NCBI GenBank assembly: GCA_021496505.1
Contig: CP053031.1
Location: 1,542,001-1,606,000 of the forward strand
Length of the DNA stretch: 64,000 bases
Origin: Thermoleophilia bacterium SCSIO 60948
GTDB taxonomy: Bacteria; Actinomycetota; Thermoleophilia; Solirubrobacterales; 70-9
Direction of reading: 5' to 3'
Part shown: positions 1-64,000 of the stretch, one piece after another
Position numbering within the stretch: the first letter of the stretch is position 1
Layout: every line of letters starts with the position of its first letter
The notes under the pieces: model-generated
What the model was told of the DNA's origin: nothing
Database searches by the model: none
Seen by the model: the letters and a program-made list of their open reading frames with translations, nothing else
Made by a program: the position numbers and the translations under genes

Positions 1-219
1 CGCGCCGGGCGGCCGTTGGGCGATCATCGCCGCCGAGGGCTCGACGGCCAGCAGGCGAGCGTCGTCCGGCTCATACGAGCCGGTCCCGGCGCCGACGTTG
101 ACGACCGTCCGAGCGTCGCCGAGCGCGGCTCGGATCGCCGCGGCGAGGCGCGGGTCCTCGCGCCGCGAGTCGGCGTAGGTGCGGCCGATCGTGTCGTAGC
201 GCGCCTCGATCCGCGTCAT
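1..219 (-). CDS. Class I SAM-dependent methyltransferase, N-terminal fragment
   Basis: The reverse strand reads from an ATG at 219 for 73 codons and runs off the left edge, so only the N-terminus is visible. It begins MTRIEARYDTIGRTYADSRR and contains NVGAGTGSYE followed by LLAVEPSAAM. The GxGxG loop (residues about 42-48) and the acidic end of the second strand are the SAM-binding signature of Rossmann-fold methyltransferases. The start YDTIGRTYADSRREDPRL is typical of actinobacterial Methyltransf_11-type proteins. The substrate cannot be told. It is transcribed away from the DsbA-like gene, 45 bases to the right. Confidence 0.75.
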   Translation of the reverse strand, partial: MTRIEARYDTIGRTYADSRREDPRLAAAIRAALGDARTVVNVGAGTGSYEPDDARLLAVEPSAAMIAQRPPGA

Positions 220-251
220 CGTCGCAGCCCGTCCCCGCGGCCGCCATCGGC

Positions 252-257
252 TAGCTT
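252..257 (+). promoter_or_regulatory. -10 hexamer of DsbA-like gene (leaderless)
   Basis: TAGCTT lies exactly 7 bases before the GTG at 265, with no Shine-Dalgarno sequence between them. Transcription would start at or next to the start codon. Confidence 0.45.
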
Positions 258-264
258 CCGGGTC

Positions 265-831
265 GTGGAGGCGGGGCCGCAAGCGCTGACCAGCGCGCCG
301 CCCGCGCCGTTCGGCTCCGACGAGCCGGCGGTGGGGGAGGGGCCGCTGCTGGTCGTCTACCTGGACCTCGCCTGCCCGGTCTGCGCGGCGACCTGGGCTC
401 GCCTGCGCGTCCTCGGGCTGCGGCTCGGTATCCGCCACTTCCCGCTCGCCGCGCGGCGGCCGCGCTCGCCGGCGCTGCACGCGGCGGTCGAGGCGGCGGG
501 ACTTCAGGCGAGCGCCGCGGCCGGCCGGATTGCCGACTTGATCCTCGTCGATCAGAGCCGGATCGACGATCCACACCTGTGGGAGCGCGCCGAGCGCCTC
601 GGGCTCGACGTCGATCGCTTCGAGGCCGACCGTCGCTCCGCGGCCGCCGCCGATCGCGTCCGAGCGGGGTTCCTCGCCGCGCTTCGAGGTGGGGTCACAG
701 CCGCGCCGAGTGCCCTCGGCGTCGCCGGTCCGGTCACCGGACGAGGAATCGAAGCGGCCGCTAAATCCCTGCTGGCGAGCGGCGAATCGGTCGCGGAGCG
801 CGGGTCCGGTCGCGTTAACATCGCCCGTTGA
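265..831 (+). CDS. DsbA-like thioredoxin-fold protein
   Basis: 188 residues from GTG 265. After a short disordered N-terminus comes the strand LLVVYLDLACPVCAATWARL, whose CPVC is the redox motif of DsbA/thioredoxin-fold oxidoreductases. The region after it (HAAVEAAGLQASAAAGRIADLI through LWERAERLGLDVDRFEADR) fits the helical insertion of DsbA proteins, and GGVTAAPSALGV resembles the cis-Pro loop region although the exact proline is unclear. No signal peptide is seen, so it is probably cytoplasmic. The reading frame stays open back to position 16, but that part overlaps the divergent methyltransferase, and the -10 hexamer at 252 favours GTG 265. Substrate unknown. Confidence 0.65.
   Translation: MEAGPQALTSAPPAPFGSDEPAVGEGPLLVVYLDLACPVCAATWARLRVLGLRLGIRHFPLAARRPRSPALHAAVEAAGLQASAAAGRIADLILVDQSRIDDPHLWERAERLGLDVDRFEADRRSAAAADRVRAGFLAALRGGVTAAPSALGVAGPVTGRGIEAAAKSLLASGESVAERGSGRVNIAR
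816..821 (+). promoter_or_regulatory. Candidate -10 element for pnp
   Basis: TAACAT lies inside the end of the DsbA-like gene, about 74 bases before the pnp ATG. Initiation about 7 bases downstream would give a leader of roughly 65 bases, almost all of it made of the two hairpins described next. Confidence 0.35.
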
Positions 832-835
832 TACG

Positions 836-876
836 AGAACGGAAGTTCTGAGCCTCTGGGTGCCAACCGGGCGCCC
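836..876 (+). promoter_or_regulatory. Two-hairpin 5' leader of pnp
   Basis: Two inverted repeats follow each other just before the ribosome binding site. AGAAC-GGAA-GTTCT (836-849) has a GNRA tetraloop. GGGTGCC-AACCG-GGCGCCC (858-876) pairs over 7 bp with one G-U. The AGGA at 880-883 is left free. Structured pnp leaders mediate autoregulation in enterobacteria through RNase III and PNPase; a similar role here is inference. Confidence 0.4.
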
Positions 877-894
877 GAAAGGAAGCACATAAGC

Positions 895-3144
895 ATGAGC
901 ATGTTCGAAGTCCACCGCGTGACCGCGCAGGTGGGCGGACGCGAGATCTCATTCGAGACCGGCAAGCTCGCCCGCCAGGCCGGCGGCGCCGTCGTCGTTC
1001 GCAGCGGCGACACCATGGTCCTCTCGACCGCCACGGTCGGCAACCTCCGCGACGTCGACTTCCTCCCGCTGACGGTCGACGTCGAGGAGAAGCACTACGC
1101 CGCCGGCAAGATCCCCGGCTCCTTCTTCCGCCGCGAGGCGCGCTCGGGCGAGAAGGCCACACTGACGGCGCGGATGATCGACCGTCCGATCCGTCCCCTC
1201 TTCCCGAAGGGCTGGCACTACGAGACGCAGCTCGTCGCCCAGCCGCTGTCGGTCGACAACGTCCAGCCCTACGACATCCTGGCGATGAACGGCGCCTCGG
1301 CGGCGCTCGCGATCTCGCCGGTCCCGGTCGCCAAGCACGTCGGCGCGGTGCGCATCGGCAAGCTCGGCGGCGACATCGTCGTCAACCCCGACGAGGAGGA
1401 CTTCGACGCGCTCGAGATGGACCTCATCGTCTCCGGCACCGACGAGGCGATCCTCATGGTCGAGTGCGGCGCCGACGGCGTCACCGAGGCAGAGGTGCTC
1501 GACGCGCTCGACATCGGCCACGGTGAGATCAAGAAGCTCGTCGCGGCGATGGAGGAGCTCCAGCAGATCGCCGGCAAGGAGAAGATCCAGGTCACCGCGC
1601 CGGGCGTCGACGAGGCCCTGGTCGAGCGGATCCGCTCCTCGCACGGCGCGAAGCTCGACGAGGCCACCCAGGTCCGCGAGAAGCTCGCCCGCCAGGAGGC
1701 GATCAAGGAGGTCGAGGCCGCGGTGCTCGTCGAGCACGCCCCGGCACCCGCCGACGGCGAGCCCGACCCGGAGCTCGTCGCCGAGGTCAAGCGCGCCTTC
1801 GCGTCGCTCGAGAAGACGACGATCCGTCGCCGGATCGCCGTCGACAAGAAGCGGCCGGACGGCCGCGCCCAGGACGAGATCCGTCCGATCGAGGTCGAGG
1901 TCGACGTCGCTCCGCGCGTCCACGGCTCGGCGCTGTTCACCCGCGGTGAGACCCAGATCCTGTCGAGCGCGACGCTCGGCACGACGCGCATGGACATGAA
2001 GGTCGACAACCTCGGCCTCGAGACCACGAAGCGCTTCTGGCACCACTACAACTTCCCGCCCTTCTCGGTCGGGGAGGCCGGTTTCATGCGTGGCCCGAAG
2101 CGCCGCGACATCGGCCACGGCGCGCTCGCCGAGCGCGCCCTCGAGCCGTCGATCCCCGACGAGGAGGAGTTCCCCTACGTCGTCCGGGTCGTCTCCGACA
2201 CGCTCGAGTCCAACGGTTCGTCCTCGATGGGCTCGGTCTGCGCGTCCTCGATGGCGCTCCAGGCCGCGGGCGTCCCCGTCTCCTCGCCGGTCGCCGGCGT
2301 CGCGATGGGCCTGATCAAGGAGGGCGATGACGTCATCGTCCTGACCGACATCGCCGGCGTCGAGGACCACCTCGGCGACATGGACTTCAAGGTCGCCGGT
2401 TCGGCGGATGGCATCAACGCCCTCCAGATGGACATCAAGATCACGGGCGTCACGTTCGAGATCCTCAAGGAGGCGCTCGAGCAGGCTCGCCAGGGTCGCC
2501 TGTTCATCCTCGACAAGATGTCCGGCGCGATCTCCGAGCCCCGCGAGGAGCTGTCGGACTTCGCCCCGCGGATCGAGTCGATCAAGATCGATCCGGAGAA
2601 GATCGGCGCCGTCATCGGCAAGGGTGGCGAGACGATCCGCGGCATGCAGGAGGAGTTCGAGGCCGAGATCGACATCGACGACGACGGTGTCGTCCGTGTC
2701 TACGCCCCGACGGGCAAGCAGGTCAAGGACGCGATCCAGCGCATCAACTCGATGACGAAGGACGCCGAGATCGGCGATCGCTTCAAGGGCAAGGTCGTCA
2801 AGACGACGACGTTCGGTGCCTTCATCGAGCTGACGAAGGGCACGGACGGCCTGCTGCACATCTCGAACGTGAAGCCCGGCGAGCGGGTCGACACGGTCGA
2901 GTCGGTGCTGAGCTCGGGCGACGAGCTCGACGTCACCGTGGCCGAGGTCGACCGCGAGCGCGGCCGGATCGGTCTGCGGCTCTCCGACGACCCGGCGATC
3001 GAGGGCAAGACCCCCGAGGAGATCATCGCTCTCGGCACGGGCGGCGGCGGAGGCGGCGGCGGTCGCCAGCGCGAGCGTCTCGGCGGCGGCGAGCGTCGCG
3101 GCGGCCGTGACCGTGGTGGTCGCGGCGGCAACGGGCGCCGGTGA
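895..3144 (+). CDS. pnp: Polyribonucleotide nucleotidyltransferase (PNPase)
   Basis: 749 residues. Phosphorolytic 3'-5' exoribonuclease, and polymerase in reverse, of the RNA degradation machinery. It has two RNase PH cores (about 10-140 and 320-540), with the N-terminal hallmark ARMIDRPIRPLFPKG and the second-core hallmark FTRGETQILSSATLG. A KH domain follows with IGAVIGKGGETIRGMQEEF (about 565-620), then an S1 domain with GKVVKTTTFGAFIELTKGTD (about 632-705). The C-terminus is a low-complexity Gly/Arg tail. Start ATG 895 is preceded by AGGA at 880-883; ATG 901 is an alternative. The last 4 bases overlap the M16 peptidase gene, so the two are translationally coupled. Confidence 0.97.
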   Translation: MSMFEVHRVTAQVGGREISFETGKLARQAGGAVVVRSGDTMVLSTATVGNLRDVDFLPLTVDVEEKHYAAGKIPGSFFRREARSGEKATLTARMIDRPIRPLFPKGWHYETQLVAQPLSVDNVQPYDILAMNGASAALAISPVPVAKHVGAVRIGKLGGDIVVNPDEEDFDALEMDLIVSGTDEAILMVECGADGVTEAEVLDALDIGHGEIKKLVAAMEELQQIAGKEKIQVTAPGVDEALVERIRSSHGAKLDEATQVREKLARQEAIKEVEAAVLVEHAPAPADGEPDPELVAEVKRAFASLEKTTIRRRIAVDKKRPDGRAQDEIRPIEVEVDVAPRVHGSALFTRGETQILSSATLGTTRMDMKVDNLGLETTKRFWHHYNFPPFSVGEAGFMRGPKRRDIGHGALAERALEPSIPDEEEFPYVVRVVSDTLESNGSSSMGSVCASSMALQAAGVPVSSPVAGVAMGLIKEGDDVIVLTDIAGVEDHLGDMDFKVAGSADGINALQMDIKITGVTFEILKEALEQARQGRLFILDKMSGAISEPREELSDFAPRIESIKIDPEKIGAVIGKGGETIRGMQEEFEAEIDIDDDGVVRVYAPTGKQVKDAIQRINSMTKDAEIGDRFKGKVVKTTTFGAFIELTKGTDGLLHISNVKPGERVDTVESVLSSGDELDVTVAEVDRERGRIGLRLSDDPAIEGKTPEEIIALGTGGGGGGGGRQRERLGGGERRGGRDRGGRGGNGRR

Positions 3145-4430
3145 GCCTGCCGGAGAACGTCGACGTAACGGAGCTCGGTGACGGCCTGCGGGTCGTCACC
3201 GAGTACGTTCCCGGCTTCCGCTCGGTCGCGCTCGGCATGTGGGCGCGGACCGGCTCGCGCGACGAGGAGCCGCGCGAGGCGGGGATCTCGCACTTCCTCG
3301 AGCACCTGCTCTTCAAGGGGACCGACCGCCACTCGGCGATCGAGATCTCCGAGCTCTTCGACTCGATGGGCGCGGCGTCGAACGCCGCGACCTCGAAGGA
3401 GTCGACCCACCTACACGCTCGCTTCCTCGACGAGCACACAACAGAGGCCTTCGAGCTGATGGCCGACATGTTCATGCGCCCGGCACTGCCCGAGGGTGAG
3501 ATCGACTCCGAGCGCGAGGTCGTGCTCGAGGAGATCGCGATGTACGAGGACGAGCCCTCCGACCGCGTCCACGACGTCCTCGCCGAGGCGATCTACGGCG
3601 ACCACCCGCTCGGCCGACGCGTCCTCGGATCGTCGAACGTGATCGCGAACGTCCCGGTGCCCGAGATCGCGGCCTACCACCGTGAGCGCTACGCGGCCCG
3701 CAACCTCGTCGTTTCGGCGGCGGGCAACGTCGAGCACGACCGAGTCGTCGGGCTGGCCGAGCGGCTACTCGGCGACGCCGGCGAGTCGGACCCGCGGCCG
3801 ACGGCCCATCCGCCGGGCGTCGACCCCCGCTTCTGCTTCCAGGCCAAGGACACCGAGCAGTTCCACATCTGCTTCGGCGGCCACGGGATCTCGCGCGGCG
3901 ACGAGCGGCGCTTCGCGCTCGCCGTCCTCGACACGATCTTCGGCGGCGCGGTCTCCTCGCGCCTGTTCCGCGAGATCCGCGAGAAGCGCGGCCTCGCCTA
4001 CTCGGTCGGCTCCTACACCGAACAGTTCGTCGATCGCGGCGCGGTCGCGATGTACGTCGGCACGCGCGCCGACAACGTTGCGGAGGCCTGCGAGATCATC
4101 GGTCGCGAACTGCGCTCGCTCGGCTCGGACGGGGTCACGCCGGGCGAGCTCGCCCGCGCCAAGGAGCACATCAAGGGCCGCATGGTCCTGAGTCTCGAGT
4201 CGACCGGGTCGCGGATGTCGCGGTTGGCACGCGCGGTCCTGTTCGACCTCCCGGTCCAGTCGCTCGACGAGCTGATCGCCCGGGTCGAGGCGGTGAGCGT
4301 CGAGGACGTCGCCGAGCTCGCCGCTGAGATCTACGACCCCTCGCGACTGTCGGCCGCCTGCATCGGCGCCGACGAGGACACGTTCCGCCGCGCCGTCGGC
4401 GCGGTCGACCCGGCGCTCGCGGCCGCCTGA
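3141..4430 (+). CDS. M16 family zinc metallopeptidase
   Basis: 429 residues, GTG start overlapping the pnp stop (GTGA). The inverted zinc motif HxxEH appears as ISHFLEHLLFKGTDRHS (His about 50, Glu about 53), and the distal Glu ligand lies in EREVVLEEIAMYEDEP. The C-terminal half carries the second M16 lobe with REIREKRGLAYSVGSYTEQF. Both lobes are present and the length matches the single-chain mitochondrial-processing-peptidase-like/YmxG group. It follows pnp in many Gram-positive genomes. No signal peptide, so it probably acts on peptides in the cytoplasm; the natural substrate is not known from sequence. Confidence 0.92.
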   Translation: MSLPENVDVTELGDGLRVVTEYVPGFRSVALGMWARTGSRDEEPREAGISHFLEHLLFKGTDRHSAIEISELFDSMGAASNAATSKESTHLHARFLDEHTTEAFELMADMFMRPALPEGEIDSEREVVLEEIAMYEDEPSDRVHDVLAEAIYGDHPLGRRVLGSSNVIANVPVPEIAAYHRERYAARNLVVSAAGNVEHDRVVGLAERLLGDAGESDPRPTAHPPGVDPRFCFQAKDTEQFHICFGGHGISRGDERRFALAVLDTIFGGAVSSRLFREIREKRGLAYSVGSYTEQFVDRGAVAMYVGTRADNVAEACEIIGRELRSLGSDGVTPGELARAKEHIKGRMVLSLESTGSRMSRLARAVLFDLPVQSLDELIARVEAVSVEDVAELAAEIYDPSRLSAACIGADEDTFRRAVGAVDPALAAA

Positions 4431-4438
4431 GCGATCCC

Positions 4439-5119
4439 GTGGCGATCCGAGTCCTCGTCTGCGGCGCCGAAGGCAAGATGGGCCGAGCCGTCTGCGAGGC
4501 CGTGACCGAGGCCGAGGACACCGAGCTGAGCGGTCGGGCTGACCCGTCGCTCGGGGTATCGCTGGCCGAGGCGCTCGAGGAGCGCCGCCCAGACGTCGTC
4601 GTCGATTTCACCGTGCCGGATTCCGCGCTCGAGAACGCGAGGACGGCGCTCGGCGCCGGAGCTCATTTCGTCGTCGGGACGACCGGGTTCGACCTCGCCG
4701 AGCTCGACCGGATCGCGAGCGACGCCGCGCCCGCCCGCGCCTTCGCCGCGCCGAACTTCGCGATCGGCGCCGTCCTGATGATGGTCGTCGCCCAGCAGGT
4801 GGCTCCGCACATGCCCGAGTGCGAGATCGTCGAGCTCCACAACCCGGCGAAGATCGACCGGCCGTCGGGAACCGCCGCGCGGACCGCGCGCCTGATCGAC
4901 GCGGCCGGCGGCAACGTCCACGAGCCGATCCACTCGATCCGGCTCCCCGGAGTGGTCGCCCACCAGGAGGTCGTGTTCGGCGGCGAGGGTCAGACGCTGA
5001 CGATTCGCCACGACTCGCTCGACCGGCGCTCGTTCATGCCCGGGGTCCTACTGGCGGTCCGGCGCGTCGCTGAGCTCCCGGAGCCGCTCACGGTCGGGCT
5101 CGAGAAACTGCTCGACTGA
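4439..5119 (+). CDS. dapB: 4-hydroxy-tetrahydrodipicolinate reductase
   Basis: 226 residues, GTG start 8 bases after the peptidase stop. NAD(P)H-dependent reduction step of the DAP/lysine pathway. The N-terminal Rossmann segment IRVLVCGAEGKMGRAVCEAV binds nucleotide. VVGTTGF and the catalytic stretch ELHNPAKIDRPSGTA follow, with the conserved His, Lys and PSGTA. The second His of the usual HH pair is Asn here, and the protein is at the short end for the family. It sits directly before dapA, the preceding step. Confidence 0.93.
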   Translation: MAIRVLVCGAEGKMGRAVCEAVTEAEDTELSGRADPSLGVSLAEALEERRPDVVVDFTVPDSALENARTALGAGAHFVVGTTGFDLAELDRIASDAAPARAFAAPNFAIGAVLMMVVAQQVAPHMPECEIVELHNPAKIDRPSGTAARTARLIDAAGGNVHEPIHSIRLPGVVAHQEVVFGGEGQTLTIRHDSLDRRSFMPGVLLAVRRVAELPEPLTVGLEKLLD

Positions 5120-5162
5120 GCCGATTGCGGGGGAGCGCACCGGAGTCGTCGGCAAAGCGGGC

Positions 5163-5168
5163 GATACT
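5163..5168 (+). promoter_or_regulatory. -10-like hexamer of dapA
   Basis: GATACT ends 7 bases before GTG 5176 and there is no Shine-Dalgarno sequence. This spacing supports 5176 as the start and a leaderless internal promoter in addition to readthrough from dapB. Confidence 0.35.
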
Positions 5169-5175
5169 TGGGGGC

Positions 5176-6048
5176 GTGGCGCAGTTCGAGGGAGTGCTGA
5201 CGGCGATGGTGACGCCCTTCGATGCCGACGGCGAGGTCGATCTCGCCTGCGCGGGACGGCTCGCGACACACCTGATCCGAAACGGCTCCGACGGCCTCGT
5301 GGTCGCGGGCACGACAGGTGAATCGCCGACGCTCAGCGACGATGAGACGGTGCGCCTCGCCGAGACCGTTCTCGGCGCCGTCGGCGACGAGACGACGGTC
5401 ATCGTCGGGACCGGCTCGAACGACACCCGCCATGCCGTCCACCTGACCGAGCGGGTCACGGCGCTCGGGGTCGACGGCGTCCTCGTCGTGACGCCCTACT
5501 ACAACAAGCCGAGCCCGGCGGGGATCCGTGCCCACTTCGGCGCCGTCGCCGAGGCCGCGGGCGAGACCCCGATCATCGTCTACAACATCCCCGGCCGTTG
5601 CGTGATCAACATCGAGCTCGACCAGCTCGCCGCGCTGGCCGCCGAGTTCGACCCGATCGTCGCGCTCAAGCAGGCCAACAACGACGACCTCGCCCCGGTC
5701 GAGGGGATGGACCTGCTCGCGGGCAACGACGAGATCTTCCTCGAGACGCTTCGCCTCGGCGGCACCGGCGGCATCCTCGTCGCTTCGCACCTCGTCGGCG
5801 CGGAGATGCGGCGAGTCCTCGAGCTCGAGGCGGCCGGCGACAGCGCGGCCGCGGACGAGCTGAACGCGCGCATAGCGCCCGTCTACGCCGCGATGTCGGT
5901 GACCACGAACCCGACCCCGGTCAAGGCCGGGCTCGAGCTCGACGGCGTGATCGAGGCGCATACGCGGCTGCCGATCGTCGCGGCGACCGACGCTGAGCGC
6001 GCGGTCGTCGCCCAGGCGCTCGCCCAGGCTCGGGGTGAGGGCTCGTGA
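5176..6048 (+). CDS. dapA: 4-hydroxy-tetrahydrodipicolinate synthase
   Basis: 290 residues from GTG 5176 (VAQFEGVLTAMVTPFDADGE), the usual family length. A longer frame from 5125 would add unrelated residues. It condenses pyruvate and aspartate semialdehyde. Visible are the GTTGESPTLSDDE loop, VVTPYYNKPSPAGIRAHF with the catalytic Tyr, IIVYNIPGRCV, and the Schiff-base lysine in FDPIVALKQANND. The substrate-binding AGNDEIFLETLRLGGTGGI is intact. The stop overlaps the RNase J start (GTGA), so dapB-dapA-rnj looks like one transcript, as in many actinobacteria. Confidence 0.95.
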   Translation: MAQFEGVLTAMVTPFDADGEVDLACAGRLATHLIRNGSDGLVVAGTTGESPTLSDDETVRLAETVLGAVGDETTVIVGTGSNDTRHAVHLTERVTALGVDGVLVVTPYYNKPSPAGIRAHFGAVAEAAGETPIIVYNIPGRCVINIELDQLAALAAEFDPIVALKQANNDDLAPVEGMDLLAGNDEIFLETLRLGGTGGILVASHLVGAEMRRVLELEAAGDSAAADELNARIAPVYAAMSVTTNPTPVKAGLELDGVIEAHTRLPIVAATDAERAVVAQALAQARGEGS

Positions 6049-7730
6049 GCTCGAAGGTCCGCGTTCTTCCGCTCGGCGGGCTCGGTGAGATCGGCAAGAA
6101 CATGTCGCTCGTCGAGGCGGACGGACGGATCGTCATCGTCGACGTCGGGCTCATGTTCCCGACCTCGGAGATGCCCGGGATCGACCTCGTGCTGCCCGAT
6201 TTCGAGTACCTCCGCGATCGCGTCGACAAGATCGACGCGATCTTCCTCACCCACGGCCACGAGGATCACGTCGGCGCGCTGCCCTTCGTGCTGCGCGAGC
6301 TCGGGATGCCGCCGGTGATCCTCGGCGGGCCGCTGACGATCGGCCTCGTGCGCTCCAAGCTCGAGGAGCACCGGCTCCGCGACGCCCCGCTCGAGGTGAT
6401 CGAGCCCGGCGAGACCCGGCTCGCCGGCGCCTTCGAGCTCGAGGCGATCCGGATGAGCCATTCGATCCCGAACATGCTCGCCGTCGCGATCGGGACCCCG
6501 CTCGGCAAGGTGCTGTTCACCGGCGACTACAAGTTCGACCAGACACCGGTCGACGGCGAGCCGGCCGACATGGCGAGGCTCGCCGAATTGGGCGAGGCGG
6601 GCGAGGTTCTGTGCCTGTGCGGGGATTCGACCAACGCCGACCGCGACGGCGTCGCTCCGTCGGAGTCGAGCGTCGGCCCCGCGCTGCTGGACCTCTTCTC
6701 ACGGTGCGAGGGGCGGATCATCGTCACCTGCTTCGCGTCGAACGTCCATCGCGTACAGCAGGTCGTCGACGCCGCGTCCGCGCTCGATCGCCGCGTCGCG
6801 CTCGTCGGCCGGTCGATGCGCAAGAACTTCAACATCGCCTCGAATCTCGGGATCGCGAACGCGCCCGACGGCCGGCTGATCCCGCCGCGCGAGATCGAGG
6901 ACTTCCCGGACCACAAGGTCATCGCGATCTCGACCGGCTCTCAGGGCGAGCCCCTCTCCGCGCTGCGACGGATGGCCCACGGCGACCACCGCGACCTCGA
7001 GCTGCACGCCGACGACACGGTGATCTTCTCGGCGACGCCGATCCCCGGCAACGAGCGCGCCGTCAACGAGACGATGGACAGGATCTACGAGCTCGGCGCA
7101 CGCGTGGTGACCGCCGCCGAGGCGCCGATCCACGCCTCCGGTCACGGCAGGCGCGAAGAGCTCAAGCTGATGCTCAACCTGACCCGGCCGCAGTACGTGA
7201 TGCCGATGCACGGCGACCACCGGCGCCTGCGTCTGCACGCAGACCTCGCCGAGTCGGTGGGCATCGACCCCGAGAACGTCTTCTGCTCGCGAAACGGCCG
7301 ACCGGTCGAGTTCACCGAGGACGGAGCCGGGTTCGGTCCCGACGAGCGGGCCGGGATGATCTTCGTCGACGGGATGGGGATCGGCGACATCGACGAGGTC
7401 GCACTCCGCGACCGCCGGGCCCTCGCCGGGGACGGAGTGCTGATCATCGTCGCGACGATCGCCGAGGAGGACGGCTCGGAGGTCAGTCCGCCGGAGGTCA
7501 TCTTCCGCGGCGTACCGTTCGTCTCCGGCGGTGAGGCCGATCCGGATGGCACAGGAACGCTGATCGAGGAGCTCCGCGAGCTCGTCTCCGATTCGCTGGC
7601 CCGCGCCGCGAGCGACGGGGTCCGTGAAGTGGACCTGCTCGGCGAGGACATCCGCGACGACGTCGCCGGTCTGATCCACAAGCGACTGAAGCGCCGGCCG
7701 ATGGTGCTCCCGGTCGTTGTGGAGGTCTGA
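6045..7730 (+). CDS. rnj: Ribonuclease J
   Basis: 561 residues. Metallo-beta-lactamase/beta-CASP ribonuclease with 5'-3' exo- and endonuclease activity. The zinc motif is FLTHGHEDHVGALPFVLREL (about 62-81). The beta-CASP parts are FTGDYKFDQTPVDGEPADM, GDSTNADRDG, VTCFASNVHRVQQVVD, AISTGSQGEPLSAL, HASGHGRREELKLML and MPMHGDHRRLRLHA. A C-terminal domain follows from about 455. GTG start overlaps dapA by 4 bases. With pnp upstream and rny downstream, most of the mRNA-decay enzymes of this organism are encoded within 20 kb. Confidence 0.96.
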   Translation: MSSKVRVLPLGGLGEIGKNMSLVEADGRIVIVDVGLMFPTSEMPGIDLVLPDFEYLRDRVDKIDAIFLTHGHEDHVGALPFVLRELGMPPVILGGPLTIGLVRSKLEEHRLRDAPLEVIEPGETRLAGAFELEAIRMSHSIPNMLAVAIGTPLGKVLFTGDYKFDQTPVDGEPADMARLAELGEAGEVLCLCGDSTNADRDGVAPSESSVGPALLDLFSRCEGRIIVTCFASNVHRVQQVVDAASALDRRVALVGRSMRKNFNIASNLGIANAPDGRLIPPREIEDFPDHKVIAISTGSQGEPLSALRRMAHGDHRDLELHADDTVIFSATPIPGNERAVNETMDRIYELGARVVTAAEAPIHASGHGRREELKLMLNLTRPQYVMPMHGDHRRLRLHADLAESVGIDPENVFCSRNGRPVEFTEDGAGFGPDERAGMIFVDGMGIGDIDEVALRDRRALAGDGVLIIVATIAEEDGSEVSPPEVIFRGVPFVSGGEADPDGTGTLIEELRELVSDSLARAASDGVREVDLLGEDIRDDVAGLIHKRLKRRPMVLPVVVEV

Positions 7731-7734
7731 GGCG

Positions 7735-9237
7735 GTGTTCGGAGCGCGCCAGAGGGCCCCGGTGGCCATCGCACTCGTCGTCGCGATGGCGCTCGCGGCG
7801 CCGGCGGCGCTCGGGTCGCCCGCCCCGCCGGCGCAGACGGCCGCCGCGCTCGACGCCCTCGCCGCGCCGGAGAACGAGCTCGACGTCGAGCGCTCGGCGA
7901 TCGCCGGCGGATCGACCGTGCTGCGTGTCGAGCAGGAGGTCGGCGGCCACCCGGTTCTCGGCGGCGAGTCCGTCCTCGTCCGCGAGCCCGATGGGTCGGT
8001 GACGCAGATCGCCGACGACACGGTTGCCGGCCTCGACGTCCCTGACGCACCGCTCGTCGGTCGCGAGGAGGCACTCGCGACCGCGGCCGCCGATCTCGGC
8101 GATCCCGAGCTGCGCTTCGAGCCCAGCGCGGAGCTCGTCGTCGACCCGGCGTCCGGCGAGCTCGTCTGGCGAGCCGTGCTACCGACCGTCGAGCCCTTCG
8201 CCGACCGCGAACTCCTCGTCTCGGCCGCCGACGCAACGATCCTCGCGCGCCGCAACCTGATCCAGGGCTTCACGGGTCGCGCCAAGCTCCACCGCGACAA
8301 CCCGATCTCCCAGCAGCGCTCCTACAAGGGCCTCAGCGACCGCGGCGACGAGAACTACAAGCGCCTGAACCGCCAGCGGCGCCCGGTCGAGCTGCCGCGG
8401 ATGCACGGCCGTCGCGGCTGTCTGCGCGGTGAGGCCGTCGTCGTGCGAGCCGGGCAGAGTCAGCGCAGCATCTGCCGGCGTTCGCGCGACTGGCGTCAGA
8501 CGAAGCGCGCGTCGCAGTCCTTCGAGCCGCTGATGGCCTACTTCCACGTCAACCGGGCCGAGGCGTACCTGGCTTCGCTCGATCTGAGCGGGCCGATCTT
8601 CGACGCGCCGCAGCGGGTCAACGCCAACGGCATCGACGTCGACAACTCCTACTTCTCACCGTCGAACGATCAGATCACGCTCGGGCGCGGCGGAGTCGAC
8701 GACGGCGAGGACGGCGAGATCATCGTCCACGAGTACGGCCACGCGGTGCAGGACGCGCAGGCGCCCGGCTTCGGGCGGACCTCGCAGGGCGCCGCGATGG
8801 GCGAGGGGTTCGGCGACTACCTGGCCGCGACCGTGGGCGAGCGCTTCTCGCGCTTGCCTACCCGCTTCGACGTCTGCGTGGGCGAGTGGGACTCGACCTC
8901 CTACCAGGCGAAGCCGAGCTGCCTGCGCAAGGTCGACTCGAATCTCAGGCTCCGCAAGGCTCAGCGCCGCTGCGGGGGGGATCCGCACTGCATCGGACTG
9001 CCCTGGTCGGCGGCGCTCTGGGACCTACGCGCCGCGCTCGGCGAGGACTCGGAGGGGCGGATGATCACCGACCGTGTCGTCGTCGACTCGCATTTCCTCA
9101 TGACCTCGCGATCGGGTTTCCGCGAGGGGGTTCGCGCGATGATCGCCGTCGACGAGTCGCTCTACGCGGGTGAGCACGTCGCTCAGATCGAGGGCGAGAT
9201 GGAGTCGCGCGGCTTCTGTCCGTCGGCGGGCTGCTGA
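7735..9237 (+). CDS. Secreted M36-like zinc metallopeptidase with FTP propeptide
   Basis: 500 residues from GTG 7735; an earlier TTG at 7717 would overlap rnj and weaken the signal peptide. The N-terminus (RQRAPVAIALVVAMALAAPA) is a Sec signal. Residues about 30-170 look like a fungalysin/thermolysin propeptide (VLRVEQEVGGHPVLGGESVL). The catalytic motif is IIVHEYGHAVQDAQ, with His332, Glu333 and His336, and the third zinc ligand is Glu357 in GEGFGDY. This HEYGH...GEGxxDY pairing resembles M36 more than M4 (HELTH...NEAxSD). Several Cys in the catalytic half may form disulfides. The last 55 bases overlap the 3' end of the convergent kinase gene. Confidence 0.8.
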   Translation: MFGARQRAPVAIALVVAMALAAPAALGSPAPPAQTAAALDALAAPENELDVERSAIAGGSTVLRVEQEVGGHPVLGGESVLVREPDGSVTQIADDTVAGLDVPDAPLVGREEALATAAADLGDPELRFEPSAELVVDPASGELVWRAVLPTVEPFADRELLVSAADATILARRNLIQGFTGRAKLHRDNPISQQRSYKGLSDRGDENYKRLNRQRRPVELPRMHGRRGCLRGEAVVVRAGQSQRSICRRSRDWRQTKRASQSFEPLMAYFHVNRAEAYLASLDLSGPIFDAPQRVNANGIDVDNSYFSPSNDQITLGRGGVDDGEDGEIIVHEYGHAVQDAQAPGFGRTSQGAAMGEGFGDYLAATVGERFSRLPTRFDVCVGEWDSTSYQAKPSCLRKVDSNLRLRKAQRRCGGDPHCIGLPWSAALWDLRAALGEDSEGRMITDRVVVDSHFLMTSRSGFREGVRAMIAVDESLYAGEHVAQIEGEMESRGFCPSAGC

Positions 9238-10706
9238 TCCGGATGGCCACCGGCTCGCTCCGCGGGCGCGGCGAGAGGCAGCTCGACCGAGAACAGCGCA
9301 CCCCCGAACCGTGACTCACCGACCGCGACCGAGCCGCCGTGTGACTCGGCGACCGCGCTGACGATCGCCAGCCCGAGGCCGGTGCCGGGGTCGCCGCGGA
9401 CGTCGGACGGCCCGTCGCCGCGTGCGAACCGCGAGAAGACCTGGTCGCGCAGTGATTCGGGCACGCCGGGGCCGTCGTCGGCCACCTCGATCCGCGCCGT
9501 CGAGCCGTCGGAGCTCAGCCCGAGCTCGATCGCGCTCCCCGGTGGCGTATGGCGGACGGCGTTGTCGAGCAGGTTGAGGACGAGCCTGTGAATCTCGTCG
9601 GCGTTCGCGAGCACGTGGGGCTCGGCCTCGATCCGCGAGCTCAGCCGGTGCTCGGTGGCGAGCGGCCGAAGCTCGGTCAGGGCGGCGGTCGCCACCTTCG
9701 CCAGGTCGATCTCGCGCCGGCTCCCGATCCGCCCCGCGTCCGCGCGGGCCAGCAACAGGAGGTCGGATACGAGGTGGCGCATCCGCCGCGTCGAGCCGAG
9801 CGCGCCGGCGAGGACCTCGGCGTCGTCGGGGTCGTCGATCTCGATCTCGAGCAGCTCGAGGTTGGCGAGGATGCTGGTCAGCGGGGTGCGGAGCTCGTGC
9901 GAGGCGTCGGCGACGAACTCGCGCTGGGCCTCGACGACCGCCTCGGTCTCGGCTCGGGCCGCGTCGAGCGCCGCGAGCATCTCCTCGAGCGTGCGCGCGA
10001 GCTCGGCGACCTCGTCGTCGGACTCGGGCTGCGGGATCTTGAGCGATGGGTCACGCGTGGTGGCGATCCGGCGCGCTGCCCCGGTGAGCGAGGCCACGGG
10101 GCTCATCGCGCGGTTCGCGACGGCCAGCCCGGCGAGCGTCGCCAGCAGCGTTCCGCCGATCACACCGCCGATCAAGAGCAGCCAGAGCCGGCCGATCGTC
10201 GCTTCGAGCTCGGTCCGGTTGCGGGCGTACTGAACGAGGACGGGAGCATTCGAGTTCAACGCCGCGATCGAAGTGTTGATCGGGTTCGTCGCGACCTCCC
10301 AGTCGGCGATCTGGACCGCCTCGCCCGAGGGGGCGAGGGTCCCGAAGTCGGGAGCTCCCGCCGTCTGATCGACGACGTCGCCACTCGAGTCGAGCAGCCG
10401 CACTACCGACTCACCGCTGGTCGGCAGCCCCTGGAAGGAAGGATCGAAGTCGCCGGCCGGATAGCGGGTGGTGAGCTGTAGGGCCAGGTTGCTCGCGACC
10501 TCCGCGGTGTCGGTGCGGAAGTCGTTGTTGAGCCGGTCCGACGTCAGCCGGCCGACCACGACGGCGACGCAGACGAGGATCACGAACGTGAGGCCCGCCG
10601 AGACGCCGGCCAGGCGCCAGCGCACGGGCCAGCGGCGCGGGGTCAGCAGGAGTGGGCGCGGCTTGCCCGCGAGACCCGGCCCGGGACCGGCCGGATCAGC
10701 CCGCAT
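9183..10706 (-). CDS. Two-component sensor histidine kinase
   Basis: 507 residues. TM1 about 33-53 (GVSAGLTFVILVCVAVVVG), an extracytoplasmic domain of about 110 residues, TM2 about 170-195 (LWLLLIGGVIGGTLLATLAG), then HAMP, then the HisKA box with EFVADASHELRTPLTSILAN. The ATPase part shows LLDNAVRHTPPG (N box), VADDGPGVP (G1) and GDPGTGLGLAIVSAVAESHG (G2). The gene begins inside the end of the response regulator gene (11-base overlap), so the pair is co-translated. The tail beyond SVELPLA is polar and overlaps the convergent peptidase gene. Stimulus unknown. Confidence 0.93.
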   Translation of the reverse strand: MRADPAGPGPGLAGKPRPLLLTPRRWPVRWRLAGVSAGLTFVILVCVAVVVGRLTSDRLNNDFRTDTAEVASNLALQLTTRYPAGDFDPSFQGLPTSGESVVRLLDSSGDVVDQTAGAPDFGTLAPSGEAVQIADWEVATNPINTSIAALNSNAPVLVQYARNRTELEATIGRLWLLLIGGVIGGTLLATLAGLAVANRAMSPVASLTGAARRIATTRDPSLKIPQPESDDEVAELARTLEEMLAALDAARAETEAVVEAQREFVADASHELRTPLTSILANLELLEIEIDDPDDAEVLAGALGSTRRMRHLVSDLLLLARADAGRIGSRREIDLAKVATAALTELRPLATEHRLSSRIEAEPHVLANADEIHRLVLNLLDNAVRHTPPGSAIELGLSSDGSTARIEVADDGPGVPESLRDQVFSRFARGDGPSDVRGDPGTGLGLAIVSAVAESHGGSVAVGESRFGGALFSVELPLAAPAERAGGHPDQQPADGQKPRDSISPSI

Positions 10707-11406
10707 CCGCGGTCCGTGGCCCCCTCAGGACGTAGCCGGCGCCGCGCTTGGTGTGGAGCATCCGCTCCTCGCCGCCCTCCTCGAGCTTGCGCCGCAGGTT
10801 CGAGATGAAGACGTCGATCGTGTTCGTCATCGCCGCCGGGTCATAGCCCCAGACCTGCTCGAGCAGCTGCTCGCGCGAGACGACGAGGCGCTCATTTCGC
10901 ATCAGGTGCTCGAGCAGCTCGAACTCGCGGTTCGTCAGCTCGATCTCGCGATCACCGCGGGTGACCTCCCGGCCGTCGACGTTGAGGCGTAGGTCGCCGA
11001 CGACGAGCGAGGCACTGCCGCGCGGCGGGCGCCGCCGCAGCAGAGCGCGCATGCGGGCGAGCAACTCGGAGCGCTCGAACGGCTTCGGCAGGTAGTCGTC
11101 GGCGCCGGCGTCGAGTCCGCCGACGCGGTCGTCGAGCTCGGTCCGGGCCGTCAGCACGAGGATCGGCACATCGCTCGAGGCGCGGATCCGCTTCAGGACC
11201 TCGACGCCGTCGAGGCGGGGGAGGCCGAGATCGAGGACGACGAGGTCCGGTGCGAACTCCTCGGCGGCCTGCAGAGCCTCGACGCCGTCGAAGGCGGCGC
11301 GCACCTCGTGGCCCTCCTGGCGGAGCGTCCGGCGCAGGACGTCGGCGATGGCGGTGTCGTCCTCGACGACGAGGACCCGGCCGGTTGCTTGATCAGAAGC
11401 GAGCAT
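10696..11406 (-). CDS. OmpR-family response regulator
   Basis: 236 residues. The N-terminal receiver has the acidic pair VVEDD, the phospho-acceptor Asp in DLVVLDLGLPRLDG, and the Thr/Lys pair LVLTART...YLPKPF. The C-terminal winged helix shows ELTNREFELLEHLMRNERLV, NTIDVFISNLRRKLEE and LHTKRGAGYVL, the MprA/OmpR type. It is the first gene of the pair with the downstream kinase. A TAACCT hexamer lies 9 bases before its ATG. Confidence 0.95.
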   Translation of the reverse strand: MLASDQATGRVLVVEDDTAIADVLRRTLRQEGHEVRAAFDGVEALQAAEEFAPDLVVLDLGLPRLDGVEVLKRIRASSDVPILVLTARTELDDRVGGLDAGADDYLPKPFERSELLARMRALLRRRPPRGSASLVVGDLRLNVDGREVTRGDREIELTNREFELLEHLMRNERLVVSREQLLEQVWGYDPAAMTNTIDVFISNLRRKLEEGGEERMLHTKRGAGYVLRGPRTADAG

Positions 11407-11415
11407 TCTGTCTTT

Positions 11416-11421
11416 AGGTTA
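11416..11421 (-). promoter_or_regulatory. -10 hexamer of response regulator/kinase operon
   Basis: On the minus strand TAACCT lies 9 bases upstream of the ATG at 11406. There is no Shine-Dalgarno sequence, so a near-leaderless transcript is likely. Confidence 0.4.
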
Positions 11422-11533
11422 GACCTCGAAGCGGTTCGGATGCAGGATCTTTTGAGCCCGGCTTTATGCCCGCGCCGAGCCCGCGGCCGCCCGGGCGAAG
11501 GGTCGCGGAGCGCGACGTCGAAGCCACCTGCAG

Positions 11534-14029
11534 ATGGCCACCAGATCGAAGCCCCGTTCCGCGACCTCGCGCGCGCGAGCGAAGGCACCCGCGAAGAGCG
11601 CCGCGCGGCGCAAGCCCCAACGACCGAGCCTGCGCGATCGCATCGCCGGTCTCGACCAGCGTGCCTACGACCTGGCGGGCCTGGCGCTGATCGCGCTCGC
11701 GGTCTACCTGGCGGGGGTGCTCTACCTCGGCTGGGAGGGCGGGCCGATCGCCGGTGCGCTGTCCGATGGGCTCGCGGCCCTGTTCGGAAAGCTCGCCTAC
11801 GCCGCCCCGGCCGCGTTGGCCGCGTGGGGCGCGATGCTCGTCGCCCGGCCGCTGATCCCCGCTCGCACCGCGCTCGGGGCCGGGGCCTTCCTGATCGGCG
11901 CGGCGCTCCTACTCGCATTCGCGGCGCAGACCGCCGGGCTCGGCGGCGAGCGCCCGATCCGTCGCGAGCTGTTCGAGCCGCGTTTCTACACCGAGCACGG
12001 CGGGCTGACCGGCGAGACGCTCTACTGGGCGACGACCTCACTCTTCCAGCGCGCCGGCGCACACATCGTCGCGGTCCTGCTGCTGATCAGCGGCCTGCTG
12101 CTGATCACGGGCACGACGATCGCGCAGCTGCTCGAGGCGGTGCAGCGCGGCGGCGCCGACGCCTACCGCCGGGCCAACGACAGCACACGCGAGATGGCTC
12201 GAGGCGCGGCGGAGGCACGGCTCGAGCGCCGTCGCGAGCGCGAGCTCGAGGCCGCGCGCGCGGAGGCCCCGACCCGCCGCTTCGAGCCGGCCCCGGAAGC
12301 CGATGACGATTGGGAGATCGACGACGGACCGCCGACCGGCCAGCACGACCCCGAACCCGCGGCCGAGCCGGACCCGGAGCCCGATCCCGAACCGGAAGCG
12401 GAGGTCGAGGGCGACTTCGAGCCGCCGCCGCTTCCCCCCGAGCCCGACGAGGGCGGGATCGACGTCTACGAGCAGGGCTCCTCCGAGCCGGTCGCGACCA
12501 CCCCGATGGGCAACCGGCGCACCGGAGGGATCACCGAATCCGACGAGCTGAACTACACGAAGCCGAGCCCGCGGATGCTCGGCAAGGGCAAGAACGACCC
12601 CGGGCCCGACATCCGCGACCGCGAAGCCGTGGCGAAGTCGCTGATCGAGGCGCTGAAGCACTTCGGCGTCGACGCGAAGCTGCTCGGCACCGTCTCCGGA
12701 CCGCACGTCAGCCGCTATGAGCTCCAGCTCGCGCCGGGAACGAAGGTCGGCAAGGTCGCGCAGCTCAAGGACGACCTCGCCTACGCGCTCGCCTCGACCG
12801 ACATCCGGATCCTCGCCCCGATCCCCGGCAAGAAGGCCGTCGGGGTCGAGGTCCCGAACGCGCGTCGCCGGATGGTCAAGCTGGGTGACATCTACGCCGG
12901 GCGGCCGAAGGGCGCCTCGCCGCTCGTCGCCTGGCTCGGCAAGGACGTCGCAGGCCAGGACTGCTGGACCGACCTCGCGCTGATGCCGCACGCGCTCGTC
13001 GCCGGTACGACCGGCTCGGGCAAGTCCGGGTGCATCAACGCGATGCTGTCCTCGATCCTGATGGACGCCTCGCCGAACGAGGTCCGGCTCGTCCTCGTCG
13101 ACCCGAAGCGGGTCGAGCTCAATCACTACGAGCGCCTGCCGCACCTGCTGACCCCGGTCGTCACGAACCCGCGGCTCGCCGCGACCGTCCTCGGCAACCT
13201 GATCGGGGAGATGGAGAACCGCTACGAGGTGATGTCGAAGGCCCGCGGCCGCAACCTCAACGAGCTCAACAAGATCCGGCGCAAGAACGGCGAGAACCCG
13301 CTCCCGCACATCCTCTGCGTGATCGACGAGCTCGCCGACCTGATGATGGTCGCGCCCGCCGACGTCGAGGAGTCGATCATCCGCCTCGCGCAGAAGTCGC
13401 GCGCGGTCGGGATCCATCTGGTGCTCGCGACGCAGCGGCCGTCGACCGACGTCATCACCGGCACGATCAAGATCAACATCCCGTCACGGATCGCCTTCGC
13501 GGTCGCCTCGCAGGTCGACTCGCGCGTGATCCTCGACTCGGGCGGCGCCGAGTCCCTGCTCGGGCAGGGCGACATGCTGTTCCGGCCGGTCGGCAGCTCG
13601 AAGATGCAACGCATCCAGGGTGCCTTCATCACCGAGGACGAGATCGCGCGGATCTGCTCGCACTGGGCGCGCCAGGGCGAACCGGAGTTCGACGAGGAGA
13701 TGCTGACCGAGCGCGAGGAGGCTCCCGCCGAGGGTGGGGCGGAGGGCGAGCTCTCGCCCGACCAGGACGACCTCCTGGCCGACGCGGCGCGGATCGTCGT
13801 CGAGTCGGAGACCGCCTCGGTCTCGATGATCCAGCGCCGACTGCGCGTCGGCTACACGCGGGCAGGTCGCCTGATCGACATGCTCGAGCGCCGAGGCATC
13901 ATCTCCGGCTACGAGGGGTCGAAGCCGCGTCAGGTCCTCGTCTCGCAGTCCGATCTGCCGCGGATGCTCGAGAACATGGGCACCCAAGCGATCGACGACG
14001 CCGACGCGGAGCTCGAATCCGTCCGCTGA
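11534..14029 (+). CDS. ftsK: DNA translocase FtsK/SpoIIIE
   Basis: 831 residues. Hexameric ATP-driven DNA pump at the division septum. Four N-terminal membrane spans lie between about 50 and 200 (for example LALIALAVYLAGVLYLGW and IVAVLLLISGLLLITGTTIA). An acidic Pro/Glu linker covers about 255-330. The motor follows: Walker A GTTGSGKSG near residue 490 and Walker B ILCVIDELADLMMV near 600, with ATQRPSTDVITGTIK after it. The C-terminal gamma winged helix (about 750-815, ASVSMIQRRLRVGYTRAGRL) reads orienting sequences. All domains are present. Confidence 0.96.
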   Translation: MATRSKPRSATSRARAKAPAKSAARRKPQRPSLRDRIAGLDQRAYDLAGLALIALAVYLAGVLYLGWEGGPIAGALSDGLAALFGKLAYAAPAALAAWGAMLVARPLIPARTALGAGAFLIGAALLLAFAAQTAGLGGERPIRRELFEPRFYTEHGGLTGETLYWATTSLFQRAGAHIVAVLLLISGLLLITGTTIAQLLEAVQRGGADAYRRANDSTREMARGAAEARLERRRERELEAARAEAPTRRFEPAPEADDDWEIDDGPPTGQHDPEPAAEPDPEPDPEPEAEVEGDFEPPPLPPEPDEGGIDVYEQGSSEPVATTPMGNRRTGGITESDELNYTKPSPRMLGKGKNDPGPDIRDREAVAKSLIEALKHFGVDAKLLGTVSGPHVSRYELQLAPGTKVGKVAQLKDDLAYALASTDIRILAPIPGKKAVGVEVPNARRRMVKLGDIYAGRPKGASPLVAWLGKDVAGQDCWTDLALMPHALVAGTTGSGKSGCINAMLSSILMDASPNEVRLVLVDPKRVELNHYERLPHLLTPVVTNPRLAATVLGNLIGEMENRYEVMSKARGRNLNELNKIRRKNGENPLPHILCVIDELADLMMVAPADVEESIIRLAQKSRAVGIHLVLATQRPSTDVITGTIKINIPSRIAFAVASQVDSRVILDSGGAESLLGQGDMLFRPVGSSKMQRIQGAFITEDEIARICSHWARQGEPEFDEEMLTEREEAPAEGGAEGELSPDQDDLLADAARIVVESETASVSMIQRRLRVGYTRAGRLIDMLERRGIISGYEGSKPRQVLVSQSDLPRMLENMGTQAIDDADAELESVR

Positions 14030-14050
14030 GCGGGGGTTTCGGGCCCCGCT
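14029..14050 (+). terminator. Hairpin after ftsK
   Basis: AGCGGGG (14029-14035) and CCCCGCT (14044-14050) pair over 7 bp with an 8-base loop directly at the ftsK stop. There is no following T-tract, so intrinsic termination is only possible. Confidence 0.4.
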
Positions 14051-14087
14051 GGCGGCATTTCTCTCACGATCCGGTGAGAATGGGCGC

Positions 14088-14882
14088 ATGAGCCGACGTG
14101 ATCCATCGATGCGCCTGGGCGAGGTCCTGCGCGATGCGCGCAACCGCGAGGGGCTCGAGATCACCGACGTCGAGCGGACGACGAAGATCCGCATCAAGTA
14201 CCTGCGCGCACTCGAGGCGGAGGAGTGGGATCAACTCCCGAGCCCGGCCTACGCGAAGGGCTTCCTGCGCACATACGCGCAGCTGCTCGGTCTCGACGGG
14301 GACGCGCTCGTCGACGAGTTCCGCCGCCAGGTCGAGGTCGGCCCCGACGACCAGCCCTTCGGCCCTCAGGCCTCGACGCGCCGGCGCGCCACGCCCAACC
14401 CGGCGACCCAGGGTCCGCCGCCGATGTTCCCGCCGATCGTCCCGATCGCCGTCGGGCTCGTCGTCCTGGCCGCGGTCGTGTTCGCGATCATCGGTCTGCT
14501 CGGCGACTCCGGCGAGGAGTCGGGCGGCGAGCCGACGAAGCAGGAGCAGCGTGCGGAGCGCCGCGAGGCACGTGAGGCGCGCGCGGCCGAGGACGGAGTC
14601 GTCCTGGCGATCGAGCGCGACACCGCGGTCTGCCTGCTCGACGAAACCCCGGAGCCGCTCGTCGACGGATCGGTCCAGCCTGAGGGCGAGGAGCTCGGGC
14701 CGTTCGACGCCGAGCGGCTGACGCTGCGATTCCCGGAGGGCTTCGCCGCCGGTGACGCCGAGCTGACCGTGCGCGGCGAGCCGGCGGACCTCGAGCCCGA
14801 GTCCGGTGACGGTCCGGCCCAGTACCGGATCGAGGGGCGCTCGGTCGAGCGGATCGACCCCCCGCCGGCGAGCTGTCCGTGA
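14088..14882 (+). CDS. RodZ-like membrane protein with N-terminal HTH
   Basis: 264 residues. The N-terminal HTH_25 region (about 8-80) reads LRDARNREGLEITDVERTTK then YAKGFLRTYAQLLGLD, the RodZ-type helix-turn-helix that binds MreB rather than DNA. One membrane span lies near 122-142 (IVPIAVGLVVLAAVVFAIIG). A charged linker follows, then an external domain resembling DUF4115 (about 170-264). The position between ftsK and cinA is conserved in actinobacteria. The stop overlaps the cinA start by 4 bases. A GAGAAT hexamer lies 6 bases before the ATG. Confidence 0.8.
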   Translation: MSRRDPSMRLGEVLRDARNREGLEITDVERTTKIRIKYLRALEAEEWDQLPSPAYAKGFLRTYAQLLGLDGDALVDEFRRQVEVGPDDQPFGPQASTRRRATPNPATQGPPPMFPPIVPIAVGLVVLAAVVFAIIGLLGDSGEESGGEPTKQEQRAERREAREARAAEDGVVLAIERDTAVCLLDETPEPLVDGSVQPEGEELGPFDAERLTLRFPEGFAAGDAELTVRGEPADLEPESGDGPAQYRIEGRSVERIDPPPASCP

Positions 14883-16174
14883 CCGGCGCCGCGGCGCCCC
14901 GACCCCGAGCGGGGATCGTCGTGACCGGCACCGAGGTGCTGACCGGGATCGTCTCCGACGCGAACGGCCCGTGGGTCTCCGCGCGCCTCGGTGAGCTCGG
15001 GATCGACGTCGAGAGCATCCTGGTGGTCGGGGACCGCCCGGACGACCTGCGTGCCGCGCTCGAGCACCTGACCGCGCTCGGCCTCGACCTGATCGTCACG
15101 AGCGGCGGGCTCGGCCCGACGGCCGACGACCTGACAGCGGAGGTCGTCGCACGCCACGCCGGTCGCGAACTGCGTCTCGACAGCGCGATGGAGGAGCGGA
15201 TCGCGGGCATCCTGGCCGAGTTCGCGCGTCGCTTCGAGACCGACCGTGAGGCGCTCGCGGCTGCGAACCGAAAGCAGGCGATGGTCCCCGAGGGCGCGCT
15301 CGCCCTCGATCCCGCCGGCACCGCGCCCGGCCTCGTCGTGCCGCCTCGCGACGAGGGGCCGCTTACCGTCGTGCTGCCCGGCCCCCCACGCGAGCTCCAG
15401 GCGATGTGGCCGGCGGCCCTCGAGGCGCCGGCGGTGCGCGAGCTGCTCGATCGCACTCCGGAGCGCGGCGTCGAGACCCTGAGGATCTTCGGCGCGCCCG
15501 AGTCTGAGATCGCGAAGACGCTGCGCGAGGCGGAGTCCGAGGGCCTCGAGCTCACCGAGCTCGAGATCACGACCTGCCTGCGCCGCGCCGAGCTCGAGAT
15601 CGTCGTCGCCTATCCGGCCTCCGCGCGTCCGCGCTACGAGGCGCTCGAGGAGCGGATCGCTACCGAGTACGGGCGGCGACTGTTCTCGCGCGACGGATCG
15701 ACGATCGACGAGCAGGTCGCGGGCCTCCTCACGGGGCGGCGGATCGGGCTCGGCGAATCGTGCTCCGCGGGTCTGCTCGCGGCCAGGCTCGCCGACCGTC
15801 CCGGATCCTCCGAGTATCTGATGGGTGGCGTGGTCGCCTACTCGAACGCGGCGAAGTCGGAGCACCTGGGCGTCCCGGAAGAGTTGATCGCCGAGCACGG
15901 CGCGGTCTCGCCGCCGGTCGCGGCCGCGATGGCCGAGGGTGCCAGGGAGCGCTTCGGCGGCGACCTCGGCGTCGGGATCACCGGCGTGGCGGGCCCGGGG
16001 GGTGGCACCGAGGCCAAGCCCGTCGGATACGTGTGCATCTGCGCCACCGCCGGTGGCGAGCGGCGGGTCGAGCGCGACCCGGTGCTGCCCGGCGACCGGG
16101 CGACGATCCGCGATCGCTCGACCACCGTGGCCCTGCACATGCTGCGCTCGCTGCTCGCCTCGCACCCCGGCTGA
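14879..16174 (+). CDS. cinA: CinA family nicotinamide-nucleotide amidase
   Basis: 431 residues. The N-terminal MoCF-like domain (about 10-180) carries GIVVTGTEVLTGIVSDANG and VTSGGLGPTADDLTAEVVAR. The C-terminal amidase domain (about 270-430) has GESCSAGLLAARLADRPGSS, the nucleophile Ser region, and GVAGPGGGTEAKPVGYV. NMN deamidation salvages pyridine nucleotide. In Gram-positives cinA lies just upstream of recA, as here with only thpR between. Confidence 0.95.
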   Translation: MTGAAAPRPRAGIVVTGTEVLTGIVSDANGPWVSARLGELGIDVESILVVGDRPDDLRAALEHLTALGLDLIVTSGGLGPTADDLTAEVVARHAGRELRLDSAMEERIAGILAEFARRFETDREALAAANRKQAMVPEGALALDPAGTAPGLVVPPRDEGPLTVVLPGPPRELQAMWPAALEAPAVRELLDRTPERGVETLRIFGAPESEIAKTLREAESEGLELTELEITTCLRRAELEIVVAYPASARPRYEALEERIATEYGRRLFSRDGSTIDEQVAGLLTGRRIGLGESCSAGLLAARLADRPGSSEYLMGGVVAYSNAAKSEHLGVPEELIAEHGAVSPPVAAAMAEGARERFGGDLGVGITGVAGPGGGTEAKPVGYVCICATAGGERRVERDPVLPGDRATIRDRSTTVALHMLRSLLASHPG

Positions 16175-16250
16175 GCGGCCGCCGGCATCTCGTCACGGTT
16201 TCGGTTCGGACCCGGCACAGAGTCCGCACAACGCCGACCGCACGCTCACC

Positions 16251-16256
16251 TAGCGT
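16251..16256 (+). promoter_or_regulatory. -10 hexamer of thpR (leaderless)
   Basis: TAGCGT lies 7 bases before GTG 16264 and overlaps an alternative in-frame GTG at 16255. The spacing therefore decides for 16264. Confidence 0.4.
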
Positions 16257-16263
16257 GGCGTTC

Positions 16264-16907
16264 GTGACCGAGGCAGGGCGATCACCGGAGCGTCGCGAGC
16301 GGCTGTTCTTCGCCCTCGACCTGCCGCAACCGCTGCGCGCGGCCCTCCACGACGTCGCCGAGCGCGCCGCCGCGACCGATAGCGGCCTGCGCGCGGTCGC
16401 GGGTGCGCGACTTCACGTGACCGTGCTGTTCCTCGGCGAGGTCTCGCGCGGGCTGGTGCCCGGGCTGGGAGCGGTCCTGATGGAGCTCGTGCCACGCCGC
16501 GTCGAGCTCTCGGTGAGCGGCTTCGCCGGGCTTCCCCGTGGCCGCCCGCGTCTCTTCGCCGCCGAGCTCGCGGCTCCCGGCGCCGCGGTGCTCCGTGCCG
16601 AGCTGGTCGCGCGCCTCGAGGACGCCGGTCTGCCATACGGCGACCGCGAGGCGCTCGAGCGGCCGTTCTGGCCGCACGTGACCGTTCTGAGGGCGCGCGG
16701 GGGCCGCTCGCCGATCGTCGTCCCGGAGGCCCTCGGAGCCGGGGCTCGCGGCATCGATCGGCACCACGATGCCGTCCGGGTCTGTCTTTACCGTTCGAAC
16801 AAGAGTTCCGGTGGTCCGTCGGACGGGGGATACGAGCCGTTGGCCGGACTCGAGCTTCCCACCGGCCGGACGGGCGGGCCGGACCGCAACCCAGAGGTGA
16901 TTGAGCC

Positions 16908-16911
<4 letters not shown>
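16264..16911 (+). CDS. thpR: RNA 2',3'-cyclic phosphodiesterase (2'-5' RNA ligase family)
   Basis: 215 residues from GTG 16264. Both HxTx motifs of the 2H phosphoesterase superfamily are present: [12 protein letters not shown] (about 44-55) and [12 protein letters not shown] (about 138-149). [19 protein letters not shown] is the typical N-terminus. The family cleaves 2',3'-cyclic phosphates on RNA ends in vitro. cinA-thpR-recA is a common actinobacterial order. The stop overlaps recA by 4 bases (ATGA). The coding sequence also contains a probable LexA box. Confidence 0.9.
16796..16809 (+). promoter_or_regulatory. Probable LexA (SOS) box upstream of recA
   Basis: CGAACAAGAGTTCC contains the palindrome GAAC-N4-GTTC, the core of the Gram-positive/actinobacterial LexA operator (CGAACRNRYGTTYG). 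It lies within thpR, about 98 bases before the recA ATG, where a DNA-damage-inducible promoter would be expected. Only the outermost base of one half-site departs from consensus. Confidence 0.65.
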
Positions 16912-18023
<1,112 letters not shown>

Positions 18024-18070
18024 CCCTGGCCGCCGAAGCCGCGCAGGCCGAGGAGGCGTTCGCCAAGGCG

Positions 18071-18481
18071 GTGAGCCTGATCGGGCGCCGTGAGCGCACC
18101 GAGCGCCAGGTTCGCGACCACCTCGCCTCGCGCGGCTTCGATGAGGCCGCGCTCGAGGACGCGGTCGCGCGCCTGATCGAGATCGGTGCGCTCGACGACG
18201 CCCGTTATGCGCGGCTGTTCGCCGAGGACAAGCGCGAGCTCGAGGGTTGGGGGCCGGAGCGGATCGTCGCGACGCTGGTCGACCACGGCGTCGCTCGGAG
18301 CGTCATCGACCGGTCGGTCGAGCTGGAGGATCGCGAGGACCAGCTCGAGCGCGCCGCGGGGCTGCTCGCCTCACGTGGCGACCTCGATACGGACGCCGGG
18401 CGCCGACGCGCGCTGTCGTTCCTCGCCCGGCGCGGTTTCGAGGCCGAGCTCTGCTACGACGCGATCCGGCGGGCGGCCTGA
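18071..18481 (+). CDS. recX: Regulatory protein RecX
   Basis: 136 residues from GTG 18071. RecX inhibits RecA filaments through three-helix repeats. Visible repeats are RTERQVRDHLASRGFDEAAL, GALDDARYARLFAEDKR, GWGPERIVATLVDHGVARSV and the C-terminal RRALSFLARRGFEAELCYDA. The protein is short for the family. The same frame upstream encodes a plausible extension (LAAEAAQAEEAFAKA) back to a CTG at 18026 right after the recA stop, so the true start may be a non-canonical upstream codon. Confidence 0.88.
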   Translation: MSLIGRRERTERQVRDHLASRGFDEAALEDAVARLIEIGALDDARYARLFAEDKRELEGWGPERIVATLVDHGVARSVIDRSVELEDREDQLERAAGLLASRGDLDTDAGRRRALSFLARRGFEAELCYDAIRRAA

Positions 18482-18825
18482 CCCGCGGCCGGAGACCGTT
18501 TGTGATCGATCGATCGCCTCACTAATCTCGTTGGGGTCGAGGGATCGTCCCCCGGCGCGCGAACGATCACGAATTTGACCTTGATTTCCAGCCTGAATCC
18601 AAGTTTCAACGCGAACGCGGCGCCCCACCGGCGGCGCGGGAGGAGCGCGGACAGAGCCTCCGCCTGAGGACCGCGGAGAGGTCACACACGAGGCGCCCTG
18701 AGGGCTGGGCGCTCGGTTCGACAGATCGGCGCGCGACGAGACGACCGCTCGTGGCCCGACGCGGGATCGCGCGGGTCTGGGAAGTACGCGAAGCCGACCT
18801 GCGTGTGGGCCGGGGAGAGGAACCG
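18482..18825 (+). other. Intergenic region recX-rny
   Basis: 344 bases without a convincing gene. It holds a promoter-like pair near its left end (18500-18528) and a long stretch that would form an rny leader of about 290 bases. It is less GC-rich around 18565-18610 (TTGACCTTGATTTCC). The rny frame stays open back to 18751, but no start there has a ribosome binding site. No tRNA or known riboswitch was recognised. Confidence 0.5.
18500..18528 (+). promoter_or_regulatory. Candidate sigma-A-type promoter for rny
   Basis: TTGTGA (18500-18505), a 17-base spacer, then TAATCT (18523-18528). Both hexamers are close to consensus and the spacing is ideal. It lies about 300 bases before the rny start. 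Confidence 0.45.
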
Positions 18826-20517
18826 ATGAAGCCATCCGCGTCCTTCAGACCGTGGCGGCGCACCGATCGCCCGCACGAGGGGGAGGAGACGCGCACCCCC
18901 GATTCGCCCGCGCCCGCGCAGCGCGCTCCGTCGGAGGACGCGGTCGCACGCGATTCGCAGGCCGCGGAAGCGGGTTCGGTGAACGCGGAGACGGCATCGG
19001 AGCCCCAGGGTGGAGGAGCCCCCGACGAGCAGGCGGATGACTTCGAGGCAGCCGCTCCGCCCGAGTGGGCGGATGCCCCTCCGCCCGCGGCCACGCCGGC
19101 ACCGCCGGGTCCTCCGGAGCCCGCGCTCTCGGCCGATGAGCTCCGAGCGATGCGAGCGACGATCGAGGCCGAGCGGCGGACCCTCGATGATGCGCGCGAC
19201 GAGCTGCGCGCTCGCCGCGAGGAGATCACGCGGATCGAGGAGCGCACGCTGGCCGAGGCTCGTTCGGCGGAGCTCACCCGTGCCGACCTCGAGCGTCGCT
19301 CGCAGGCGCTCACCGACCGCGAGCGCAATCTCGAGACGCAGGCGGAAGAGCTCAAGCAGGCGAAGCGAAAGCAGCGGCGCGAGCTCGAGAAGCTCTCGTC
19401 GCTGTCCGCCTCGGAGGCCAAGCAGATGCTGCTCGCCGACGTCGAGCACGAGGCGCGCCACCTCGCCGGGCTGCGCGTCCTCGAGGTCGAGGCGGAGGCG
19501 AAGCGAGACGCGGAGCGCCGTGCGCGAAGCATCCTCGCCGTCGCGACGCAGCGATTGGCCTCGAGCCATGCCGGCGAGACGACCACTCGCCTCGTCGAGC
19601 TCCCCTCCGACGAGATGAAGGGCCGCGTCATCGGTCGCGACGGGCGCAACATCCGTGCGCTCGAGAAGCTGACCGGTGTCGACATCATCGTCGACGAGAC
19701 CCCGTCGGCGATCACCCTGTCGAGCTTCGACGGCGTGCGTCGCGAGATCGCGCGGATCACCCTCGAGCGCCTGATCGCGGACGGCCGGATCCATCCCGTC
19801 CAGATCGAGGAGACCTACGCGAAGGCCAGCAAGGAGGTCGCCGAGAGCATCGCGCGTGAGGGCGAGCGAGCCGCGCTCGAGGCGGGCGTCGAGGGTCTGC
19901 ACCCGGATCTCCTCGAGACGCTCGGGCGGCTTCGCTACCGCACGAGCTACGGCCAGAACGTCCTCGACCACCTCGTCGAGTGCGCCCACCTCGCGGCGAT
20001 GATCGCCGCCGAGCTCGGCGCGTCGGTCCAGACGGCCCGGCGCGGCGCGCTCCTGCACGACATCGGCAAGGCCGTCAGCCACGAGTCCGGCGGCGGGCAC
20101 GCGGAGATCGGCGCCCGGCTGGCGCGGCGGCGCGGTGAGTCGGAGGCGATCGTCCACGCGATCGAGGCCCACCACAACGAGACCGACCCGAGGACCGTCG
20201 AGGCGGTCATCGTCCAGGCCGCAGACGCCGTCTCGGGGGCGCGGCCCGGCGCCCGCGGCGACGCCCTCGAGCAGTACGTCGCACGGCTCCGTGACCTCGA
20301 GGAGATCGCGGAGCGCCACTACGGCGTCGAGCGCGTCTACGCGATGCGGGCGGGTCGCGAGGTCCGGGTGATCGTCGATCCGGGCAAGGTCAGCGACGAG
20401 GAGGCGGCCCTGATCTCCAAGGAGGTCGCGAGCGCGATCGAGGGCGAGGTCGAGTTCCCGGGCCAGATCCGGATCACGGTGGTCCGCGAGACGCGGTCGA
20501 CGAGCGTGGCCGGCTGA
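18826..20517 (+). CDS. rny: Ribonuclease Y, without N-terminal membrane span
   Basis: 563 residues from ATG 18826, chosen for the strong GGGGAGAGG just upstream. RNase Y is an endoribonuclease that starts mRNA decay. Order: a Pro/Ala/Glu-rich N-terminus (about 1-100), coiled coil (about 105-240), a KH domain with GRVIGRDGRNIRALEKLTG (near 270), and the HD domain with ARRGALLHDIGKAVSHESGG (His-Asp pair near 410) and AIEAHHNE. Firmicute RNase Y starts with a membrane helix; none is visible here, even in the 25-residue upstream extension. The position between recX and miaB matches Bacillus. Confidence 0.92.
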   Translation: MKPSASFRPWRRTDRPHEGEETRTPDSPAPAQRAPSEDAVARDSQAAEAGSVNAETASEPQGGGAPDEQADDFEAAAPPEWADAPPPAATPAPPGPPEPALSADELRAMRATIEAERRTLDDARDELRARREEITRIEERTLAEARSAELTRADLERRSQALTDRERNLETQAEELKQAKRKQRRELEKLSSLSASEAKQMLLADVEHEARHLAGLRVLEVEAEAKRDAERRARSILAVATQRLASSHAGETTTRLVELPSDEMKGRVIGRDGRNIRALEKLTGVDIIVDETPSAITLSSFDGVRREIARITLERLIADGRIHPVQIEETYAKASKEVAESIAREGERAALEAGVEGLHPDLLETLGRLRYRTSYGQNVLDHLVECAHLAAMIAAELGASVQTARRGALLHDIGKAVSHESGGGHAEIGARLARRRGESEAIVHAIEAHHNETDPRTVEAVIVQAADAVSGARPGARGDALEQYVARLRDLEEIAERHYGVERVYAMRAGREVRVIVDPGKVSDEEAALISKEVASAIEGEVEFPGQIRITVVRETRSTSVAG

Positions 20518-20534
20518 CCGCCGCAGCGGACCGG

Positions 20535-20540
20535 TAGGAT
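20535..20540 (+). promoter_or_regulatory. -10 hexamer of cytochrome gene
   Basis: TAGGAT lies 9 bases before the ATG at 20550, with no Shine-Dalgarno sequence between. Confidence 0.4.
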
Positions 20541-20549
20541 CGCGCGCCG

Positions 20550-21242
20550 ATGCCTACGACCTCGACCAACGACGTCCTCGGCCTCGTCCCGCTCGCGGCG
20601 ACGGGTGGCCTGGCGACCGTCTTCTACATCCTCGGCGGCGTCCTCGTCGCCGCCGCTCTCATCACCTCGTTCATCGGTCTGCGCTCCGAGCGTTTCCCCG
20701 GTTCCAAGCGCGGGGTCGGGCTGATGCTCGGGACCGTGGCGGTCGTCGTCGTGGCGACTGGTTTCATCGCGATCCAGGTCGGAGCCGAGGAGCTCGAGAA
20801 GAAGGAGGCCGAGTTCGCCGAGCTCGAGGCCGAGCGGACCGCCGAGGGCGAGCCCGACGTCCCCGATACGGGCGACGAGGACGAGCTTCCGGGCGAGCCC
20901 TCGAGCACGATCGACGAGCAGACCCTCGAGGATGGCCGCACGCTGTTCGCCGACGCCGGCTGCGCGAACTGCCACGCTCTCTCCGATGCCGGCGCGAGCG
21001 CCGCGGTCGGGCCGTCGCTCGATAGCGCCCTCCAGGGCGAGGACGAGGAGTTCGTCCGCGTCTCGATCGTCGATCCCAACGCCCAGGTCGAACAGGGCTA
21101 CGAGCCCGGCGTCATGCCCGAGGATTACGAGCAGCAGCTCTCGCCCGAGGACCTCGACACGCTCGTCGCCTACCTGACCGAGGTCGGCGGCGCCGACGGG
21201 TCCGGGGCCAAGGGCGACAGCGGCGAGGTCGAGGGCGGCTGA
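20550..21242 (+). CDS. Membrane-anchored monohaem c-type cytochrome
   Basis: 230 residues. Two membrane spans (about 15-43, TVFYILGGVLVAAALITSFI; about 53-75) precede a charged linker. The C-terminal domain (about 125-215) has the haem-c motif CANCH in LFADAGCANCHALSDAG, and GVMPEDYEQQLSPEDLDTLV, whose Met is the likely sixth haem ligand. The ending DLDTLVAYLTEVGG is typical of class I cytochromes c. The haem domain should face outside and shuttle electrons to an oxidase. Partner genes are not adjacent; miaB follows after 35 bases. CcdA at 48023 may serve its maturation. Confidence 0.85.
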   Translation: MPTTSTNDVLGLVPLAATGGLATVFYILGGVLVAAALITSFIGLRSERFPGSKRGVGLMLGTVAVVVVATGFIAIQVGAEELEKKEAEFAELEAERTAEGEPDVPDTGDEDELPGEPSSTIDEQTLEDGRTLFADAGCANCHALSDAGASAAVGPSLDSALQGEDEEFVRVSIVDPNAQVEQGYEPGVMPEDYEQQLSPEDLDTLVAYLTEVGGADGSGAKGDSGEVEGG

Positions 21243-21261
21243 GTCTCGACCCTCCGGGCTC

Positions 21262-21267
21262 TAGCCT
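21262..21267 (+). promoter_or_regulatory. -10 hexamer of miaB
   Basis: TAGCCT lies 10 bases before ATG 21278; no Shine-Dalgarno sequence is present. Confidence 0.4.
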
Positions 21268-21277
21268 GGACACGACG

Positions 21278-22597
21278 ATGAGCGCTCGCTACCACGTCAC
21301 CACCTTCGGGTGTCAGATGAACGAGCACGACTCCGAGCGCATGAAGGGGATGCTCGAGTCGCTCGGCTACAGCGAGGCCGCGGCGCCCGACGACGCCGAC
21401 CTGATCCTCTTCAACACCTGTTCGATCCGCGAGTCCGCGGACAGCCGCTTCATCGCCCATCTCGGTCGCGCGAAGCGCCTCAAGGCCGAGCAGCCGGACC
21501 GCATCGTCGGCGTCGGCGGCTGCTGGGCGCAGTCGGTCAAGGACGAGGTCTTCGAGCGGTTCCCCTTCGTCGACGTCGCGTTCGGTCCCGGCCAGGTCGG
21601 TCGGCTGGCGGAGTTCCTGACCTCGGACTCGCTCACGGCCCAGGGCTACTTCGAGTTCGAGGACGTCACCGGGCACCTGCCGATGAAGCGCGGTCGCGAG
21701 TTCCAGGCCTGGCTGCAGATCTCGCAGGGCTGCAACTGCCGCTGCTCGTACTGCATCGTTCCGTCGACCCGCGGTCGCGAGGTCAGCCGCGATCCTGAGG
21801 AGCTGCTGCTCGAGGTCGAGGGCCTGGCCGCCGACGGCGTTCGCGAGGTGACCCTGCTCGGCCAGAACGTGAACTCCTACGGGCGCGACCTCGGTGAGCG
21901 GCGGACGAGCTTCGCCGAGCTGCTGCGCAGGATCGACGCGGTCGATGGGATCGAGCGGATCCGCTACACGAGCCCCCACCCGAAGGACATGCGCGCCGAT
22001 GTGGTCGCCGCCCATGCCGATTGCGCCGCGGTCTGCGAGCACATCCACCTGCCGCTGCAGTCCGGCTCGACCCGGATCCTCAAGGCGATGCGCCGCACCT
22101 ACGGACGCGAGCGATATCTCGACCGCGTCGCCGAGATCCGCGAGCGTCTGCCGGATGTCGCGCTGACCACCGACATCATCGTCGGCTTCCCGGGCGAGAC
22201 CGAAGAGGACTTCGCCGAGACGCTCGAGGTCGTAGACGCGGTCGGCTTCGACGGCGCGTTCACGTTCGTCTTCTCGCCGCGCCGCGACACCGAGGCCGCC
22301 GATCTGCCCGGCCAGGTCCCGCACGCGGTCAAGAAGGAGCGCATGGGCAGGCTCGTCGAGCTCGTACAGGCGCGAGCCAAGGACCGCGCGCAGCGCTTCG
22401 TCGGCCGCACCGTCGAGGTCCTCGTCGAGGGCGGCTCACGACACGACGAGTCCCAGCTCCGCGGTCGCAATCGCCACAACAAGATGGTCAACTTCGAGGG
22501 CACGGCCGCACCCGGTGAGCTCGTCGAGGTCGAGATCTCCTCGGCGAGCTCGATGACGCTCGTCGGCTCGGAGCGCCTGCTCTCGCGGATCGGATGA
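21278..22597 (+). CDS. miaB: tRNA-2-methylthio-N6-dimethylallyladenosine synthase
   Basis: 439 residues. Radical-SAM methylthiotransferase acting on A37 of tRNAs. The N-terminal UPF0004 domain provides three Cys (FGCQMNEHDSE, NTCSIRESA, GGCWAQ) for one Fe-S cluster. The radical-SAM motif is GCNCRCSYCIVPSTRGRE, giving CxxxCxxC. A TRAM domain (about 370-435) closes the protein. Its stop overlaps the miaA start (ATGA), coupling the two steps of the same modification. Confidence 0.97.
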   Translation: MSARYHVTTFGCQMNEHDSERMKGMLESLGYSEAAAPDDADLILFNTCSIRESADSRFIAHLGRAKRLKAEQPDRIVGVGGCWAQSVKDEVFERFPFVDVAFGPGQVGRLAEFLTSDSLTAQGYFEFEDVTGHLPMKRGREFQAWLQISQGCNCRCSYCIVPSTRGREVSRDPEELLLEVEGLAADGVREVTLLGQNVNSYGRDLGERRTSFAELLRRIDAVDGIERIRYTSPHPKDMRADVVAAHADCAAVCEHIHLPLQSGSTRILKAMRRTYGRERYLDRVAEIRERLPDVALTTDIIVGFPGETEEDFAETLEVVDAVGFDGAFTFVFSPRRDTEAADLPGQVPHAVKKERMGRLVELVQARAKDRAQRFVGRTVEVLVEGGSRHDESQLRGRNRHNKMVNFEGTAAPGELVEVEISSASSMTLVGSERLLSRIG

Positions 22598-23514
22598 GCG
22601 CCGCGGGGCCCGGCGCCCCGCGCGTGGTAGCGCTCTACGGTCCGACCGCGATCGGGAAGACCGCCGTCGCGATAGAGCTCGCCGAGCTGCTGCGGGCACG
22701 TGGCGAGGATCCGATCGCGATCAGCGCCGATTCGATCCAGGTCTACGCGGGTCTCGAGCTCCTGAGCGGCGCCGCGAGCCCCATGGAGCGGGGGCGCCTC
22801 GAGCACCGATTGGTCGGCTTCATCGACCCCGCGGAGGAGTTCAGCGCCGGGCGCTTCGCGGAGCTGGCCCACCGGGAGATCGACTCCGCCCTCGACTCGG
22901 GCCGGACGCCGATCGTCGTCGGCGGGACCGGGCTCTACATGCGCGCGGCGCTCGGCACGCTCGATCTCCGCCCACCGGTCCCGGCGGAGATCCGCGCGAC
23001 GGTCGAGCGCGATCTCGCGGAGCGCGGGGCGGCGGCGCTCCACAGCGAGCTCGGCGAGCTCGCCGCGGGCGTCCATCCGAACGACCGCAAGCGTGTCGCG
23101 CGGCTGACCGAGCTGTCGCGGGCGGGGATCGAGCCGCACCGCGGTGCCGAGGGTCTGTGGGCCGAGGAGCCGCGCCACCCGACGCTCAGCGTAGGGCTGG
23201 TCTGCGAGCGCGAGGAGCTCGACGCCCGGATCGAGCGCCGGGCGCACGCGATCGCCGCGGCCGGCGCCGCCGACGAGGTTCGGGCGGCGCTCAGGTCGGG
23301 CGCCTCCCGGACCGCCCGCTCGGCGATCGGGTTCGGCGAGCTCGAGGCGGGCGACGTCGAGGCGCTGGTTCGCGCGCAACGCCGCTTCGCGCGCCGTCAG
23401 CTCACCTGGATCCGGCGCACCCCGGGGATCGAGCTGGTCGACCGGACCGCGATCGGCGATGCCGACGTCGCCGGGCGGGTCCGAGAGCTCCTCGCGCTCG
23501 CCGGACGCGGCTGA
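22594..23514 (+). CDS. miaA: tRNA dimethylallyltransferase
   Basis: 306 residues. It transfers the dimethylallyl group to N6 of A37 and so supplies MiaB with its substrate. P-loop VALYGPTAIGKTAVAIELAE, ISADSIQVYAGLELLSGAAS, and the substrate loop VVGGTGLYMRAALGTLDLRP are visible. The C-terminal half has GLVCEREELDARIERRA and RAQRRFARRQLTWIRR. Length is typical. ATG overlaps miaB by 4 bases. Confidence 0.96.
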   Translation: MSAAGPGAPRVVALYGPTAIGKTAVAIELAELLRARGEDPIAISADSIQVYAGLELLSGAASPMERGRLEHRLVGFIDPAEEFSAGRFAELAHREIDSALDSGRTPIVVGGTGLYMRAALGTLDLRPPVPAEIRATVERDLAERGAAALHSELGELAAGVHPNDRKRVARLTELSRAGIEPHRGAEGLWAEEPRHPTLSVGLVCEREELDARIERRAHAIAAAGAADEVRAALRSGASRTARSAIGFGELEAGDVEALVRAQRRFARRQLTWIRRTPGIELVDRTAIGDADVAGRVRELLALAGRG

Positions 23515-23521
23515 GGACTGG

Positions 23522-23527
23522 AATACT
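23522..23527 (+). promoter_or_regulatory. -10-like hexamer of dapF
   Basis: AATACT ends 9 bases before ATG 23537. It supports that ATG over the longer upstream frame inside miaA. Confidence 0.3.
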
Positions 23528-23536
23528 CGCGCCCCG

Positions 23537-24376
23537 ATGCGATTCGAGAAGTGGCAGGCCCTCGGCAACGACTACGTGATCGTCGAGGAGGAACGGCTCC
23601 CCTGGGAGCTGACCGCGGCGAGGATCCGCGAGCTCTGCGCGCCGCACACCGGCGTCGGCTCGGACGGCGTCCTGCTGCTTTCCCCAGCCGACGATCCCGA
23701 GCACGTCGCCCGGCTTCGGATCTTCAACCCGGACGGCTCGGAGTCGGGTCTGTCGGGCAACGGCGCGCGCGAGGCGGTGCTCTATTTGCGCGCGGCCGGC
23801 TGGGTCGATGAGGACCGCTTCACGATCGTCACTTCCGCCGGGGAGCTCCGACCGACGATCACGGCGCCGGGCGAGGTCTCGATGGAGCTCGGATCGGCGT
23901 CGCTGAGCTCGGAGGATTTCCCCTCCGGCGGTCCCGACGGCCGCGGCACGGTCAGCTCGGACGGTCGCGACTGGGACTTCCAGTTCGTCGACGTCGGCAA
24001 CCCGCAGTGCGTGATCGAGGTCGCTTCCGGGCTCGAGGAGCTCGACCTGCCGCGGATCGGTCCCGCGATCGAGCGCAGCGAGCTGTTTCCGAACCGCACG
24101 AACGTCTCCTTCGTGAGCTTCGACGGCGCGGCGGTGCGAGCGCGGATCTTCGAACGCGGGGTGGGGGAGACGCTCTCCTCGGGCACCGGCGCGAGCGGTG
24201 CCGCGGTCGCCGCGCGGCTCGCCGGTGCCGAAGGCCCGCTGACGGTGAACCTCGATGGCGGCGAGCTGATCGTCGACGTGGGCCCGGAGCTCGAGTTGAC
24301 GCTCACGGGCGTCGCCGAGCGTGTCTATTCGGCGACGCTCTCCGACGAGCTCGTCGCCCGTATCGGCGCGGTCTAG
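23537..24376 (+). CDS. dapF: Diaminopimelate epimerase homologue with both catalytic Cys replaced by Ser
   Basis: 279 residues from ATG 23537 (MRFEKWQALGNDYVIVEEER). The fold hallmarks are clear: GNDYV, GVGSDGVLLL, FNPDGSESGLSGNGAREAV, VDVGNPQCVIEV, NVSFV, ERGVGETLSSGTGASGAAVA. In characterised DapF the two active-site cysteines sit in CGNG and CGTG; here both positions are TCG serine codons (Ser73 and Ser215). The rest of the pocket is kept. It may be a serine-using epimerase, an enzyme with another reaction, or inactive. The place after miaA is the normal actinobacterial dapF site, so orthology is likely even if chemistry differs. Confidence 0.85.
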   Translation: MRFEKWQALGNDYVIVEEERLPWELTAARIRELCAPHTGVGSDGVLLLSPADDPEHVARLRIFNPDGSESGLSGNGAREAVLYLRAAGWVDEDRFTIVTSAGELRPTITAPGEVSMELGSASLSSEDFPSGGPDGRGTVSSDGRDWDFQFVDVGNPQCVIEVASGLEELDLPRIGPAIERSELFPNRTNVSFVSFDGAAVRARIFERGVGETLSSGTGASGAAVAARLAGAEGPLTVNLDGGELIVDVGPELELTLTGVAERVYSATLSDELVARIGAV

Positions 24377-24406
24377 CGCGGCCGTCTACCGGCACTCGCC
24401 GCTGGA

Positions 24407-24412
24407 TAGTCT
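24407..24412 (+). promoter_or_regulatory. -10 hexamer of aminotransferase gene
   Basis: TAGTCT lies 8 bases before ATG 24421, with no Shine-Dalgarno sequence. Confidence 0.4.
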
Positions 24413-24420
24413 GCGGCGCC

Positions 24421-25614
24421 ATGGCCTCCAAGCGACCGCTGACCGAGCCCGCCCGTCGGCTCGACACGATCCCCCCATACGCCTTCGCCGAGCTCGAACG
24501 CAAGGTCGCGGCCAAGCGCGCCCAGGGGATCGACGTGATCAGCCTCGGTATCGGTGACCCGGTCGAGCCGACCTTCGACTTCATCGTCGACGCGATGAAG
24601 AAGGCGGTCGCCGACCCCTCGACCCACCAGTACCCGTCGAATCGCGGCCGCGAGGAGTTCCGCGACGCGCTCGCGCGCTTCTACCGCGACCGCTTCGGCG
24701 TCGAGATCGACGCCGAGACGGAGATCATCCCGGCGATCGGCGCCAAGGAGTGCATCTACAACGTCTGCTTCGCCTTCCTCGACCCGGGCGACATCGCCCT
24801 CGCCGCCGACCCCGGCTACCCCGTCTACACCGGCGGTCCGGCGCTCGCCGGCGCGGAGGCGCATCTGATGCCGCTCGTCCCCGAGCTCGGCTTCGTCCCG
24901 GATCTCGACCGGGTCCCCGCCGGCGTCCTCGAGCGGGCACGGATCATGTTCCTCAACTACCCGAACAACCCGACCGGCGCGGTCGTACCCGACGGGTTCT
25001 TCGAGCGGGTCGTCGAGTTCGCGCGGCGAAACGAGATCCTCGTCATCCACGACAACGCCTACTCCGAGACGACCTACGACGGCTATGTCGCCCCGAGCTT
25101 CCTCGCGACCCCCGGCGCCAAGGAGGTCGGGGTCGAGGTCTTCTCGCTGTCGAAGGGCTTCAACATGACCGGCTGGCGCTGCGCGGCGATCGCCGGCAAC
25201 GCCGACGCGGTCGCCGCCTACTGGCGCCTGAAGACCAACATCGACTCGGGACTCTTCGAGGCCGTCCAGCTGGCGGGGACCGCCGCGCTCGACGGGCCGA
25301 AGGAGCCGCTCGCCGAGATGAACGAGCTCTACACCCGCCGCCGCGACCTCGTCGTCTCCGCCCTCGCCGAGATCGGTGTCGAAGTAGACCCGCCGAAGGG
25401 CACGATCTACGTCTGGGCACCGGTCCCAGACGGTCACAGCTCGGCCTCGTTCGCCGAGCTCGTGCTCGACCAGGCCGCCGTCGTGATCTCGCCGGGGTCG
25501 CAGTTCGGGCCCCACGGCGAGGGCTTCTTCAGGATCTCCCTGACGGCGCCCGACCACAGGATCACCGAGGCGGTCGAGCGGATGCGAACCCACATGGGGC
25601 CGAGCGCCGCCTAG
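24421..25614 (+). CDS. dapL: LL-diaminopimelate aminotransferase-like PLP enzyme
   Basis: 397 residues from ATG 24421. Class I/II fold-type I aminotransferase. Visible are VISLGIGDPVEPTFDFIVD, HQYPSNRGREEFRDALARFY, AIGAKECIYNVCFAFLDPGD, MFLNYPNNPTGAVVPDGF, HDNAYSETTYDG, and the PLP lysine Lys245 in FSLSKGFNMTGWR. These resemble the DapL/DapC-type group, which converts tetrahydrodipicolinate to LL-DAP. Its place after dapF, with dapA and dapB nearby and no dapD or dapE seen, supports a DAP role. Aspartate or alanine aminotransferase activity is the alternative. Confidence 0.75.
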   Translation: MASKRPLTEPARRLDTIPPYAFAELERKVAAKRAQGIDVISLGIGDPVEPTFDFIVDAMKKAVADPSTHQYPSNRGREEFRDALARFYRDRFGVEIDAETEIIPAIGAKECIYNVCFAFLDPGDIALAADPGYPVYTGGPALAGAEAHLMPLVPELGFVPDLDRVPAGVLERARIMFLNYPNNPTGAVVPDGFFERVVEFARRNEILVIHDNAYSETTYDGYVAPSFLATPGAKEVGVEVFSLSKGFNMTGWRCAAIAGNADAVAAYWRLKTNIDSGLFEAVQLAGTAALDGPKEPLAEMNELYTRRRDLVVSALAEIGVEVDPPKGTIYVWAPVPDGHSSASFAELVLDQAAVVISPGSQFGPHGEGFFRISLTAPDHRITEAVERMRTHMGPSAA

Positions 25615-25617
25615 TCT
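25612..25617 (+). promoter_or_regulatory. -10 hexamer of cyclase-hydrolase gene (leaderless)
   Basis: TAGTCT overlaps the stop codon of the upstream aminotransferase and lies 7 bases before ATG 25625. Confidence 0.45.
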
Positions 25618-25624
25618 CGTCGCC

Positions 25625-26971
25625 ATGCGCGCTCCGGTCCGCTACGCGAACTCAGGCAGCCTGCGGATCGCCTATCGCACCTACGGCGCGGGCGATCGCG
25701 ACGTACTCACGGTCCTGCCGACCGTCGGGACCTGCGAGCTGATCGACGAGCCGCCCGCGCTGCGGCTCGTCGAGCGGCTGCGGCGCGTCGGCCGGCTGAT
25801 CGTCTGGGACCGCCGCGGCATGGGGCTCTCCGACAACGTCCCCGAGCCGCCGACGCTCGAGGAGCAGGTCGATGACGCGGTCGCGGTTCTCGACGCCGCG
25901 GGCGCGAAGCAGGTCATCCTCTGCGCGGAGGCCGAGGCGACGGCGCTCGCCGCGATGTTCGCCGCCACGCACCCCGAGCGCGTCGAGCGGATGGTCGTCC
26001 TCAACGGGATGGCGCGGATGACGAAGGCCGAGGGGTACGAGTGGGCGTGGGACGCGGCCGAGCGCCGCTCGAGCCTGGTCGAACCGATGCTCGCCCGCTG
26101 GGGCACGGGGGAGAACGGCAGATGGCTCGGCCCGGTCCTCGCCGACGGTGACCCGGACTTCATCGAATGGTGGGGGCGCTGGGAGCGGACCTCCTCACCG
26201 CCGAGCTGGGCGCGGGCGCAGCTCGAGCTGATGGGCGAGATGGACGTCCGCGCGATCCTGCCGCGGATCCAGGCGCCGACGATGATCTGCACGCGCCCCG
26301 ATGCCCACGGGATCGATCGCCGCCACGCGGCCCACCTGATCGAAGGGATCCCGGGTGCCGAGGCCCGCGAGCTCCCCGGCCGTGACGCGATCTCCTTCGG
26401 TGACGGGCTCGAGGCCTACGTCGACGCGATCGACGAGTTCACCTCCGGCGGCGTCACACGGCCGGCCGAGGTCGACCGCACGCTCGCGACCGTGATGTTC
26501 ACCGACATCGTCGACTCCACGGCGAGCGCGGCGGAGCTCGGCGACCGGCGCTGGCGCGAGCTGCTCGAGCGACACGACGATCTCAGCCGCAGGCTGATCG
26601 CCTCACATGGCGGGGTCGCTGTGAAGTCGACCGGCGATGGGTTCCTCGCCCGCTTCGACGGCCCCGCGCGCGGCGCTCGCGCGGCGCTGGCGATCGTCGG
26701 CGCGGCGCGAGAGATCGGGCTCGGCATGCGCGCGGGCGTGCACACCGGGGAGGTCGAGCGGATGGGATCGGATCTGGGCGGTGTCGCCGTCCACATCGGC
26801 TCGCGGATCACCGATCAGGCGGGGGCTGATGAGGTCCTCGCCTCCTCGACGGTCCGCGACCTCGTCATCGGCTCGGGTCTCGAGTTTGCCGCCGCGGGAG
26901 AGGCGGATCTGCGCGGTGTCCCCGGCCGGTGGCCCCTATTCAAGGTTTCTGAGGGGCCAGAACGCCGCTGA
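25625..26971 (+). CDS. Degenerate alpha/beta hydrolase fused to class III adenylate/guanylate cyclase
   Basis: 448 residues. Residues about 10-275 have the alpha/beta hydrolase fold (LIVWDRRGMGLSDNV, AATHPERVERMVVLNG, PTMICTRPDAHGID). The nucleophile elbow, normally GxSxG, reads C100-A-E-A-E104, so the serine position is Glu102. Residues about 285-445 form a class III cyclase: TVMFTDIVDSTASAAELGDR supplies the first metal Asp, AVKSTGDGFLARF the Lys and second Asp, and GMRAGVHTGEVERMGSDLGG the transition-state region. This architecture is widespread in actinobacteria. The hydrolase half is probably a ligand sensor for cAMP or cGMP production. Confidence 0.85.
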   Translation: MRAPVRYANSGSLRIAYRTYGAGDRDVLTVLPTVGTCELIDEPPALRLVERLRRVGRLIVWDRRGMGLSDNVPEPPTLEEQVDDAVAVLDAAGAKQVILCAEAEATALAAMFAATHPERVERMVVLNGMARMTKAEGYEWAWDAAERRSSLVEPMLARWGTGENGRWLGPVLADGDPDFIEWWGRWERTSSPPSWARAQLELMGEMDVRAILPRIQAPTMICTRPDAHGIDRRHAAHLIEGIPGAEARELPGRDAISFGDGLEAYVDAIDEFTSGGVTRPAEVDRTLATVMFTDIVDSTASAAELGDRRWRELLERHDDLSRRLIASHGGVAVKSTGDGFLARFDGPARGARAALAIVGAAREIGLGMRAGVHTGEVERMGSDLGGVAVHIGSRITDQAGADEVLASSTVRDLVIGSGLEFAAAGEADLRGVPGRWPLFKVSEGPERR

Positions 26972-27014
26972 GGGAGCCGAGAACGAAGGTTTCAACGAAG
27001 TTTCCCACCCACCC

Positions 27015-27041
27015 TGTCGATTTCGGTCGTCTTCGTTCGTC
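27015..27041 (+). promoter_or_regulatory. ECF42-type promoter upstream of DGPF gene
   Basis: TGTCGA (27015-27020), a 17-base spacer, then CGTC (27038-27041). This matches the signature reported for ECF42 sigma factors (TGTCGA at -35 and a CGA/TC-type -10), and the ECF42 gene is the second gene downstream. Positive autoregulation is likely. It lies in a locally less GC-rich stretch between the cyclase and DGPF genes. Confidence 0.6.
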
Positions 27042-27095
27042 GTCACTACGAAGGCCGGCCGAAGGGGCGGGCCAAGCAGACCAGGAGGTCAGAGA

Positions 27096-27530
27096 ATGCG
27101 CGTCATGGTGATCATCAAGTCGACTCCCGAGATCGAGAGCGGGCGGATGCCGTCGGAGGCCGAGCTCTCGGCGATGGGTGCCTTCAACGAGGAGCTCGTC
27201 AAGGCCGGCGTCATGCTCGGTGGCGAGGGGCTGCTCGACTCTTCGCACGGCAAGCGGATCAGCTACGAGACCTCCGATCCCGACGAGGAGCCGTCGGTCG
27301 TCGACGGTCCGTTCGCCGAGAGCAAGGAGTTGGTGGCCGGGTTCTGGATCCTCGAGGTCGATTCGGTCGACGAGGCGGTCGAGCGGATGCGGGGGATCCC
27401 GAACAGCCCCGACACGAACCTCGAGATCCGCCGGATCGCCGAGGCGGAGGACTTCGGCGATGAGTTCACGCCCGAGCTCCAGGAGCGCGAGAACGCGATG
27501 CGCGAGCAGGTCGAGGGCCGCGACGCCTGA
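27096..27530 (+). CDS. YCII-related DGPF-domain protein
   Basis: 144 residues from ATG 27096, which follows a strong AGGAGG. The protein begins MRVMVIIKSTPEIESGRMPS and contains SVVDGPFAESKELVAGFWIL, the DGPF motif that names the family, in an alpha/beta barrel like YciI. The C-terminal 25 residues are charged and helical. DGPF genes are typically next to ECF42 sigma factors, and the sigma gene starts 26 bases downstream. The molecular function of DGPF proteins is not established. Confidence 0.88.
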   Translation: MRVMVIIKSTPEIESGRMPSEAELSAMGAFNEELVKAGVMLGGEGLLDSSHGKRISYETSDPDEEPSVVDGPFAESKELVAGFWILEVDSVDEAVERMRGIPNSPDTNLEIRRIAEAEDFGDEFTPELQERENAMREQVEGRDA

Positions 27531-27555
27531 GAGCGACCGCAGCCGTCCGGGGCGG

Positions 27556-28827
27556 GTGCGGGCCGGTGAGGCCCGTACCCGCGTCGCTGCCGTCTGGCGG
27601 GTCGAGTCGCGGCGGATCGTCGCGAGCCTGACCCGCGTCCTCGGGGGAGACCTGGGCCTGACCGAGGACGCCGCGCAGGACGCGCTGGTCGCGGCGCTCG
27701 AGACCTGGCCTCGCGACGGCGTCCCCGCGAACCCGGGCGCCTGGCTCCAGGCGACGGCCCGCAACCGCGCGCTCGATCGCATCCGCCACGGTCAGATGGC
27801 CACGCGCCGCCACGCCGACCTCGCTCGTGAGCTCGAGCGCGGACCCGCTCCCGAACAGGATGAGATGGCGGCGGCGATCGACGAGCGCGCAGCGCGCGAC
27901 ATCGATGACGAGGTCCTCCGGCTGATCTTCATGAGCTGCCATCCGGCGCTCGGCCGTGAGGTCCGTGTCGCGCTCTGCCTGCGCTCGGTCGCCGGTCTCA
28001 CGACACCGGAGATCGCGCGCGCTTTCCTCGTCTCCGAGCCGACGGTCGCGCAGCGGATCGTGCGCGCCAAGCGGACACTGCGCGAGCGTGAGGTCGAGTT
28101 CGAGGTGCCGGGCCCGGCCGAGCGACCGGCGCGGGTCGGTGCCGTGCTCGAGGTCATCTACCTGATCTTCAACGAGGGCTATGCGGCGACCTCGGGCGAC
28201 AGGCTGCTGCGGCGCGACCTCTGTCGCGAGGCGCAGCGCCTCGGCCGCACGGTGGCCGCCCTGATGCCCGACGAGCCCGAGGCGCTGGGCCTGCTGGCGC
28301 TGATCGAGCTCCAGGCATCGCGGCTCGGGGCGCGCGAGGACGAGATGGGCGACCCGGTCCCGCTCGACCGCCAGGACCGTGCCCGCTGGGACCGAACGCT
28401 GATCGCGCACGCGATCGGCGTGCTCGAGCGCGCCGAGGCGCTTCCCGGCAGCCTCGGCCCCTATGGGTTGCAGGCGCGGATCGCGGCCGTCCACGCACGG
28501 GCCGCCGGATTCGAGCAGACGGACTGGCGCCGGATCGCCGACACCTACCTCGCCCTGGCCGGGATATCGCCGTCGCCGGTGATCGAGCTGAACCGCGCCG
28601 TCGCGGTCGGCAGGGCCGACGGCCCCGGGCCCGCGCTCGAGATCGTCGCCGGGCTCGAGGCCGGGGGAGAGCTCGCCGGCTACCACCTGCTGCCGGCCGT
28701 GCGCGGGGACCTGCTCGAGCGCGACGGCCGATCCGAGGAGGCCGCCGAGGCCTTCGAGGCGGCTGCCGAGCTGTGCAAGAACGAGCGCGAGCGCGACTTC
28801 CTGCGCGCTCGCGCTCGTTCGGCGTGA
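27556..28827 (+). CDS. ECF42-group RNA polymerase sigma factor with C-terminal TPR-like extension
   Basis: 423 residues from GTG 27556. Sigma region 2 lies at about 10-75 (GLTEDAAQDALVAALETWP, WLQATARNRALDRIRHGQM). Region 4 lies at about 130-185 (VALCLRSVAGLTTPEIARAF, SEPTVAQRIVRAKRTLRE). A helical extension of about 230 residues follows (VIYLIFNEGYAATSGDRLLR, FEQTDWRRIADTYLALA, SPVIELNRAVAVGRADGPG), the TPR-like SnoaL-free tail typical of ECF42 and absent from ordinary ECF sigmas. No anti-sigma gene is adjacent, and DGPF partnership plus the C-terminal extension are thought to provide control. The start codon is inferred from spacing to the DGPF stop. Confidence 0.88.
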   Translation: MRAGEARTRVAAVWRVESRRIVASLTRVLGGDLGLTEDAAQDALVAALETWPRDGVPANPGAWLQATARNRALDRIRHGQMATRRHADLARELERGPAPEQDEMAAAIDERAARDIDDEVLRLIFMSCHPALGREVRVALCLRSVAGLTTPEIARAFLVSEPTVAQRIVRAKRTLREREVEFEVPGPAERPARVGAVLEVIYLIFNEGYAATSGDRLLRRDLCREAQRLGRTVAALMPDEPEALGLLALIELQASRLGAREDEMGDPVPLDRQDRARWDRTLIAHAIGVLERAEALPGSLGPYGLQARIAAVHARAAGFEQTDWRRIADTYLALAGISPSPVIELNRAVAVGRADGPGPALEIVAGLEAGGELAGYHLLPAVRGDLLERDGRSEEAAEAFEAAAELCKNERERDFLRARARSA

Positions 28828-28873
28828 CATACCCTCGGCCGATGCCGATCCCGATGCAAGAAGGGCAGGACCG

Positions 28874-30250
28874 ATGACCGGGGACCTGCCGGCGCGCTAC
28901 GGATCGCGGTTCTTCGTCGAGGGCGTCCCGACCGATGCCTTCCCGGCCGACGGGATGTCGGCTCGCGACGCCTACGAGCTGATCTCCGAGGAGGTCGCCC
29001 TCGACGGCGACCCGGCCCGCAATCTCGCCACCTTCGTCACGACCTGGATGGAGCCGGAGGCCCAGCAGGTGATCGGCGAGAACCTGCACCGCAACTTCAT
29101 CGACCACGCCGAGTATCCGCGCACGGCGGACATAGAGAAGCGCTGCATCCGCATGCTCGGTGACCTCTACAACGCGACCGGCGAGGTGGCGGGCGCACGC
29201 TGTCAGGGCTCCTCGGAGGCCGTGATGCTCGGCGGCCTCGCCGCCAAGTGGCGCTGGCGCAAGGCGCGCGAGGCCGCCGGCGAGGACGCCTCGAAGCCGA
29301 ACCTGGTGTTCGGGCGCGACGCGCACGTCGTCTGGGACAAGTTCTGCCGCTACTTCGACGTCGAGCCGCGCGTGATCCCGATGAGCTCGGGCCAATACGT
29401 CGTGCGCGGCGCCGACGTCGCCGAGCACGTCGACGAGAACACGATCGCGGTCGTAGCCGTGCTCGGCACGACCTACACCGGGGAGTCCGACGACGTCACA
29501 GGGATCGCGTCGGCGCTCGACGACCTCGCCGCGGCGCGGGGGATCGACGTCCCGCTCCACATCGACGCCGCGAGCGGTGGATTCGTCTGGCCCTTCCTGC
29601 ATCCCGAGGAGCGCTGGGACTTCCGCATCGAGCGTGTCGCCTCGATCAACGTCTCAGGCCACAAGTTCGGAATGGTCTACCCCGGCATCGGGTGGCTCGT
29701 GTTCCGCGATCCGGAGCAGCTCCCCGAAGAGCTCGTCTTCGAGGAGAACTATCTCGGGGAGACCGACTCGACATTCACGCTGAACTTCTCGACGGGCAGC
29801 TCGATGATGCTCGCCCAGTACTACAACTTCTGCCGCTTCGGCCGTGACGGCTACCGGCGGATCATGGAGGCGATGGAGAAGAACGCGGACTTCCTGCGCT
29901 CGGACATCTTCAACTCCGATCGGTTCGAGCGCGTCGCCTCGCGCGAGTCCGACAACCGCAAGCTGCCGATCGCCACGTTCCGGCTCTCGGGCTCGGAATC
30001 GCTCGCCTACGACGAGTTCGACGTCGCCGCGAAGATCCAGGCCGTCCGCGGCTGGATGGTCCCCGCCTACAGCCTGCCGAAGAACGCTCAGGACGAGACG
30101 ATCATGCGAGCCCTGGTCAAGGAGAACGTCTCGCACTCGGGCGCCAGGACGCTCGTCGATGACCTCGTCCACGCCTGCAAACACCTCGATGAACACGGCG
30201 GCCTGCACCGCGCCGAGCGCGCACGGGCGCACAGCGGTCACGGCTACTGA
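28874..30250 (+). CDS. gadB: Glutamate decarboxylase
   Basis: 458 residues. PLP-dependent group II decarboxylase that makes GABA from glutamate and consumes a proton. Visible are NLATFVTTWMEPEAQQVI, the Glu-decarboxylase-type N-terminal HRNFIDHAEYPRTADIEKRC, CQGSSEAVMLGGLA, DAASGGFVWPFL, and the PLP lysine in SINVSGHKFGMVYPGIGW. Length and motifs match GadB. ATG 28874 is preceded by GAAGGGCAGGA. Neither a GadC antiporter nor GABA transaminase is near, so the use in acid resistance or the GABA shunt is open. Confidence 0.95.
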   Translation: MTGDLPARYGSRFFVEGVPTDAFPADGMSARDAYELISEEVALDGDPARNLATFVTTWMEPEAQQVIGENLHRNFIDHAEYPRTADIEKRCIRMLGDLYNATGEVAGARCQGSSEAVMLGGLAAKWRWRKAREAAGEDASKPNLVFGRDAHVVWDKFCRYFDVEPRVIPMSSGQYVVRGADVAEHVDENTIAVVAVLGTTYTGESDDVTGIASALDDLAAARGIDVPLHIDAASGGFVWPFLHPEERWDFRIERVASINVSGHKFGMVYPGIGWLVFRDPEQLPEELVFEENYLGETDSTFTLNFSTGSSMMLAQYYNFCRFGRDGYRRIMEAMEKNADFLRSDIFNSDRFERVASRESDNRKLPIATFRLSGSESLAYDEFDVAAKIQAVRGWMVPAYSLPKNAQDETIMRALVKENVSHSGARTLVDDLVHACKHLDEHGGLHRAERARAHSGHGY

Positions 30251-30279
30251 GCGCGGCGGACGCCCCCGAGCGACGCCCG

Positions 30280-30285
30280 TAGACT
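30280..30285 (+). promoter_or_regulatory. -10-like hexamer of hflX
   Basis: TAGACT lies 15 bases before the TTG at 30301, a wider spacing than for most genes here. Confidence 0.3.
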
Positions 30286-30300
30286 CAGAGGCGCCGCACA

Positions 30301-31641
30301 TTGGAGGACGAGACGCGCACAGGACGCAGGGTCGAGACCCGCACACCGACGCCCGGCAACGGTGAGTCGAACCGGCGCGCTCGCCAGCGCGCGCTGGCGA
30401 TCGGCGTGATCTCCGAGACGCCGGACGACGGCATCGAGCCGCTCGGCGAGCTTCGCGAGCTGCTCCTCACCGCCGGTGTCGCGACCGTCGGCGAGGCGAC
30501 CCAGGTGCGCTCCGAGCCGGACCCGGACCGCTACTTCGGTCGCGGCAAGCTCGCCGAGGTCGGCGAGATGATCAAGCGAACCGGCGCCAACGTCGTCGCT
30601 TGCGACGACGAGCTCGCTCCGCGCCAGGAGCGCAACCTCGAGGCCGAGCTCGGCGTGCCGGTCATCGACCGCACCGCCATCATCCTCGACATCTTCGCCG
30701 ACCACGCGAACTCGGCCGAGGGCAAGCTCCAGGTCGAGCTCGCGCAGCTCGAATACAACCTCGCGCGGATGCGCGGCCTCTGGACCCACCTCGAGCGCCT
30801 CGGCGCCGGCGTCGGTGTCGGCGGCATCGGTACGAGGGGCCCCGGTGAGTCCCAGATCGAGACCGACCGCCGGCTCGCGCGCGACCGGATCACCGCGCTG
30901 CGGCGGCGGCTGCGCGAGGTTGAGCGCACCCGTGGCGTGATGCGCGCCCAGCGCGACGCCTCGCCCGTTCCGAAGGTCGCGCTCGCCGGCTACACGAACG
31001 CCGGCAAGTCGACGCTCCTCAACGCGATGACGGGCGCCGGGGTCGGCGTCGGGTCGCGCCTCTTCCACACCCTCGACCCGACGACGCGCGCTTATGAGTA
31101 CGACGGCCGCCGCTACCTGGTGACCGACACAGTCGGGTTCATCCGCAAGCTCCCGCACTCGGTCGTCGAGGCGTTCAAGGCGACGCTGGAGGAGACGAAC
31201 CGCGCCGACCTGATCTGCCACGTAGTCGACGCCTCGGAGCCCGAGGCCGACCGTGCGAGCGCGATGGCAGCCGTCGACGAGGTCCTGCGCGAGATCGGCG
31301 CCGACGACATCCCGCGCCTCGTCGTGCTCAACAAGATCGACCGCCTCAGCCCCGAGGAGCGCGCCGACCTGCTCGTCGGCCGCTCGGGGGTCGTCGGCAT
31401 CTCGGCCGCGACGGGGGAGGGGATCGAGGACCTGCTCGCGGCGATCGAGGCCGCATTCGCCGCCACGCTCGAACCGATCGAGCTGCTCGTTCCCTACTCC
31501 GAGGGCGCTGCGCTCTCCGAGCTCTACGACCTCGGCGGCGAGGTCGAGCGGACCGAGCGCGGCGACGGCGTCCACGTCCAGGCGCGCGTGCCGCGGGCCC
31601 TGGCCCACCGCTTCGAGCGCTTCTCCCTCAACGGCCGCTAG
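30301..31641 (+). CDS. hflX: GTPase HflX
   Basis: 446 residues. Ribosome-splitting GTPase. The N-terminal HflX domain has FGRGKLAEVGEMIKRTGANV, DRTAIILDIFADHANSAEGK and the Gly-rich loop GGIGTRGPGESQIETDRR. The G domain shows G1 LAGYTNAGKSTLLNAM, G3 DTVGFIRKLPH and G4 VLNKIDRLS. A C-terminal domain follows (about 365-446). TTG 30301 is the apparent start; the first about 25 residues are poorly conserved. dut follows after 9 bases. Confidence 0.94.
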   Translation: MEDETRTGRRVETRTPTPGNGESNRRARQRALAIGVISETPDDGIEPLGELRELLLTAGVATVGEATQVRSEPDPDRYFGRGKLAEVGEMIKRTGANVVACDDELAPRQERNLEAELGVPVIDRTAIILDIFADHANSAEGKLQVELAQLEYNLARMRGLWTHLERLGAGVGVGGIGTRGPGESQIETDRRLARDRITALRRRLREVERTRGVMRAQRDASPVPKVALAGYTNAGKSTLLNAMTGAGVGVGSRLFHTLDPTTRAYEYDGRRYLVTDTVGFIRKLPHSVVEAFKATLEETNRADLICHVVDASEPEADRASAMAAVDEVLREIGADDIPRLVVLNKIDRLSPEERADLLVGRSGVVGISAATGEGIEDLLAAIEAAFAATLEPIELLVPYSEGAALSELYDLGGEVERTERGDGVHVQARVPRALAHRFERFSLNGR

Positions 31642-31650
31642 GGCGCGTCG

Positions 31651-32091
31651 ATGGCGAGCGAGCTGCGGTTTCGGGTCCTGGCGCCGGGTGCGAGCGCGCC
31701 GACCCGGGCCCACCCCGGCGACGCCGGTCTCGACCTGCGCTCGCTCGGAGAGCACCGACTCGAGCCGGGCGAGCGAGTGATGGTCCCGACCGGGATCGCG
31801 GTCGAGATCCCGCCAGGCCACGCGGGCCTCGTCCTGCCGCGGTCGGGGCTCGCCGCGAGGCACGGCATCGCGCTCGTCAACGCTCCGGGCCTGATCGACT
31901 CGGGGTACCGCGGCGAGCTACGGGTCCTACTGCTCAACACCGACCGCGAGTCGGCGTTCGAGATCGCGCCGGGTGACCGGATCGCCCAACTCCTGATCAC
32001 GCCGTACGCGCACGCGCAGCCGCTCGAGGTCGACGCCCTCGGCGACCACGACGGGCGCGGCGAGGGCGGTTTCGGGTCGAGCGGGGTCTGA
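31651..32091 (+). CDS. dut: Deoxyuridine 5'-triphosphate nucleotidohydrolase
   Basis: 146 residues. Trimeric dUTPase that yields dUMP and keeps uracil out of DNA. Motifs in order: HPGDAGLDLRS (1), VLPRSGLAARHGIALVNAPG (2 and 3), LIDSGYRGELRVLLLN, RIAQLLITP (4), and the C-terminal glycine-rich arm GRGEGGFGSSGV (5). All catalytic motifs are present and the length is normal. Confidence 0.96.
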   Translation: MASELRFRVLAPGASAPTRAHPGDAGLDLRSLGEHRLEPGERVMVPTGIAVEIPPGHAGLVLPRSGLAARHGIALVNAPGLIDSGYRGELRVLLLNTDRESAFEIAPGDRIAQLLITPYAHAQPLEVDALGDHDGRGEGGFGSSGV

Positions 32092-32096
32092 CGCGG

Positions 32097-32114
32097 CCCG
32101 GGCCATCGGCCGGG
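32097..32114. terminator. Bidirectional hairpin between dut and SDR genes
   Basis: CCCGGGCC (32097-32104) pairs with GGCCGGG (32108-32114) over 7 bp with one bulged G and an ATC loop. It lies between the convergent stops of dut and the SDR gene. There is no clear T-tract. Confidence 0.35.
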
Positions 32115-32125
32115 ACGTCAGGGTC

Positions 32126-32920
32126 TCAGGAGCGGCGCAGGCGCTCGGCGAGCTCGGCGCTGATGCCCCCGCCGAAGTGGCCCTTGTTGATCATTCGCTT
32201 CATGTGGGCCACGGTCGCGCGGTGGACCCATCGCCGTGGCAGGCGGTCGACGATCGCATAGGAGATCGTGCCCCGGCGCGTCGTCGCGAGGTCGTTGATC
32301 GGATCGTCGAGCGCGGCGCGCGCGATCGCCTCTGCGGCGGCGCTGAGCGGCTCCTCGGGCACCTGCTTGTCGAGGCCGATCCCGCGCTCGGCCGAGGCGT
32401 CGTGGATCGGTGTCTTGATGTAGCCGGGGTAGATCGTCGTGACCGCCTCGAGCTCACTGCCGTACTCGATCCGAAGCGACTCGGAGTAGGCCACGACCCC
32501 GCGCTTGGAGGCGCTGTAGGCGGTGGCGAGCGGGACGGTGATGTGGGCGAGCCCGGAGGCGATGTTGATGACGCGGCCGCGGTTTCGCCGCAGCTCGGGG
32601 AGTGCGGCGGCGGTCGCGCGCCAGGTGCCGAAGAGGTTGATGTCGACCACCGCGAGGGCGTCCGCGTCGGGCTTGTCGCCGGCCGACTGCGGGATGCCGA
32701 TTCCGGCCGAGTTGACGAGGACGTCGAGACCACCGAGGCGCTCGGTCGCGGCGGCGATCGCGCGATCGACCGAGTCCTGGTCGCGGACGTCGCACTCGAT
32801 GACCTCGTCGGTCGGCTTCAGGTCGAGCAGGGCGACCGACGCGCCCCGCGAGCGCATCAACTCCGCCGCGGCGCGGCCGATACCGCCGTTGCCGCCGGTT
32901 ATCGCTACGCGTGCACTCAT
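32126..32920 (-). CDS. Short-chain dehydrogenase/reductase
   Basis: 264 residues from ATG 32920; a longer frame upstream lies within the BVMO gene. Classical SDR: VAITGGNGGIGRAAAELM is the TGxxxGIG cofactor motif, LDVLVNSAGIG the NAG motif, and the catalytic Ser-Tyr-Lys appear as INIASGLAHITV and TAYSASKRGVVAYS. Asp/Leu after strand 2 (LLDLKP) suggests NAD(H). The C-terminal 30 residues (HRATVAHMKRMINKGHFGGG) are basic and may contact membrane. The start overlaps the BVMO stop (ATGA), so the two enzymes are translated together and probably act in sequence. Confidence 0.9.
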   Translation of the reverse strand: MSARVAITGGNGGIGRAAAELMRSRGASVALLDLKPTDEVIECDVRDQDSVDRAIAAATERLGGLDVLVNSAGIGIPQSAGDKPDADALAVVDINLFGTWRATAAALPELRRNRGRVINIASGLAHITVPLATAYSASKRGVVAYSESLRIEYGSELEAVTTIYPGYIKTPIHDASAERGIGLDKQVPEEPLSAAAEAIARAALDDPINDLATTRRGTISYAIVDRLPRRWVHRATVAHMKRMINKGHFGGGISAELAERLRRS

Positions 32921-34419
32921 GCCGGCACCTCCGTCCGGGTCCGCTCGGAGTCGAATTCGAACTCGCCGGCCTCGATCTGGGCCGAATCGCGGCGGAACAC
33001 GAACGTGAAGTCCGGCCACAGAGTCGAGTTGCGGCCCGTCTGGTCGATGTACCAGCTCGAGCAACCGCTGTTCCAGACGGTGCTCTGCATCCGCTCGTCG
33101 ACCGACTCGGTGAACCGCCGCTCGGCCTCAGGGGAGACCTCGATCGTCTCGGCGGCGCGCTCGTCCATCGTCTCGAGCGCGGCCGCGACTCGCGCGATCT
33201 GCGACTCGATCATGTAGACCATCGACGAGTGGCCGAGCCCGGTGTTCGGACCGAGCAGCAGGAACAGGTTCGGGAAGCCGCTTACCGTCATCCCGAGATG
33301 CGCCCTGGGGCTGCCGTTCCAGTGCTCGGCGAGAGTGTTCCCGTCGCGGCCGCGTACGAAGTGCCCGATCGGCATGTCGGTGACCTGGAAGCCGGTGCCG
33401 TAGACGACGGCGTCGACCTCGATCTCGGTGCCATCGCCGGTCACGATCGAGTGCGGCTTGAACTCCTTGACGCCGCCCGTGTGGAGCTCGACGTTGTCGG
33501 CGCCGAGCGCGGGATACCACTTGTTCGACGGCAGGATCCGCTTGCAGCCGATCGTGTAGTCGGGCTGGACCTTGCGTCGTAGCTCCGGGTCGGAGATCTG
33601 GCGATCCATGTGGCGCTCGGCCAGCCGCTGGACGAGCGAGAGCAGCTTCGGAGCGCGGGTGAAGCCGATCGCGAGAAGCTCGCGGGCGGTGTAGACGAAG
33701 CCGCGCTGGATCCGCTGGACGACGGGCAGCCGGCGGTAGAGCGCGCGCTCGAGCTTCGAGACCGGGCGGGCGGTGTGCGGGAGGATCCACGGCGGCGTGC
33801 GCTGGATCACGTGGAGCTGCGCGACCTGCGGCTGGATCTCCGGGACGAACTGGATCGCCGAGGCGCCGGTGCCGATCGCCGCGACCCGCTTGCCGCGAAG
33901 GTCGTAGTCGTGATCCCAGCGCGCGGAGTGGAAGCTGTGGCCCTCGAAGGTCTCGATGCCGGGGACGTCGGGGAGCTTCGGGTCGGCGAGCGGTCCGGCT
34001 CCCGTGATCAGGACGCGGGCTTGAACCGGGCCGGTGCTCGTCTCGATGTCCCACCGCCCCTCGGACACCGACCAGGAGGCCTCCGTGACCTGCGTGTTCG
34101 TGCGCACCCGGTCGCGGACCCCGAAGCGATCGGCGACGCCGTGGAGGTATTCGCGGATCTGTGGCTGGCGCGAGTAGGTGCGCTTCCAGTCCGGGTTGGG
34201 GGCGAAGGAGAACGAGTAGAGGTTCGAGGGCACGTCACAGGCGCAGCCCGGATACGTGTTGAACTCCCAGGTACCGCCTACGTCGGCGCCGCGCTCGAGG
34301 ATGACGAAGTCCTCGCGGCCGCGCTTGAGCAGTTCGATGGCCATCCCGAGCCCGGAGAATCCGGCTCCGAGGATCGCGACATCGACTTCCTGGACCTGTC
34401 TTGACTCGTTCTCTCCCAT
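32917..34419 (-). CDS. Flavin-binding monooxygenase, Baeyer-Villiger type
   Basis: 500 residues. The FAD Rossmann motif is VAILGAGFSGLGMAIELLK (about 14-33). The BVMO fingerprint FxGxxxHxxxW[PD] is present as FEGHSFHSARWD (158-169). The NADPH Rossmann motif is VAAIGTGASAIQFVPEI (about 179-195). These identify a class B monooxygenase that inserts oxygen next to a ketone or oxidises soft nucleophiles. The BVMO-SDR pairing recalls mycobacterial mymA with its downstream SDR. The substrate is unknown. Expression is likely controlled by the palindrome just upstream. Confidence 0.9.
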   Translation of the reverse strand: MGENESRQVQEVDVAILGAGFSGLGMAIELLKRGREDFVILERGADVGGTWEFNTYPGCACDVPSNLYSFSFAPNPDWKRTYSRQPQIREYLHGVADRFGVRDRVRTNTQVTEASWSVSEGRWDIETSTGPVQARVLITGAGPLADPKLPDVPGIETFEGHSFHSARWDHDYDLRGKRVAAIGTGASAIQFVPEIQPQVAQLHVIQRTPPWILPHTARPVSKLERALYRRLPVVQRIQRGFVYTARELLAIGFTRAPKLLSLVQRLAERHMDRQISDPELRRKVQPDYTIGCKRILPSNKWYPALGADNVELHTGGVKEFKPHSIVTGDGTEIEVDAVVYGTGFQVTDMPIGHFVRGRDGNTLAEHWNGSPRAHLGMTVSGFPNLFLLLGPNTGLGHSSMVYMIESQIARVAAALETMDERAAETIEVSPEAERRFTESVDERMQSTVWNSGCSSWYIDQTGRNSTLWPDFTFVFRRDSAQIEAGEFEFDSERTRTEVPA

Positions 34420-34431
34420 GGCGGCGACGTA

Positions 34432-34459
34432 CCCTAACTTACACTGGCGTAACTTAGGG
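34432..34459 (-). promoter_or_regulatory. Palindromic operator over the BVMO-SDR promoter
   Basis: A 28-bp imperfect palindrome with arms CCCTAAxTTAC and GTAAxTTAGGG matches at 11 of 14 positions. It starts 13 bases upstream of the BVMO ATG. The minus-strand TAGGGT (34436-34431) is a plausible -10, so a bound repressor would block RNA polymerase. Size and symmetry suit a TetR-type regulator, which is not encoded next to it. Confidence 0.6.
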
Positions 34460-34467
34460 TGTGACCC

Positions 34468-35232
34468 TCATCCGGAAGCCGGATGCAGCGCCGCGCGTCG
34501 CGCCGACTCGTGCGCGGCATCCTCGAGCTCGGACGGCAGGGGGGAGAGCTGCGCGGCCGCTTCGAATCCGAGTCCGCGCGCGATCAGGTGGTCGGCGAGC
34601 CAGGCGTTCTTGGGCAGCAGCGGGCCGTGCAGGTAGGTGCCGACGATCCCGTCGCGCCAGACGCCCTCGGCGCGATCACCGCCGTTGTTCCCATGTCCCG
34701 CGATCACGCGACCGAGCGGCCGCTCCCCGGCGTCCAGGTAGGTGCGCCCACCGTGGTTCTCGAACCCGGCGAGGGTCCGCGTCGAGCCCTCACCGGCGCC
34801 GAGCCCGGTCTCGATCGCGACGTTGCCGATCAGCCGCGGCCCGGGCTCGCGGCGCGTCTCGAGCCCGGCGAGCCCGAGTCCCTCGATCCGCTCGTCGCCG
34901 AGCTCGTAGAAACGGCCGAGTAGCTGATAGCCGCCGCAGACCGCGAGCATCCCGCCACCGGCAGCGGTGTGGGCCGCGATCGCCTCGCGCTTCGTCTCGC
35001 GCAGGTCGGCTGCGACGAGGCGCTGGTCGCGGTCCTGACCGCCTCCGATGTAGATCAGGTCGGTCTCGGCCGGGAGATCCTCGCCGAGCCCGGCGCTCGT
35101 CAGCTCGAAACCGATCCCACGCCACTCGCAGCGCCTCTGGAGGAAGAGGATGTTGCCGCGGTCCGCGTAGATGTTCATCTGCTCGGGATAGAGCCAGAGG
35201 ATCCGCAGGGCGCGATCGGGCGGGGCGCTCAT
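34468..35232 (-). CDS. gatD: Lipid II isoglutaminyl synthase, glutaminase subunit GatD
   Basis: 254 residues. Class I glutamine amidotransferase (CobB/CobQ-like). The nucleophile Cys is in GGGMLAVCGGYQLLGRFYEL and the catalytic His in VGTYLHGPLLPKNAWLADHL. The N-terminus (LRILWLYPEQMNIYADRGNI) is the GatD signature. GatD feeds ammonia to MurT, which amidates the alpha-carboxyl of D-Glu in lipid II. ATG 35232 overlaps the upstream methyltransferase stop and follows GGAGG. A perfect 7-bp hairpin (34469-34485) covers the stop codon. Confidence 0.93.
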   Translation of the reverse strand: MSAPPDRALRILWLYPEQMNIYADRGNILFLQRRCEWRGIGFELTSAGLGEDLPAETDLIYIGGGQDRDQRLVAADLRETKREAIAAHTAAGGGMLAVCGGYQLLGRFYELGDERIEGLGLAGLETRREPGPRLIGNVAIETGLGAGEGSTRTLAGFENHGGRTYLDAGERPLGRVIAGHGNNGGDRAEGVWRDGIVGTYLHGPLLPKNAWLADHLIARGLGFEAAAQLSPLPSELEDAAHESARRAALHPASG

Positions 35233-35987
35233 CGAGCCTCCAGGAGGACGAGGATGGAGTCGACGTGGAGTTCGTCGCTGGGCAGCCGCTCGCGGCCGAG
35301 CTCCGTGAACCCTGCCCGCAGGGCCTCCGAGACGAGCCCGTCCGCATCGAGGTCCCAGAGGATGTCGACCGAGTGACTCTCGGTGAGCTCGCCGTCAGGC
35401 GACACCGCCTGGCGAACGCGATCGACCTCGATCCGGCCCGGCTCGACGCGGAGGCCGACCGGCAGGCTCGAGAGGACCCAGCCGTCGCGCTCGCGGACGT
35501 CGGGGAGGGGAGGGGCGTCGTCAGGATCTCCGGCGATCGCGGCGGCCGTATCGGCGAGGACGACCGCGGCGAGCAGGCCCCCCGGCGCGATCCAGCCGTG
35601 AACCTGCTCGAGCAGCTCGGCTCGGGCGTCCGCCGGGAGCAGATGGAGGAACTGCATCGGGGCGAGCACGCGCGCGACCGAACCCGGGTCGACGTCGGCC
35701 TCGGCCGCTCCGGTGGCCAGGACGCTCAACTGCCCGGCGAGGCCGCGCTCGGCCGCACGCGCGGTGAGCTCCGCCGCCAGGGACGGGTCGCTCTCGACGG
35801 CGATCACGTCGGCTCCGGCGCCCGCGAGCTCGAGCGCGACGCGACCGGACCCGGCCCCGAGCTCGACGACCGGCCCCCGAGCCGAGAGCGCGAGCTCGAC
35901 CAGCCGCGGCAGATCGGCGCTGTAGCCGCCGCACTCGACGTCCTGCCACGCCGCAGCGCCTGTCGGGTCGGTGCCGATGGCGATCAC
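35229..35987 (-). CDS. Class I SAM-dependent methyltransferase inside murT-gatD
   Basis: 252 residues from GTG 35987, 7 bases after the murT stop. The SAM fold is clear: PVVELGAGSGRVALELAGAG (motif I), DVIAVESDPSLAAEL, and IAPGGLLAAVVLADTAA (about 140-155). The region after 170 is a beta-rich C-terminus ending DSILVLLEAR. It is co-translated with gatD through a 4-base overlap. murT and gatD are normally adjacent, so its insertion suggests a link to cell-wall precursors. The substrate is unknown. Confidence 0.8.
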   Translation of the reverse strand: MIAIGTDPTGAAAWQDVECGGYSADLPRLVELALSARGPVVELGAGSGRVALELAGAGADVIAVESDPSLAAELTARAAERGLAGQLSVLATGAAEADVDPGSVARVLAPMQFLHLLPADARAELLEQVHGWIAPGGLLAAVVLADTAAAIAGDPDDAPPLPDVRERDGWVLSSLPVGLRVEPGRIEVDRVRQAVSPDGELTESHSVDILWDLDADGLVSEALRAGFTELGRERLPSDELHVDSILVLLEAR

Positions 35988-35994
35988 GCCCCGA

Positions 35995-37398
35995 TCACGC
36001 CCAGTAGTCCTTGGCGAGGCCGCGGCGCGCGAGCAGGGTCCGCAGCTCGAGCAGGGCGGTGTAGGTGGGGAGGGCGAAGAGGCGCTCCCCGGCGAGCCCG
36101 ACGGCATGGTCGAGCGAGTCGGCGACCGATCCGATCGTCTCGATCCGATCGGCATCGATCCCGGCGTAGCGGAGGCGGAGGGCCAGCTCGGGCGCCCGCG
36201 TCCCGGCACAGACCACGCGATCGACGCCGCCGGCGAGGAGCTCGAAGTCGGCGTCCCAGATCCAGGAGACGTCGCGACCGTCGGCGATCCGGTCGTTGAG
36301 GGCGATCCAGACCGTCGCGTTCTCCGAGTCGGGGCCGCCGCGCGCGGCCTCGAGGCCGATCGTGCGGATCACCTCGTTCGCGCCGGCCGGGTTCTTGATC
36401 AGCAGGATCGAGACCGGGGTGCCGGCGACGTCGATCGTCTCGACGCGGCCGAACACGGCCTTCGTCCGCTCGATGCCGGCGACCGCGTTTCGCAGCGAGA
36501 CCCCGTCGTAGAGCGCCGTCGCGAGCGCCGCGAGCGCGTTGTAGACGTTGTAGAGGCCGGGCAGCGGGACCTCGAACGTGACCGTCTCGCCCGGCGTTCG
36601 GACCGTGACCGTCGAGCCGCCCATGCCGCGGAGCTCGATCCGGGTGGCGACGACGTCGGGGTCCGGGCGACGCGCCTCGCAGCGCGAGCACGAGTAGTGC
36701 CCGAGGTGGCCGACGAACGCTCGCTCATAGACGTACGGGGCTCCGCAGCGACGGCAGTGCTTCGCGTCGTGGGCGTGCTGGAGCTCGGGCAGCGCCTGGC
36801 TCACGTCGTCGATGCCGAAGAAGGCGACGCCCGGCCGGCGGCGCAGGTCGCGGTCGCGGCCGAGGTCGGCTACGAGCGGATCGTCGGCGTTGAGCACGAA
36901 CTGCGAGCTCCCCGACCGGGCGGTGACGACTCGCGCCCAGTCGTCGGCCAGGCGCTCGAGCTCGCCGTAGCGATCGAGCTGATCGCGGAAGAGGTTCGCC
37001 AGAGTGATCGTGCGCGGGCGAAGCTCGGCGGCGACTCGCGGCAGCCACGCCTCGTCGACCTCGAACAGGCCCTCGCGGCCGCTCCCGGCGAGCAGCGCGG
37101 TCGCGATCCCCCAGCTCATGTTCGAGCCGGCGCGGTTGTGGACGGGATGGCGTCCCGCGGCCTCGAGGCACGAGGCGATCATCCCGGCCGTCGTCGTTTT
37201 TCCGTTCGTCGCCGAGATCAGCGTCGATCCTTCGGGCAGCCGCGAGCGCATCCGCGACAGCGCATCCGGCTCGAGGCGCAGCAGCATGCGCCCCGGGAGC
37301 GTCGTGCCGCCCCCGCGGCCGGTCCGCCGGCTCACCTCGCCCGTGGCGCGGGCGAGCGCGAGCTTCGCCGCGAAGGTCGCGTCGGAGGCCCGGCTCAT
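35995..37398 (-). CDS. murT: Lipid II isoglutaminyl synthase, Mur ligase subunit MurT
   Basis: 467 residues. Mur-ligase fold ATPase that activates D-Glu of lipid II and amidates it with GatD-derived ammonia. The P-loop is TLISATNGKTTTAGMIASCL. A four-Cys zinc ribbon (CRRCGAPYVYERAFVGH, then SCSRC; about 215-240) is the MurT-specific insertion. LPGLYNVYNALAALATALY and the C-terminal DUF1727 region (about 320-460, IKNPAGANEVIRTI) complete the family pattern. There is no Shine-Dalgarno sequence; the ATG overlaps the stop of a 25-codon upstream ORF. Confidence 0.94.
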   Translation of the reverse strand: MSRASDATFAAKLALARATGEVSRRTGRGGGTTLPGRMLLRLEPDALSRMRSRLPEGSTLISATNGKTTTAGMIASCLEAAGRHPVHNRAGSNMSWGIATALLAGSGREGLFEVDEAWLPRVAAELRPRTITLANLFRDQLDRYGELERLADDWARVVTARSGSSQFVLNADDPLVADLGRDRDLRRRPGVAFFGIDDVSQALPELQHAHDAKHCRRCGAPYVYERAFVGHLGHYSCSRCEARRPDPDVVATRIELRGMGGSTVTVRTPGETVTFEVPLPGLYNVYNALAALATALYDGVSLRNAVAGIERTKAVFGRVETIDVAGTPVSILLIKNPAGANEVIRTIGLEAARGGPDSENATVWIALNDRIADGRDVSWIWDADFELLAGGVDRVVCAGTRAPELALRLRYAGIDADRIETIGSVADSLDHAVGLAGERLFALPTYTALLELRTLLARRGLAKDYWA

Positions 37399-37472
37399 GT
37401 GAGGCTCGGGGAGGGGGAGCGCGGCGCGCGGCGCCGGCCCCGCGGGGTCGTGAGGTGCGTGCCGTCGAGCAC
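37395..37472 (-). CDS. 25-codon upstream ORF coupled to murT
   Basis: GTG 37472 opens a frame of 25 residues (VLDGTHLTTPRGRRRAPRSP and on to SLT) whose TGA overlaps the murT ATG as ATGA. A TAACCT hexamer lies 7 bases before the GTG, so the mRNA would start at this codon. The peptide is basic and Pro/Ser-rich with no recognisable domain. Since murT itself has no Shine-Dalgarno sequence, the short ORF may deliver ribosomes to murT. Chance cannot be excluded. Confidence 0.4.
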   Translation of the reverse strand: MLDGTHLTTPRGRRRAPRSPSPSLT

Positions 37473-37479
37473 CGTGGGC

Positions 37480-37485
37480 AGGTTA
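37480..37485 (-). promoter_or_regulatory. -10 hexamer of murT operon
   Basis: Minus-strand TAACCT, 7 bases before GTG 37472 and 82 bases before the murT ATG. Confidence 0.4.
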
Positions 37486-37496
37486 GTCGTGGTCGC

Positions 37497-38219
37497 TCAG
37501 CCGGGCCTGCGCCCGACGAACCAGGTTCCCTCGCCCGTCGTGCCGCTCTCGACCTGGCGGATGCCCCGGCGTCCGAACCCGCGACGCAACACGGCCGCGG
37601 GGGTGTGGAACGGGGTCCGCGGGCCGATGCTCGAGACGACGATGACGCTGCCCCCGGGCCGCAGGACCCGTGCCGCCTCGCCGAAGAAGACCGGGACGTT
37701 GACCTGGGCGACGAGATCGAAGCTCTCGTCGTCGAACGGAAGCGCAGCGGCGTCGGCGACGCGAAAGGCGATCCTGCCCTCGGGGTCGAGTCCGACCTTC
37801 GACTGCGCCACGCGCACCATCTCCTCGGAGACGTCGACCCCGCGCACGCGGGCGCGGGGGAACTCCCTGGCGAGGAACAGCGCCGCCTCGCCGGTGCCCG
37901 TCCCGAGGTCGAGGACCCGCTCGGGATGCGGCTTGACGAGCAGGGCTGCTGAGGCGAGCGCGGCCAGGTGGTCGACCCCTCCGGCGCCCGTGCGCTCGTC
38001 CCAGCCCTCGGCGCGATCGGAGAAGAACCGGGTGACGGGCGCACGCAGGACCGGCCAGGTCCAAGGAGCCCGCGCGACGAGGCCGGTGATCGCGCGACCG
38101 ATCAGGCGCGTGTGGCGCGGCGGAGCGCCATCGCCTTCGCTCCCGTCGCGGCGGTCGCCGGACCCGGCGCGATCGTCCCTTCGCCCTGAATCGCTCACGC
38201 GCGACCCATCATGTCGCAA
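37497..38219 (-). CDS. Class I SAM-dependent methyltransferase
   Basis: 240 residues from TTG 38219; GTG 38198 is an equally possible start, and the first about 35 residues are low-complexity and charged. Motif I is RVLDLGTGTGEAALFLAREF, followed by RGVDVSEEMVRVAQSKVG, AAALPFDDESFDLVAQVNVP and ARVLRPGGSVIVVSS, the UbiE/Methyltransf_11 pattern. The C-terminus VESGTTGEGTWFVGRRPG is typical of small-molecule methyltransferases. It is divergent from the cyclophilin gene. Substrate unknown. Confidence 0.85.
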   Translation of the reverse strand: MRHDGSRVSDSGRRDDRAGSGDRRDGSEGDGAPPRHTRLIGRAITGLVARAPWTWPVLRAPVTRFFSDRAEGWDERTGAGGVDHLAALASAALLVKPHPERVLDLGTGTGEAALFLAREFPRARVRGVDVSEEMVRVAQSKVGLDPEGRIAFRVADAAALPFDDESFDLVAQVNVPVFFGEAARVLRPGGSVIVVSSIGPRTPFHTPAAVLRRGFGRRGIRQVESGTTGEGTWFVGRRPG

Positions 38220-38232
38220 CCCGCCGATCGTC

Positions 38233-38238
38233 TAGCCT
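38233..38238 (+). promoter_or_regulatory. -10 hexamer of cyclophilin gene
   Basis: TAGCCT, 9 bases before ATG 38248; no Shine-Dalgarno sequence. Confidence 0.4.
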
Positions 38239-38247
38239 CCCCGCCCG

Positions 38248-38952
38248 ATGTCCAGCCGCCGGCTTCCGATCCTGATCGCCTTCGTGGTCCTCCTGGCCGC
38301 GGCGGTCGCGGTCGTCCTGCTGACCCGCGACGACGAGCAGGGGGGAGGCGAGCCGACCGGCGCCTACCCCGAGGGTTGCGAGCCGGTAGCCGAATCCGAC
38401 CTGCCCGGCCCGCAGGAGTTCTCGCTCTCGGCGCCGAAGGGACCGCCGCCCTCCGGGCCGCTGCAGGCGACGATCACGACGAACTGCGGTGAGATGGTCG
38501 CCGACCTCGACACCGAGAACTTCCCGGAGACCGCCGCCTCGTTCGCCTACCAGGCCGAGGAGGGCGTCTACGACGACAACGTGATCTTCCGTGTCGAGCC
38601 GGACTTCGTGTTCCAGACGGGCAGCCCGACGCAGGACGCCACCGGCGACGCCGGGTACTCGATCAGCGAGAAGGTCCCCGCAGGCACCGAGTACCTGCGC
38701 GGAACGGTCGCGATGGGCAAGAGCGCGATCGATCCGGCCGGCGGCTCGTCGAGCCAGTACTTCATCGTCACCGCCCCGGCCGACGCCGGCCTACCGCCCG
38801 ACTACGCGGTCGTCGGTCAGGTCCGCGAGGAGGACTTCGACGTCCTCGACCGGATCAACGAGCTGGCCGGCACCCCGGACCCGGCGACGGGCCAGAGCGA
38901 GCCCCAAGAACCGCTCGTGGTCTCGTCCGTAGAGATCTCGGCCGAGGGCTGA
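38248..38952 (+). CDS. Membrane-anchored cyclophilin-type peptidyl-prolyl isomerase
   Basis: 234 residues. An N-terminal anchor (LPILIAFVVLLAAAVAVVLL, about 6-25) precedes an acidic Gly-rich linker, then a cyclophilin domain (about 72-230). Motifs: ENFPETAASFAYQAEEGVYD, the catalytic-Arg region VIFRVEPDFVFQTGSPTQDA, GTVAMGKSA, SSSQYFIVTA and YAVVGQVREEDFDVLD. Two Cys are extracytoplasmic. It should catalyse proline isomerisation in exported proteins. The hydrolase gene follows after 2 bases. Confidence 0.92.
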   Translation: MSSRRLPILIAFVVLLAAAVAVVLLTRDDEQGGGEPTGAYPEGCEPVAESDLPGPQEFSLSAPKGPPPSGPLQATITTNCGEMVADLDTENFPETAASFAYQAEEGVYDDNVIFRVEPDFVFQTGSPTQDATGDAGYSISEKVPAGTEYLRGTVAMGKSAIDPAGGSSSQYFIVTAPADAGLPPDYAVVGQVREEDFDVLDRINELAGTPDPATGQSEPQEPLVVSSVEISAEG

Positions 38953-38954
38953 GG

Positions 38955-39800
38955 GTGGCGAAGTTCGAGCCGCGCGAGTTCGAGCTCGAGCGCGGTGGTG
39001 TCGCGCTGCGGGGCGAGACGCTGGGGGAGGGCCCGGAGATCGTCCTCCTGCACGGGCTCACGGCCAGCCGCCGCTACGTAGTGCATCGCTCACGCGCGCT
39101 GCCCCGCGCCGGTCACCGGCTGATCGCGTTCGACGCCCGCGGCCATGGCGAGTCCGGCGGGGCCCCGGAGGACGTGCCCTACACCTACGACGAACTGGTC
39201 GCCGACCTCGAGGCCGTCGTGGACGATCAGGCTCAGGGCCGCCCGCTGCTCGCGGGTCACTCGATGGGGGCTCACACCGCCGCCGCGGCCGCGCTCGCCG
39301 ATCCCGATCGCTACGCGGGGCTCGTCCTGGTCGGGCCGGCCGTGGACGGTGGGCCGCCGGGCGGCGAGTCGATCGAGTACTGGGACCGACTCGCCTCCAG
39401 CCTCGAGGAGGATGGGATCGATGGGTTCGTGGCGGCACTCGGGCCGCACGATCCGGCGTGGGTCGAGACGATCGAGCGGATCACGCGCGAACGGATGTCG
39501 GCGCACCGCGACCTCGGCGCGATCGTTCGTTGTCTGCGCGAGATTCCGCGCTCGCAGCCCTTCGAGGGCATGGACGACCTCGCCGAGCTCGATCTGCCGG
39601 TCCTCCTCGTCGCCAGCCGCGACGAGGCCGACCCCGGTCATCCCTATGCGGTGGCCGAGCGCTGGGCCGCCCGGATTTCCGGCGCCGAGCTGATCAGCGA
39701 GGACGAGGGCGAGTCACCGCTCGCGTGGCAGGGCGGGAAGCTCTCCCGCGAGATCGCCGCCTTCGTCGCGAGCGATGGCGTCCGCCGACGGGTCGGCTGA
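38955..39800 (+). CDS. Alpha/beta hydrolase
   Basis: 281 residues. The oxyanion loop is EIVLLHGLTASRRY, then RLIAFDARGHGESGG, and the nucleophile elbow PLLAGHSMGAHTA with Ser103. LPVLLVASRDEADPGHPYAV gives the acid strand. The place of the catalytic His reads EGESPLAWQGGKLSREIAAF, with no His visible, so hydrolysis may rely on a different residue or be lost. It is probably co-transcribed with the cyclophilin gene. Substrate unknown. Confidence 0.85.
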   Translation: MAKFEPREFELERGGVALRGETLGEGPEIVLLHGLTASRRYVVHRSRALPRAGHRLIAFDARGHGESGGAPEDVPYTYDELVADLEAVVDDQAQGRPLLAGHSMGAHTAAAAALADPDRYAGLVLVGPAVDGGPPGGESIEYWDRLASSLEEDGIDGFVAALGPHDPAWVETIERITRERMSAHRDLGAIVRCLREIPRSQPFEGMDDLAELDLPVLLVASRDEADPGHPYAVAERWAARISGAELISEDEGESPLAWQGGKLSREIAAFVASDGVRRRVG

Positions 39801-39802
39801 CC

Positions 39803-39808
39803 TAGAAT
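39803..39808 (+). promoter_or_regulatory. -10 hexamer of PRC-like gene
   Basis: TAGAAT, 11 bases before ATG 39820, just after the hydrolase stop. Confidence 0.4.
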
Positions 39809-39819
39809 CCGAGGCCGGA

Positions 39820-40158
39820 ATGGACGACGGCAGCGCCATCCACTACTCGGCGGTCGAACCCGGTACCCCCGTCTACGGCTCCGACGAGCTCGAGGCCGGA
39901 AGGGTCCACCAGGTGGTCGACAACTACCGAGAGCACATCCTCGACGGCTTCGTCATCGAGCTCCCCGGCGGTCGCCGGGTGTTCGCCGACGCCCCGGAGG
40001 TGGCGCGGACCGCGGAGCGAGGCGTGACGCTCACGATCCCCGCGGCGAAGGTCGCCGAGCTCCCGCCGCCCGACAACGGTGCCGGCACCTTCCGGGCCGA
40101 CGCGCCGCAGGGCCGGATCGGCCGCCTGCTCGGCGGTCGCTGGAAGCGCGACAGGTAG
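39820..40158 (+). CDS. Small PRC-barrel-like protein
   Basis: 112 residues from ATG 39820. The stretch PGTPVYGSDELEAGRVHQVV followed by ILDGFVIELPGGRRVFADAP resembles PRC-barrel/DUF2171 domains, small beta-barrels found in photosynthetic, RNA-processing and stress proteins. The C-terminal 30 residues are basic. No membrane span or signal peptide. The function cannot be assigned; it stands just before the STAS gene. Confidence 0.6.
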   Translation: MDDGSAIHYSAVEPGTPVYGSDELEAGRVHQVVDNYREHILDGFVIELPGGRRVFADAPEVARTAERGVTLTIPAAKVAELPPPDNGAGTFRADAPQGRIGRLLGGRWKRDR

Positions 40159-40176
40159 ACCGCGACAGGGGGGTCC

Positions 40177-40200
40177 GTTATGCGGCCCCGACGTTGGGTA
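40177..40200 (+). promoter_or_regulatory. Candidate SigB/SigF-type promoter
   Basis: GTTA (40177-40180), 15 bases, then GGGTA (40196-40200), close to the SigF/SigB consensus GTTT-N13..15-GGGTA. It lies 11 bases before the GTG of the STAS gene, so a leaderless transcript would fit. Autoregulation by the sigma factor encoded at 41432 is the natural inference. Confidence 0.45.
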
Positions 40201-40211
40201 GGTACCCGCTC

Positions 40212-40571
40212 GTGACGGCCAGCGAGATCCGTACCGACCGAGACCCTTCGGGCCTCGCGGTGATCGCCGTCGCGGGCGAGCACGACCTGACCACCTCCGA
40301 GGAGCTCAAGACGCAGATCGAGACCGCGATCGGCGCCGGCGAGCCGGTCGTCGTCGACCTCGGGTCGGCGACGTTCGTCGACTCCTCGATCCTCGCCACC
40401 CTCGTCGACGGCGGGCGTCGCGCCGGATCGGCCGGCGTGGGCTACGCGCTTCTCATCCCGCCGGACGCCGCGGCCGGAGTCAAGCGGGTGGTCGAGGTGA
40501 CAGGGCTGCACGCCGCCGTCGAGATCGCCACGGAGCGCGACGAGGCGCAGCGCAGGGTGAGCGTCATCTGA
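40212..40571 (+). CDS. STAS-domain anti-sigma factor antagonist (RsbV-like)
   Basis: 119 residues from GTG 40212; the TTG at 40194 lies inside the putative promoter and is less likely. The STAS fold is clear: GLAVIAVAGEHDLTTSEELK and VVVDLGSATFVDSSILATLV, where the Ser after Asp is the phosphorylation site used in partner switching. Unphosphorylated, it should bind the RsbW-like kinase encoded next and release the sigma factor. The stop and the next start share one base (TGATG). Confidence 0.9.
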   Translation: MTASEIRTDRDPSGLAVIAVAGEHDLTTSEELKTQIETAIGAGEPVVVDLGSATFVDSSILATLVDGGRRAGSAGVGYALLIPPDAAAGVKRVVEVTGLHAAVEIATERDEAQRRVSVI

Positions 40572-41401
40572 TGAGCGGCACGTACGGGACCGAGGTCGTC
40601 GAGACACCGGGGGTCGGCCTTCGCCTGCCCGCCAAGCCTGAGAACGTCGCCCTCGTCCGGCATGCGCTCGCCGGGCTCGCCGCGGCCCTCGGCGCCGAAG
40701 AGGGCACGATCGCTGACCTCAAGACGGTCGTCACCGAGGCCTGCATGAACGTCTGCCTCCACGCCTACGCCGGTGAGGACGGACCGCTCGAGGTCCGCGC
40801 CTGGGGTGAGGGCGGCTCGATCCACGTCCGGATCCGCGACCAGGGCGCCGGAATCCGCCCGGTGGCCGACGATGGGCGGAAGTCGCTGCGCCTGGGGCTG
40901 CCGCTGATCGCCGCGCTCACCTCTGACTTCGAGATTCGCCGCTCGCCCGATGGGGGCACCGAGGTCGGACTGACGCTCCCGCTGGTGCCGAGTCCCGCTG
41001 ACGCCGAGGACCCGACCCCGCCGACGGCTCCGACGGCGACGGAGATCGACGTTCCCGCGGGTGAGTTCGTCGGACCGATCCTCTCGCGCGTCGTCTCGAT
41101 GACGGCCACGAAGGCGAACTTCTCGATCGACCGCCTCTCCGACGCGGTCCTGCTCTCCGATGCGCTCTCGACCCACGCTCCCGACTCCTACCTCGGCGGC
41201 ATGGCGCGGATCTCGATCTCGCAGGACGAGAGCCAGTTCGAACTTCAGATCGGGCCGCTCGTCGCCGGCAGCGGCGGGACGCTCGTCGAGCGCCTCGCGA
41301 TACCCGGCGTCGGGATGTCGCTCGCCGCGCTCGCCGACGAGGTGGCCGTCGAATCCGACGGCGAGGCGGATTACGTGCGGGTGACGCTCAGCGGCAGCTG
41401 A
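40571..41401 (+). CDS. RsbW/SpoIIAB-like anti-sigma kinase with duplicated C-terminal domain
   Basis: 276 residues, twice the usual RsbW length. The N-terminal half (about 15-140) is a GHKL ATPase: LKTVVTEACMNVCLHAYAG (N box), RIRDQGAGIRP (G1), SLRLGLPLIAALTSDFEIRR (G2). A Pro/Thr-rich linker follows. The C-terminal half (about 158-276) again looks like this fold (PILSRVVSMTATKANFSIDR, SQFELQIGPLVAGSGGTLVE) but lacks the ATP-binding boxes. It should bind the SigB/F-type sigma encoded convergently and phosphorylate the STAS protein; the second half may be a sensor or dimer partner. Confidence 0.88.
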   Translation: MSGTYGTEVVETPGVGLRLPAKPENVALVRHALAGLAAALGAEEGTIADLKTVVTEACMNVCLHAYAGEDGPLEVRAWGEGGSIHVRIRDQGAGIRPVADDGRKSLRLGLPLIAALTSDFEIRRSPDGGTEVGLTLPLVPSPADAEDPTPPTAPTATEIDVPAGEFVGPILSRVVSMTATKANFSIDRLSDAVLLSDALSTHAPDSYLGGMARISISQDESQFELQIGPLVAGSGGTLVERLAIPGVGMSLAALADEVAVESDGEADYVRVTLSGS

Positions 41402-41413
41402 GGCCCGGCGAGC

Positions 41414-41428
41414 CCTCGAAGTCCGAGG
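41414..41428. terminator. Small hairpin between convergent RsbW-like and sigma genes
   Basis: CCTCG-AAGTC-CGAGG, 5 bp perfect, in the 30-base gap between the two stops. Weak evidence. Confidence 0.25.
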
Positions 41429-41431
41429 AGC

Positions 41432-42229
41432 TCAGGAGGGGGCGGATGCGCCTGGGTCGGCGCCCGCGACCTCGCGCAAGGTGTTGAGCGCGCGCCTCAG
41501 GATGCGCGAGATGTGCATCTGCGAATAGCCGACGCGCTCGGCGATCTTCGACTGCGTCAGGTCCTCGACGAAGCGCAGCCGCAGGACCTCGCGCTCGAGC
41601 TCGGACAGCGCACCGAAGCTGGCGCGCAGCGCGGCGCGGTCCTCGACCAGCTCGAACCCTGGGTCGTCGCCGCCGATCCGCTCCGAGATCGAGCCGTCCT
41701 CGGCCGCGTCGCCCGACGGCGGCTGGTCGAGCGACATCGTCCGGCGCGCGTCGGAGGCCTCGAAGGCCTCGAGGACGTCCGCCGGTGTGATCTCGAGGTG
41801 GGCGGCGATCTCGTCGACCGTCGGCGAGCGCTCGAGCTCGTTGGAGAGCGTCGCGATCGCGCCGTCGACGTCGCGGATTCGCTCCTGCAGTCCGCGCGGG
41901 ACTCGCATCACCCAGACGCGGTCGCGGAAGTGGCGACGCAGCTCGCCGAGGATCGTCGGGCCGGCGAAGGCGGCGAACGGCACGCCGCGCTCGGGGTCGA
42001 AGCGGCCGAGCGCCGCGACGAGACCGAGGCTCGCGACCTGGATCAGGTCCTCGCTCGGCTCGGCGCCGCCCGAGTAGCGCATCGCCAGGCTGCGGGCGAA
42101 CGGGAGGAAGCGACGGACGATCTCCTCGCGGGCTGCGGGATCGCCGGTCGCGTGAAATCGCTTCAGGAGCTCCCGTTCCTCGGCGAGTGCCTCGTGCGGG
42201 CCCGGGTTCTGGGGGGCCTCGGTGCTCAT
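41432..42229 (-). CDS. SigB/SigF-family RNA polymerase sigma factor
   Basis: 265 residues. Region 2: LLKRFHATGDPAAREEIVRR, EDLIQVASLGLVAALGRFDP and PFAAFAGPTILGELRRHFRD. Region 3: VPRGLQERIRDVDGAIATLS. Region 4: SELEREVLRLRFVEDLTQSK and IAERVGYSQMHISRILRRAL. This is the group 3 SigB/F/G type controlling general stress. It is convergent with its presumed antagonist pair (STAS and RsbW-like), forming a partner-switch module in 2 kb. No clear promoter is seen upstream. Confidence 0.93.
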   Translation of the reverse strand: MSTEAPQNPGPHEALAEERELLKRFHATGDPAAREEIVRRFLPFARSLAMRYSGGAEPSEDLIQVASLGLVAALGRFDPERGVPFAAFAGPTILGELRRHFRDRVWVMRVPRGLQERIRDVDGAIATLSNELERSPTVDEIAAHLEITPADVLEAFEASDARRTMSLDQPPSGDAAEDGSISERIGGDDPGFELVEDRAALRASFGALSELEREVLRLRFVEDLTQSKIAERVGYSQMHISRILRRALNTLREVAGADPGASAPS

Positions 42230-42326
42230 CGCGAGAGATCGGTCGTGCGCAAGACGACACGCAGGCTACGCAAACGCTGACGCCGGGGCGAACGTTCCGC
42301 GTCTGGACGGATGGACGGGGGTGCGT

Positions 42327-42725
42327 TTATGTCAACCCGTCTCGCCGTGGCGGCGGTCCGATGCCCGGATCCCGCTCGAAGCGGGTGGCGATCGTCAACA
42401 GCAGGTGCAGGATCCCGAGCACGATGAAGATCCAGGTCGGCGTCGCCTCCGACGAGAAACCGAAGACGAAAGGCGAGGCGATGAGGATCACCGCGAGCAC
42501 GAAGTCGAGAACGACGTGCGCGCCGACCGGGATCTGGGAGATCAGGCCGGTCGGCATGTCGCTGCTCGCGGCGATGATCAGGATCAGGACCCCGAGGATC
42601 ACGGAGACGGCGACGGCTCCCGACGAGCCGTACTCGACGAGGATCGGCGCGACGATCAGCAGCAGTCCGGCGACGTACTCGACGAGGCCGTGGACGACGG
42701 CGGGGACGGGACCGCGTTTGAGCAC
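42327..42725 (-). CDS. Four-helix membrane protein (SPW-repeat-like)
   Basis: 132 residues from GTG 42725. Four hydrophobic segments: YVAGLLLIVAPILVEYG, VAVSVILGVLILIIAASSD, VVLDFVLAVILIASPFVFGF and WIFIVLGILHLLLTIATR. The repeated LLIVAP.../LIASPFVFGF pattern resembles SPW-type repeats. A TAGATT hexamer 7 bases before the GTG indicates a leaderless transcript. Function unknown. Confidence 0.75.
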   Translation of the reverse strand: MLKRGPVPAVVHGLVEYVAGLLLIVAPILVEYGSSGAVAVSVILGVLILIIAASSDMPTGLISQIPVGAHVVLDFVLAVILIASPFVFGFSSEATPTWIFIVLGILHLLLTIATRFERDPGIGPPPRRDGLT

Positions 42726-42732
42726 GGGCGGA

Positions 42733-42738
42733 AATCTA
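42733..42738 (-). promoter_or_regulatory. -10 hexamer of membrane protein gene (leaderless)
   Basis: Minus-strand TAGATT, 7 bases upstream of GTG 42725. Confidence 0.4.
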
Positions 42739-42793
42739 CTCTCGCCGCGGACGCTTCGGAGGGCTTCACCCAGTCCTAATCATTCGAGTATCC

Positions 42794-42807
42794 ATAACGA
42801 GCGTTAT
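42794..42807. promoter_or_regulatory. Perfect 14-bp palindrome ATAACGAGCGTTAT
   Basis: It lies in an AT-rich island (about 42775-42830) within the divergent gap between the membrane protein and the GH3 gene. The symmetry and isolation suggest a regulator binding site; no regulator is assigned. Confidence 0.4.
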
Positions 42808-42956
42808 CGAGCATTGATTTCGCATCCGGCCCGGAGCGTTGCCCGGCGACCGCGCAGGGTCCCCCGGGACTCGATGACTGATAGACGTGGCCGATCGCCG
42901 TTCGTTCCCGTCGCTCGCCCGCCAGAACCCGGTTCCGACGCTGGACCGTTCTGGCC

Positions 42957-44006
42957 TTGGCCGGACTCGCGTTCGTCGGCGGGTGCGCCGTCGGCCTCGG
43001 ACCCGTCGGGCCGCGGCCTGAGCCGACGGCGGCGCTTCGCTGCGGCGGCCCGCTCCCCGCGGTCGCCGGCCAGAAGCTGATGGTCCGGATGCAGGACGAG
43101 GCGACGCCGGAGCTGATCGCCGCGACCCGCGCGGGCTCGCTCGGAGGTGTGATCCTGTTCCCGGTCGACCCCTCGGCGCGCGCTTCGGTGGCTCGCGAGG
43201 TCGCGAGGCTCCAGGATGCCGCCCGTGCCGCGGGACGGCCGCCGCTGCTGGTCGCCACCGACCAGGAGGGCGGCATCGTCGAGCGCTTCGACGGCCCGCC
43301 CGACGTCGCTCCGCCCCAGATCGGAGACGTTGATGCGGCCGCCCGAGAAGGTGCCGCGACCGGTGAGTTCATCGGCGAGATCGGGGTGACGATGGACCTC
43401 GCGCCGGTGCTCGACCTCGGGTTGCCCGGTGCCGCGGTCGGCGCCAGGACGTTCTCGGACGAGCCCGCCGAGGTCGCCCGCCTCGGCGGCGCGTTCGCTA
43501 CGGGCCTCGCCGATTCCGGCGTCAGCCCCGTCCTCAAGCACTTTCCCGGCATCGGGCGGACTGCGTCGAACACCGATGAGCAGCCGACGGAGATCAGCGC
43601 TTCGGCCGATGCGCTCGCCGCCGACATCGCGCCCTTTCGCAGCGCGATCGACGCCGGCGCTCCGGCGGTGATGGTCTCCAACGCCGCCTACCCGGCGCTG
43701 GGCGCCGATTCGGCCGCGGTCCTCGAGCGCCGAATCGTCACCGGCCTGCTGCGCGACCGGCTCGGCTTCGAGGGTGTCGTCGTCAGCGACGACCTGCTCG
43801 CCGGGGCGATCGGCGCCGAGGCGACCCCGGAGCGCGCCGCCGTCGCCGCGAGCGCCGCCGGGGTCGATGTCCTGCTCTACGCCGCGACGACCGTCGAGGG
43901 TCTCGACGCGACGCTGGTCCGTGCGGTCGAGGCCGGCAGCCTCGACGAGGACGAGTTGCGCGAGTCGTGCGCCCGGATCGCGGCGCTCAAGTACCTCGGT
44001 CCCTGA
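42957..44006 (+). CDS. Glycoside hydrolase family 3 protein, probable lipoprotein
   Basis: 349 residues from TTG 42957. NagZ-like GH3 domain: LVATDQEGGIVERFDGPPDV, MDLAPVLDLG, VLKHFPGIG, and the nucleophile-region VVVSDDLLAGAIGAEATPER. The NagZ loop that supplies the Asp-His acid/base dyad reads NTDEQPT and has no His, so the catalytic acid differs or activity is altered. The same frame upstream (from 42885) encodes a basic segment and LALAGLAFVGGC, a lipoprotein signal with lipobox Cys, but no ATG, GTG or TTG is in frame there. The true start is probably a non-standard upstream codon. Confidence 0.8.
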   Translation: MAGLAFVGGCAVGLGPVGPRPEPTAALRCGGPLPAVAGQKLMVRMQDEATPELIAATRAGSLGGVILFPVDPSARASVAREVARLQDAARAAGRPPLLVATDQEGGIVERFDGPPDVAPPQIGDVDAAAREGAATGEFIGEIGVTMDLAPVLDLGLPGAAVGARTFSDEPAEVARLGGAFATGLADSGVSPVLKHFPGIGRTASNTDEQPTEISASADALAADIAPFRSAIDAGAPAVMVSNAAYPALGADSAAVLERRIVTGLLRDRLGFEGVVVSDDLLAGAIGAEATPERAAVAASAAGVDVLLYAATTVEGLDATLVRAVEAGSLDEDELRESCARIAALKYLGP

Positions 44007-44046
44007 GCGTCCGCGATCCGGGTCCGTCCCGCGTGCTGAGTCGTGC

Positions 44047-44877
44047 TCAGTCCTTGCGGTAGGCGCGCACGGCGAGCGGCGCGAACACCGCGATCATCGC
44101 GGCCGACCAGATGAGCGAGCCGATCAGGTAGTAGCCGAGCGAGTGCTCGAGCCCGATCGCCGTCGTCTCGCCCAGCATCAGCGCGCGGCCGGTGTCGATC
44201 ATGAACGTCAGCGGCTGGTGCTCTGCGAAGACCTGCAGCACCTCGGGCATCGAGTCGATCGGGACGAACGCGCTCGACAGGAACGAGAACGGCACCGCGA
44301 GGATGCTGAGCCCCTGCGCGGCCTGCGAGCTGCCGCTGACGAGTCCGAGCCACATGAACACCCACGCGAACGCGAACGCGTAGACGGCGAGCAGCCCGAG
44401 CGCGAGCGCGAGCTCGGCGATCGACCCTCCGAGCCCGAAGCCGACGGCGAACCCGACGGCGAGCGTGACGAGCCCGACGACCCACATCAGCGCGGCATCG
44501 GCGAACGCCCGCCCCGCGAGCGTCGCGACGTCGCCGATCGGCAGCGAGCGCAACCGGTCGTTGAGGCCGGCGACGGCCTCCTCGGCGATCGCCACCGCGG
44601 AGCCGCCCGCCGTGAACAGGAGCCCGGAGAACACGAACCCCGGGATCAGGAAATCGACGTAGCTCGTCCCCGGAACCCCGATCGCACCGCCGATCACGTA
44701 GCGGAACATGAGCAGGAAGATCACGCTCTGGACGATCGAGATCGCGAGGATCTGCGGGGTGCGAAACAGCTTCAGCGCCGTCCGCCGCGCCATCGTCGCG
44801 AGCGTCGTCAGCGCGCTCGCCGTCCCTTCGGGGCGCCGCAGTCCGGTGCCGAGGTTGCCGGCGGTCGTGTCGGTCAT
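44047..44877 (-). CDS. ABC-2 type transporter permease (DrrB-like)
   Basis: 276 residues. Six predicted membrane spans, among them ILAISIVQSVIFLLMFRYVI, YVDFLIPGFVFSGLLFTAGG, ALMWVVGLVTLAVGFAVGFG and LSILAVPFSFLSSAFVP. EAVAGLNDRLRSLPIG is the coupling-helix-like element of the DrrB/ABC2 family. The start overlaps the ATPase stop (ATGA). Together they should export a hydrophobic compound or lipid. Confidence 0.92.
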   Translation of the reverse strand: MTDTTAGNLGTGLRRPEGTASALTTLATMARRTALKLFRTPQILAISIVQSVIFLLMFRYVIGGAIGVPGTSYVDFLIPGFVFSGLLFTAGGSAVAIAEEAVAGLNDRLRSLPIGDVATLAGRAFADAALMWVVGLVTLAVGFAVGFGLGGSIAELALALGLLAVYAFAFAWVFMWLGLVSGSSQAAQGLSILAVPFSFLSSAFVPIDSMPEVLQVFAEHQPLTFMIDTGRALMLGETTAIGLEHSLGYYLIGSLIWSAAMIAVFAPLAVRAYRKD

Positions 44878-45890
44878 CGGGCGACCTCCATCTCGGGTTC
44901 GCGGGAGCCCGCGTCATCGTCATCTCCGTCGGCGGCCTCGCCCCCGTCCTCCGGCGCGTGACCGGTGAGCGCGAGGAAGACGTCGTCGAGCGTCGGGCGG
45001 CGCAGGCCGATGTCCTCGCTCGCGATCCCCTCGCGCGCCAGCGCCTGGACCACCTCGATCAGCGCGTCGCCGCCCGTGGTCGTCGGCATCGCGACCCGCT
45101 GGCGCGCGCGATCGACCTGGACCTCGTCGCCGAGCCCGCCGAGCAGCTCCGCGGCCCGGTCGAGGTCTCCCGCGTCGCGGACGCGCAGGTCGACGACATC
45201 GCGCCCCGCCTTGGACTTGAGCTCGTCGCCGGTCCCCTCGGCGACGAGGCGCCCGTGATCGATGATCGCGATCCGGTCGGCGAGCCTGTCGGCCTCGTCG
45301 AGGTACTGCGTCGTCAGCAGGACGTCGGTGCCGCTCGCGACGAGCCGCTCGATCGCGACCCAGAGATCGTTGCGGCTGCGCGGGTCGAGGCCGGTGGTCG
45401 GCTCGTCGAGCAACAGGATCTCTGGTGCCCCGACGAGGCTCGCCCCGAGGTCCAGGCGCCGTCGCATCCCGCCCGAGTAGCCCTTGACGAGCCGCCCGCC
45501 GGCGTCGGAGAGGCCGAGCTGATCGAGCACCTCGTCGGCTGCCCGGCCGGCCTCGCGGCGCGTGTGCCCGAACAGCCGCGCGACCATGACCAGGTTCTCG
45601 CGACCCGTCATCGCGGGCTCGACGGCGGCGCTCTGACCGGCGAGGCCGATCTTGCGACGGACCGCCTGCGGCTCGCGCGTCACGTCGTGCCCCGCGACGG
45701 TCAGCCGGCCCCCGTCCGGGCGCGTCAGCGTCGCGATCGTCCTGATCAGGGTCGTCTTGCCGGCCCCGTTCGGGCCGAGGACCGAGAGGACCTGTCCGCG
45801 CTCGGCGACGAGGTCGAGGCCGGCGAGTGCCTCCACCTCCCCGTAGCGCTTCTCGAGCCCCTCGGCCGTGATGATCTGGGTCTTCTGCAT
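44874..45890 (-). CDS. ABC transporter ATP-binding protein (DrrA-like)
   Basis: 338 residues from ATG 45890; the longer frame would cross the operator. Walker A LGPNGAGKTTLIRTIATLTR, Q-loop GLAGQSAAV, signature VKGYSGGMRRRLDLGASLVG, Walker B EILLLDEPTTGLDPRSRNDL, H-loop TTQYLDEADRLADRI. The C-terminal extension (about 225-320) with the GEDIGLRRPTLDDVF-type ending is typical of DrrA. An acidic tail follows. It is divergent from a TetR gene, the classic drug-exporter arrangement. Confidence 0.94.
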   Translation of the reverse strand: MQKTQIITAEGLEKRYGEVEALAGLDLVAERGQVLSVLGPNGAGKTTLIRTIATLTRPDGGRLTVAGHDVTREPQAVRRKIGLAGQSAAVEPAMTGRENLVMVARLFGHTRREAGRAADEVLDQLGLSDAGGRLVKGYSGGMRRRLDLGASLVGAPEILLLDEPTTGLDPRSRNDLWVAIERLVASGTDVLLTTQYLDEADRLADRIAIIDHGRLVAEGTGDELKSKAGRDVVDLRVRDAGDLDRAAELLGGLGDEVQVDRARQRVAMPTTTGGDALIEVVQALAREGIASEDIGLRRPTLDDVFLALTGHAPEDGGEAADGDDDDAGSREPEMEVAR

Positions 45891-45901
45891 GGCGGCCAGT
45901 A

Positions 45902-45938
45902 TCAACCAAACGATTGAATGTGTCAATCAAATGGTTGA
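45902..45938. promoter_or_regulatory. Tandem TetR operators between exporter and regulator genes
   Basis: The 37-bp element is an overall inverted repeat (TCAACCA...GATTGA-ATGTG-TCAATC...TGGTTGA). Each arm is itself a near-palindrome, CAACCAAACGATTG (45903-45916) and CAATCAAATGGTTG (45924-45937), with centres 21 bp apart, two helical turns. The right site overlaps the TetR -35. Confidence 0.7.
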
Positions 45939-45963
45939 AGGGATCGCCTGTGAGGCGTAGAAT
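45935..45963 (+). promoter_or_regulatory. Promoter of tetR gene
   Basis: TTGAAG (45935-45940), 17 bases, TAGAAT (45958-45963), then 10 bases to ATG 45974. The -35 lies within the operator, so TetR should repress itself. Confidence 0.6.
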
Positions 45964-45973
45964 CGGCTCTGGA

Positions 45974-46675
45974 ATGGCGGAGCGACGGCAATCACCTGAT
46001 CGCGTCCTGCGCGACCAGATTCGCCGGCAGGCGCGCGACGACGCCGCGCCCGGCACGGAGAAGGCGCGCGGTGAGCGCGCCTCCGAGTCCGAGTCGAGCC
46101 GCGACCTGCTGCTCGACGCGGCGATGGCCGAGTTCGGAGCCAAGGGGCTTGCGGGCGCGCGCGTGAGCGAGATCGCCAGACGCGCCGGCGTCAACGCCCA
46201 GCTCATCTCCTACTACTTCGGCGGCAAGCAGGGCCTCTACGAAGCGATCCTCGAGCGCTGGTACGAGCGCGAGACCCAGCTGCAGGACCCCGAGATCAGT
46301 CTCGCCGACCTCACCTGGCGCTATTTCGACGTCGCCTTCAGCCAGGACGACATGCAACGGCTGTTCGTTCGCGAGACGCTCGAGCAGGATCCGGCGGCGG
46401 TCGACTACGAGCCCGACGGCGAGGACCTCGCCTCGATGCGCGAGTACAAGCGCCGCGGGGAGATCGGAGACGATCTCGATCCCGGGTTCGTCCTGCTCAT
46501 GCTCCAGTCGATGGTCGTCGCGCAGTCGATCTTCCCGGCCGAGGTCAAACGACTCACCGGCCTCGACGTGCACTCGCCCGAGTTCCACGAGTTCGGCGGT
46601 GAGCAGATCCGCCGCATCGTCGAGCGTCTCGGCGACCGGCCGCCGGATGCCGGCGGGCCGGACGCGTCTAGTTGA
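45974..46675 (+). CDS. TetR-family transcriptional repressor
   Basis: 233 residues from ATG 45974. After a charged N-terminus of about 40 residues, the HTH reads DLLLDAAMAEFGAKGLAGAR then VSEIARRAGVNAQLISYYFG, with GGKQGLYEAI closing it. The C-terminal ligand domain (about 105-225) is all-helical and acidic. It is divergent from the DrrAB-like exporter and almost certainly represses it through the tandem operators. The last 8 bases overlap the convergent algH gene. Confidence 0.93.
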   Translation: MAERRQSPDRVLRDQIRRQARDDAAPGTEKARGERASESESSRDLLLDAAMAEFGAKGLAGARVSEIARRAGVNAQLISYYFGGKQGLYEAILERWYERETQLQDPEISLADLTWRYFDVAFSQDDMQRLFVRETLEQDPAAVDYEPDGEDLASMREYKRRGEIGDDLDPGFVLLMLQSMVVAQSIFPAEVKRLTGLDVHSPEFHEFGGEQIRRIVERLGDRPPDAGGPDASS

Positions 46676-47210
46676 GCGAGGGGTCCTCGGGCATCCTCGA
46701 GAGCAGGGCGAACTGACCGCCCTTGCGCTCGAGGACGTCGGCCCAGAGCCGCTCTGGATCGGCCGGGAAGAGCTCGCGCGGGATCGGCGGCTCGACGATC
46801 CAGTCCTCGCGCTCGAGCTCGGCCTCGAGCTGGCCGGCCGCCCAGCCCGAGTAACCCGCGTAGACGCGCGCGCGGCGCACGTGATCGGCCGCGGCGGCCT
46901 TGTCGGCGTCGGCAGCCAGGAAGCCGACGTCGGCGACGACGAGCCAGGCGGAGGCGGCCGGATCGGTGAACTCGCAGAGGACGACCACGGCGTTCGGCTG
47001 GACCGGACCTCCGACGTAGAGCGGCTCGCCACCGCCGAGGCCCTCGAGCTCGTCGATCGAGTCGGTCGAGATCGTCTCCGATGGACGGTTGAGCACGATC
47101 CCCATGGCGCCCTCCTCCGAGTGCTGGGTCACCAGTACAACCGAGCGGGCGAAGTTCGGGTCGTCGAGCGCCGGTGAGGCGATCAGCAGCTTGCCGCGCA
47201 GCGAGTCCAC
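46668..47210 (-). CDS. YqgE/AlgH family protein (UPF0301)
   Basis: 180 residues, GTG start. It begins MDSLRGKLLIASPALDDPNF and shows RSVVLVTQHSEEGAMGIVLN, LYVGGPVQPNAVVVLCEF and RARVYAGYSGWAAGQLEAEL, the full AlgH signature. Single compact domain of normal length. The biochemical function of the family is not settled. CATAGT lies 7 bases before the start. Confidence 0.93.
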   Translation of the reverse strand: MDSLRGKLLIASPALDDPNFARSVVLVTQHSEEGAMGIVLNRPSETISTDSIDELEGLGGGEPLYVGGPVQPNAVVVLCEFTDPAASAWLVVADVGFLAADADKAAAADHVRRARVYAGYSGWAAGQLEAELEREDWIVEPPIPRELFPADPERLWADVLERKGGQFALLSRMPEDPSLN

Positions 47211-47217
47211 GCGCCCA

Positions 47218-47223
47218 ACTATG
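47218..47223 (-). promoter_or_regulatory. -10-like hexamer of algH
   Basis: Minus-strand CATAGT, 7 bases before GTG 47210. The same hexamer and spacing occur before the ppx gene. Confidence 0.35.
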
Positions 47224-47231
47224 GCGAGGGC

Positions 47232-47237
47232 TACGCT
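47232..47237 (+). promoter_or_regulatory. -10 hexamer of thioredoxin-TPR gene
   Basis: TACGCT, 9 bases before ATG 47247. Two divergent -10 elements fit in a 36-base gap with algH. Confidence 0.4.
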
Positions 47238-47246
47238 CCTCGGCGG

Positions 47247-48005
47247 ATGATCAGCGACGTCTCAGAGACCAGCTTCGAGCAGGCCGTCGTCGAGCGCTCA
47301 CGCGAGGTCCCGGTGGTCGTCGACTTCTGGGCCGAGTGGTGCGGACCGTGCCGCCAGCTGACCCCGGCGCTCGAGGCCGCGGCACGCAGCCGCGACGGGG
47401 ACGTCGACCTCGCGAAGGTCGACACGGACGCGAACCAGAATCTCGCCGCGGCGTTCGGGATCCGCGGTATCCCCGCGGTCAAGGCGTTCCGCAACGGCCA
47501 GGTGGTCGCCGAGTTCACCGGGGCGATCCCGCCGGCGCAGGTCGAGACGTTCTTCGACGGCCTCGTTCCGACCGCGGCCGACCAACTGGCCGCCGCGGGT
47601 GACGAGGCCTCGCTCCGAGCCGCGCTCGAGGCGGACCCGCGCCACCGCGACGGCGCACTGGCGCTCGGGCGCCTCCTGATCAGCCGCGGTGGTCCCGACG
47701 AGCTGACGGAGGCCAAGCAGCTGCTCGAGGCCGTGCCGGGCGACTTCGAGGCCGAGGGGCTCGCGGCCCGTGCCGAGCTCGGATCCTCGGCGGGTCGAGC
47801 CCAGCTCGATCCCGCGTTCGCGGCCTGGGACGACGGCCGCTACGAGGACGCGCTCGAGGCGCTCCAGGCACGTTTCGCGACCTCGAGCGACCCCGCCGAG
47901 CGCGACGCTCTGCGGAAGGTTCTCGTCGCGATCTTCACCGAGCTCGGCGCCGACCATCCACTTGCCCGTGAGCACCGCCGCCGACTGGCGGCGGTGCTGC
48001 ACTAG
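47247..48005 (+). CDS. Thioredoxin domain with C-terminal TPR (CnoX/YbbN-like)
   Basis: 252 residues. Thioredoxin domain about 5-110: VVVDFWAEWCGPCRQLTPAL carries the WCGPC active site, and GIRGIPAVKAF the cis-Pro loop. Residues about 115-250 are helical tetratricopeptide-like repeats (ALALGRLLISRGGPDELTEA, FAAWDDGRYEDALEALQARF). This layout matches CnoX, a chaperedoxin that protects clients under oxidative stress. No signal peptide. ccdA follows after 17 bases, suggesting joint thiol control. Confidence 0.9.
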   Translation: MISDVSETSFEQAVVERSREVPVVVDFWAEWCGPCRQLTPALEAAARSRDGDVDLAKVDTDANQNLAAAFGIRGIPAVKAFRNGQVVAEFTGAIPPAQVETFFDGLVPTAADQLAAAGDEASLRAALEADPRHRDGALALGRLLISRGGPDELTEAKQLLEAVPGDFEAEGLAARAELGSSAGRAQLDPAFAAWDDGRYEDALEALQARFATSSDPAERDALRKVLVAIFTELGADHPLAREHRRRLAAVLH

Positions 48006-48022
48006 GCGGAAGGGCCGGGCGC

Positions 48023-48757
48023 GTGCCCGCGGATCCGAGCGTCGGCGTCGGAGTCCTGGCCGCCGTGCTGGCCGGCTTCGTCTCGTTCCTCTCGCCCTGC
48101 GTCCTGCCGCTCGTTCCCGGCTACCTGTCGGCGGTCTCAGGGGTCCTTCCATCGGACCTCGAGCGGGCTCGCGTCTGGACGGTGCTTCGACCCGCGCTGC
48201 TGTTCGTCGCGGCGTTCTCGGCGATCTTCATCCTGCTCGGACTCACGGCGACGTCGATCGGCGGTCTGCTCCGCGACAACATCGGCTGGCTGACCGACGT
48301 CGCGGCGGTCCTGATCATCGTCATGGGGCTGCTGTTCGTCCTCTCCCCCTTCGTCCCGCGACTCGGCCGCGAGTGGCACTCGACCGCGCTCCTCGCGCGC
48401 GCCGGTAAGGGTGGCCCCCTGATCGCCGGGGCCGCCTTCGCGATCGCATGGACGCCTTGCATCGGGCCGACGCTCGGCGCGATCCTGACCGCCGCCTCGC
48501 TGAGCGACTCGGTCGCTCGCGGCGGGCTGCTGCTCGCCGCCTACTCGGCCGGCCTGGCGATCCCGTTCCTGATCACGGCTGTGGCCTTCGGCCAGGCCTC
48601 GACGGCGTTCGGGGTCGTCAAGCGCCACTACCGGGCGATCGTCGTCTTCGGCGGGCTGGTGCTGATCGCGATGGGTCTCGCGATCCTGACCGGCGAATTC
48701 GAGCGGCTCAACCAGCTCGCCCAGGGTTGGACGAGCGACCTCGGCCTGAACCTCTGA
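48023..48757 (+). CDS. ccdA: Cytochrome c biogenesis / thiol transporter CcdA
   Basis: 244 residues, GTG start. Six membrane spans. The signature GFVSFLSPCVLPLVPGYLSA carries the first redox Cys with its Pro-rich turn, and AIAWTPCIGPTLGAILTAAS the second in span 4. The C-terminal spans include VVFGGLVLIAMGLAILTGEF. CcdA passes reducing equivalents across the membrane to cytochrome c maturation proteins. It may serve the c-type cytochrome at 20550. Confidence 0.93.
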   Translation: MPADPSVGVGVLAAVLAGFVSFLSPCVLPLVPGYLSAVSGVLPSDLERARVWTVLRPALLFVAAFSAIFILLGLTATSIGGLLRDNIGWLTDVAAVLIIVMGLLFVLSPFVPRLGREWHSTALLARAGKGGPLIAGAAFAIAWTPCIGPTLGAILTAASLSDSVARGGLLLAAYSAGLAIPFLITAVAFGQASTAFGVVKRHYRAIVVFGGLVLIAMGLAILTGEFERLNQLAQGWTSDLGLNL

Positions 48758-48760
48758 GGC

Positions 48761-49063
48761 TCAGACCTCGCGGTGTCCGGGGCCGCCGGGCGCGACCATC
48801 GGGCCGCCGACCTCGACCTCGGTGCCGACGGCCTCGGTCTCCTCGAGACCCTCGCCGTCGCCCTCGCGCGAGCAGACGATCCGGAAGCGGCCGGTTGCGA
48901 GCTCCGGGTCGCCGACGAGGGGAAGGCCGCGGATCTCGTCCCACCCGAGCCGCTCGATCTCGAACGGGTTCATCCGCACCTCCGATGCCGGAAACGGGCA
49001 CGAGGAGTTGTGCTGGTCGATCGCCTTCGAGATCGCCTCGAGGTTCTTCGCGGCTGAGCCCAT
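48761..49063 (-). CDS. Conserved small hypothetical protein
   Basis: 100 residues, ATG start. It reads AISKAIDQHNSSCPFPASEV then MNPFEIERLGWDEIRGLPLV, ending with a Gly-rich tail. Two Cys (SSCPF and FRIVCSRE) are notable. Codon usage matches real genes and the antisense alternatives look worse. No family was recognised. It is convergent with ccdA, with 3 bases between stops. Confidence 0.55.
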   Translation of the reverse strand: MGSAAKNLEAISKAIDQHNSSCPFPASEVRMNPFEIERLGWDEIRGLPLVGDPELATGRFRIVCSREGDGEGLEETEAVGTEVEVGGPMVAPGGPGHREV

Positions 49064-49219
49064 CGCGCCCGAATCGTAGGCGCTGGAGCGCGAAAAGTCT
49101 GCGGTTTTCTACGGACCCCATCCTCCGCTCGAATGACGCCTTCTGGCCGCACGGCGTGTCAGAGTGCCGAGCGCTCCGGACTCGAGTGATCCGGATCGAT
49201 GCATCACATGGAGGGTTTT

Positions 49220-49855
49220 TTGAAACTGAACAAGAAGGCGCGTGCCGCGGTGGGCACGTTGGCCGTCGTGACCGGGGTCGGCGCGGCGATGGTCGCCGGC
49301 GGCGCAACCGCCGCCAACCAGGGCACGACCACGACGGAGCCACCGACCACGACGACCACGACGACGACCACCATTCCGCCGCTCGACGAGCAGACGGTCT
49401 ACATGCGCGGTACGGGTAAGGATCTGCGGTTCGAGTTCGAGGGCATCGGCGGGTCCGACGTCCTGGTGCGTGGCGAGCCGCTGAACGTCGTCAACGAGAC
49501 GGATCCGCAGGGCGTCGGCCCGCACACGTTCACGTTGCTCTCGCAGCCGACGATCGACAAGGCGCCGAACGGCCGCAAGTGCTTCACGCCGAAGGAGATC
49601 TGCCGGATCATCGCCGACTGGCACGAGTTCGTCCCGCCCGAGACCGTCAACAAGCCGGTCGTCCGCGTCGGTGGCCCGGGCTGGAACCAGAAGGGCACGA
49701 AGCGCAAGAAGGGCGACTCCTGGTTCTCGGGCCAACAGGATGAGGAGTTCTCCCAGGACTTGACGTCGAACCAGCAGCGGCTTCGGTTCTTCTGCGCGGT
49801 CCACCCGAACATGCGCGGCTCGATCGAGATCGAGGACGCGATCCCGACCAAGTAG
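49220..49855 (+). CDS. Secreted cupredoxin-like copper protein
   Basis: 211 residues from TTG 49220, chosen because GGAGGG (49210-49215) sits 4 bases before it and MKLNKKARAAVGTLAVVTG then makes a proper signal peptide; ATG 49199 or 49208 would place that ribosome site inside the gene. A Thr-rich linker (about 35-55) follows. The domain has GPHTFTLL (first His ligand) and RFFCAVHPNMRGSIEI, with Cys, His and Met of a type 1 copper site. The multicopper oxidase gene follows after 19 bases, so it is a likely electron donor or copper carrier. Confidence 0.82.
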   Translation: MKLNKKARAAVGTLAVVTGVGAAMVAGGATAANQGTTTTEPPTTTTTTTTTIPPLDEQTVYMRGTGKDLRFEFEGIGGSDVLVRGEPLNVVNETDPQGVGPHTFTLLSQPTIDKAPNGRKCFTPKEICRIIADWHEFVPPETVNKPVVRVGGPGWNQKGTKRKKGDSWFSGQQDEEFSQDLTSNQQRLRFFCAVHPNMRGSIEIEDAIPTK

Positions 49856-49874
49856 CAACGGTTCGGATCAGGCG

Positions 49875-51521
49875 ATGGACGGCGATCAGGGGGCCAGGGG
49901 CGCTCATGCGCTCACGCGACGCTCCCTGATCGCCGCCGGAGCCACCGCCGCCGCCGCGTACGGCGGCTCGAGGTGGCTGGGCCTCCCGTCCCCCGCTCCG
50001 GCGGCCGCTCCGAAGCCCTACGCGAAGCCGCTTCGGATCCCGCGTGAGATCCGCTCGTCCGAGATCACCCTGACGGCGAAGCCCGGTGAGGCGCGAATCC
50101 TCCCCGGCTCCCCGACTCGAACCTGGGCTTACGAGGGCGAGTTTCCGGGGCCGACGATCCGCCGCCCCGCCGGAGCCGCGACCGAGGTCAGGTTTCGCCA
50201 CGCGCTACCGAGGGGGGCCGGCGAGCTCACGCTCCATCTCCACGGGGGCCACAACGCCGAGGCCGACGACGGCCAGCCGGGGGCGATGTCCGGTCGTGGT
50301 CAGACGGCGGCCTACTGCCGGATCCGTACGGGATCGACCGGGGGCTACGACCCGGATCGCTATCTGGTGAAACCGGGGCGATCGCGCTCCTACTCCTACG
50401 AATCGATCGAGGACGGCGAACCCGAGCGCCCGGCGACGCAGTGGTACCACGACCACCGCTGCGGCGAGACCGCCCGCAACATCTGGCGCGGGCTCGCCGG
50501 GATGTGGATCGTGGACGCCCCCTCGGGGCACGACGAGGAGCTCGGCCTGCCGACCGGGAATCGGGACGTACCGCTGATCATCGGGGACCGCAGCTTCGAT
50601 CGGCGAAACCAGTTCACGGATCCGTTCAGGACCTTCCCGCCGCCGCCGCAGGACGGCACGAACGGCCGCTACGTCCTGGTCAACGGGCGCATCAAGCCGC
50701 ATCTCTCGGTCGCCCCCACCACCTATCGCTTCCGGGTGCTGAACGCGTCCCTGTTTCGCTCCTACAACCTGGCGCTCCCCGGCGACACGCCGTTCACGCT
50801 CGTGGCGAGCGAGGCAGGTCTGCTCACCGCGCCGCGGCAGCTGACCCGGCTGCTGCTCGGCCCCGGGGAGCGGGCCGAGATCGTCATCGACTTCTCGGGT
50901 CTCGCCGGCGCGAGCCTCGTGCTCTCGAGCGCGAACCGCTCTCCGGGCCCTGCGTTCCCAGGATTCGGCTCACAGGCCTACCGCGGCGCGCTGATGCAGT
51001 TCCGGGTCTCCTCCTCGGCTCCACCGGCGGCGCCGATCGCCCCCGTCCTCGGATCGCTGCCGGCGTGGTCGCAGGGCCTCGACCCCGACGCCGCGCCCGA
51101 CGTCACGTGGAAGCTCGGGATCGATCCGCTGGCCCGCAGCTGGGGCTTCGCGGCGATCAGGCCGGACGAGAGCCAGGACAAGGACGTGAAGGGCTTCGAC
51201 CCGGGCCGGGTCGACTACACGGCGGCGCTCGACACGACCCAGGTATGGCGACTCTCCAACCCGAGCTCGGCCGCCCACCTCGTCCACCTCCACCACACCG
51301 ACTGGTACGTCCTGCGCCGCGAGCGCATCCGCGAGGACGGCAGCTTCGAGACCGTCGCGCGCGAGCCGCTCGACGGTCTCAAGGAGACCTTCTTCCTCGA
51401 CACGAGGGAGAGCATCGTCGTCGCCGGCCGGCTCTCTGACCATCGTGGGCGGTTCATCGTCCACTGCCACATGCTCGACCACGAGGACCACGGGTTGATG
51501 GCGACGTTCGAAGTCGTCTGA
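49875..51521 (+). CDS. Multicopper oxidase, bilirubin oxidase/CotA-like, Tat-exported
   Basis: 548 residues. The N-terminus ALTRRSLIAAGATAAAAYGG is a Tat signal (twin Arg). Three cupredoxin domains carry all four copper motifs: LTLHLHGGH, WYHDHRCGETARN, LVHLHHTDWYVL and the C-terminal HCHMLDHEDHGLMATFEVV, whose HCH and Met give the type 1 site and axial ligand. It oxidises phenolic or metal substrates and reduces oxygen to water. Paired with the cupredoxin gene just upstream. Confidence 0.93.
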   Translation: MDGDQGARGAHALTRRSLIAAGATAAAAYGGSRWLGLPSPAPAAAPKPYAKPLRIPREIRSSEITLTAKPGEARILPGSPTRTWAYEGEFPGPTIRRPAGAATEVRFRHALPRGAGELTLHLHGGHNAEADDGQPGAMSGRGQTAAYCRIRTGSTGGYDPDRYLVKPGRSRSYSYESIEDGEPERPATQWYHDHRCGETARNIWRGLAGMWIVDAPSGHDEELGLPTGNRDVPLIIGDRSFDRRNQFTDPFRTFPPPPQDGTNGRYVLVNGRIKPHLSVAPTTYRFRVLNASLFRSYNLALPGDTPFTLVASEAGLLTAPRQLTRLLLGPGERAEIVIDFSGLAGASLVLSSANRSPGPAFPGFGSQAYRGALMQFRVSSSAPPAAPIAPVLGSLPAWSQGLDPDAAPDVTWKLGIDPLARSWGFAAIRPDESQDKDVKGFDPGRVDYTAALDTTQVWRLSNPSSAAHLVHLHHTDWYVLRRERIREDGSFETVAREPLDGLKETFFLDTRESIVVAGRLSDHRGRFIVHCHMLDHEDHGLMATFEVV

Positions 51522-51538
51522 GATCAGCGGGCATCGGG

Positions 51539-51544
51539 TAGTTT
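51539..51544 (+). promoter_or_regulatory. -10 hexamer of WS/DGAT gene
   Basis: TAGTTT, 9 bases before ATG 51554 and 6 before the preceding TTG 51551. Confidence 0.35.
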
Positions 51545-51553
51545 CGACCCTTG

Positions 51554-53029
51554 ATGACCAACCAGCGCCTCAGCGGCCTCGATGCCTCCTTCCTTCAGCT
51601 GGAGCGCGGCCCCGCCCACATGCACGTCGCCTCGACGACGATCTTCAGCGGCACCCCTCCCCACCCGCAGGACTTCCGCGATCACGTCGCCTCGCGACTG
51701 CACCTCGTACCGCGCTTCCGCCAGAAGCTGCGGTTCGTCCCCTGGGGCGGCGGTCGCCCGATCTGGGTCGACGACCCGCACCTGAACCTCGACTACCACG
51801 TCCGCGCCACGGCGCTGCCCGCACCAGGGTCCGATGAGCAGCTGCGAAACCTGGCGGGCCGGATCTTCTCCCAGCGCCTCGACCGCTCGAAGCCGGTCTG
51901 GGAGATGTGGCTCGTCGAGGGTCTCACCGACGATCGCTTCGCGATCATCTCGAAGACCCACCACTGCCTCGTCGACGGTGTCTCCGGGATCGACATCACG
52001 ACGGTGCTCTTCGACGCCGAGCCCGAGCCGCAGGCGGGGCCCGGCCCGGCGCCCGACTGGATCGCGGCGCCGGAGCCCTCGGACGCGCAGCTCTTCGGGG
52101 AGGCGCTGCTCGAGCGCGCGACGAGCCCGGCTGAGATCGCGCGCGGCATCGGCCGCGTCGTACGAGCGCCGCGCCGCGCCGTGGTCAAGGCGGTCGATGG
52201 GCTCGAGGCGATCGGCGCCTTCGCGAAGACCGGCGTCGCCGCGCCGCCGAGCCCGTTCAACGTCGAGATCGGCCCGCACCGGCGCTTCACGACGGTCACC
52301 GCGCCGCTCGCCGACTTCAAGCGGATCAAGAACCATCACGGCGGCACGGTCAACGACGTCGTCCTCGCGGCCGTCTCCGGAGCTTCGCGGCGCTACCTGG
52401 CGCGCCACGGCCACGACGTCGATTCGATGCACCTCAGGGCGATGGTGCCGATCAGCGTCCGTCCCGACGACCAGCACGGCGCGCTCGGCAACCGCGTCTC
52501 GGCCTTCCAGGCGCCGCTGCCGATCTGGGCCCCCGACCCCGAGGAGCGCCTCGCCGAGGTCACGCGGACGATGGGCGACCTCAAGGCGTCCAAGCAGGCG
52601 GTCGGCGCGACGATGATCACCGAGCTGGCCGACCTCGCGCCGCCGACGATCGCCGGGCAGGCCGCGCGGCTGCAGGCGGGTCAGCGGTTCTTCAACCTCG
52701 TGGTCACGAACATTCCGGGCCCGCAGTTCCCGATCTACCTGATGGGGCGCAAGCTCGAGCGCCTCTATCCGATGGTGCCGCTCGCCAAGCGACAGGCGGT
52801 CTGCTTCGGGATCATGAGCTACGACGGCAACGTCTCCTTCGGGATCGTCGGCGACCGCGACGCGATGGCCGACATCGAAGACCTCGCCGCCGATCTCGAG
52901 GCGGCGATCGAGGAGCTGGTGGCGATCTCGCCGCCGGGCCCGTCGCCCGAGGAGCCACCCCGCGGCGATCAGGCCGCGGCGGCCTCGCGGACCTCGACCG
53001 AACGTCCGAGGGAGTCGGCGAGGAGCTGA
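51554..53029 (+). CDS. Wax ester synthase / diacylglycerol acyltransferase (WS/DGAT)
   Basis: 491 residues from ATG 51554; TTG 51551 is the neighbouring alternative. The catalytic HHxxxDG is ISKTHHCLVDGVSGIDITTV near residue 140. The N-terminus LSGLDASFLQLERGPAHMHV and the C-terminal LVVTNIPGPQFPIYLMGRKL and MSYDGNVSFGIVGDRDAM are family marks. It makes triacylglycerol or wax esters for storage. The last 61 bases overlap the convergent ppx gene. Confidence 0.95.
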   Translation: MTNQRLSGLDASFLQLERGPAHMHVASTTIFSGTPPHPQDFRDHVASRLHLVPRFRQKLRFVPWGGGRPIWVDDPHLNLDYHVRATALPAPGSDEQLRNLAGRIFSQRLDRSKPVWEMWLVEGLTDDRFAIISKTHHCLVDGVSGIDITTVLFDAEPEPQAGPGPAPDWIAAPEPSDAQLFGEALLERATSPAEIARGIGRVVRAPRRAVVKAVDGLEAIGAFAKTGVAAPPSPFNVEIGPHRRFTTVTAPLADFKRIKNHHGGTVNDVVLAAVSGASRRYLARHGHDVDSMHLRAMVPISVRPDDQHGALGNRVSAFQAPLPIWAPDPEERLAEVTRTMGDLKASKQAVGATMITELADLAPPTIAGQAARLQAGQRFFNLVVTNIPGPQFPIYLMGRKLERLYPMVPLAKRQAVCFGIMSYDGNVSFGIVGDRDAMADIEDLAADLEAAIEELVAISPPGPSPEEPPRGDQAAAASRTSTERPRESARS

Positions 53030-54528
53030 ACGTTGCGTCGCGCCGACCACAGCGCGACCTCGCTGTCCTGACCCGTGGCGTGAGCCTCGAGAACGATCGC
53101 GGGCCGACCCTCGTCGTCCCCGTCGGCTTCGGCGACCTCGATCCGGTCGATGCTGCCGTCGCGGCTGCGCTCGAACTGCTCGGCCAGGCGGATCAGCGCG
53201 CTGAGGATGCGGAGCCGCCTGTCGTCACCGTCGATCGCCAGGTCGCCGAGCTCCGAGCTGCTCGGCGACCCCTTGCGGTGGTAGCGCGCGATCAGGGAGA
53301 TCAGGATGACCTCGCGCGGTGTCCAGCCTGGTAGTCCAGCGCTCTGGATGAGGTAGCGCGAGTGGTGGTGATGGTCGTCGTAGCCGACGGCGACGCCGAT
53401 GTCGTGGAGCGCGCAGGCGGCGATCAGCAACGCGCGCTCCGGGTCGGCGAGCTCGTGCGCGCCGAGCCGCTTGAGCCCGTCGAACATCTGCCCCGACAGC
53501 CTCGCCACGTGTTCGGTGTGGGCGCCGTCGACCGCGTAGCGGTGCGCCAGGTTGGCGACCGATGCGCTCCTGACGTCCTCGAACAGCGGCGGGTCGGAGT
53601 CGGCCAGGAGCCGCTCGCAGAAGAGTCCCTCGCGGATCCCGGCCTCGGTGATCTCGACCGCGTCGAAGCCGCCCTCGCGAAGTGCGGTCTCGAGCACGAG
53701 GGCGCCGCCGAGGATGACGTCGCCGCGGTCGGGCTTGATCCCGCCGACGTCGCCGCGCTCCGAGGCCGGTAGCGACGCGAGCTCGGCGATCAGCTCCTCG
53801 AGCTCGCCGAGCTCGAGCTCGAAGCCCTGGCCGTCGACGTGTGGTACGTCGCGCTTCTTCATCACCGCGGCGGCGAGGTTTCGAATCGTCCCGCCGATTC
53901 CGACGAGCCGGCCTCCCCCCTCCCACCAGCCGAGCGCCTCGAGCTCGCGAGCGGCATGCTTGCGGAGCTTCCCGAGCTGCTTCTTCGTCGGCTCCTCGTC
54001 GGGCAGGAAGCGCTCGGAGACACGCACCGAACCGAGCCGCAGCGACTCGACGGCCGCGAGGTCGCGCTCCTCGATACGCATCGCCTGGATCGAACCTCCG
54101 CCGATGTCGAGTCCGAACCCGTCGACGATCGTCGAGGAGTTGCAGATCGCGAGGTAGCCCAGCCGACCCTCGCGCTCACCGTCGATCAACTGCGGGCGGA
54201 TGTGCGAGGTCCGCTCTCGGATCGGGCCGAGCAGGCGCTCGCGGTTGGGCGCGTCGCGGATCGCCGAGGTCGCCACCGTCTCGACGTCCGTGATCCCGCT
54301 CGCGCGGCAGAAGCCGTCGAACACGGCGGCGGTGTGGATGCCGCGCTCGATGGCGTCGGTATCGAGCGCGCCGTCCTCGTCGATCCCGGCGCCGATCCGA
54401 ACGGACTCCCGGATCTCGTCGGACATCGTCCACCAGGTGGTGCCGGGCTCGTAGTCGAAGACGACGATCCGCCACGAGTTCGACCCCATGTCGACGACCG
54501 CCATCCGCTCCACCGCCGTTCGCTCCAC
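52969..54528 (-). CDS. Ppx/GppA family phosphatase with HD domain
   Basis: 519 residues from GTG 54528, which follows CATAGT by 7 bases; ATG 54504 (MAVVDMGSNSWRIVVFDYEP) is the minimal start. Exopolyphosphatase / guanosine pentaphosphatase fold: VVDMGSNSWRIVVFDYEPGT, ETVATSAIRDAPNRE, GFGLDIGGGSIQAMRIEE, GIGGTIRNLAAAVM. The C-terminal HD-like helical domain (about 320-515) has ALLIAACALHDIGVAVGYDD. It hydrolyses polyphosphate or pppGpp, linking it to the stringent response. Confidence 0.93.
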   Translation of the reverse strand: MERTAVERMAVVDMGSNSWRIVVFDYEPGTTWWTMSDEIRESVRIGAGIDEDGALDTDAIERGIHTAAVFDGFCRASGITDVETVATSAIRDAPNRERLLGPIRERTSHIRPQLIDGEREGRLGYLAICNSSTIVDGFGLDIGGGSIQAMRIEERDLAAVESLRLGSVRVSERFLPDEEPTKKQLGKLRKHAARELEALGWWEGGGRLVGIGGTIRNLAAAVMKKRDVPHVDGQGFELELGELEELIAELASLPASERGDVGGIKPDRGDVILGGALVLETALREGGFDAVEITEAGIREGLFCERLLADSDPPLFEDVRSASVANLAHRYAVDGAHTEHVARLSGQMFDGLKRLGAHELADPERALLIAACALHDIGVAVGYDDHHHHSRYLIQSAGLPGWTPREVILISLIARYHRKGSPSSSELGDLAIDGDDRRLRILSALIRLAEQFERSRDGSIDRIEVAEADGDDEGRPAIVLEAHATGQDSEVALWSARRNVQLLADSLGRSVEVREAAAA

Positions 54529-54535
54529 CCCCTGG

Positions 54536-54541
54536 ACTATG
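54536..54541 (-). promoter_or_regulatory. -10-like hexamer of ppx gene
   Basis: Minus-strand CATAGT, 7 bases before GTG 54528, identical in layout to that of algH. Confidence 0.35.
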
Positions 54542-54561
54542 CCTGCCGCGGCGGCTGTGTC

Positions 54562-54567
54562 TACTCT
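54562..54567 (+). promoter_or_regulatory. -10 hexamer of channel gene
   Basis: TACTCT, 8 bases before GTG 54576. Confidence 0.4.
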
Positions 54568-54575
54568 GCGGCGCG

Positions 54576-55241
54576 GTGAAGGGACGCGTGTTCGAGGAGT
54601 TGCGAGGTCACTACGGCGCCCTGCTCGCGGTGCTGCTGTGCTCGATCGTGTTCCAGCTCGGGGCGCCGGACTCGGAGTTCGCACGGGTCATCGTGATCGC
54701 GCTGCAGGGGTTCGCGCTCGTCCTCGCCTTCCTGGCCGCCGGCGTGCGGCGCGTGATCGTGATCCCGGTCGCCGCGCTGGCGATCCTGGCGGTCGGCGGG
54801 GCGGTTCTCGCCGTCTCGTCGACGGGCCTCGACGAGCTCCCGGCTCGCCTCGTGACGCTGATCCTCATCGCCACGGGACCCGTGGCGATCGCCCTCGGCC
54901 TCGTCCGGGGGATTCGCGCCAACGGGATCACGCTCCAGACGATGTTCGGGACGCTCTGCCTCTACCTGTTCATCGGCCTGCTCTTCTCCGGCACCTATGG
55001 CGCGATCGGTGCCGGCGAGGGCACGGCGTTCTTCGGCCGAGAGTCGCTCGACGTCCCGTCGAACTTCCTCTACTTCTCCTACGCGACGCTGACGACGGTC
55101 GGCTACGGCGACCTCGCCGCCGCGACCGACGTCGGGCGCTCGTTCGCGATCCTCGAGGCGCTGCTGGGCCAGATCTACATGGTCACCGTCGTCGCGCTGA
55201 TCGTCGGCAACCTGCACCGCCGGCGCGACCCCGCGCCTTAA
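54576..55241 (+). CDS. Potassium channel-like ion channel
   Basis: 221 residues, GTG start. Several membrane spans in the first 130 residues (VIVIALQGFALVLAFLAAGV, VIVIPVAALAILAVGGAVLA) precede a 2-TM pore module. The selectivity filter is YFSYATLTTVGYGDLAAATD, the K+ signature TVGYGD, and LEALLGQIYMVTVVALIVGN is the last span. There is no RCK domain or S4-type Arg array. Its stop TAA overlaps the convergent thioesterase stop on a shared TTAA. Confidence 0.9.
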   Translation: MKGRVFEELRGHYGALLAVLLCSIVFQLGAPDSEFARVIVIALQGFALVLAFLAAGVRRVIVIPVAALAILAVGGAVLAVSSTGLDELPARLVTLILIATGPVAIALGLVRGIRANGITLQTMFGTLCLYLFIGLLFSGTYGAIGAGEGTAFFGRESLDVPSNFLYFSYATLTTVGYGDLAAATDVGRSFAILEALLGQIYMVTVVALIVGNLHRRRDPAP

Positions 55242-55657
55242 CCCGGAGCGTCGCGAACCGCGATCGTCATCCGCACGACGGCCAGCAGCCGGCCGGCGCC
55301 ATCGGTGAAGTCGCAGTCCCAGATCCAGGTCGAGCGGCCACGGTGACGGGCGCGAGCGTCGCACGTGACCTCGCCGTCGCTCGCGGGTCGTATGAAGCTC
55401 GCCTGGTTGGACTGCCCCATCGCGATCCGCCCGTCGGCCGCCACGGCGACGGCCGTCCCGATCGAGCAGGCGCTCTCGGCGACCGCCGAGTAGACGCCGC
55501 CGTGGACTATCCCGAACGGCTGGCGGACGGCGTCGGTGACGTCGAAGCGGGCCACGACATGCCCGTCGGCCTCCTCGACCCCGCGCTCGATCGTGGCGCC
55601 GAAGTGCTCCATCACGCGGTCGGGACCGATGTCCTCGAGCTTCAGCGGCGGCGCCAT
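55238..55657 (-). CDS. PaaI-family hotdog thioesterase
   Basis: 139 residues from ATG 55657. The hotdog motif is RQPFGIVHGGVYSAVAESAC, with HGG and the Glu on the central helix, followed by MGQSNQASFIRPASDGEVTC and RSTWIWDCDFTDGAGRLLAV. PaaI-type enzymes hydrolyse aromatic or fatty acyl-CoA. TACGCT lies 7 bases before the start, indicating a leaderless mRNA. Substrate unknown. Confidence 0.9.
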   Translation of the reverse strand: MAPPLKLEDIGPDRVMEHFGATIERGVEEADGHVVARFDVTDAVRQPFGIVHGGVYSAVAESACSIGTAVAVAADGRIAMGQSNQASFIRPASDGEVTCDARARHRGRSTWIWDCDFTDGAGRLLAVVRMTIAVRDAPG

Positions 55658-55664
55658 CCAGCGC

Positions 55665-55670
55665 AGCGTA
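55665..55670 (-). promoter_or_regulatory. -10 hexamer of thioesterase gene (leaderless)
   Basis: Minus-strand TACGCT, 7 bases before ATG 55657. Confidence 0.4.
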
Positions 55671-55731
55671 CCCGGGTTAGAGCTCGGTGAAGGCAGGGGC
55701 CCTAACCGCCTGCAGCGGGGGCTGAAAGCCC

Positions 55732-55737
55732 TAGGCT
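55732..55737 (+). promoter_or_regulatory. -10 hexamer of membrane HTH gene
   Basis: TAGGCT, 10 bases before ATG 55748. A perfect small hairpin GGGCT-GAA-AGCCC (55719-55731) lies directly upstream and could be a binding site. Confidence 0.4.
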
Positions 55738-55747
55738 GACGGTCGCC

Positions 55748-56848
55748 ATGGCACTCGGAGCCGAAGCACAGGCCGTGATCCAGCTGCTGCTGGTACAGCG
55801 GCAGAGCTACGCCGACATCGCCGGCCTGCTCGGCGTGAGCGAGACCGAGGTCAGGACCCGTGCGCGCGCGGCGCTGACCGAGCTCGGCGATGCCGATCCC
55901 GATCGCGAAGCCGCTCTGACCGACTACCTGCTCGGACAGGGCGACGCGATCGACCGCGCCGACGCGATCCGTCATCTGCGCTCGAGCCCGGCCGATCGCG
56001 AGATGGCCGCGCGGATGATCGCCGAGCTGCGCGCGATCGCACCCGACGCCGACCTACCCCGGCTCCCCGGTGAGCCGCGCGGGGGCGGTCCCGGCCGTCT
56101 CGCCGGCCTGCGCGAGCGCTTGCCCTCGCTCCCGGCCCGACGCCCCGGAGGGCAGCCAGCGACCGTTCAGCCCGGTGCCCCGGAGGCGACCGAGCGCGAC
56201 CCGAAGCGAACCCGGATCTTCGCCGCGATCGCCGCCGGGGTGATCGTGCTGCTCGTCGTCGTCCTCGCGGTCACCGGGGTGTTCGGCGGCTCGGACGAGG
56301 GTTCGGGCTCGGCGACCGCCTCCTCGGAGTCGACGAGCACCGCCGACGGTTCCGATCCGACGTCCGCGACGGATCTCGGCGAGGGACAGGACGTTCAGGC
56401 CGTACCGCTGCGCGCCGAGGGCGGCGGCGACGCGAGCGGCGTGGCGACCGTCGGGATCACGACCGACAGCCAGGTTCCCTACCTCGACGTGGAGATCCAG
56501 GATCTCCAGGCGCCGAACCCCGACCAGGTCTACTTCATCTGGTTCGTCCAGGAGGACGGCCAGGGCTACCCGTTCGTCCCACTCGAGATCAACGCCGACA
56601 ACGCGAAGAGCTTCAGCGATCGCTTCGAGATTCCGACCGAGTACATCCCGGTGCTCGAGAGCGCGTCGCGTTCACCCGAGGGCGCCATCGAGGTCTGGCT
56701 CTCACCGAGTCGCGAGCTCGGCAAGAACATCCAGAGCGCCGTCCGCGAGGAAGGATTCGTCGAGATCCCCGGGGAGAAGGTCCTCAGCGGCAGCCTCGCT
56801 CCGCCCGAGGGTCAGGGCGGCGGCGCCGGCGCGGGCGGTCAGCGCTAG
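55748..56848 (+). CDS. Membrane-anchored protein with sigma-region-4-like HTH and RskA-like outer domain
   Basis: 366 residues. Residues about 5-47 (AVIQLLLVQRQSYADIAGLL, GVSETEVRTRARAALTEL) look like sigma-70 region 4, a DNA-binding HTH. Residues 48-155 are charged, then Pro/Gly-rich. One membrane span lies at 157-178 (FAAIAAGVIVLLVVVLAVTG). The outer part has a Ser/Thr-rich linker and a beta domain (about 210-350; DQVYFIWFVQEDGQGYPFVP) reminiscent of the RskA anti-sigma outer domain. It could be a one-component transmembrane regulator or an anti-sigma-like sensor. The stop shares CTAG with the convergent gene. Confidence 0.7.
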   Translation: MALGAEAQAVIQLLLVQRQSYADIAGLLGVSETEVRTRARAALTELGDADPDREAALTDYLLGQGDAIDRADAIRHLRSSPADREMAARMIAELRAIAPDADLPRLPGEPRGGGPGRLAGLRERLPSLPARRPGGQPATVQPGAPEATERDPKRTRIFAAIAAGVIVLLVVVLAVTGVFGGSDEGSGSATASSESTSTADGSDPTSATDLGEGQDVQAVPLRAEGGGDASGVATVGITTDSQVPYLDVEIQDLQAPNPDQVYFIWFVQEDGQGYPFVPLEINADNAKSFSDRFEIPTEYIPVLESASRSPEGAIEVWLSPSRELGKNIQSAVREEGFVEIPGEKVLSGSLAPPEGQGGGAGAGGQR

Positions 56849-57327
56849 TCGCTCGGCGTTCCGGTCGCGCCCGGCTCGCCGACGAGCGCCTGCTCTAGAC
56901 CGTCCAGGGCGGCATCGAGGCGATTTCGCCCAGCGCTCTTCATCATCGGCTTGCCGAGCCGCGAGAGGCCACGCAGTCGATCGCGCGCGATCAGCTCGAC
57001 CGACGTTGCCTCATCGCCCACGGGCTCGAGCAGCAGTTCGAGCTCGGCCGAGCGCAGGATGCGCTCGAACGGCGTGCCCTCGATCTCCTGGCTCCACACG
57101 AAGCGCCGCTCGTCGGTGGCGGCGGTGGCGCGATAGTCGAGGCGCACCGGCCGGCCCTTCTCGGTCTGCAGCACGAGCGTCCAACGGGCCCGGTCGCCCC
57201 GACCGACGACGTCCTCGACACGGATCGCCCTCGGCCACCAGCGGGCGAAACCGTAAGGATCGGAGACCAGATCCCACACGCGACGCGGCGAGGCCGCGAT
57301 CGTCCGGGTTCGGCCGACGCCGGCCAT
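56845..57327 (-). CDS. SRPBCC-family (START/polyketide cyclase-like) protein
   Basis: 160 residues. It begins RTRTIAASPRRVWDLVSDPY then GFARWWPRAIRVEDVVGRGD, the usual SRPBCC opening, and continues with RFVWSQEIEGTPFERILRSA and a long C-terminal helix KSAGRNRLDAALDGLEQALV. The fold makes a hydrophobic pocket; ligand unknown. It ends the minus-strand cluster RsiG-FHA-MerR, 14 bases after the MerR stop. Confidence 0.85.
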   Translation of the reverse strand: MAGVGRTRTIAASPRRVWDLVSDPYGFARWWPRAIRVEDVVGRGDRARWTLVLQTEKGRPVRLDYRATAATDERRFVWSQEIEGTPFERILRSAELELLLEPVGDEATSVELIARDRLRGLSRLGKPMMKSAGRNRLDAALDGLEQALVGEPGATGTPSD

Positions 57328-57341
57328 GCTGCGAGGCGCCG

Positions 57342-58070
57342 CTACTCGCCCTTGACGCGACGCAGGTCGCGCACGAGCAGCAGTTGCTTGAGGTGACCGC
57401 AGATCCCGGCCAGGCTCTCGAGGTTCTCGATCGCCTCGCGCCTGCGGGCCTGGCTGCGCGATCGAAGCGCGGGTCCGACGATCTGCTCGAGCAGCGTCGC
57501 CTCGCGGTCGGCCGAGGTCCGGAAGACACGCAGATTGCGACCGCCGACGCCGAACTTCGCGAGCTCGGCCGCGGCGCGGACGATCTCGAGGTCTGTCTCG
57601 TCGTATGCCATCCGGCCCTCGATCTGGCGCGGTGCGACGAGCCCGTACTCCTGCAGCTCGCGCACGAGGCCCGGGGTCACGTTCGCCTCTTCGATCAGAG
57701 CTTCGGCAGTGAAGCCACTGACCGGGGCGTCGACCGATACGGCACGGCGCTTGACCGAATCCTGGGCGGGGCGGCGGCCGGTGAAGTCGCCCGTGGCCAG
57801 CTCCTGGCGGATGACCCGCAGCGGCAGGAACTCGTCTCGCTGCATCCGCAGGATCGCGCGCAGCCGCTCCACGTCGGCCTGGCTGTAGAGCCGGTACCCG
57901 CCGGCGGTCCGGCGAGGCGCGAGCAGCTTCTGGTCTTCGAGGTAGCGGATCTTGGAGATCGAGATGTCGTCGAACTCCTGGCTCAGGATCTTCGCGACGG
58001 CGCCGATGGTCAGCGCCCGGCGCGGCCTCGAGGCGCGCTCGCGCTCGGGCTCTCGATCGGTGATCGACAT
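57342..58070 (-). CDS. MerR-family regulator, Rv1828/FtsR-like
   Basis: 242 residues. The N-terminal MerR HTH reads LTIGAVAKILSQEFDDISIS then KIRYLEDQKLLAPRRTAGGY, then RLYSQADVERLRAILRMQRD, with an inserted extra turn typical of the Rv1828/FtsR group. The second domain (about 115-185) repeats a MerR-like winged motif (GFTAEALIEEANVTPGLVRE). Gene order FHA-MerR is that of Rv1827 (garA)-Rv1828 in mycobacteria, where this regulator type affects cell division genes. It starts 7 bases after the FHA stop. Confidence 0.9.
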   Translation of the reverse strand: MSITDREPERERASRPRRALTIGAVAKILSQEFDDISISKIRYLEDQKLLAPRRTAGGYRLYSQADVERLRAILRMQRDEFLPLRVIRQELATGDFTGRRPAQDSVKRRAVSVDAPVSGFTAEALIEEANVTPGLVRELQEYGLVAPRQIEGRMAYDETDLEIVRAAAELAKFGVGGRNLRVFRTSADREATLLEQIVGPALRSRSQARRREAIENLESLAGICGHLKQLLLVRDLRRVKGE

Positions 58071-58077
58071 GCCGCCC

Positions 58078-58548
58078 TCAGCGCTCGAGGTAGCTCAGCT
58101 TGTATTTGCCGACCTGGATCTCGTCGCCGTCGGAGAGCAGGTGCGACTCGATCCGGCGCCGGTTGACGTAGGTCCCGTTGAGCGATCCGAGGTCGTCGAC
58201 GTAGTAGCCGTCCTGGCGCTGGACGATCAACGCGTGGTTTCGCGACACCGTCACGTCGTCGAGGAAGACGGCGGCCTCCGGCGCGCGCCCGATCGCCATC
58301 CGCTCGGCCTTGACCGGAAAGCTCTCCCCCGCGCGGCCACCGCCAGAGCGGATCACGAGCGCGGCGCCCGCGTCCTCGACTTCCTCCTCGATGTCGACCG
58401 GCTTGAACTCGCCGGTCTCGTCGATCCGGTAGGTCATCGTGGTCGGATCCTCGGTGCCCTCCGGGCGGCCGAGGAAGGCGCCGCATTTCTGGCAGTAGTT
58501 GGCGCCCTCGGGGTTGACGAAGCCGCACTCGGGACAGTGCAGTGCCAT
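58078..58548 (-). CDS. GarA-like FHA protein with N-terminal zinc ribbon
   Basis: 156 residues. Cys5, Cys8, Cys19 and Cys22 (HCPECGFVNPEGANYCQKCG) form a zinc ribbon absent from GarA. The segment EDPTTMTYRIDETGEF holds a Thr-Thr pair (36, 37) like the phosphorylation switch of GarA/OdhI. The FHA domain (about 75-150) shows AIGRAPEAAVFLDDVTVSRN, HALIVQRQDGYYVDDLGSLN and GTYVNRRRIESHLLSDGDEI. GarA restrains 2-oxoglutarate metabolism when unphosphorylated. It overlaps the RsiG-like gene by one base. Confidence 0.9.
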   Translation of the reverse strand: MALHCPECGFVNPEGANYCQKCGAFLGRPEGTEDPTTMTYRIDETGEFKPVDIEEEVEDAGAALVIRSGGGRAGESFPVKAERMAIGRAPEAAVFLDDVTVSRNHALIVQRQDGYYVDDLGSLNGTYVNRRRIESHLLSDGDEIQVGKYKLSYLER

Positions 58549-58826
58549 CAGCGGCCGGGATCCTCCGGCACCGGCGGGACCTTGCCGAGCAGGATCTCCG
58601 TGAGCTGATCGACGTCCGCCCCGGTGAGCGCCGACTGACCCTCCTCGCGACGCGTACGCAGGCGGTTGACGAGCTCGGCCCGGAGGATGTCGATCTTGCC
58701 GTGAAGCGTGCGGCGCCGGTAGGAGGTCTCGCGCTCCTCCTCGGTCAACTCCTCGATCAAGGCCTTGAGCTCGGCGTCCGACATCGAGCCGAGGTCGGGA
58801 ACGCTCTCGTCGTAGGCCATGCTCAT
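58548..58826 (-). CDS. RsiG-like c-di-GMP-responsive anti-sigma factor candidate
   Basis: 92 residues, ATG 58826. A long helix (about 16-62) carries E31-x3-S35-x2-R38-x3-H42-x3-D46, which matches the c-di-GMP motif E(x3)S(x2)R(x3)Q(x3)D of RsiG except for His in place of Gln. There is a single motif copy, as in the homodimeric Rubrobacter RsiG. Coiled-coil character and size fit. RsiG holds a WhiG-type sigma when c-di-GMP is bound; no WhiG is in the window, though a SigB/F-type sigma lies at 41432. Confidence 0.72.
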   Translation of the reverse strand: MSMAYDESVPDLGSMSDAELKALIEELTEEERETSYRRRTLHGKIDILRAELVNRLRTRREEGQSALTGADVDQLTEILLGKVPPVPEDPGR

Positions 58827-58888
58827 ATCCGATGTTCTCCCCTGGTCAAGCCGATTGACGCCTCCGGATGCGTAGGCGCCTGACGGCG

Positions 58889-58918
58889 ATTATACGCGGA
58901 CCTCAACCTCAACTTGAA
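58889..58918 (-). promoter_or_regulatory. Promoter with TTGAGG repeats for RsiG-FHA-MerR operon
   Basis: On the minus strand three consecutive hexamers TTCAAG, TTGAGG, TTGAGG are followed by TCCGCG and a perfect TATAAT (58894-58889). TTCAAG to TATAAT spacing is 18. The repeats between -35 and -10 are where a MerR protein would bind, which suggests autoregulation by the third gene. It overlaps the pgsA stop codon. Confidence 0.6.
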
Positions 58919-59590
58919 CTAGCCCGTCGGGCTGCAACCGGCCTCTCGCGCCCGTGCCCGCGCGCGTCCGTCGCGTGTGTAGACCACCGTCGCGGCGATC
59001 CCCACCAGGACCCCGATGACGAAGCCGATCTGGAGGATCACCCAATCGAAGACGAGGCTCCAGAAGATGCCGCCGAAGACGAGGAAGGTCGCGATCCTCC
59101 CGAGCCAGTTGACCTCGATCTCGACACCGGCACGCAGCGCGTAGCGCGACAGCACCAGCGTCGCGAACTCGCGCGCGACCAGGAGGGCCAGCGCCCAGCG
59201 GGGCAGGATCTCGAAGTTCCAGCAGACGATCACGCCCGCGAGGACGGTCAGGCGGTCGACGATCGGATCGAGCAGCACGCCCATCCGCGAGTACTGACCC
59301 GTCGCGCGCGCGAGAAAGCCATCGAGGTAGTCACCGAGAGTGATCGCGAGAAAGATCAGCGTCGATGCGGTCGCCCGGCCGTCGCTCGAGTCGAGCGCGA
59401 TGACGAGGAATACCGGGATCGCAGCGAGTCGCAGGTATCCGACGAGGTTCGGCAGCGTGAACGGCCGCAGCGGCTGGCCGCTGAGCGTCTGCTCGGGCGG
59501 AGGGCCCGAGCGGTCGAGGCCGACGAGACGGCGAAACCCGCGCTTCGCGCGCTCCTGCGGCGTCGGGACCTTCGCCGGGGCCTCGGTCAT
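58919..59590 (-). CDS. pgsA: CDP-alcohol phosphatidyltransferase (PgsA-like)
   Basis: 223 residues from ATG 59590, overlapping the proS stop (ATGA). The family motif DGxxARx8Gx3Dx3D is present as DYLDGFLARATGQYSRMGVL then LDPIVDR. Membrane spans include TLPNLVGYLRLAAIPVFLVI, ALALLVAREFATLVLSRYAL and VILQIGFVIGVLVGIAATVV. The N-terminal about 40 residues are soluble. It probably makes phosphatidylglycerophosphate or phosphatidylinositol phosphate. Confidence 0.92.
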   Translation of the reverse strand: MTEAPAKVPTPQERAKRGFRRLVGLDRSGPPPEQTLSGQPLRPFTLPNLVGYLRLAAIPVFLVIALDSSDGRATASTLIFLAITLGDYLDGFLARATGQYSRMGVLLDPIVDRLTVLAGVIVCWNFEILPRWALALLVAREFATLVLSRYALRAGVEIEVNWLGRIATFLVFGGIFWSLVFDWVILQIGFVIGVLVGIAATVVYTRDGRARARAREAGCSPTG

Positions 59591-61293
59591 CCCCCGTCGA
59601 TCAGCTCGCGGATCGCGGCCGCGGCGCCCTCGAGCGCGAGCGACCCGTCCTCGCCGGTGCTTCGGACCTGGGTCTCGAGCCGGCCTTCCGCCAGGCCGCG
59701 GCGGCCAAAGACGACCCGCAGCGGCACCCCGATCAGTTCGGCATCCGTCAGCTTCTCCCCCGCTCCGGCGGCCCGGTCGTCGAGCAGGACCTCGATTCCG
59801 TCGGCGCGCAGCTCCTCGTAGAGCCCCTCCGCCGCGGTGGTGACCTCGTCGCCGGGCTTGCCGAGCGATACGAGCTCGACCCGCCATGGCGCGAGCGCAG
59901 CGGGCCAGGCGATCCCGCGCTCGTCGGCGCGCTGCTCGATCGACGCCGCGACGATCCGCGCCGGGCCGATTCCGTAGGAGCCCATGACGATCGGCCGCGC
60001 GTTCCCGTCGGGGTCGAGATAGGTCGCGCCCATCGGCTCCGAGTAGCGGGTGCCGAGCTTGAAGATGTTCCCGACCTCGATCGCGGGCACGACCTCGATC
60101 GGATCGCCGTTCGGGGACAGGTCCCCGGGCTCGACGCGGCGCACGTCAGCCGTCTCGTAGCCGAAGTCACGGCCCGGCTCGACCCCCCTCAGGTGCTCGT
60201 CGGGGCTGTTCGCGCCGCAGACCCAGCCGCCGCCGCCGGCGGCGGCGATCGCCTCGTCGCAGACGATCCGGACCCCGCGCCGGTCGAGGCCGACGGGTCC
60301 GATGAAGCCCGCCGGTCCGATCTGCGCGGCGATCTCGTCCTCGGTCGCCGGCCGCGAGCTCTGACCGAGGGCGTTTCGGAGCTTGATCTCGTTCAGCTGG
60401 TGGTCGCCGCGGACGAGCACGCAGACCAGCTCACCGCCGTCGAGTACGACGGGCAGCGCCTTGAGCAGCGCGCCAGGGTCTACCTCCAGCGCTCGCGAGA
60501 CCTGCTCGACGGTCTTCGCCCCTGGCGTCGACACGGCCTCGAGGGCGTCGAGTGGTCGCGGCCGTTCGACCGCCTGTGGCTCGGCGCTCGCGATCTCCAT
60601 GTTGGCCGCGTAGCCGGGGGCGAGACAGACCTCGTCCTCGCCGGCCGCGCACGGGGCCATGTACTCGTGAGCGGCGCTGCCGCCCATCATCCCGACGTCG
60701 GATGCGACCCTGTGCCAGTCGAGTCCGGCGCGGTCGCAGATCCGGTCGTAGGCGCCGATGAACCGCTCGTAGGAGGCGTCGAGCCCTTCGGCGTCACGGT
60801 CGAACGAGTAGGCGTCCTTCATCACGAACTCACGCGTTCGCAGCACGCCGGCGCGCGGGCGCGGCTCGTCTCGCTCCTTCGTCTGGATGTGGTAGAGCAG
60901 CTTCGGCAGCTCGCGGTAGGAGCGCAGCTCGCGAGCGACGTGGAAGGTGATGTTCTCCTCGTGGGTCATCGCGAGGACCATCGGCGCGTCGCGGCGGTCG
61001 GAGAGCCGGAAGAGCTCGGGGCCGATCGCCTCGTAGCGGCCCGAGGACTGCCAGAGCTCGGCCGGGTTGAGGACCGGCATCAGCATCTCCTGGGCGCCGA
61101 TCGCGTCCATCTCCTCGCGGACGATCGTCTCCGCCTTCCGCACCGACCGAAGGCCGGCGGGGAGCCACGTGTAGAGACCGGCGCCGACCTGGCGGATCAG
61201 GCCCGCCCTGACCATCAGTTTGTGCGACAGGGCCTCGGCGCCGGCGGGATCGTCGCGGAGCGTTGGCAGAAAGGCTTCGGACAACCGGGTCAT
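59587..61293 (-). CDS. proS: Prolyl-tRNA synthetase
   Basis: 568 residues. Class II synthetase of bacterial type: motif 1 region RKAETIVREEMDAIGAQEML, motif 2 LLYHIQTKERDEPRPRAGVL, REFVMKDAYSFDRDAEGLD, motif 3 GSYGIGPARIVAASIEQRAD. The YbaK-like editing insertion lies between about 225 and 385, containing VEQVSRALEVDPGALLKALP. A C-terminal anticodon domain follows. TAGGCT lies 9 bases before the ATG. Confidence 0.97.
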   Translation of the reverse strand: MTRLSEAFLPTLRDDPAGAEALSHKLMVRAGLIRQVGAGLYTWLPAGLRSVRKAETIVREEMDAIGAQEMLMPVLNPAELWQSSGRYEAIGPELFRLSDRRDAPMVLAMTHEENITFHVARELRSYRELPKLLYHIQTKERDEPRPRAGVLRTREFVMKDAYSFDRDAEGLDASYERFIGAYDRICDRAGLDWHRVASDVGMMGGSAAHEYMAPCAAGEDEVCLAPGYAANMEIASAEPQAVERPRPLDALEAVSTPGAKTVEQVSRALEVDPGALLKALPVVLDGGELVCVLVRGDHQLNEIKLRNALGQSSRPATEDEIAAQIGPAGFIGPVGLDRRGVRIVCDEAIAAAGGGGWVCGANSPDEHLRGVEPGRDFGYETADVRRVEPGDLSPNGDPIEVVPAIEVGNIFKLGTRYSEPMGATYLDPDGNARPIVMGSYGIGPARIVAASIEQRADERGIAWPAALAPWRVELVSLGKPGDEVTTAAEGLYEELRADGIEVLLDDRAAGAGEKLTDAELIGVPLRVVFGRRGLAEGRLETQVRSTGEDGSLALEGAAAAIRELIDGG

Positions 61294-61302
61294 CGCCGGG
61301 CG

Positions 61303-61308
61303 AGCCTA
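61303..61308 (-). promoter_or_regulatory. -10 hexamer of proS
   Basis: Minus-strand TAGGCT, 9 bases before ATG 61293; no Shine-Dalgarno sequence. Confidence 0.4.
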
Positions 61309-61372
61309 TCCGGCGGCCGGAGAAGGGTCTATCGTGCGGGGTCTAGGCGGTAGAGCGTGATCCGGGGGATCC

Positions 61373-61828
61373 ATGGGAGCAAGCGCACGGGCGCGACGCG
61401 CGGTCGCGCGCGCCGTAGCCACGATCGGTCTCGGCACGGCATGCCTGGCCTTCACCGGCATCCCGGCCGACGGCGCCACGCGGACCTACCTCGGTGAATC
61501 GAGTGGCTCGGGAATCGAGCTCAAGGTCAGGGAGAAGCGTTCCCGGCTGACCGTCACCTCGGTCGCCGTGGCGGCTCAGGTCCGCTGTGCCAGCGGCCTC
61601 ACGGGCACGACCGCGCAGCGACACCGGATCGGCGAGCGCGTCGGCAGGCGGGGTCGTTTCGAGGCGACCTCGTATCGGCCGCTGGGCGGATCCCGCTCGG
61701 TCTTGAACGTCAAGGGGGATCTCGAGGGCAGGCGGATCACGGGCGTGTTCAGCTTCACCTTCGACTCCCAGAACGATGGCTCGTGCTCGTCGGCGATCAC
61801 AGACTTCGACGCCAGGCGTCAGGACTGA
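61373..61828 (+). CDS. Small secreted protein, tandem family member 1
   Basis: 151 residues, ATG start. A Sec-type signal (ARAVATIGLGTACLAFTGIP, cleavage near ADGA) precedes a beta-rich domain of about 115 residues. Key landmarks are GIELKVREK, VRCASG (Cys A), GRRGRFEA, LNVKGDLEGRRITGVFSF and GSCSSAITDFDA (Cys B). The two Cys probably pair. The next two genes encode proteins with the same landmarks in the same order. No known family was recognised. Confidence 0.7.
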   Translation: MGASARARRAVARAVATIGLGTACLAFTGIPADGATRTYLGESSGSGIELKVREKRSRLTVTSVAVAAQVRCASGLTGTTAQRHRIGERVGRRGRFEATSYRPLGGSRSVLNVKGDLEGRRITGVFSFTFDSQNDGSCSSAITDFDARRQD

Positions 61829-61833
61829 CGGAC

Positions 61834-62352
61834 ATGCGGATTCGAACCAGGAGCTCGGAACGACGGATGAGGATCAAGCTGGAGGCGGGCGCCGCGGTCG
61901 CGTGCCTGATCGCCTGTCTCGGGTTGCTCGGAGCCGTGACGCCGGCCTCGGCGGGGACGTTGAGGACGGGCGAGTATCGGGGCGTGCCCGCGGGCCCGGC
62001 GAGCTCGATCGAGCTGCGGGTGAACAGCATTCGAAAGCGTGGGAAGGTGATCCGTACGGTGACCAGGGTCAGCCTGGGCGCTATGCCCGCCTACTGCGCC
62101 GACGGGAGCTCGTTCGACTCCCTGAACGCCGGCGCCCGCATGAACGCCAGGGTGAACCGGCGTGGCGGGTTCCAGGCCAGCGTCCACGCGGTCGACGACA
62201 ACGGCTTCCGCCGGATCTTCGACGTCAAGGGGGATCTCCAGGGCCGCGAGATCGATGGAGTCGTGAGCTTCGTCGGACAGAACCCGTTGTTCGAGTCGTG
62301 CGCGACGGGCGTCGTCGACTTCACGGCATTCAAGAACGGGCCGAACCGCTAG
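61834..62352 (+). CDS. Small secreted protein, tandem family member 2
   Basis: 172 residues from ATG 61834; ATG 61867 (MRIKLEAGAAVACLIACLGL) gives a tighter signal peptide and may be the true start. Landmarks: SIELRVNSI, AYCADGSSF (Cys A), VNRRGGFQA, FDVKGDLQGREIDGVVSF and ESCATGVVDFTAF (Cys B). It starts 5 bases after the first member's stop, implying one transcript. Confidence 0.7.
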   Translation: MRIRTRSSERRMRIKLEAGAAVACLIACLGLLGAVTPASAGTLRTGEYRGVPAGPASSIELRVNSIRKRGKVIRTVTRVSLGAMPAYCADGSSFDSLNAGARMNARVNRRGGFQASVHAVDDNGFRRIFDVKGDLQGREIDGVVSFVGQNPLFESCATGVVDFTAFKNGPNR

Positions 62353-62359
62353 GGCTGCC

Positions 62360-62815
62360 GTGGAATCGATGAGACGCCTGACGACGATCTTCGCCCTCGC
62401 CGCTTCGATGGTGCTCCTCGCAGGCGTGCCGGCAAACGCGGCGACGACGCGCTTCGAGGGTGAGGTGACGACCTCACCGGGCACGGAGATCAGCTTCAGC
62501 GTCGTTGAGAAGCGGGGGAAGCGGCCGGAGATCCGCCGCATGCGGGTTTCGACCCTGACCGCCTTCTGCGACGACGGCGAGCAGACCGTCCCCGTGATCA
62601 TCGGCGGGGACGGCGAGCGGTTCGCGAGGCTCAACCGTCGCGGAAGGTTCTCCAAGACACAGTCCAGCGACCGCTTCGACCTCCAAGTGGTGTCCGTGGT
62701 CAATGGCCGAGTCGAGCGCCGCAAGGGTCGCGGGCTGATGTCGGTCTCGCTGCGCACCGAGGGGCTCGACTGCTCGACCGGGGTCGATCGCTGGGAGGTC
62801 GACCGGGTGGGCTGA
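62360..62815 (+). CDS. Small secreted protein, tandem family member 3
   Basis: 151 residues from GTG 62360; ATG 62369 (MRRLTTIFALAASMVLLAGV) is the likely alternative. After the signal peptide (cleavage near ANAA) come EISFSVVEKRGK, AFCDDGEQT (Cys A), LNRRGRFSK, VVNGRVERRKGRGLMSVSL and LDCSTGVDRWEV (Cys B). It is the most divergent of the three; the central VKGD motif is reduced to VNGR. Eight bases follow the previous stop. Confidence 0.7.
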   Translation: MESMRRLTTIFALAASMVLLAGVPANAATTRFEGEVTTSPGTEISFSVVEKRGKRPEIRRMRVSTLTAFCDDGEQTVPVIIGGDGERFARLNRRGRFSKTQSSDRFDLQVVSVVNGRVERRKGRGLMSVSLRTEGLDCSTGVDRWEVDRVG

Positions 62816-62852
62816 GGCTCGCTCGGTCCGTCTGCGCCGAGCGAGCCGGGCG

Positions 62853-64000
62853 CTACGCGCGGGTGAAGCGCCGGCCCGCGGTCGGTGAGGCCTCTTCGTC
62901 GAGCCGCTTGGGCTCGCGCTTGACCGGCTTGAGGTAGGGCTCCCCCTCCCCCGGTCCGGTCGGATCCTCGGTCGCCTCCGCGGCGGCGGCCTCCATCGCG
63001 GCGATCCGCTCGGGCGTCAGCTCGCCGGCGTTCTCCTCTTCGATCTTCGCGAGCCAGGTGGCGCCCTCCGCGGCCTCGGAGGCGTCGACGTCGACCTTGC
63101 CGCCCTTGGCTACCGACTTGTCGATCTCCTCGAACAGCGCGTCCACGAGGCTGCCCTGCGTGATCTTCCGGATCGGCTTGCCGTGGGCGAAGATCAGGCC
63201 CTCGTTCTTGGCGCCGGTGATCCCGAAGTCGGCGTGCGAGGCCTCGCCGATCCCGTTGACCGCGCAGCCGAGGACGGCGACCTCGATCGGGTCCTCATAG
63301 GCCTCGAGGCGCTGCTCGATCTCGGCGACGACCGTGTCCATGTCGAACTGGAGCCGGCCGCAGGTCGGGCAGGCGATCAGGACGGGCCCGCGCTCGCGGA
63401 GCTTGAGGGCCTTGAGGATCTCCCAGGCGACCTTGACCTCCTCCTCGGCGTGGAAGGTCGACAGCGAGATCCGGATCGTGTCGCCGATCCCGTCGGCGAG
63501 CAGGGTGCCGAGGCCGACCGCCGACTTCAGCGACCCGGACCACTTCGTGCCCGCCTCGGTGATCCCCAGGTGGAGCGGATACGGGATCCGCTCGGCGAGC
63601 AGCCGGTTCGCGGCGATCGTGTTCGGGACGTTCGTCGACTTGATCGAGACCTTGAAGTTCTCGAAGTCGAGCGACTCCATCAGCTCGACGAATTCGACCG
63701 CCGCCGATACGAGGGCCTCGACCGGGTTCTCGCGCTCGAGCTCGTGCAGGTGCTTGGGCAGCGAGCCGGAGTTCACGCCGATTCGCATCGGCGTCATGTT
63801 CCTGTTGGCCAGCTCCGCGACCTCGGCCACCTTCTCGCGGCCGCCGATGTTGCCCGGGTTGAGGCGGATGCAGTCGGCGCCGGCCTCGATCGCCTTGAGC
63901 GCCAGCGTGTGGTTGAAGTGGATGTCGGCGATCACCGGGATCGGCGATTCCTTGACGATCGTCTTGAGGGCCTCGACGTCCTTGTCGCGTGGAACGGCGC
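62853..64000 (-). CDS. ispG: 4-hydroxy-3-methylbut-2-enyl diphosphate synthase, 5'-truncated at window edge
   Basis: At least 381 residues; the frame continues past the right edge (AVPRDKDVEALKTIVKESPI), so the start is outside. MEP-pathway Fe-S enzyme. Visible are VIADIHFNHTLALKAIEAGA, CIRLNPGNIGG, HLGITEAGTKWSG, ACPTCGRLQFDMDTVVAEIE (two cluster Cys) and VLGCAVNGIGEASHADFGIT (third Cys). A C-terminal extension of about 80 residues after GSLVDALFEEID is charged and disordered, unlike short actinobacterial IspG. Confidence 0.95.
   Translation of the reverse strand, partial: AVPRDKDVEALKTIVKESPIPVIADIHFNHTLALKAIEAGADCIRLNPGNIGGREKVAEVAELANRNMTPMRIGVNSGSLPKHLHELERENPVEALVSAAVEFVELMESLDFENFKVSIKSTNVPNTIAANRLLAERIPYPLHLGITEAGTKWSGSLKSAVGLGTLLADGIGDTIRISLSTFHAEEEVKVAWEILKALKLRERGPVLIACPTCGRLQFDMDTVVAEIEQRLEAYEDPIEVAVLGCAVNGIGEASHADFGITGAKNEGLIFAHGKPIRKITQGSLVDALFEEIDKSVAKGGKVDVDASEAAEGATWLAKIEEENAGELTPERIAAMEAAAAEATEDPTGPGEGEPYLKPVKREPKRLDEEASPTAGRRFTRA

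What the first reader, a model, noticed from the sequence alone, without database searches (positions are those of the whole stretch)
23537..24376. DapF homologue with both catalytic cysteines replaced by serine
The sequence shows SGNG at residues 73-76 and SGTG at 215-218 where characterised diaminopimelate epimerases have CGNG and CGTG. Both codons are TCG, and flanking residues are fully conserved. The two-base thiol mechanism cannot work as described. Either a Ser/Ser enzyme epimerises DAP in this lineage, another epimerase exists, or the protein does a different reaction. The gene sits in the canonical dapF position next to a DapL-like gene.
Basis: partly seen in the sequence, partly recalled or inferred. 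Interest (0 to 1): 0.75.

Follow-up and report, generated by a model that had tools for sequence, protein, structure and literature searches.

The report
Cysteine-free diaminopimelate epimerase (Ser/Ser DapF)
A bacterial enzyme that makes an essential cell-wall building block normally works with two cysteines, but in an entire order of soil bacteria both are replaced by serines and no back-up enzyme of any known type was found, so a serine pair is probably doing chemistry thought to need cysteine.

Summary
The gene at 23537-24376 is the only DapF homologue in a one-contig, 98% complete genome, and both catalytic cysteines are serine (S73, S215, both TCG). It is neither an error nor a lone oddity. 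Ser/Ser is fixed in 71 of 71 non-redundant Solirubrobacterales DapFs and in 17 of 17 of another family of the class. Serine codons come from both codon families (TCN and AGY), and every DAP-binding residue shown to matter in Corynebacterium DapF is invariant. The gene keeps its place after miaA and beside genes that make LL-DAP (dapL, or dapC/D/E). These organisms have meso-DAP peptidoglycan (literature) and lysA, but no meso-DAP dehydrogenase and no extra alanine- or glutamate-type racemase. A survey of 47 family-level units of the phylum found 29 Cys/Cys, 6 Ser/Cys, 4 Cys/Ser and 8 Ser/Ser. Serine therefore replaces cysteine repeatedly at either position. Best explanation: the Ser/Ser protein is the working DAP epimerase, using serine hydroxyl/alkoxide as the two acid/bases (about 0.68). 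Activity itself is not shown, and Cys-to-Ser mutants of ordinary enzymes retain under 0.1%. Main rival: an unrecognised epimerase. This is a new variant of a known kind; it is well conserved, testable and surprising.

The parts
23537..24376 (+). dapF orthologue, 279 aa, catalytic cysteines both replaced by serine
   Evidence: TIGR00652 190 bits; PF01678 two stretches
23753..23755 (+). codon TCG, Ser73, in place of the first catalytic Cys (HiDapF Cys73, Anabaena Cys75)
24179..24181 (+). codon TCG, Ser215, in place of the second catalytic Cys (HiDapF Cys217, Anabaena Cys224)
24005..24007 (+). codon CAG, Gln157, in place of the His of GNPH; fixed in Solirubrobacterales
23771..23773 (+). codon GAG, Glu79, in the helix after Ser73; E or Q in Solirubrobacterales, M or I in Cys/Cys relatives
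22594..23514 (+). miaA, conserved upstream neighbour of dapF in Ser/Ser and most Cys/Cys families
24421..25614 (+). dapL-like LL-diaminopimelate aminotransferase, makes the LL-DAP substrate
   Evidence: NF006756 540 bits; TIGR03540 522 bits, below its 593 cut-off

Best explanation
The protein is the organism's working diaminopimelate epimerase, an orthologue of DapF in which two serines have taken over from the two catalytic cysteines. Shown: sequence, orthology, fold prediction, conservation, gene context and absence of known alternatives. Inferred: LL-DAP made by DapL (or DapC/D/E in relatives) binds in the closed cleft through the unchanged residues N11, N64, N75, N155, N189, E206, R207 and T217. 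Ser73 and Ser215 each sit at the N-terminus of a helix on opposite faces of the alpha carbon. One is deprotonated (helix dipole, buried site) and removes the alpha hydrogen; the other, protonated, delivers a proton from the opposite face, inverting one centre to give meso-DAP for LysA and for peptidoglycan. Secondary changes (Q157, E/Q79, I204 and others) may adapt the site to serine. A possible benefit, untested, is that the enzyme cannot be shut off by the disulfide that inactivates the Cys/Cys enzyme.
For: Only one DapF homologue in every Solirubrobacterales genome searched, and none with Cys/Cys. Ser at both sites in 71/71 Solirubrobacterales and 17/17 of f7, with both TCN and AGY codons in the former: selection for serine itself, not drift. 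The eight Corynebacterium DapF residues whose alanine mutants lost activity (PMC5296763) correspond to invariant residues here. Model pLDDT 97.3, Ser73 and Ser215 just before helices 74-86 and 216-228; best PDB match a ligand-bound DapF, TM 0.89. lysA in 40/41 genomes of the order; meso-DAP is diagnostic for Solirubrobacterales peptidoglycan (PMC3035278; Solirubrobacter PMC10722151). No meso-DAP dehydrogenase in 41 order genomes or in 46 genomes chosen mainly for Ser-bearing DapFs. Exactly one Ala_racemase_C protein in each of 18 order genomes and at most one Asp/Glu racemase except one genome. LL-DAP-forming genes lie next to the Ser/Ser gene in 24/27 Solirubrobacterales and 17/17 f7 neighbourhoods, by either route. 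Natural Ser/Cys and Cys/Ser DapFs, fixed within families, show recurrent tolerance. Precedent: a natural Ser/Cys 4-hydroxyproline epimerase of the same fold is active (PMC4113996).
Against: No activity measured. Cys-to-Ser mutants of PddB keep under 0.1% activity, as the same paper cites for M. tuberculosis DapF, and HisR mutants are greatly reduced (PMC8225329; PMC11602996). No characterised two-serine, cofactor-free racemase or epimerase was found in the papers searched. An epimerase of an unknown or untested family cannot be excluded: only known families were searched, and the full gene content was not available.
Confidence: 0.68

Rival explanations
1. Another, unrecognised enzyme makes meso-DAP in Solirubrobacterales; the DapF orthologue has become a DAP-binding or regulatory protein, or does only a partial step.
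For: The thiol pair is gone, and Cys-to-Ser mutants of ordinary enzymes are almost dead. Only known families were searched. PhzF-like proteins exist in 28/41 genomes including the own one.
Against: No known alternative (Ddh, extra Alr-type or MurI-type racemase, Pro racemase) is present across the order; PhzF is patchy. All DAP-binding residues and both serines are kept without exception. The same replacement at one or both sites occurs in many other actinobacterial families with no Ddh, so a separate replacement enzyme would be needed repeatedly.
Confidence: 0.2
2. The protein catalyses a different reaction on DAP or a related diamino acid (elimination, racemisation of another amino acid), as HisR, CntK, DcsC and PddB do.
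For: DapF-fold relatives have changed substrate (PMC11602996, PMC8225329). Ser/Thr-type relatives in the proline racemase group are dehydratases (PMC4113996).
Against: Residues that read the distal amino and carboxyl groups of DAP are invariant (contacts in PMC12039745). The gene stays in the DAP-forming cluster. Meso-DAP would then have no known source.
Confidence: 0.08
3. These bacteria need no epimerase because they use LL-DAP in the wall and obtain lysine otherwise.
For: The adjacent DapL-type enzyme makes LL-DAP directly.
Against: meso-DAP is reported as diagnostic for the whole order and detected in Solirubrobacter; lysA, which acts on meso-DAP, is in 40/41 genomes.
Confidence: 0.03
4. 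Sequencing or assembly error, or a pseudogene.
For: None found.
Against: More than 80 independent genomes agree; full-length open frame and high-confidence fold.
Confidence: 0.005

Closest known systems
Diaminopimelate epimerase DapF (TIGR00652; structures 9mro, 3ejx, 5m47, 4ijz)
   Same: Orthologous gene position (miaA-dapF), fold, DAP-binding residues, family score over the curated cut-off
   Different: Both catalytic cysteines are serine; GNPH is GNPQ; clade-specific E/Q79, S191, G221
Laboratory C73S and C217S mutants of H. influenzae DapF (2q9h, 2q9j)
   Same: Each carries one of the two replacements in the same fold
   Different: Engineered single mutants in a Cys-adapted site; here both replacements are natural, fixed and accompanied by other changes
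Ser/Cys 4-hydroxyproline 2-epimerase B9JQV3 and Ser/Thr t3Hyp dehydratase B9K4G4 (proline racemase superfamily, PMC4113996)
   Same: Same fold; natural serine in place of the first catalytic cysteine; the Ser/Cys enzyme epimerises
   Different: Different family (PF05544, absent from the own genome) and substrate; only one cysteine replaced by serine
PddB, HisR, CntK, DcsC (DapF-fold amino-acid racemases)
   Same: Fold and two-base scheme
   Different: They keep both cysteines and have other substrates; Cys-to-Ser mutants of PddB and HisR are nearly inactive
Asp/Glu racemase EcL-DER with one Cys replaced by Thr (reviewed in PMC8142540)
   Same: Natural hydroxyl residue in place of one catalytic cysteine
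   Different: Different fold and family; near one-way conversion; one cysteine remains

Membership tests
DapF, diaminopimelate epimerase (TIGR00652 / PF01678) | Sequence score above the curated cut-off | tested here: met
   190 bits against 114.65; all 56 aligned relatives match
DapF, diaminopimelate epimerase (TIGR00652 / PF01678) | DapF fold with two pseudo-symmetric halves | tested here: met
   pLDDT 97.3; TM 0.89 to 9mro
DapF, diaminopimelate epimerase (TIGR00652 / PF01678) | DAP-binding residues (Anabaena N13, N66, N77, N164, N197, E215, R216, T226) | tested here: met
   N11, N64, N75, N155, N189, E206, R207, T217 present and invariant in the order
DapF, diaminopimelate epimerase (TIGR00652 / PF01678) | Two catalytic cysteines (CGNG ... 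CGTG) | tested here: not met
   SGNG and SGTG; Ser/Ser in 71/71 of the order
DapF, diaminopimelate epimerase (TIGR00652 / PF01678) | Genomic context of DAP or lysine synthesis | tested here: met
   dapL downstream here; dapL or dapC/D/E near dapF in 24/27 and 17/17 Ser/Ser neighbourhoods
DapF, diaminopimelate epimerase (TIGR00652 / PF01678) | Epimerase activity on LL-DAP | not testable with these tools
   no assay possible
[quoted passage not shown]
   No PF05544 match anywhere in the own genome; P0001 matches only PF01678
Histidine, Dab or O-ureidoserine racemases (DapF fold) | Loss of residues that bind the distal end of DAP | tested here: not met
   Those residues are invariant here; what the other racemases carry was not re-checked

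The most novel reading that the evidence does not exclude
A cofactor-free amino-acid epimerase that abstracts and returns an alpha proton with two serines and no cysteine, fixed as the sole DAP epimerase of a bacterial order and part of a recurrent Cys-to-Ser exchange at either catalytic position of DapF across Actinomycetota.
Probability: 0.62. Interest if true: 0.85.

Novelty: new variant of a known kind. Interest (0 to 1): 0.72.

Why it matters
The thiol/thiolate pair is the textbook explanation of how DapF and its fold relatives remove an alpha proton of pKa about 29 without a cofactor, and it is the basis of the covalent aziridine inhibitors. Native Ser/Ser enzymes would show that the chemistry does not require a thiol, give natural Cys/Cys, Ser/Cys, Cys/Ser and Ser/Ser series for dissecting the mechanism, predict insensitivity to thiol-directed inhibitors and to oxidation, and warn that family models annotate these proteins as DapF without checking the catalytic residues. 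If they are not epimerases, a whole order makes meso-DAP by an unknown enzyme. Either outcome is new and can be tested with one purified protein.

Tried and rejected
Artefact or resequencing explanation: rejected. Second DapF in the genome: none. meso-DAP dehydrogenase: none. Extra alanine-type or Asp/Glu-type racemase: none across the order. Proline racemase: 2/41, not the own genome. PhzF: patchy. DapL as a co-varying replacement: rejected, since it is missing from several Ser/Ser genomes and present with most Cys/Cys ones. Independent origin of Ser/Ser in Solirubrobacterales and f7: not claimed. The quick tree separates them, but holding the Thermoleophilia Ser/Ser rows together gave a higher likelihood, and even all Ser/Ser rows as one clade is not rejected (p-AU 0.31). 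Taxon names of the anonymous families (f7, f21, f31, f47 and others) could not be established. A search for papers noting serine in DapF found none.

Full report
WHAT IS THERE. The reading frame 23537-24376 (+) encodes 279 residues with SGNG at 73-76 and SGTG at 215-218; both serine codons are TCG. The protein scores 190 bits against the DapF equivalog model TIGR00652 (cut-off 114.65) and matches Pfam DAP_epimerase in two stretches. Alignment to solved DapFs places the serines exactly on the catalytic cysteines. Upstream is miaA, downstream a DapL-type LL-DAP aminotransferase. The own genome is one contig of 3.42 Mb, 97.65% complete, and holds no other DAP_epimerase protein.

IT IS NOT AN ERROR. 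All Solirubrobacterales DapFs that cover the sites carry Ser/Ser: 71 of 71 non-redundant sequences, including named Conexibacter, Solirubrobacter, Paraconexibacter and Patulibacter records. In the class, family f7 is also Ser/Ser (17/17), while f5, f6, f8 and f10 are Cys/Cys and f9 is Cys/Cys with two Ser/Cys members. In Solirubrobacterales both serines are written with TCN and with AGY codons. Those two sets cannot be exchanged by one base change without leaving serine, so selection holds serine at both sites.

THE REST OF THE ACTIVE SITE IS INTACT. Corynebacterium DapF lost activity when N15, N74, N85, N159, N194, E212, R213 or T223 was changed to alanine (PMC5296763); the same residues contact ligand in Anabaena DapF (PMC12039745). 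The corresponding N11, N64, N75, N155, N189, E206, R207 and T217 are all invariant in the order. The cysteines and the His of GNPH (here Gln) are changed, along with clade-specific E/Q79, S191, I204, G221 and others. Across 47 family-level units, I or F at 204 goes with Ser215 (10/12 against 1/35 units). This count is not corrected for relatedness and is only a lead. AlphaFold gives pLDDT 97.3 with each serine at the N-terminus of a helix; the best structural match is ligand-bound DapF 9mro, TM 0.89.

IT SITS IN DAP SYNTHESIS. dapF follows miaA in both Ser/Ser and most Cys/Cys families. Genes that make LL-DAP lie beside it in 24 of 27 Solirubrobacterales neighbourhoods (15 dapL; 9 with dapC and/or dapE) and in 17 of 17 f7 neighbourhoods (mostly dapD/dapC/dapE; identities checked in L111 and L040). 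The supply route varies; the Ser/Ser dapF does not.

NO KNOWN ALTERNATIVE SOURCE OF MESO-DAP. meso-DAP is the diagnostic diamino acid of Solirubrobacterales peptidoglycan (PMC3035278) and was detected in Solirubrobacter (PMC10722151). lysA, whose substrate is meso-DAP (established knowledge), is present in 40/41 genomes of the order. meso-DAP dehydrogenase is absent from 41 genomes of the order and from 46 genomes chosen mainly for Ser-bearing DapFs. There is one alanine-racemase-type protein in each of 18 order genomes and at most one Asp/Glu-racemase-type protein in all but one. Proline racemase is nearly absent and PhzF is patchy. Every genome of the order searched has a single DapF homologue.

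A WIDER PATTERN. In a survey of the phylum the catalytic pair was Cys/Cys in 29 family-level units, Ser/Cys in 6, Cys/Ser in 4 and Ser/Ser in 8. Several families are uniform (f31 7/7 Ser/Cys; f21 9/9 Cys/Ser; f47 3/3 Ser/Ser). With the two columns removed from the tree, parsimony needs at least 7 changes at site 73 and 6 at site 215. The number of separate origins of Ser/Ser is not resolved; a single origin within Thermoleophilia fits as well or better. Paralogues in f24 and f38 that coexist with a Cys/Cys copy are also Ser/Ser, but their second motif is degenerate (SA[AT]G); they are a different matter.

HOW IT MOST LIKELY WORKS. The simplest reading is that Ser73 and Ser215 act as the two acid/bases in the closed, desolvated cleft, helped by the helix N-termini and by the same binding of the alpha-ammonium and carboxylate that lowers the alpha-H pKa in DapF. 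This is inference. Precedent: a natural Ser/Cys 4-hydroxyproline epimerase of the same fold is active (PMC4113996). Against: single Cys-to-Ser mutants in Cys-adapted enzymes fall below 0.1% (PMC8225329) or are greatly reduced (PMC11602996). If the reading is right, the site must be re-tuned, and the clade-specific residues are the candidates. Corynebacterium DapF is switched off by a disulfide between its two cysteines (PMC5296763); a Ser/Ser enzyme would be immune, which may be the advantage. This is speculation.

MEMBERSHIP AND VERDICT. By descent it is DapF. By mechanism it fails the defining two-cysteine test, so it should be called a cysteine-free DapF orthologue and not counted as a two-thiol epimerase until assayed. 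It is a new variant of a known kind, well supported as a real and conserved feature, with a clear and cheap decisive experiment.

Noticed in passing
L211, L217, L218, L219, L220 (families f24, f38): Second DapF-like proteins with Ser at both sites and a degenerate second motif (SAAG/SATG), in genomes that also have a Cys/Cys DapF (L211's genome was seen to have two DapF matches, but only this copy was read); probably a different function.
   Followed up: no
L110:1-3808 (genome G050) and L103:1-3065 (genome G131): Extra, divergent DapF homologues, SGNG/SGSS and SANG/SGTG, beside a Cys/Cys DapF in the same genomes (fragmented assemblies; could be foreign contigs).
   Followed up: no
L143 and L149 (family f9); L182, L183, L185-L188 and L190 (f31); L213 and L221-L228 (f21): Natural Ser/Cys and Cys/Ser DapFs, fixed in whole families of the phylum (f31, f21) or in part of one (f9); equally unexplained and a natural series for mechanism work.
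   Followed up: partly
L111, L112, L114-L125, L128-L130 (family f7): The second motif is SG[TS]S: besides the Cys-to-Ser change the following Gly218 is Ser, invariant in the family.
   Followed up: partly
window 25625-26971: One protein joins an alpha/beta-hydrolase-like region to an adenylate/guanylate cyclase catalytic domain.
   Followed up: no
genomes G016, G028, G038, G064, G084, G088, G089, G092, G102, G110: No DAP_epimerase match in 10 of 149 genomes of the class; probably incomplete bins, not checked.
   Followed up: no

What the first reader, a model, noticed from the sequence alone, without database searches (positions are those of the whole stretch)
55748..56848. Sigma-region-4-like HTH joined through a membrane span to an RskA-like outer domain
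The protein combines a cytoplasmic DNA-binding HTH of the sigma type, one membrane helix and an outer beta domain resembling that of the anti-sigma RskA. A sigma factor gene is not adjacent. It may be a one-component transmembrane transcription regulator or an anti-sigma that evolved from a fused sigma domain.
Basis: partly seen in the sequence, partly recalled or inferred. Interest (0 to 1): 0.6.

Follow-up and report, generated by a model that had tools for sequence, protein, structure and literature searches.

The report
Sigma-4 piece fused to membrane anti-sigma
A bacterial membrane protein joins a small DNA-binding-type piece of a transcription (sigma) factor to the domain that normally holds that piece captive, so it looks like a two-protein stress sensor collapsed into one chain.

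Summary
The chain is sigma4 - ASD helices 1-3 - linker - membrane helix - RskA_C. It lacks sigma2 and also ASD helix 4, which normally grips sigma2, so it keeps just the sigma4 half of a sigma/anti-sigma complex, in cis. I found 79 distinct members, essentially confined to Solirubrobacterales, in a conserved neighbourhood. Best reading: an ECF sigma/RskA pair collapsed into a self-inhibited, membrane-tethered one-component regulator, probably freed by proteolysis. The architecture is well supported; masking, release, DNA binding and targets are inferred. Against classical DNA reading, two of three base-reading sigma4 residues are lost in most members. It is a new variant of known sigma/anti-sigma fusions (ECF48/52/53, IutY), which keep sigma2.

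The parts
55748..56848 (+). whole gene: sigma4-type HTH - ASD core - linker - membrane helix - RskA_C-type domain
55748..55888 (+). sigma-region-4-type HTH, residues 1-47
   Evidence: Sigma70_r4_2 29/30 and Sigma70_r4 28/30 members at E<=0.1; 27.6 bits; fold
55910..56038 (+). ASD core helices 1-3, residues 55-97 (RskA type, without zinc ligands)
   Evidence: hhalign 92.1%, 200 shuffles at most 13.0 vs 35.8; family HMM finds own-genome RskA at E 4e-4; three helices
55922..55939 (+). DYLLGQ motif in ASD helix 1 (residues 59-64), the sigma4-facing helix of known ASDs; L62 in 79 of 79
   Evidence: PMC7406223 passages
56039..56200 (+). Pro/Ala-rich linker (residues 98-151) where ASD helix 4 would be expected; no helix 4 found
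   Evidence: 0 of 75 linkers >=5 bits vs 24 of 25 RskA left one out; no helix, low pLDDT
56201..56272 (+). single membrane helix, residues 152-175, basic side inward
56387..56812 (+). outer RskA_C-type beta domain, residues 214-355
55732..55737 (+). TAGGCT, -10-like element 10 nt before the ATG
   Evidence: TA[GC]3T at -32..-8 in 62 of 79 members, 2.45 expected
55238..55657 (-). divergent hotdog thioesterase (4HBT); start inferred from the sequence; 90-nt shared intergenic stretch
   Evidence: divergent neighbour in 19 of 20 relatives' loci

Best explanation
The gene encodes a membrane-tethered one-component regulator that arose when an ECF sigma/RskA gene pair collapsed into one chain. Sigma2 and ASD helix 4 (the sigma2 clasp) are gone; sigma4 and ASD helices 1-3 (with the sigma4 clasp, helix 1) remain. 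At rest the ASD covers sigma4 in cis at the membrane. A signal on the outer RskA_C domain leads to cleavage (site-1, then site-2 protease) or a change of shape, the cytoplasmic piece is unmasked, and sigma4 acts on DNA or on the RNA polymerase flap. Shown: domain order, ASD homology, loss of sigma2 and of helix 4, conservation, neighbourhood. Inferred: ancestry by deletion, masking in cis, proteolysis, target.
For: ASD homology; sigma4 profile; helix 4 absent in 0/75 vs 24/25 test; ASD helix 1 is the most conserved ASD part (3.21 bits vs 1.92 and 2.19); L62 79/79 and hydrophobic residue 43 in 76/79, which correspond to the RskA L18 / SigK L177 contact (numbering in part recalled); sigmaL4 alone binds an ASD, which then covers DNA and polymerase surfaces (PMC2877774 passages); single-gene unit without adjacent sigma; S2P-type genes in the genome.
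Against: No experiment. Of three base-reading residues of sigma4 only the Arg/Lys at 36 is common (73/79); Ser/Thr at 37 in 13/79, Arg/Lys at 41 in 2/79. No operator-like motif upstream of the gene. Fold alone does not separate sigma4 from GerE/LuxR. Domain contacts inside the model could not be read. Nearest ASD and nearest sigma4 in the genome come from different loci, so a single parental operon is not shown. S2P genes are near universal and prove little.
Confidence: 0.5

Rival explanations
1. An ordinary orphan RskA-type anti-sigma that sequesters an ECF sigma encoded elsewhere; the N-terminal HTH is an accessory.
For: Real ASD core and RskA_C; many ECF sigmas in the genome; L090 and L097 have an ECF sigma 2.5-3.7 kb away.
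Against: Helix 4, the conserved sigma2 clasp, is missing; sigma4 sits next to its own binding helix in the same chain; no sigma in 18 of 20 neighbourhoods.
Confidence: 0.2
2. A ToxR-like regulator that binds DNA from the membrane without cleavage; the ASD core is only a structural spacer.
For: HTH, membrane helix and outer sensor in one chain.
Against: The ASD helix that faces sigma4 is its most conserved part, which a spacer would not need.
Confidence: 0.15
3. A RodZ-like envelope scaffold whose HTH binds protein, not DNA.
For: Same gross plan as RodZ (recalled); degenerate recognition face; house-keeping type promoter and near-fixed neighbourhood.
Against: Domains match sigma4, ASD and RskA_C, and no RodZ families were listed.
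Confidence: 0.13
4. Half of a split sigma factor that pairs with a free sigma2 protein, as SigO/RsoA of B. subtilis (recalled).
For: A sigma4 without sigma2 in the chain.
Against: All 30 sigma2 matches of the genome have a sigma4 match beside them (compared by hand).
Confidence: 0.02

Closest known systems
RskA (anti-SigK) family, class I ASD (SigK-RskA, PDB 4NQW)
   Same: ASD helices 1-3, one membrane helix, RskA_C outer domain
   Different: carries its own sigma4, lacks helix 4, no partner sigma gene beside it
ECF sigmas fused to a membrane anti-sigma: ECF48, ECF52 (SCO4117), ECF53, ECF36, IutY (ECF243)
   Same: sigma part and membrane anti-sigma part in one chain; proteolysis shown for IutY and expected for others (PMC8999054 passages)
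   Different: those keep a whole sigma with sigma2; here sigma2 and the sigma2 clasp are lost
sigmaL4/RslA complex (PDB 3HUG)
   Same: sigma4 held by an ASD without sigma2 in the crystal; sigmaL4 is among the nearest by sequence and fold (34% identity)
   Different: there a made complex of two proteins, with helix 4 and zinc
Transmembrane transcription regulators (TTRs; PMC10269533)
   Same: HTH, membrane helix and outer domain in one chain
   Different: here a sigma4 HTH followed by an ASD; the words sigma, anti-sigma and RskA do not occur in that paper's main text

Membership tests
ECF sigma factor | sigma2 domain | tested here: not met
   no Sigma70_r2 match in the protein nor at its place in the genome search
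ECF sigma factor | sigma4 domain | tested here: met
RskA-type class I anti-sigma factor | ASD three-helix core | tested here: met
   supported
RskA-type class I anti-sigma factor | ASD helix 4 (sigma2 clasp) | tested here: not met
   0 of 75 linkers vs 24 of 25 RskA; no helix at 98-151
RskA-type class I anti-sigma factor | RskA_C outer domain after one membrane helix | tested here: met
   17 of 30 members at E<=0.1, 17 family loci over the cut-off; the window's own copy stays below
RskA-type class I anti-sigma factor | cognate sigma gene next door | tested here: not met
   none in 18 of 20 neighbourhoods; 2 of 20 have one 2.5-3.7 kb off
RskA-type class I anti-sigma factor | binds and inhibits a sigma factor | not testable with these tools
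   needs binding assays
Fused ECF sigma/anti-sigma (ECF48/52/53, IutY) | complete sigma (sigma2 and sigma4) joined to a membrane anti-sigma | tested here: not met
   sigma4 and anti-sigma parts present, sigma2 absent
Fused ECF sigma/anti-sigma (ECF48/52/53, IutY) | activation by proteolysis | not testable with these tools
   S2P-type genes present, no cleavage data
Transmembrane one-component regulator | HTH, membrane helix and outer domain in one chain | tested here: met
Transmembrane one-component regulator | sequence-specific DNA binding | not testable with these tools
   residue pattern is mixed: Arg 36 and 38 kept, 37 and 41 not
RodZ | RodZ HTH and RodZ outer domain (names recalled) | tested here: not met
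   not among the Pfam matches shown for the protein or for 30 members (25 of 27 families shown)

The most novel reading that the evidence does not exclude
A sigma/anti-sigma pair reduced in one chain to its sigma4 half: a self-inhibited, membrane-anchored sigma4-ASD module that has left the sigma trade and works as a one-component switch, by DNA of new specificity or by docking sigma4 on the RNA polymerase flap. It would show a route by which sigma/anti-sigma signalling turns into one-component signalling, fixed across Solirubrobacterales.
Probability: 0.4. Interest if true: 0.68.

Novelty: new variant of a known kind. Interest (0 to 1): 0.5.

Why it matters
Sigma/anti-sigma pairs and one-component regulators are counted as separate modes of bacterial signalling. 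A conserved family that keeps only the sigma4 grip of an anti-sigma, with sigma4 itself attached, suggests how one mode can turn into the other and offers a compact system for testing ASD-sigma4 masking without sigma2. It also warns that 'sigma-70 region 4' and 'RskA' labels in this group need not mark a sigma factor or sigma sequestration.

Tried and rejected
Split sigma factor: all 30 sigma2 matches have a sigma4 match beside them. Hidden operon partner: in the relatives I could see, the gap between the gene and the SRPBCC gene holds mostly a convergent FAD-linked oxidase gene (14 regions scanned, the output was cut), with other genes in some, and no sigma or protease that I saw. Superoxide dismutase: the outer domain's best fold matches are Cu,Zn SODs (Z 10.9, rmsd 3.3, 114 aligned), but it has no His or Cys, so only the barrel is shared. 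Zinc anti-sigma: HxxxCxxC in 0 of 79 members, 21 of 29 RskA. Operator search: only -10-like elements and the start of the thioesterase gene were enriched upstream. No Foldseek match had E<=0.001. No anti-sigma (ASD) chain stood in the fold lists shown for the N-terminal model; absence there means little. Profile searches of genomes with A1 failed on the machine, so the spread rests on a single-protein search and. Covariation between sigma4 and ASD was not computed, as L62 does not vary.

Full report
The ORF at 55748-56848 is real and conserved. It is 366 aa from an ATG. A search with the protein in 299 genomes of the class gave matches in 93: its own genome, 24 of the same family, 57 of the same order, and 11 elsewhere in the class that are short and weak (my count from the table). 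A scan of named genomes gave 61 loci, most titled Solirubrobacterales or its genera (Conexibacter, Patulibacter, Svornostia); two titles, 'Chlamydiae bacterium' and 'Bifidobacterium breve', look misassigned. Pooling 30 members with these and removing repeats left 79 distinct members.

Domains. The HTH at residues 1-47 is of the sigma region 4 type: 29 of 30 members match Sigma70_r4_2 and 28 of 30 Sigma70_r4 at E<=0.1. The window copy passes the Sigma70_r4_2 cut-off in the genome search (27.6 bits) but not in the protein scan (24.4 bits). Residues 152-175 are one membrane helix (a strongly hydrophobic stretch in 74 of 75 members). The outer domain matches RskA_C at E<=0.1 in 17 of 30 members and over Pfam's cut-off in 17 family loci in the 61 genomes (my count); the window copy stays below. 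Its predicted fold is a Cu,Zn-SOD-like barrel without His or Cys.

Aligned with 29 RskA N-termini of the same order, the family's middle region gives an hhalign probability of 92.1% and score 35.8, while 200 column shuffles of the RskA alignment reach at most 13.0; the HTH region gives nothing. An HMM of the middle region run against frames around sigma and RskA genes of the window's genome puts one RskA-type protein (L046, next to a sigma gene) first at E 4e-4 and a second (L044) next at 0.013; the third (L045, 0.43) lies behind chance frames. Both AlphaFold models show three helices there. The zinc motif of many RskA proteins is absent (0 of 79 against 21 of 29).

What is missing matters as much. 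In known complexes ASD helix 1 binds sigma4 and helix 4 binds sigma2 (PMC7406223, passages read). The family has no sigma2. An HMM of the RskA helix-4 stretch scores 5 bits or more in 0 of 75 family linkers (four truncated members left out), in 3 of the shuffled linkers reported, and in 24 of 25 RskA proteins when each is left out of training (4 of the 29 RskA were not used because the stretch was not seen in them). So sigma2 and the sigma2 clasp are both absent, while sigma4 and the sigma4 clasp remain. The clasp helix is highly conserved: mean 3.21 bits over residues 55-64, against 1.92 and 2.19 for helices 2 and 3 and 1.70 for the linker. L62 is invariant in 79 of 79; residue 43 is Leu, Val, Ile or Phe in 76 of 79. 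By the SigK alignment residue 43 corresponds to SigK L177 if the crystal construct has a 17-residue tag (my inference), and L62 to RskA L18 by a recalled sequence; these two form the Leu-Leu contact described for ECF17-19. A crystal structure of sigmaL4 alone with RslA shows that an ASD can hold sigma4 without sigma2 and that DNA and polymerase surfaces are then covered (PMC2877774, passages).

Against a classical -35 reader: of the SigW base contacts K170, T171 and R175 (PMC6713349, passages; numbering checked on the SigW line), residue 36 is Arg or Lys in 73 of 79, residue 37 is Ser or Thr in 13 of 79, and residue 41 is Arg or Lys in 2 of 79; the backbone-contacting Arg at 38 is kept in 74 of 79. 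If the domain binds DNA, it does not use the usual ECF -35 code. Fold comparison alone cannot tell sigma4 from GerE/LuxR HTHs.

Surroundings. In 20 of the 29 relatives' loci, a thioesterase gene lies divergently next to the gene in 19, an SRPBCC gene lies on the far side in 19 and ftsR in 20 (one partial). With convergent neighbours, the target is a single-gene unit. A TA[GC]3T element 8-32 nt before the start is found in 62 of 79 members, 2.45 expected, with no conserved -35, which fits a housekeeping, near-leaderless promoter (inference). ECF sigma queries find no sigma in 18 of 20 neighbourhoods; L090 and L097 have one 2.5-3.7 kb off (positive control found in 8 of 8 loci).

Mechanism. I hold that an ECF sigma/RskA pair, whose genes lie in the order sigma then anti-sigma, was joined and cut down to sigma4-ASD(1-3)-membrane-RskA_C, and that the resting protein masks sigma4 in cis. 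The genome has site-2-protease-type genes (4 matches in 3 places, best 3.6e-51), as all 14 control genomes do, and RskA itself is a substrate of such a protease in M. tuberculosis (PMC7509140, passages), so release by cleavage is the likeliest trigger, though unproven. Whether the freed sigma4 touches DNA or the polymerase flap is open.

Novelty. Sigma factors fused to their membrane anti-sigma are known (ECF48, 52, 53, 36, IutY; PMC8999054, passages), but they are sigma factors with sigma2. My literature searches that were answered listed nothing that I recognised as a sigma2-less fusion; I read passages of seven papers and no whole text, and most subscription papers are not held. I rate it a new variant of a known kind.

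Noticed in passing
window 58548-58826 (-): 92-aa RsiG-like protein (Pfam PF22802, E 1.7e-19) with the E(X)3S(X)2R(X)3H(X)3D c-di-GMP motif; found near ftsR in 12 of 20 relatives' loci. Single-motif RsiG with His is already described for Thermoleophilia (PMC8325347 passages).
   Followed up: partly
own genome C1:57383-58639 (L047, L187, L188): A second protein of similar plan: weak sigma4-type HTH (Sigma70_r4_2 E 0.022), very long acidic/Pro linker, membrane helix, RskA_C 36.6 bits, over the cut-off. Matches in 17 of 81 order genomes, mostly to the outer part only.
   Followed up: partly
own genome about C1:153.3-155.1 kb (L046, L179): A sigma-like protein next to an RskA/zf-HC2 protein: Sigma70_r4 is over the cut-off but no Sigma70_r2 match is seen. 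Its RskA ASD is the genome's closest to the family's middle domain. It could be a step on the way to sigma2 loss.
   Followed up: partly
relatives L079-L098 against window 56845: Most relatives have a FAD-linked (GlcD-like) oxidase gene between the target and the SRPBCC gene; the window's genome lacks it there and the two genes overlap by 4 nt.
   Followed up: partly
L090, L097: Two relatives have an ECF sigma gene 2.5-3.7 kb from the target, best matched by the window genome's sigma next to an RskA gene (L045).
   Followed up: no
L124, L144: Public records titled Chlamydiae bacterium and Bifidobacterium breve carry clear members of this family, which suggests mislabelled metagenome bins.
   Followed up: no
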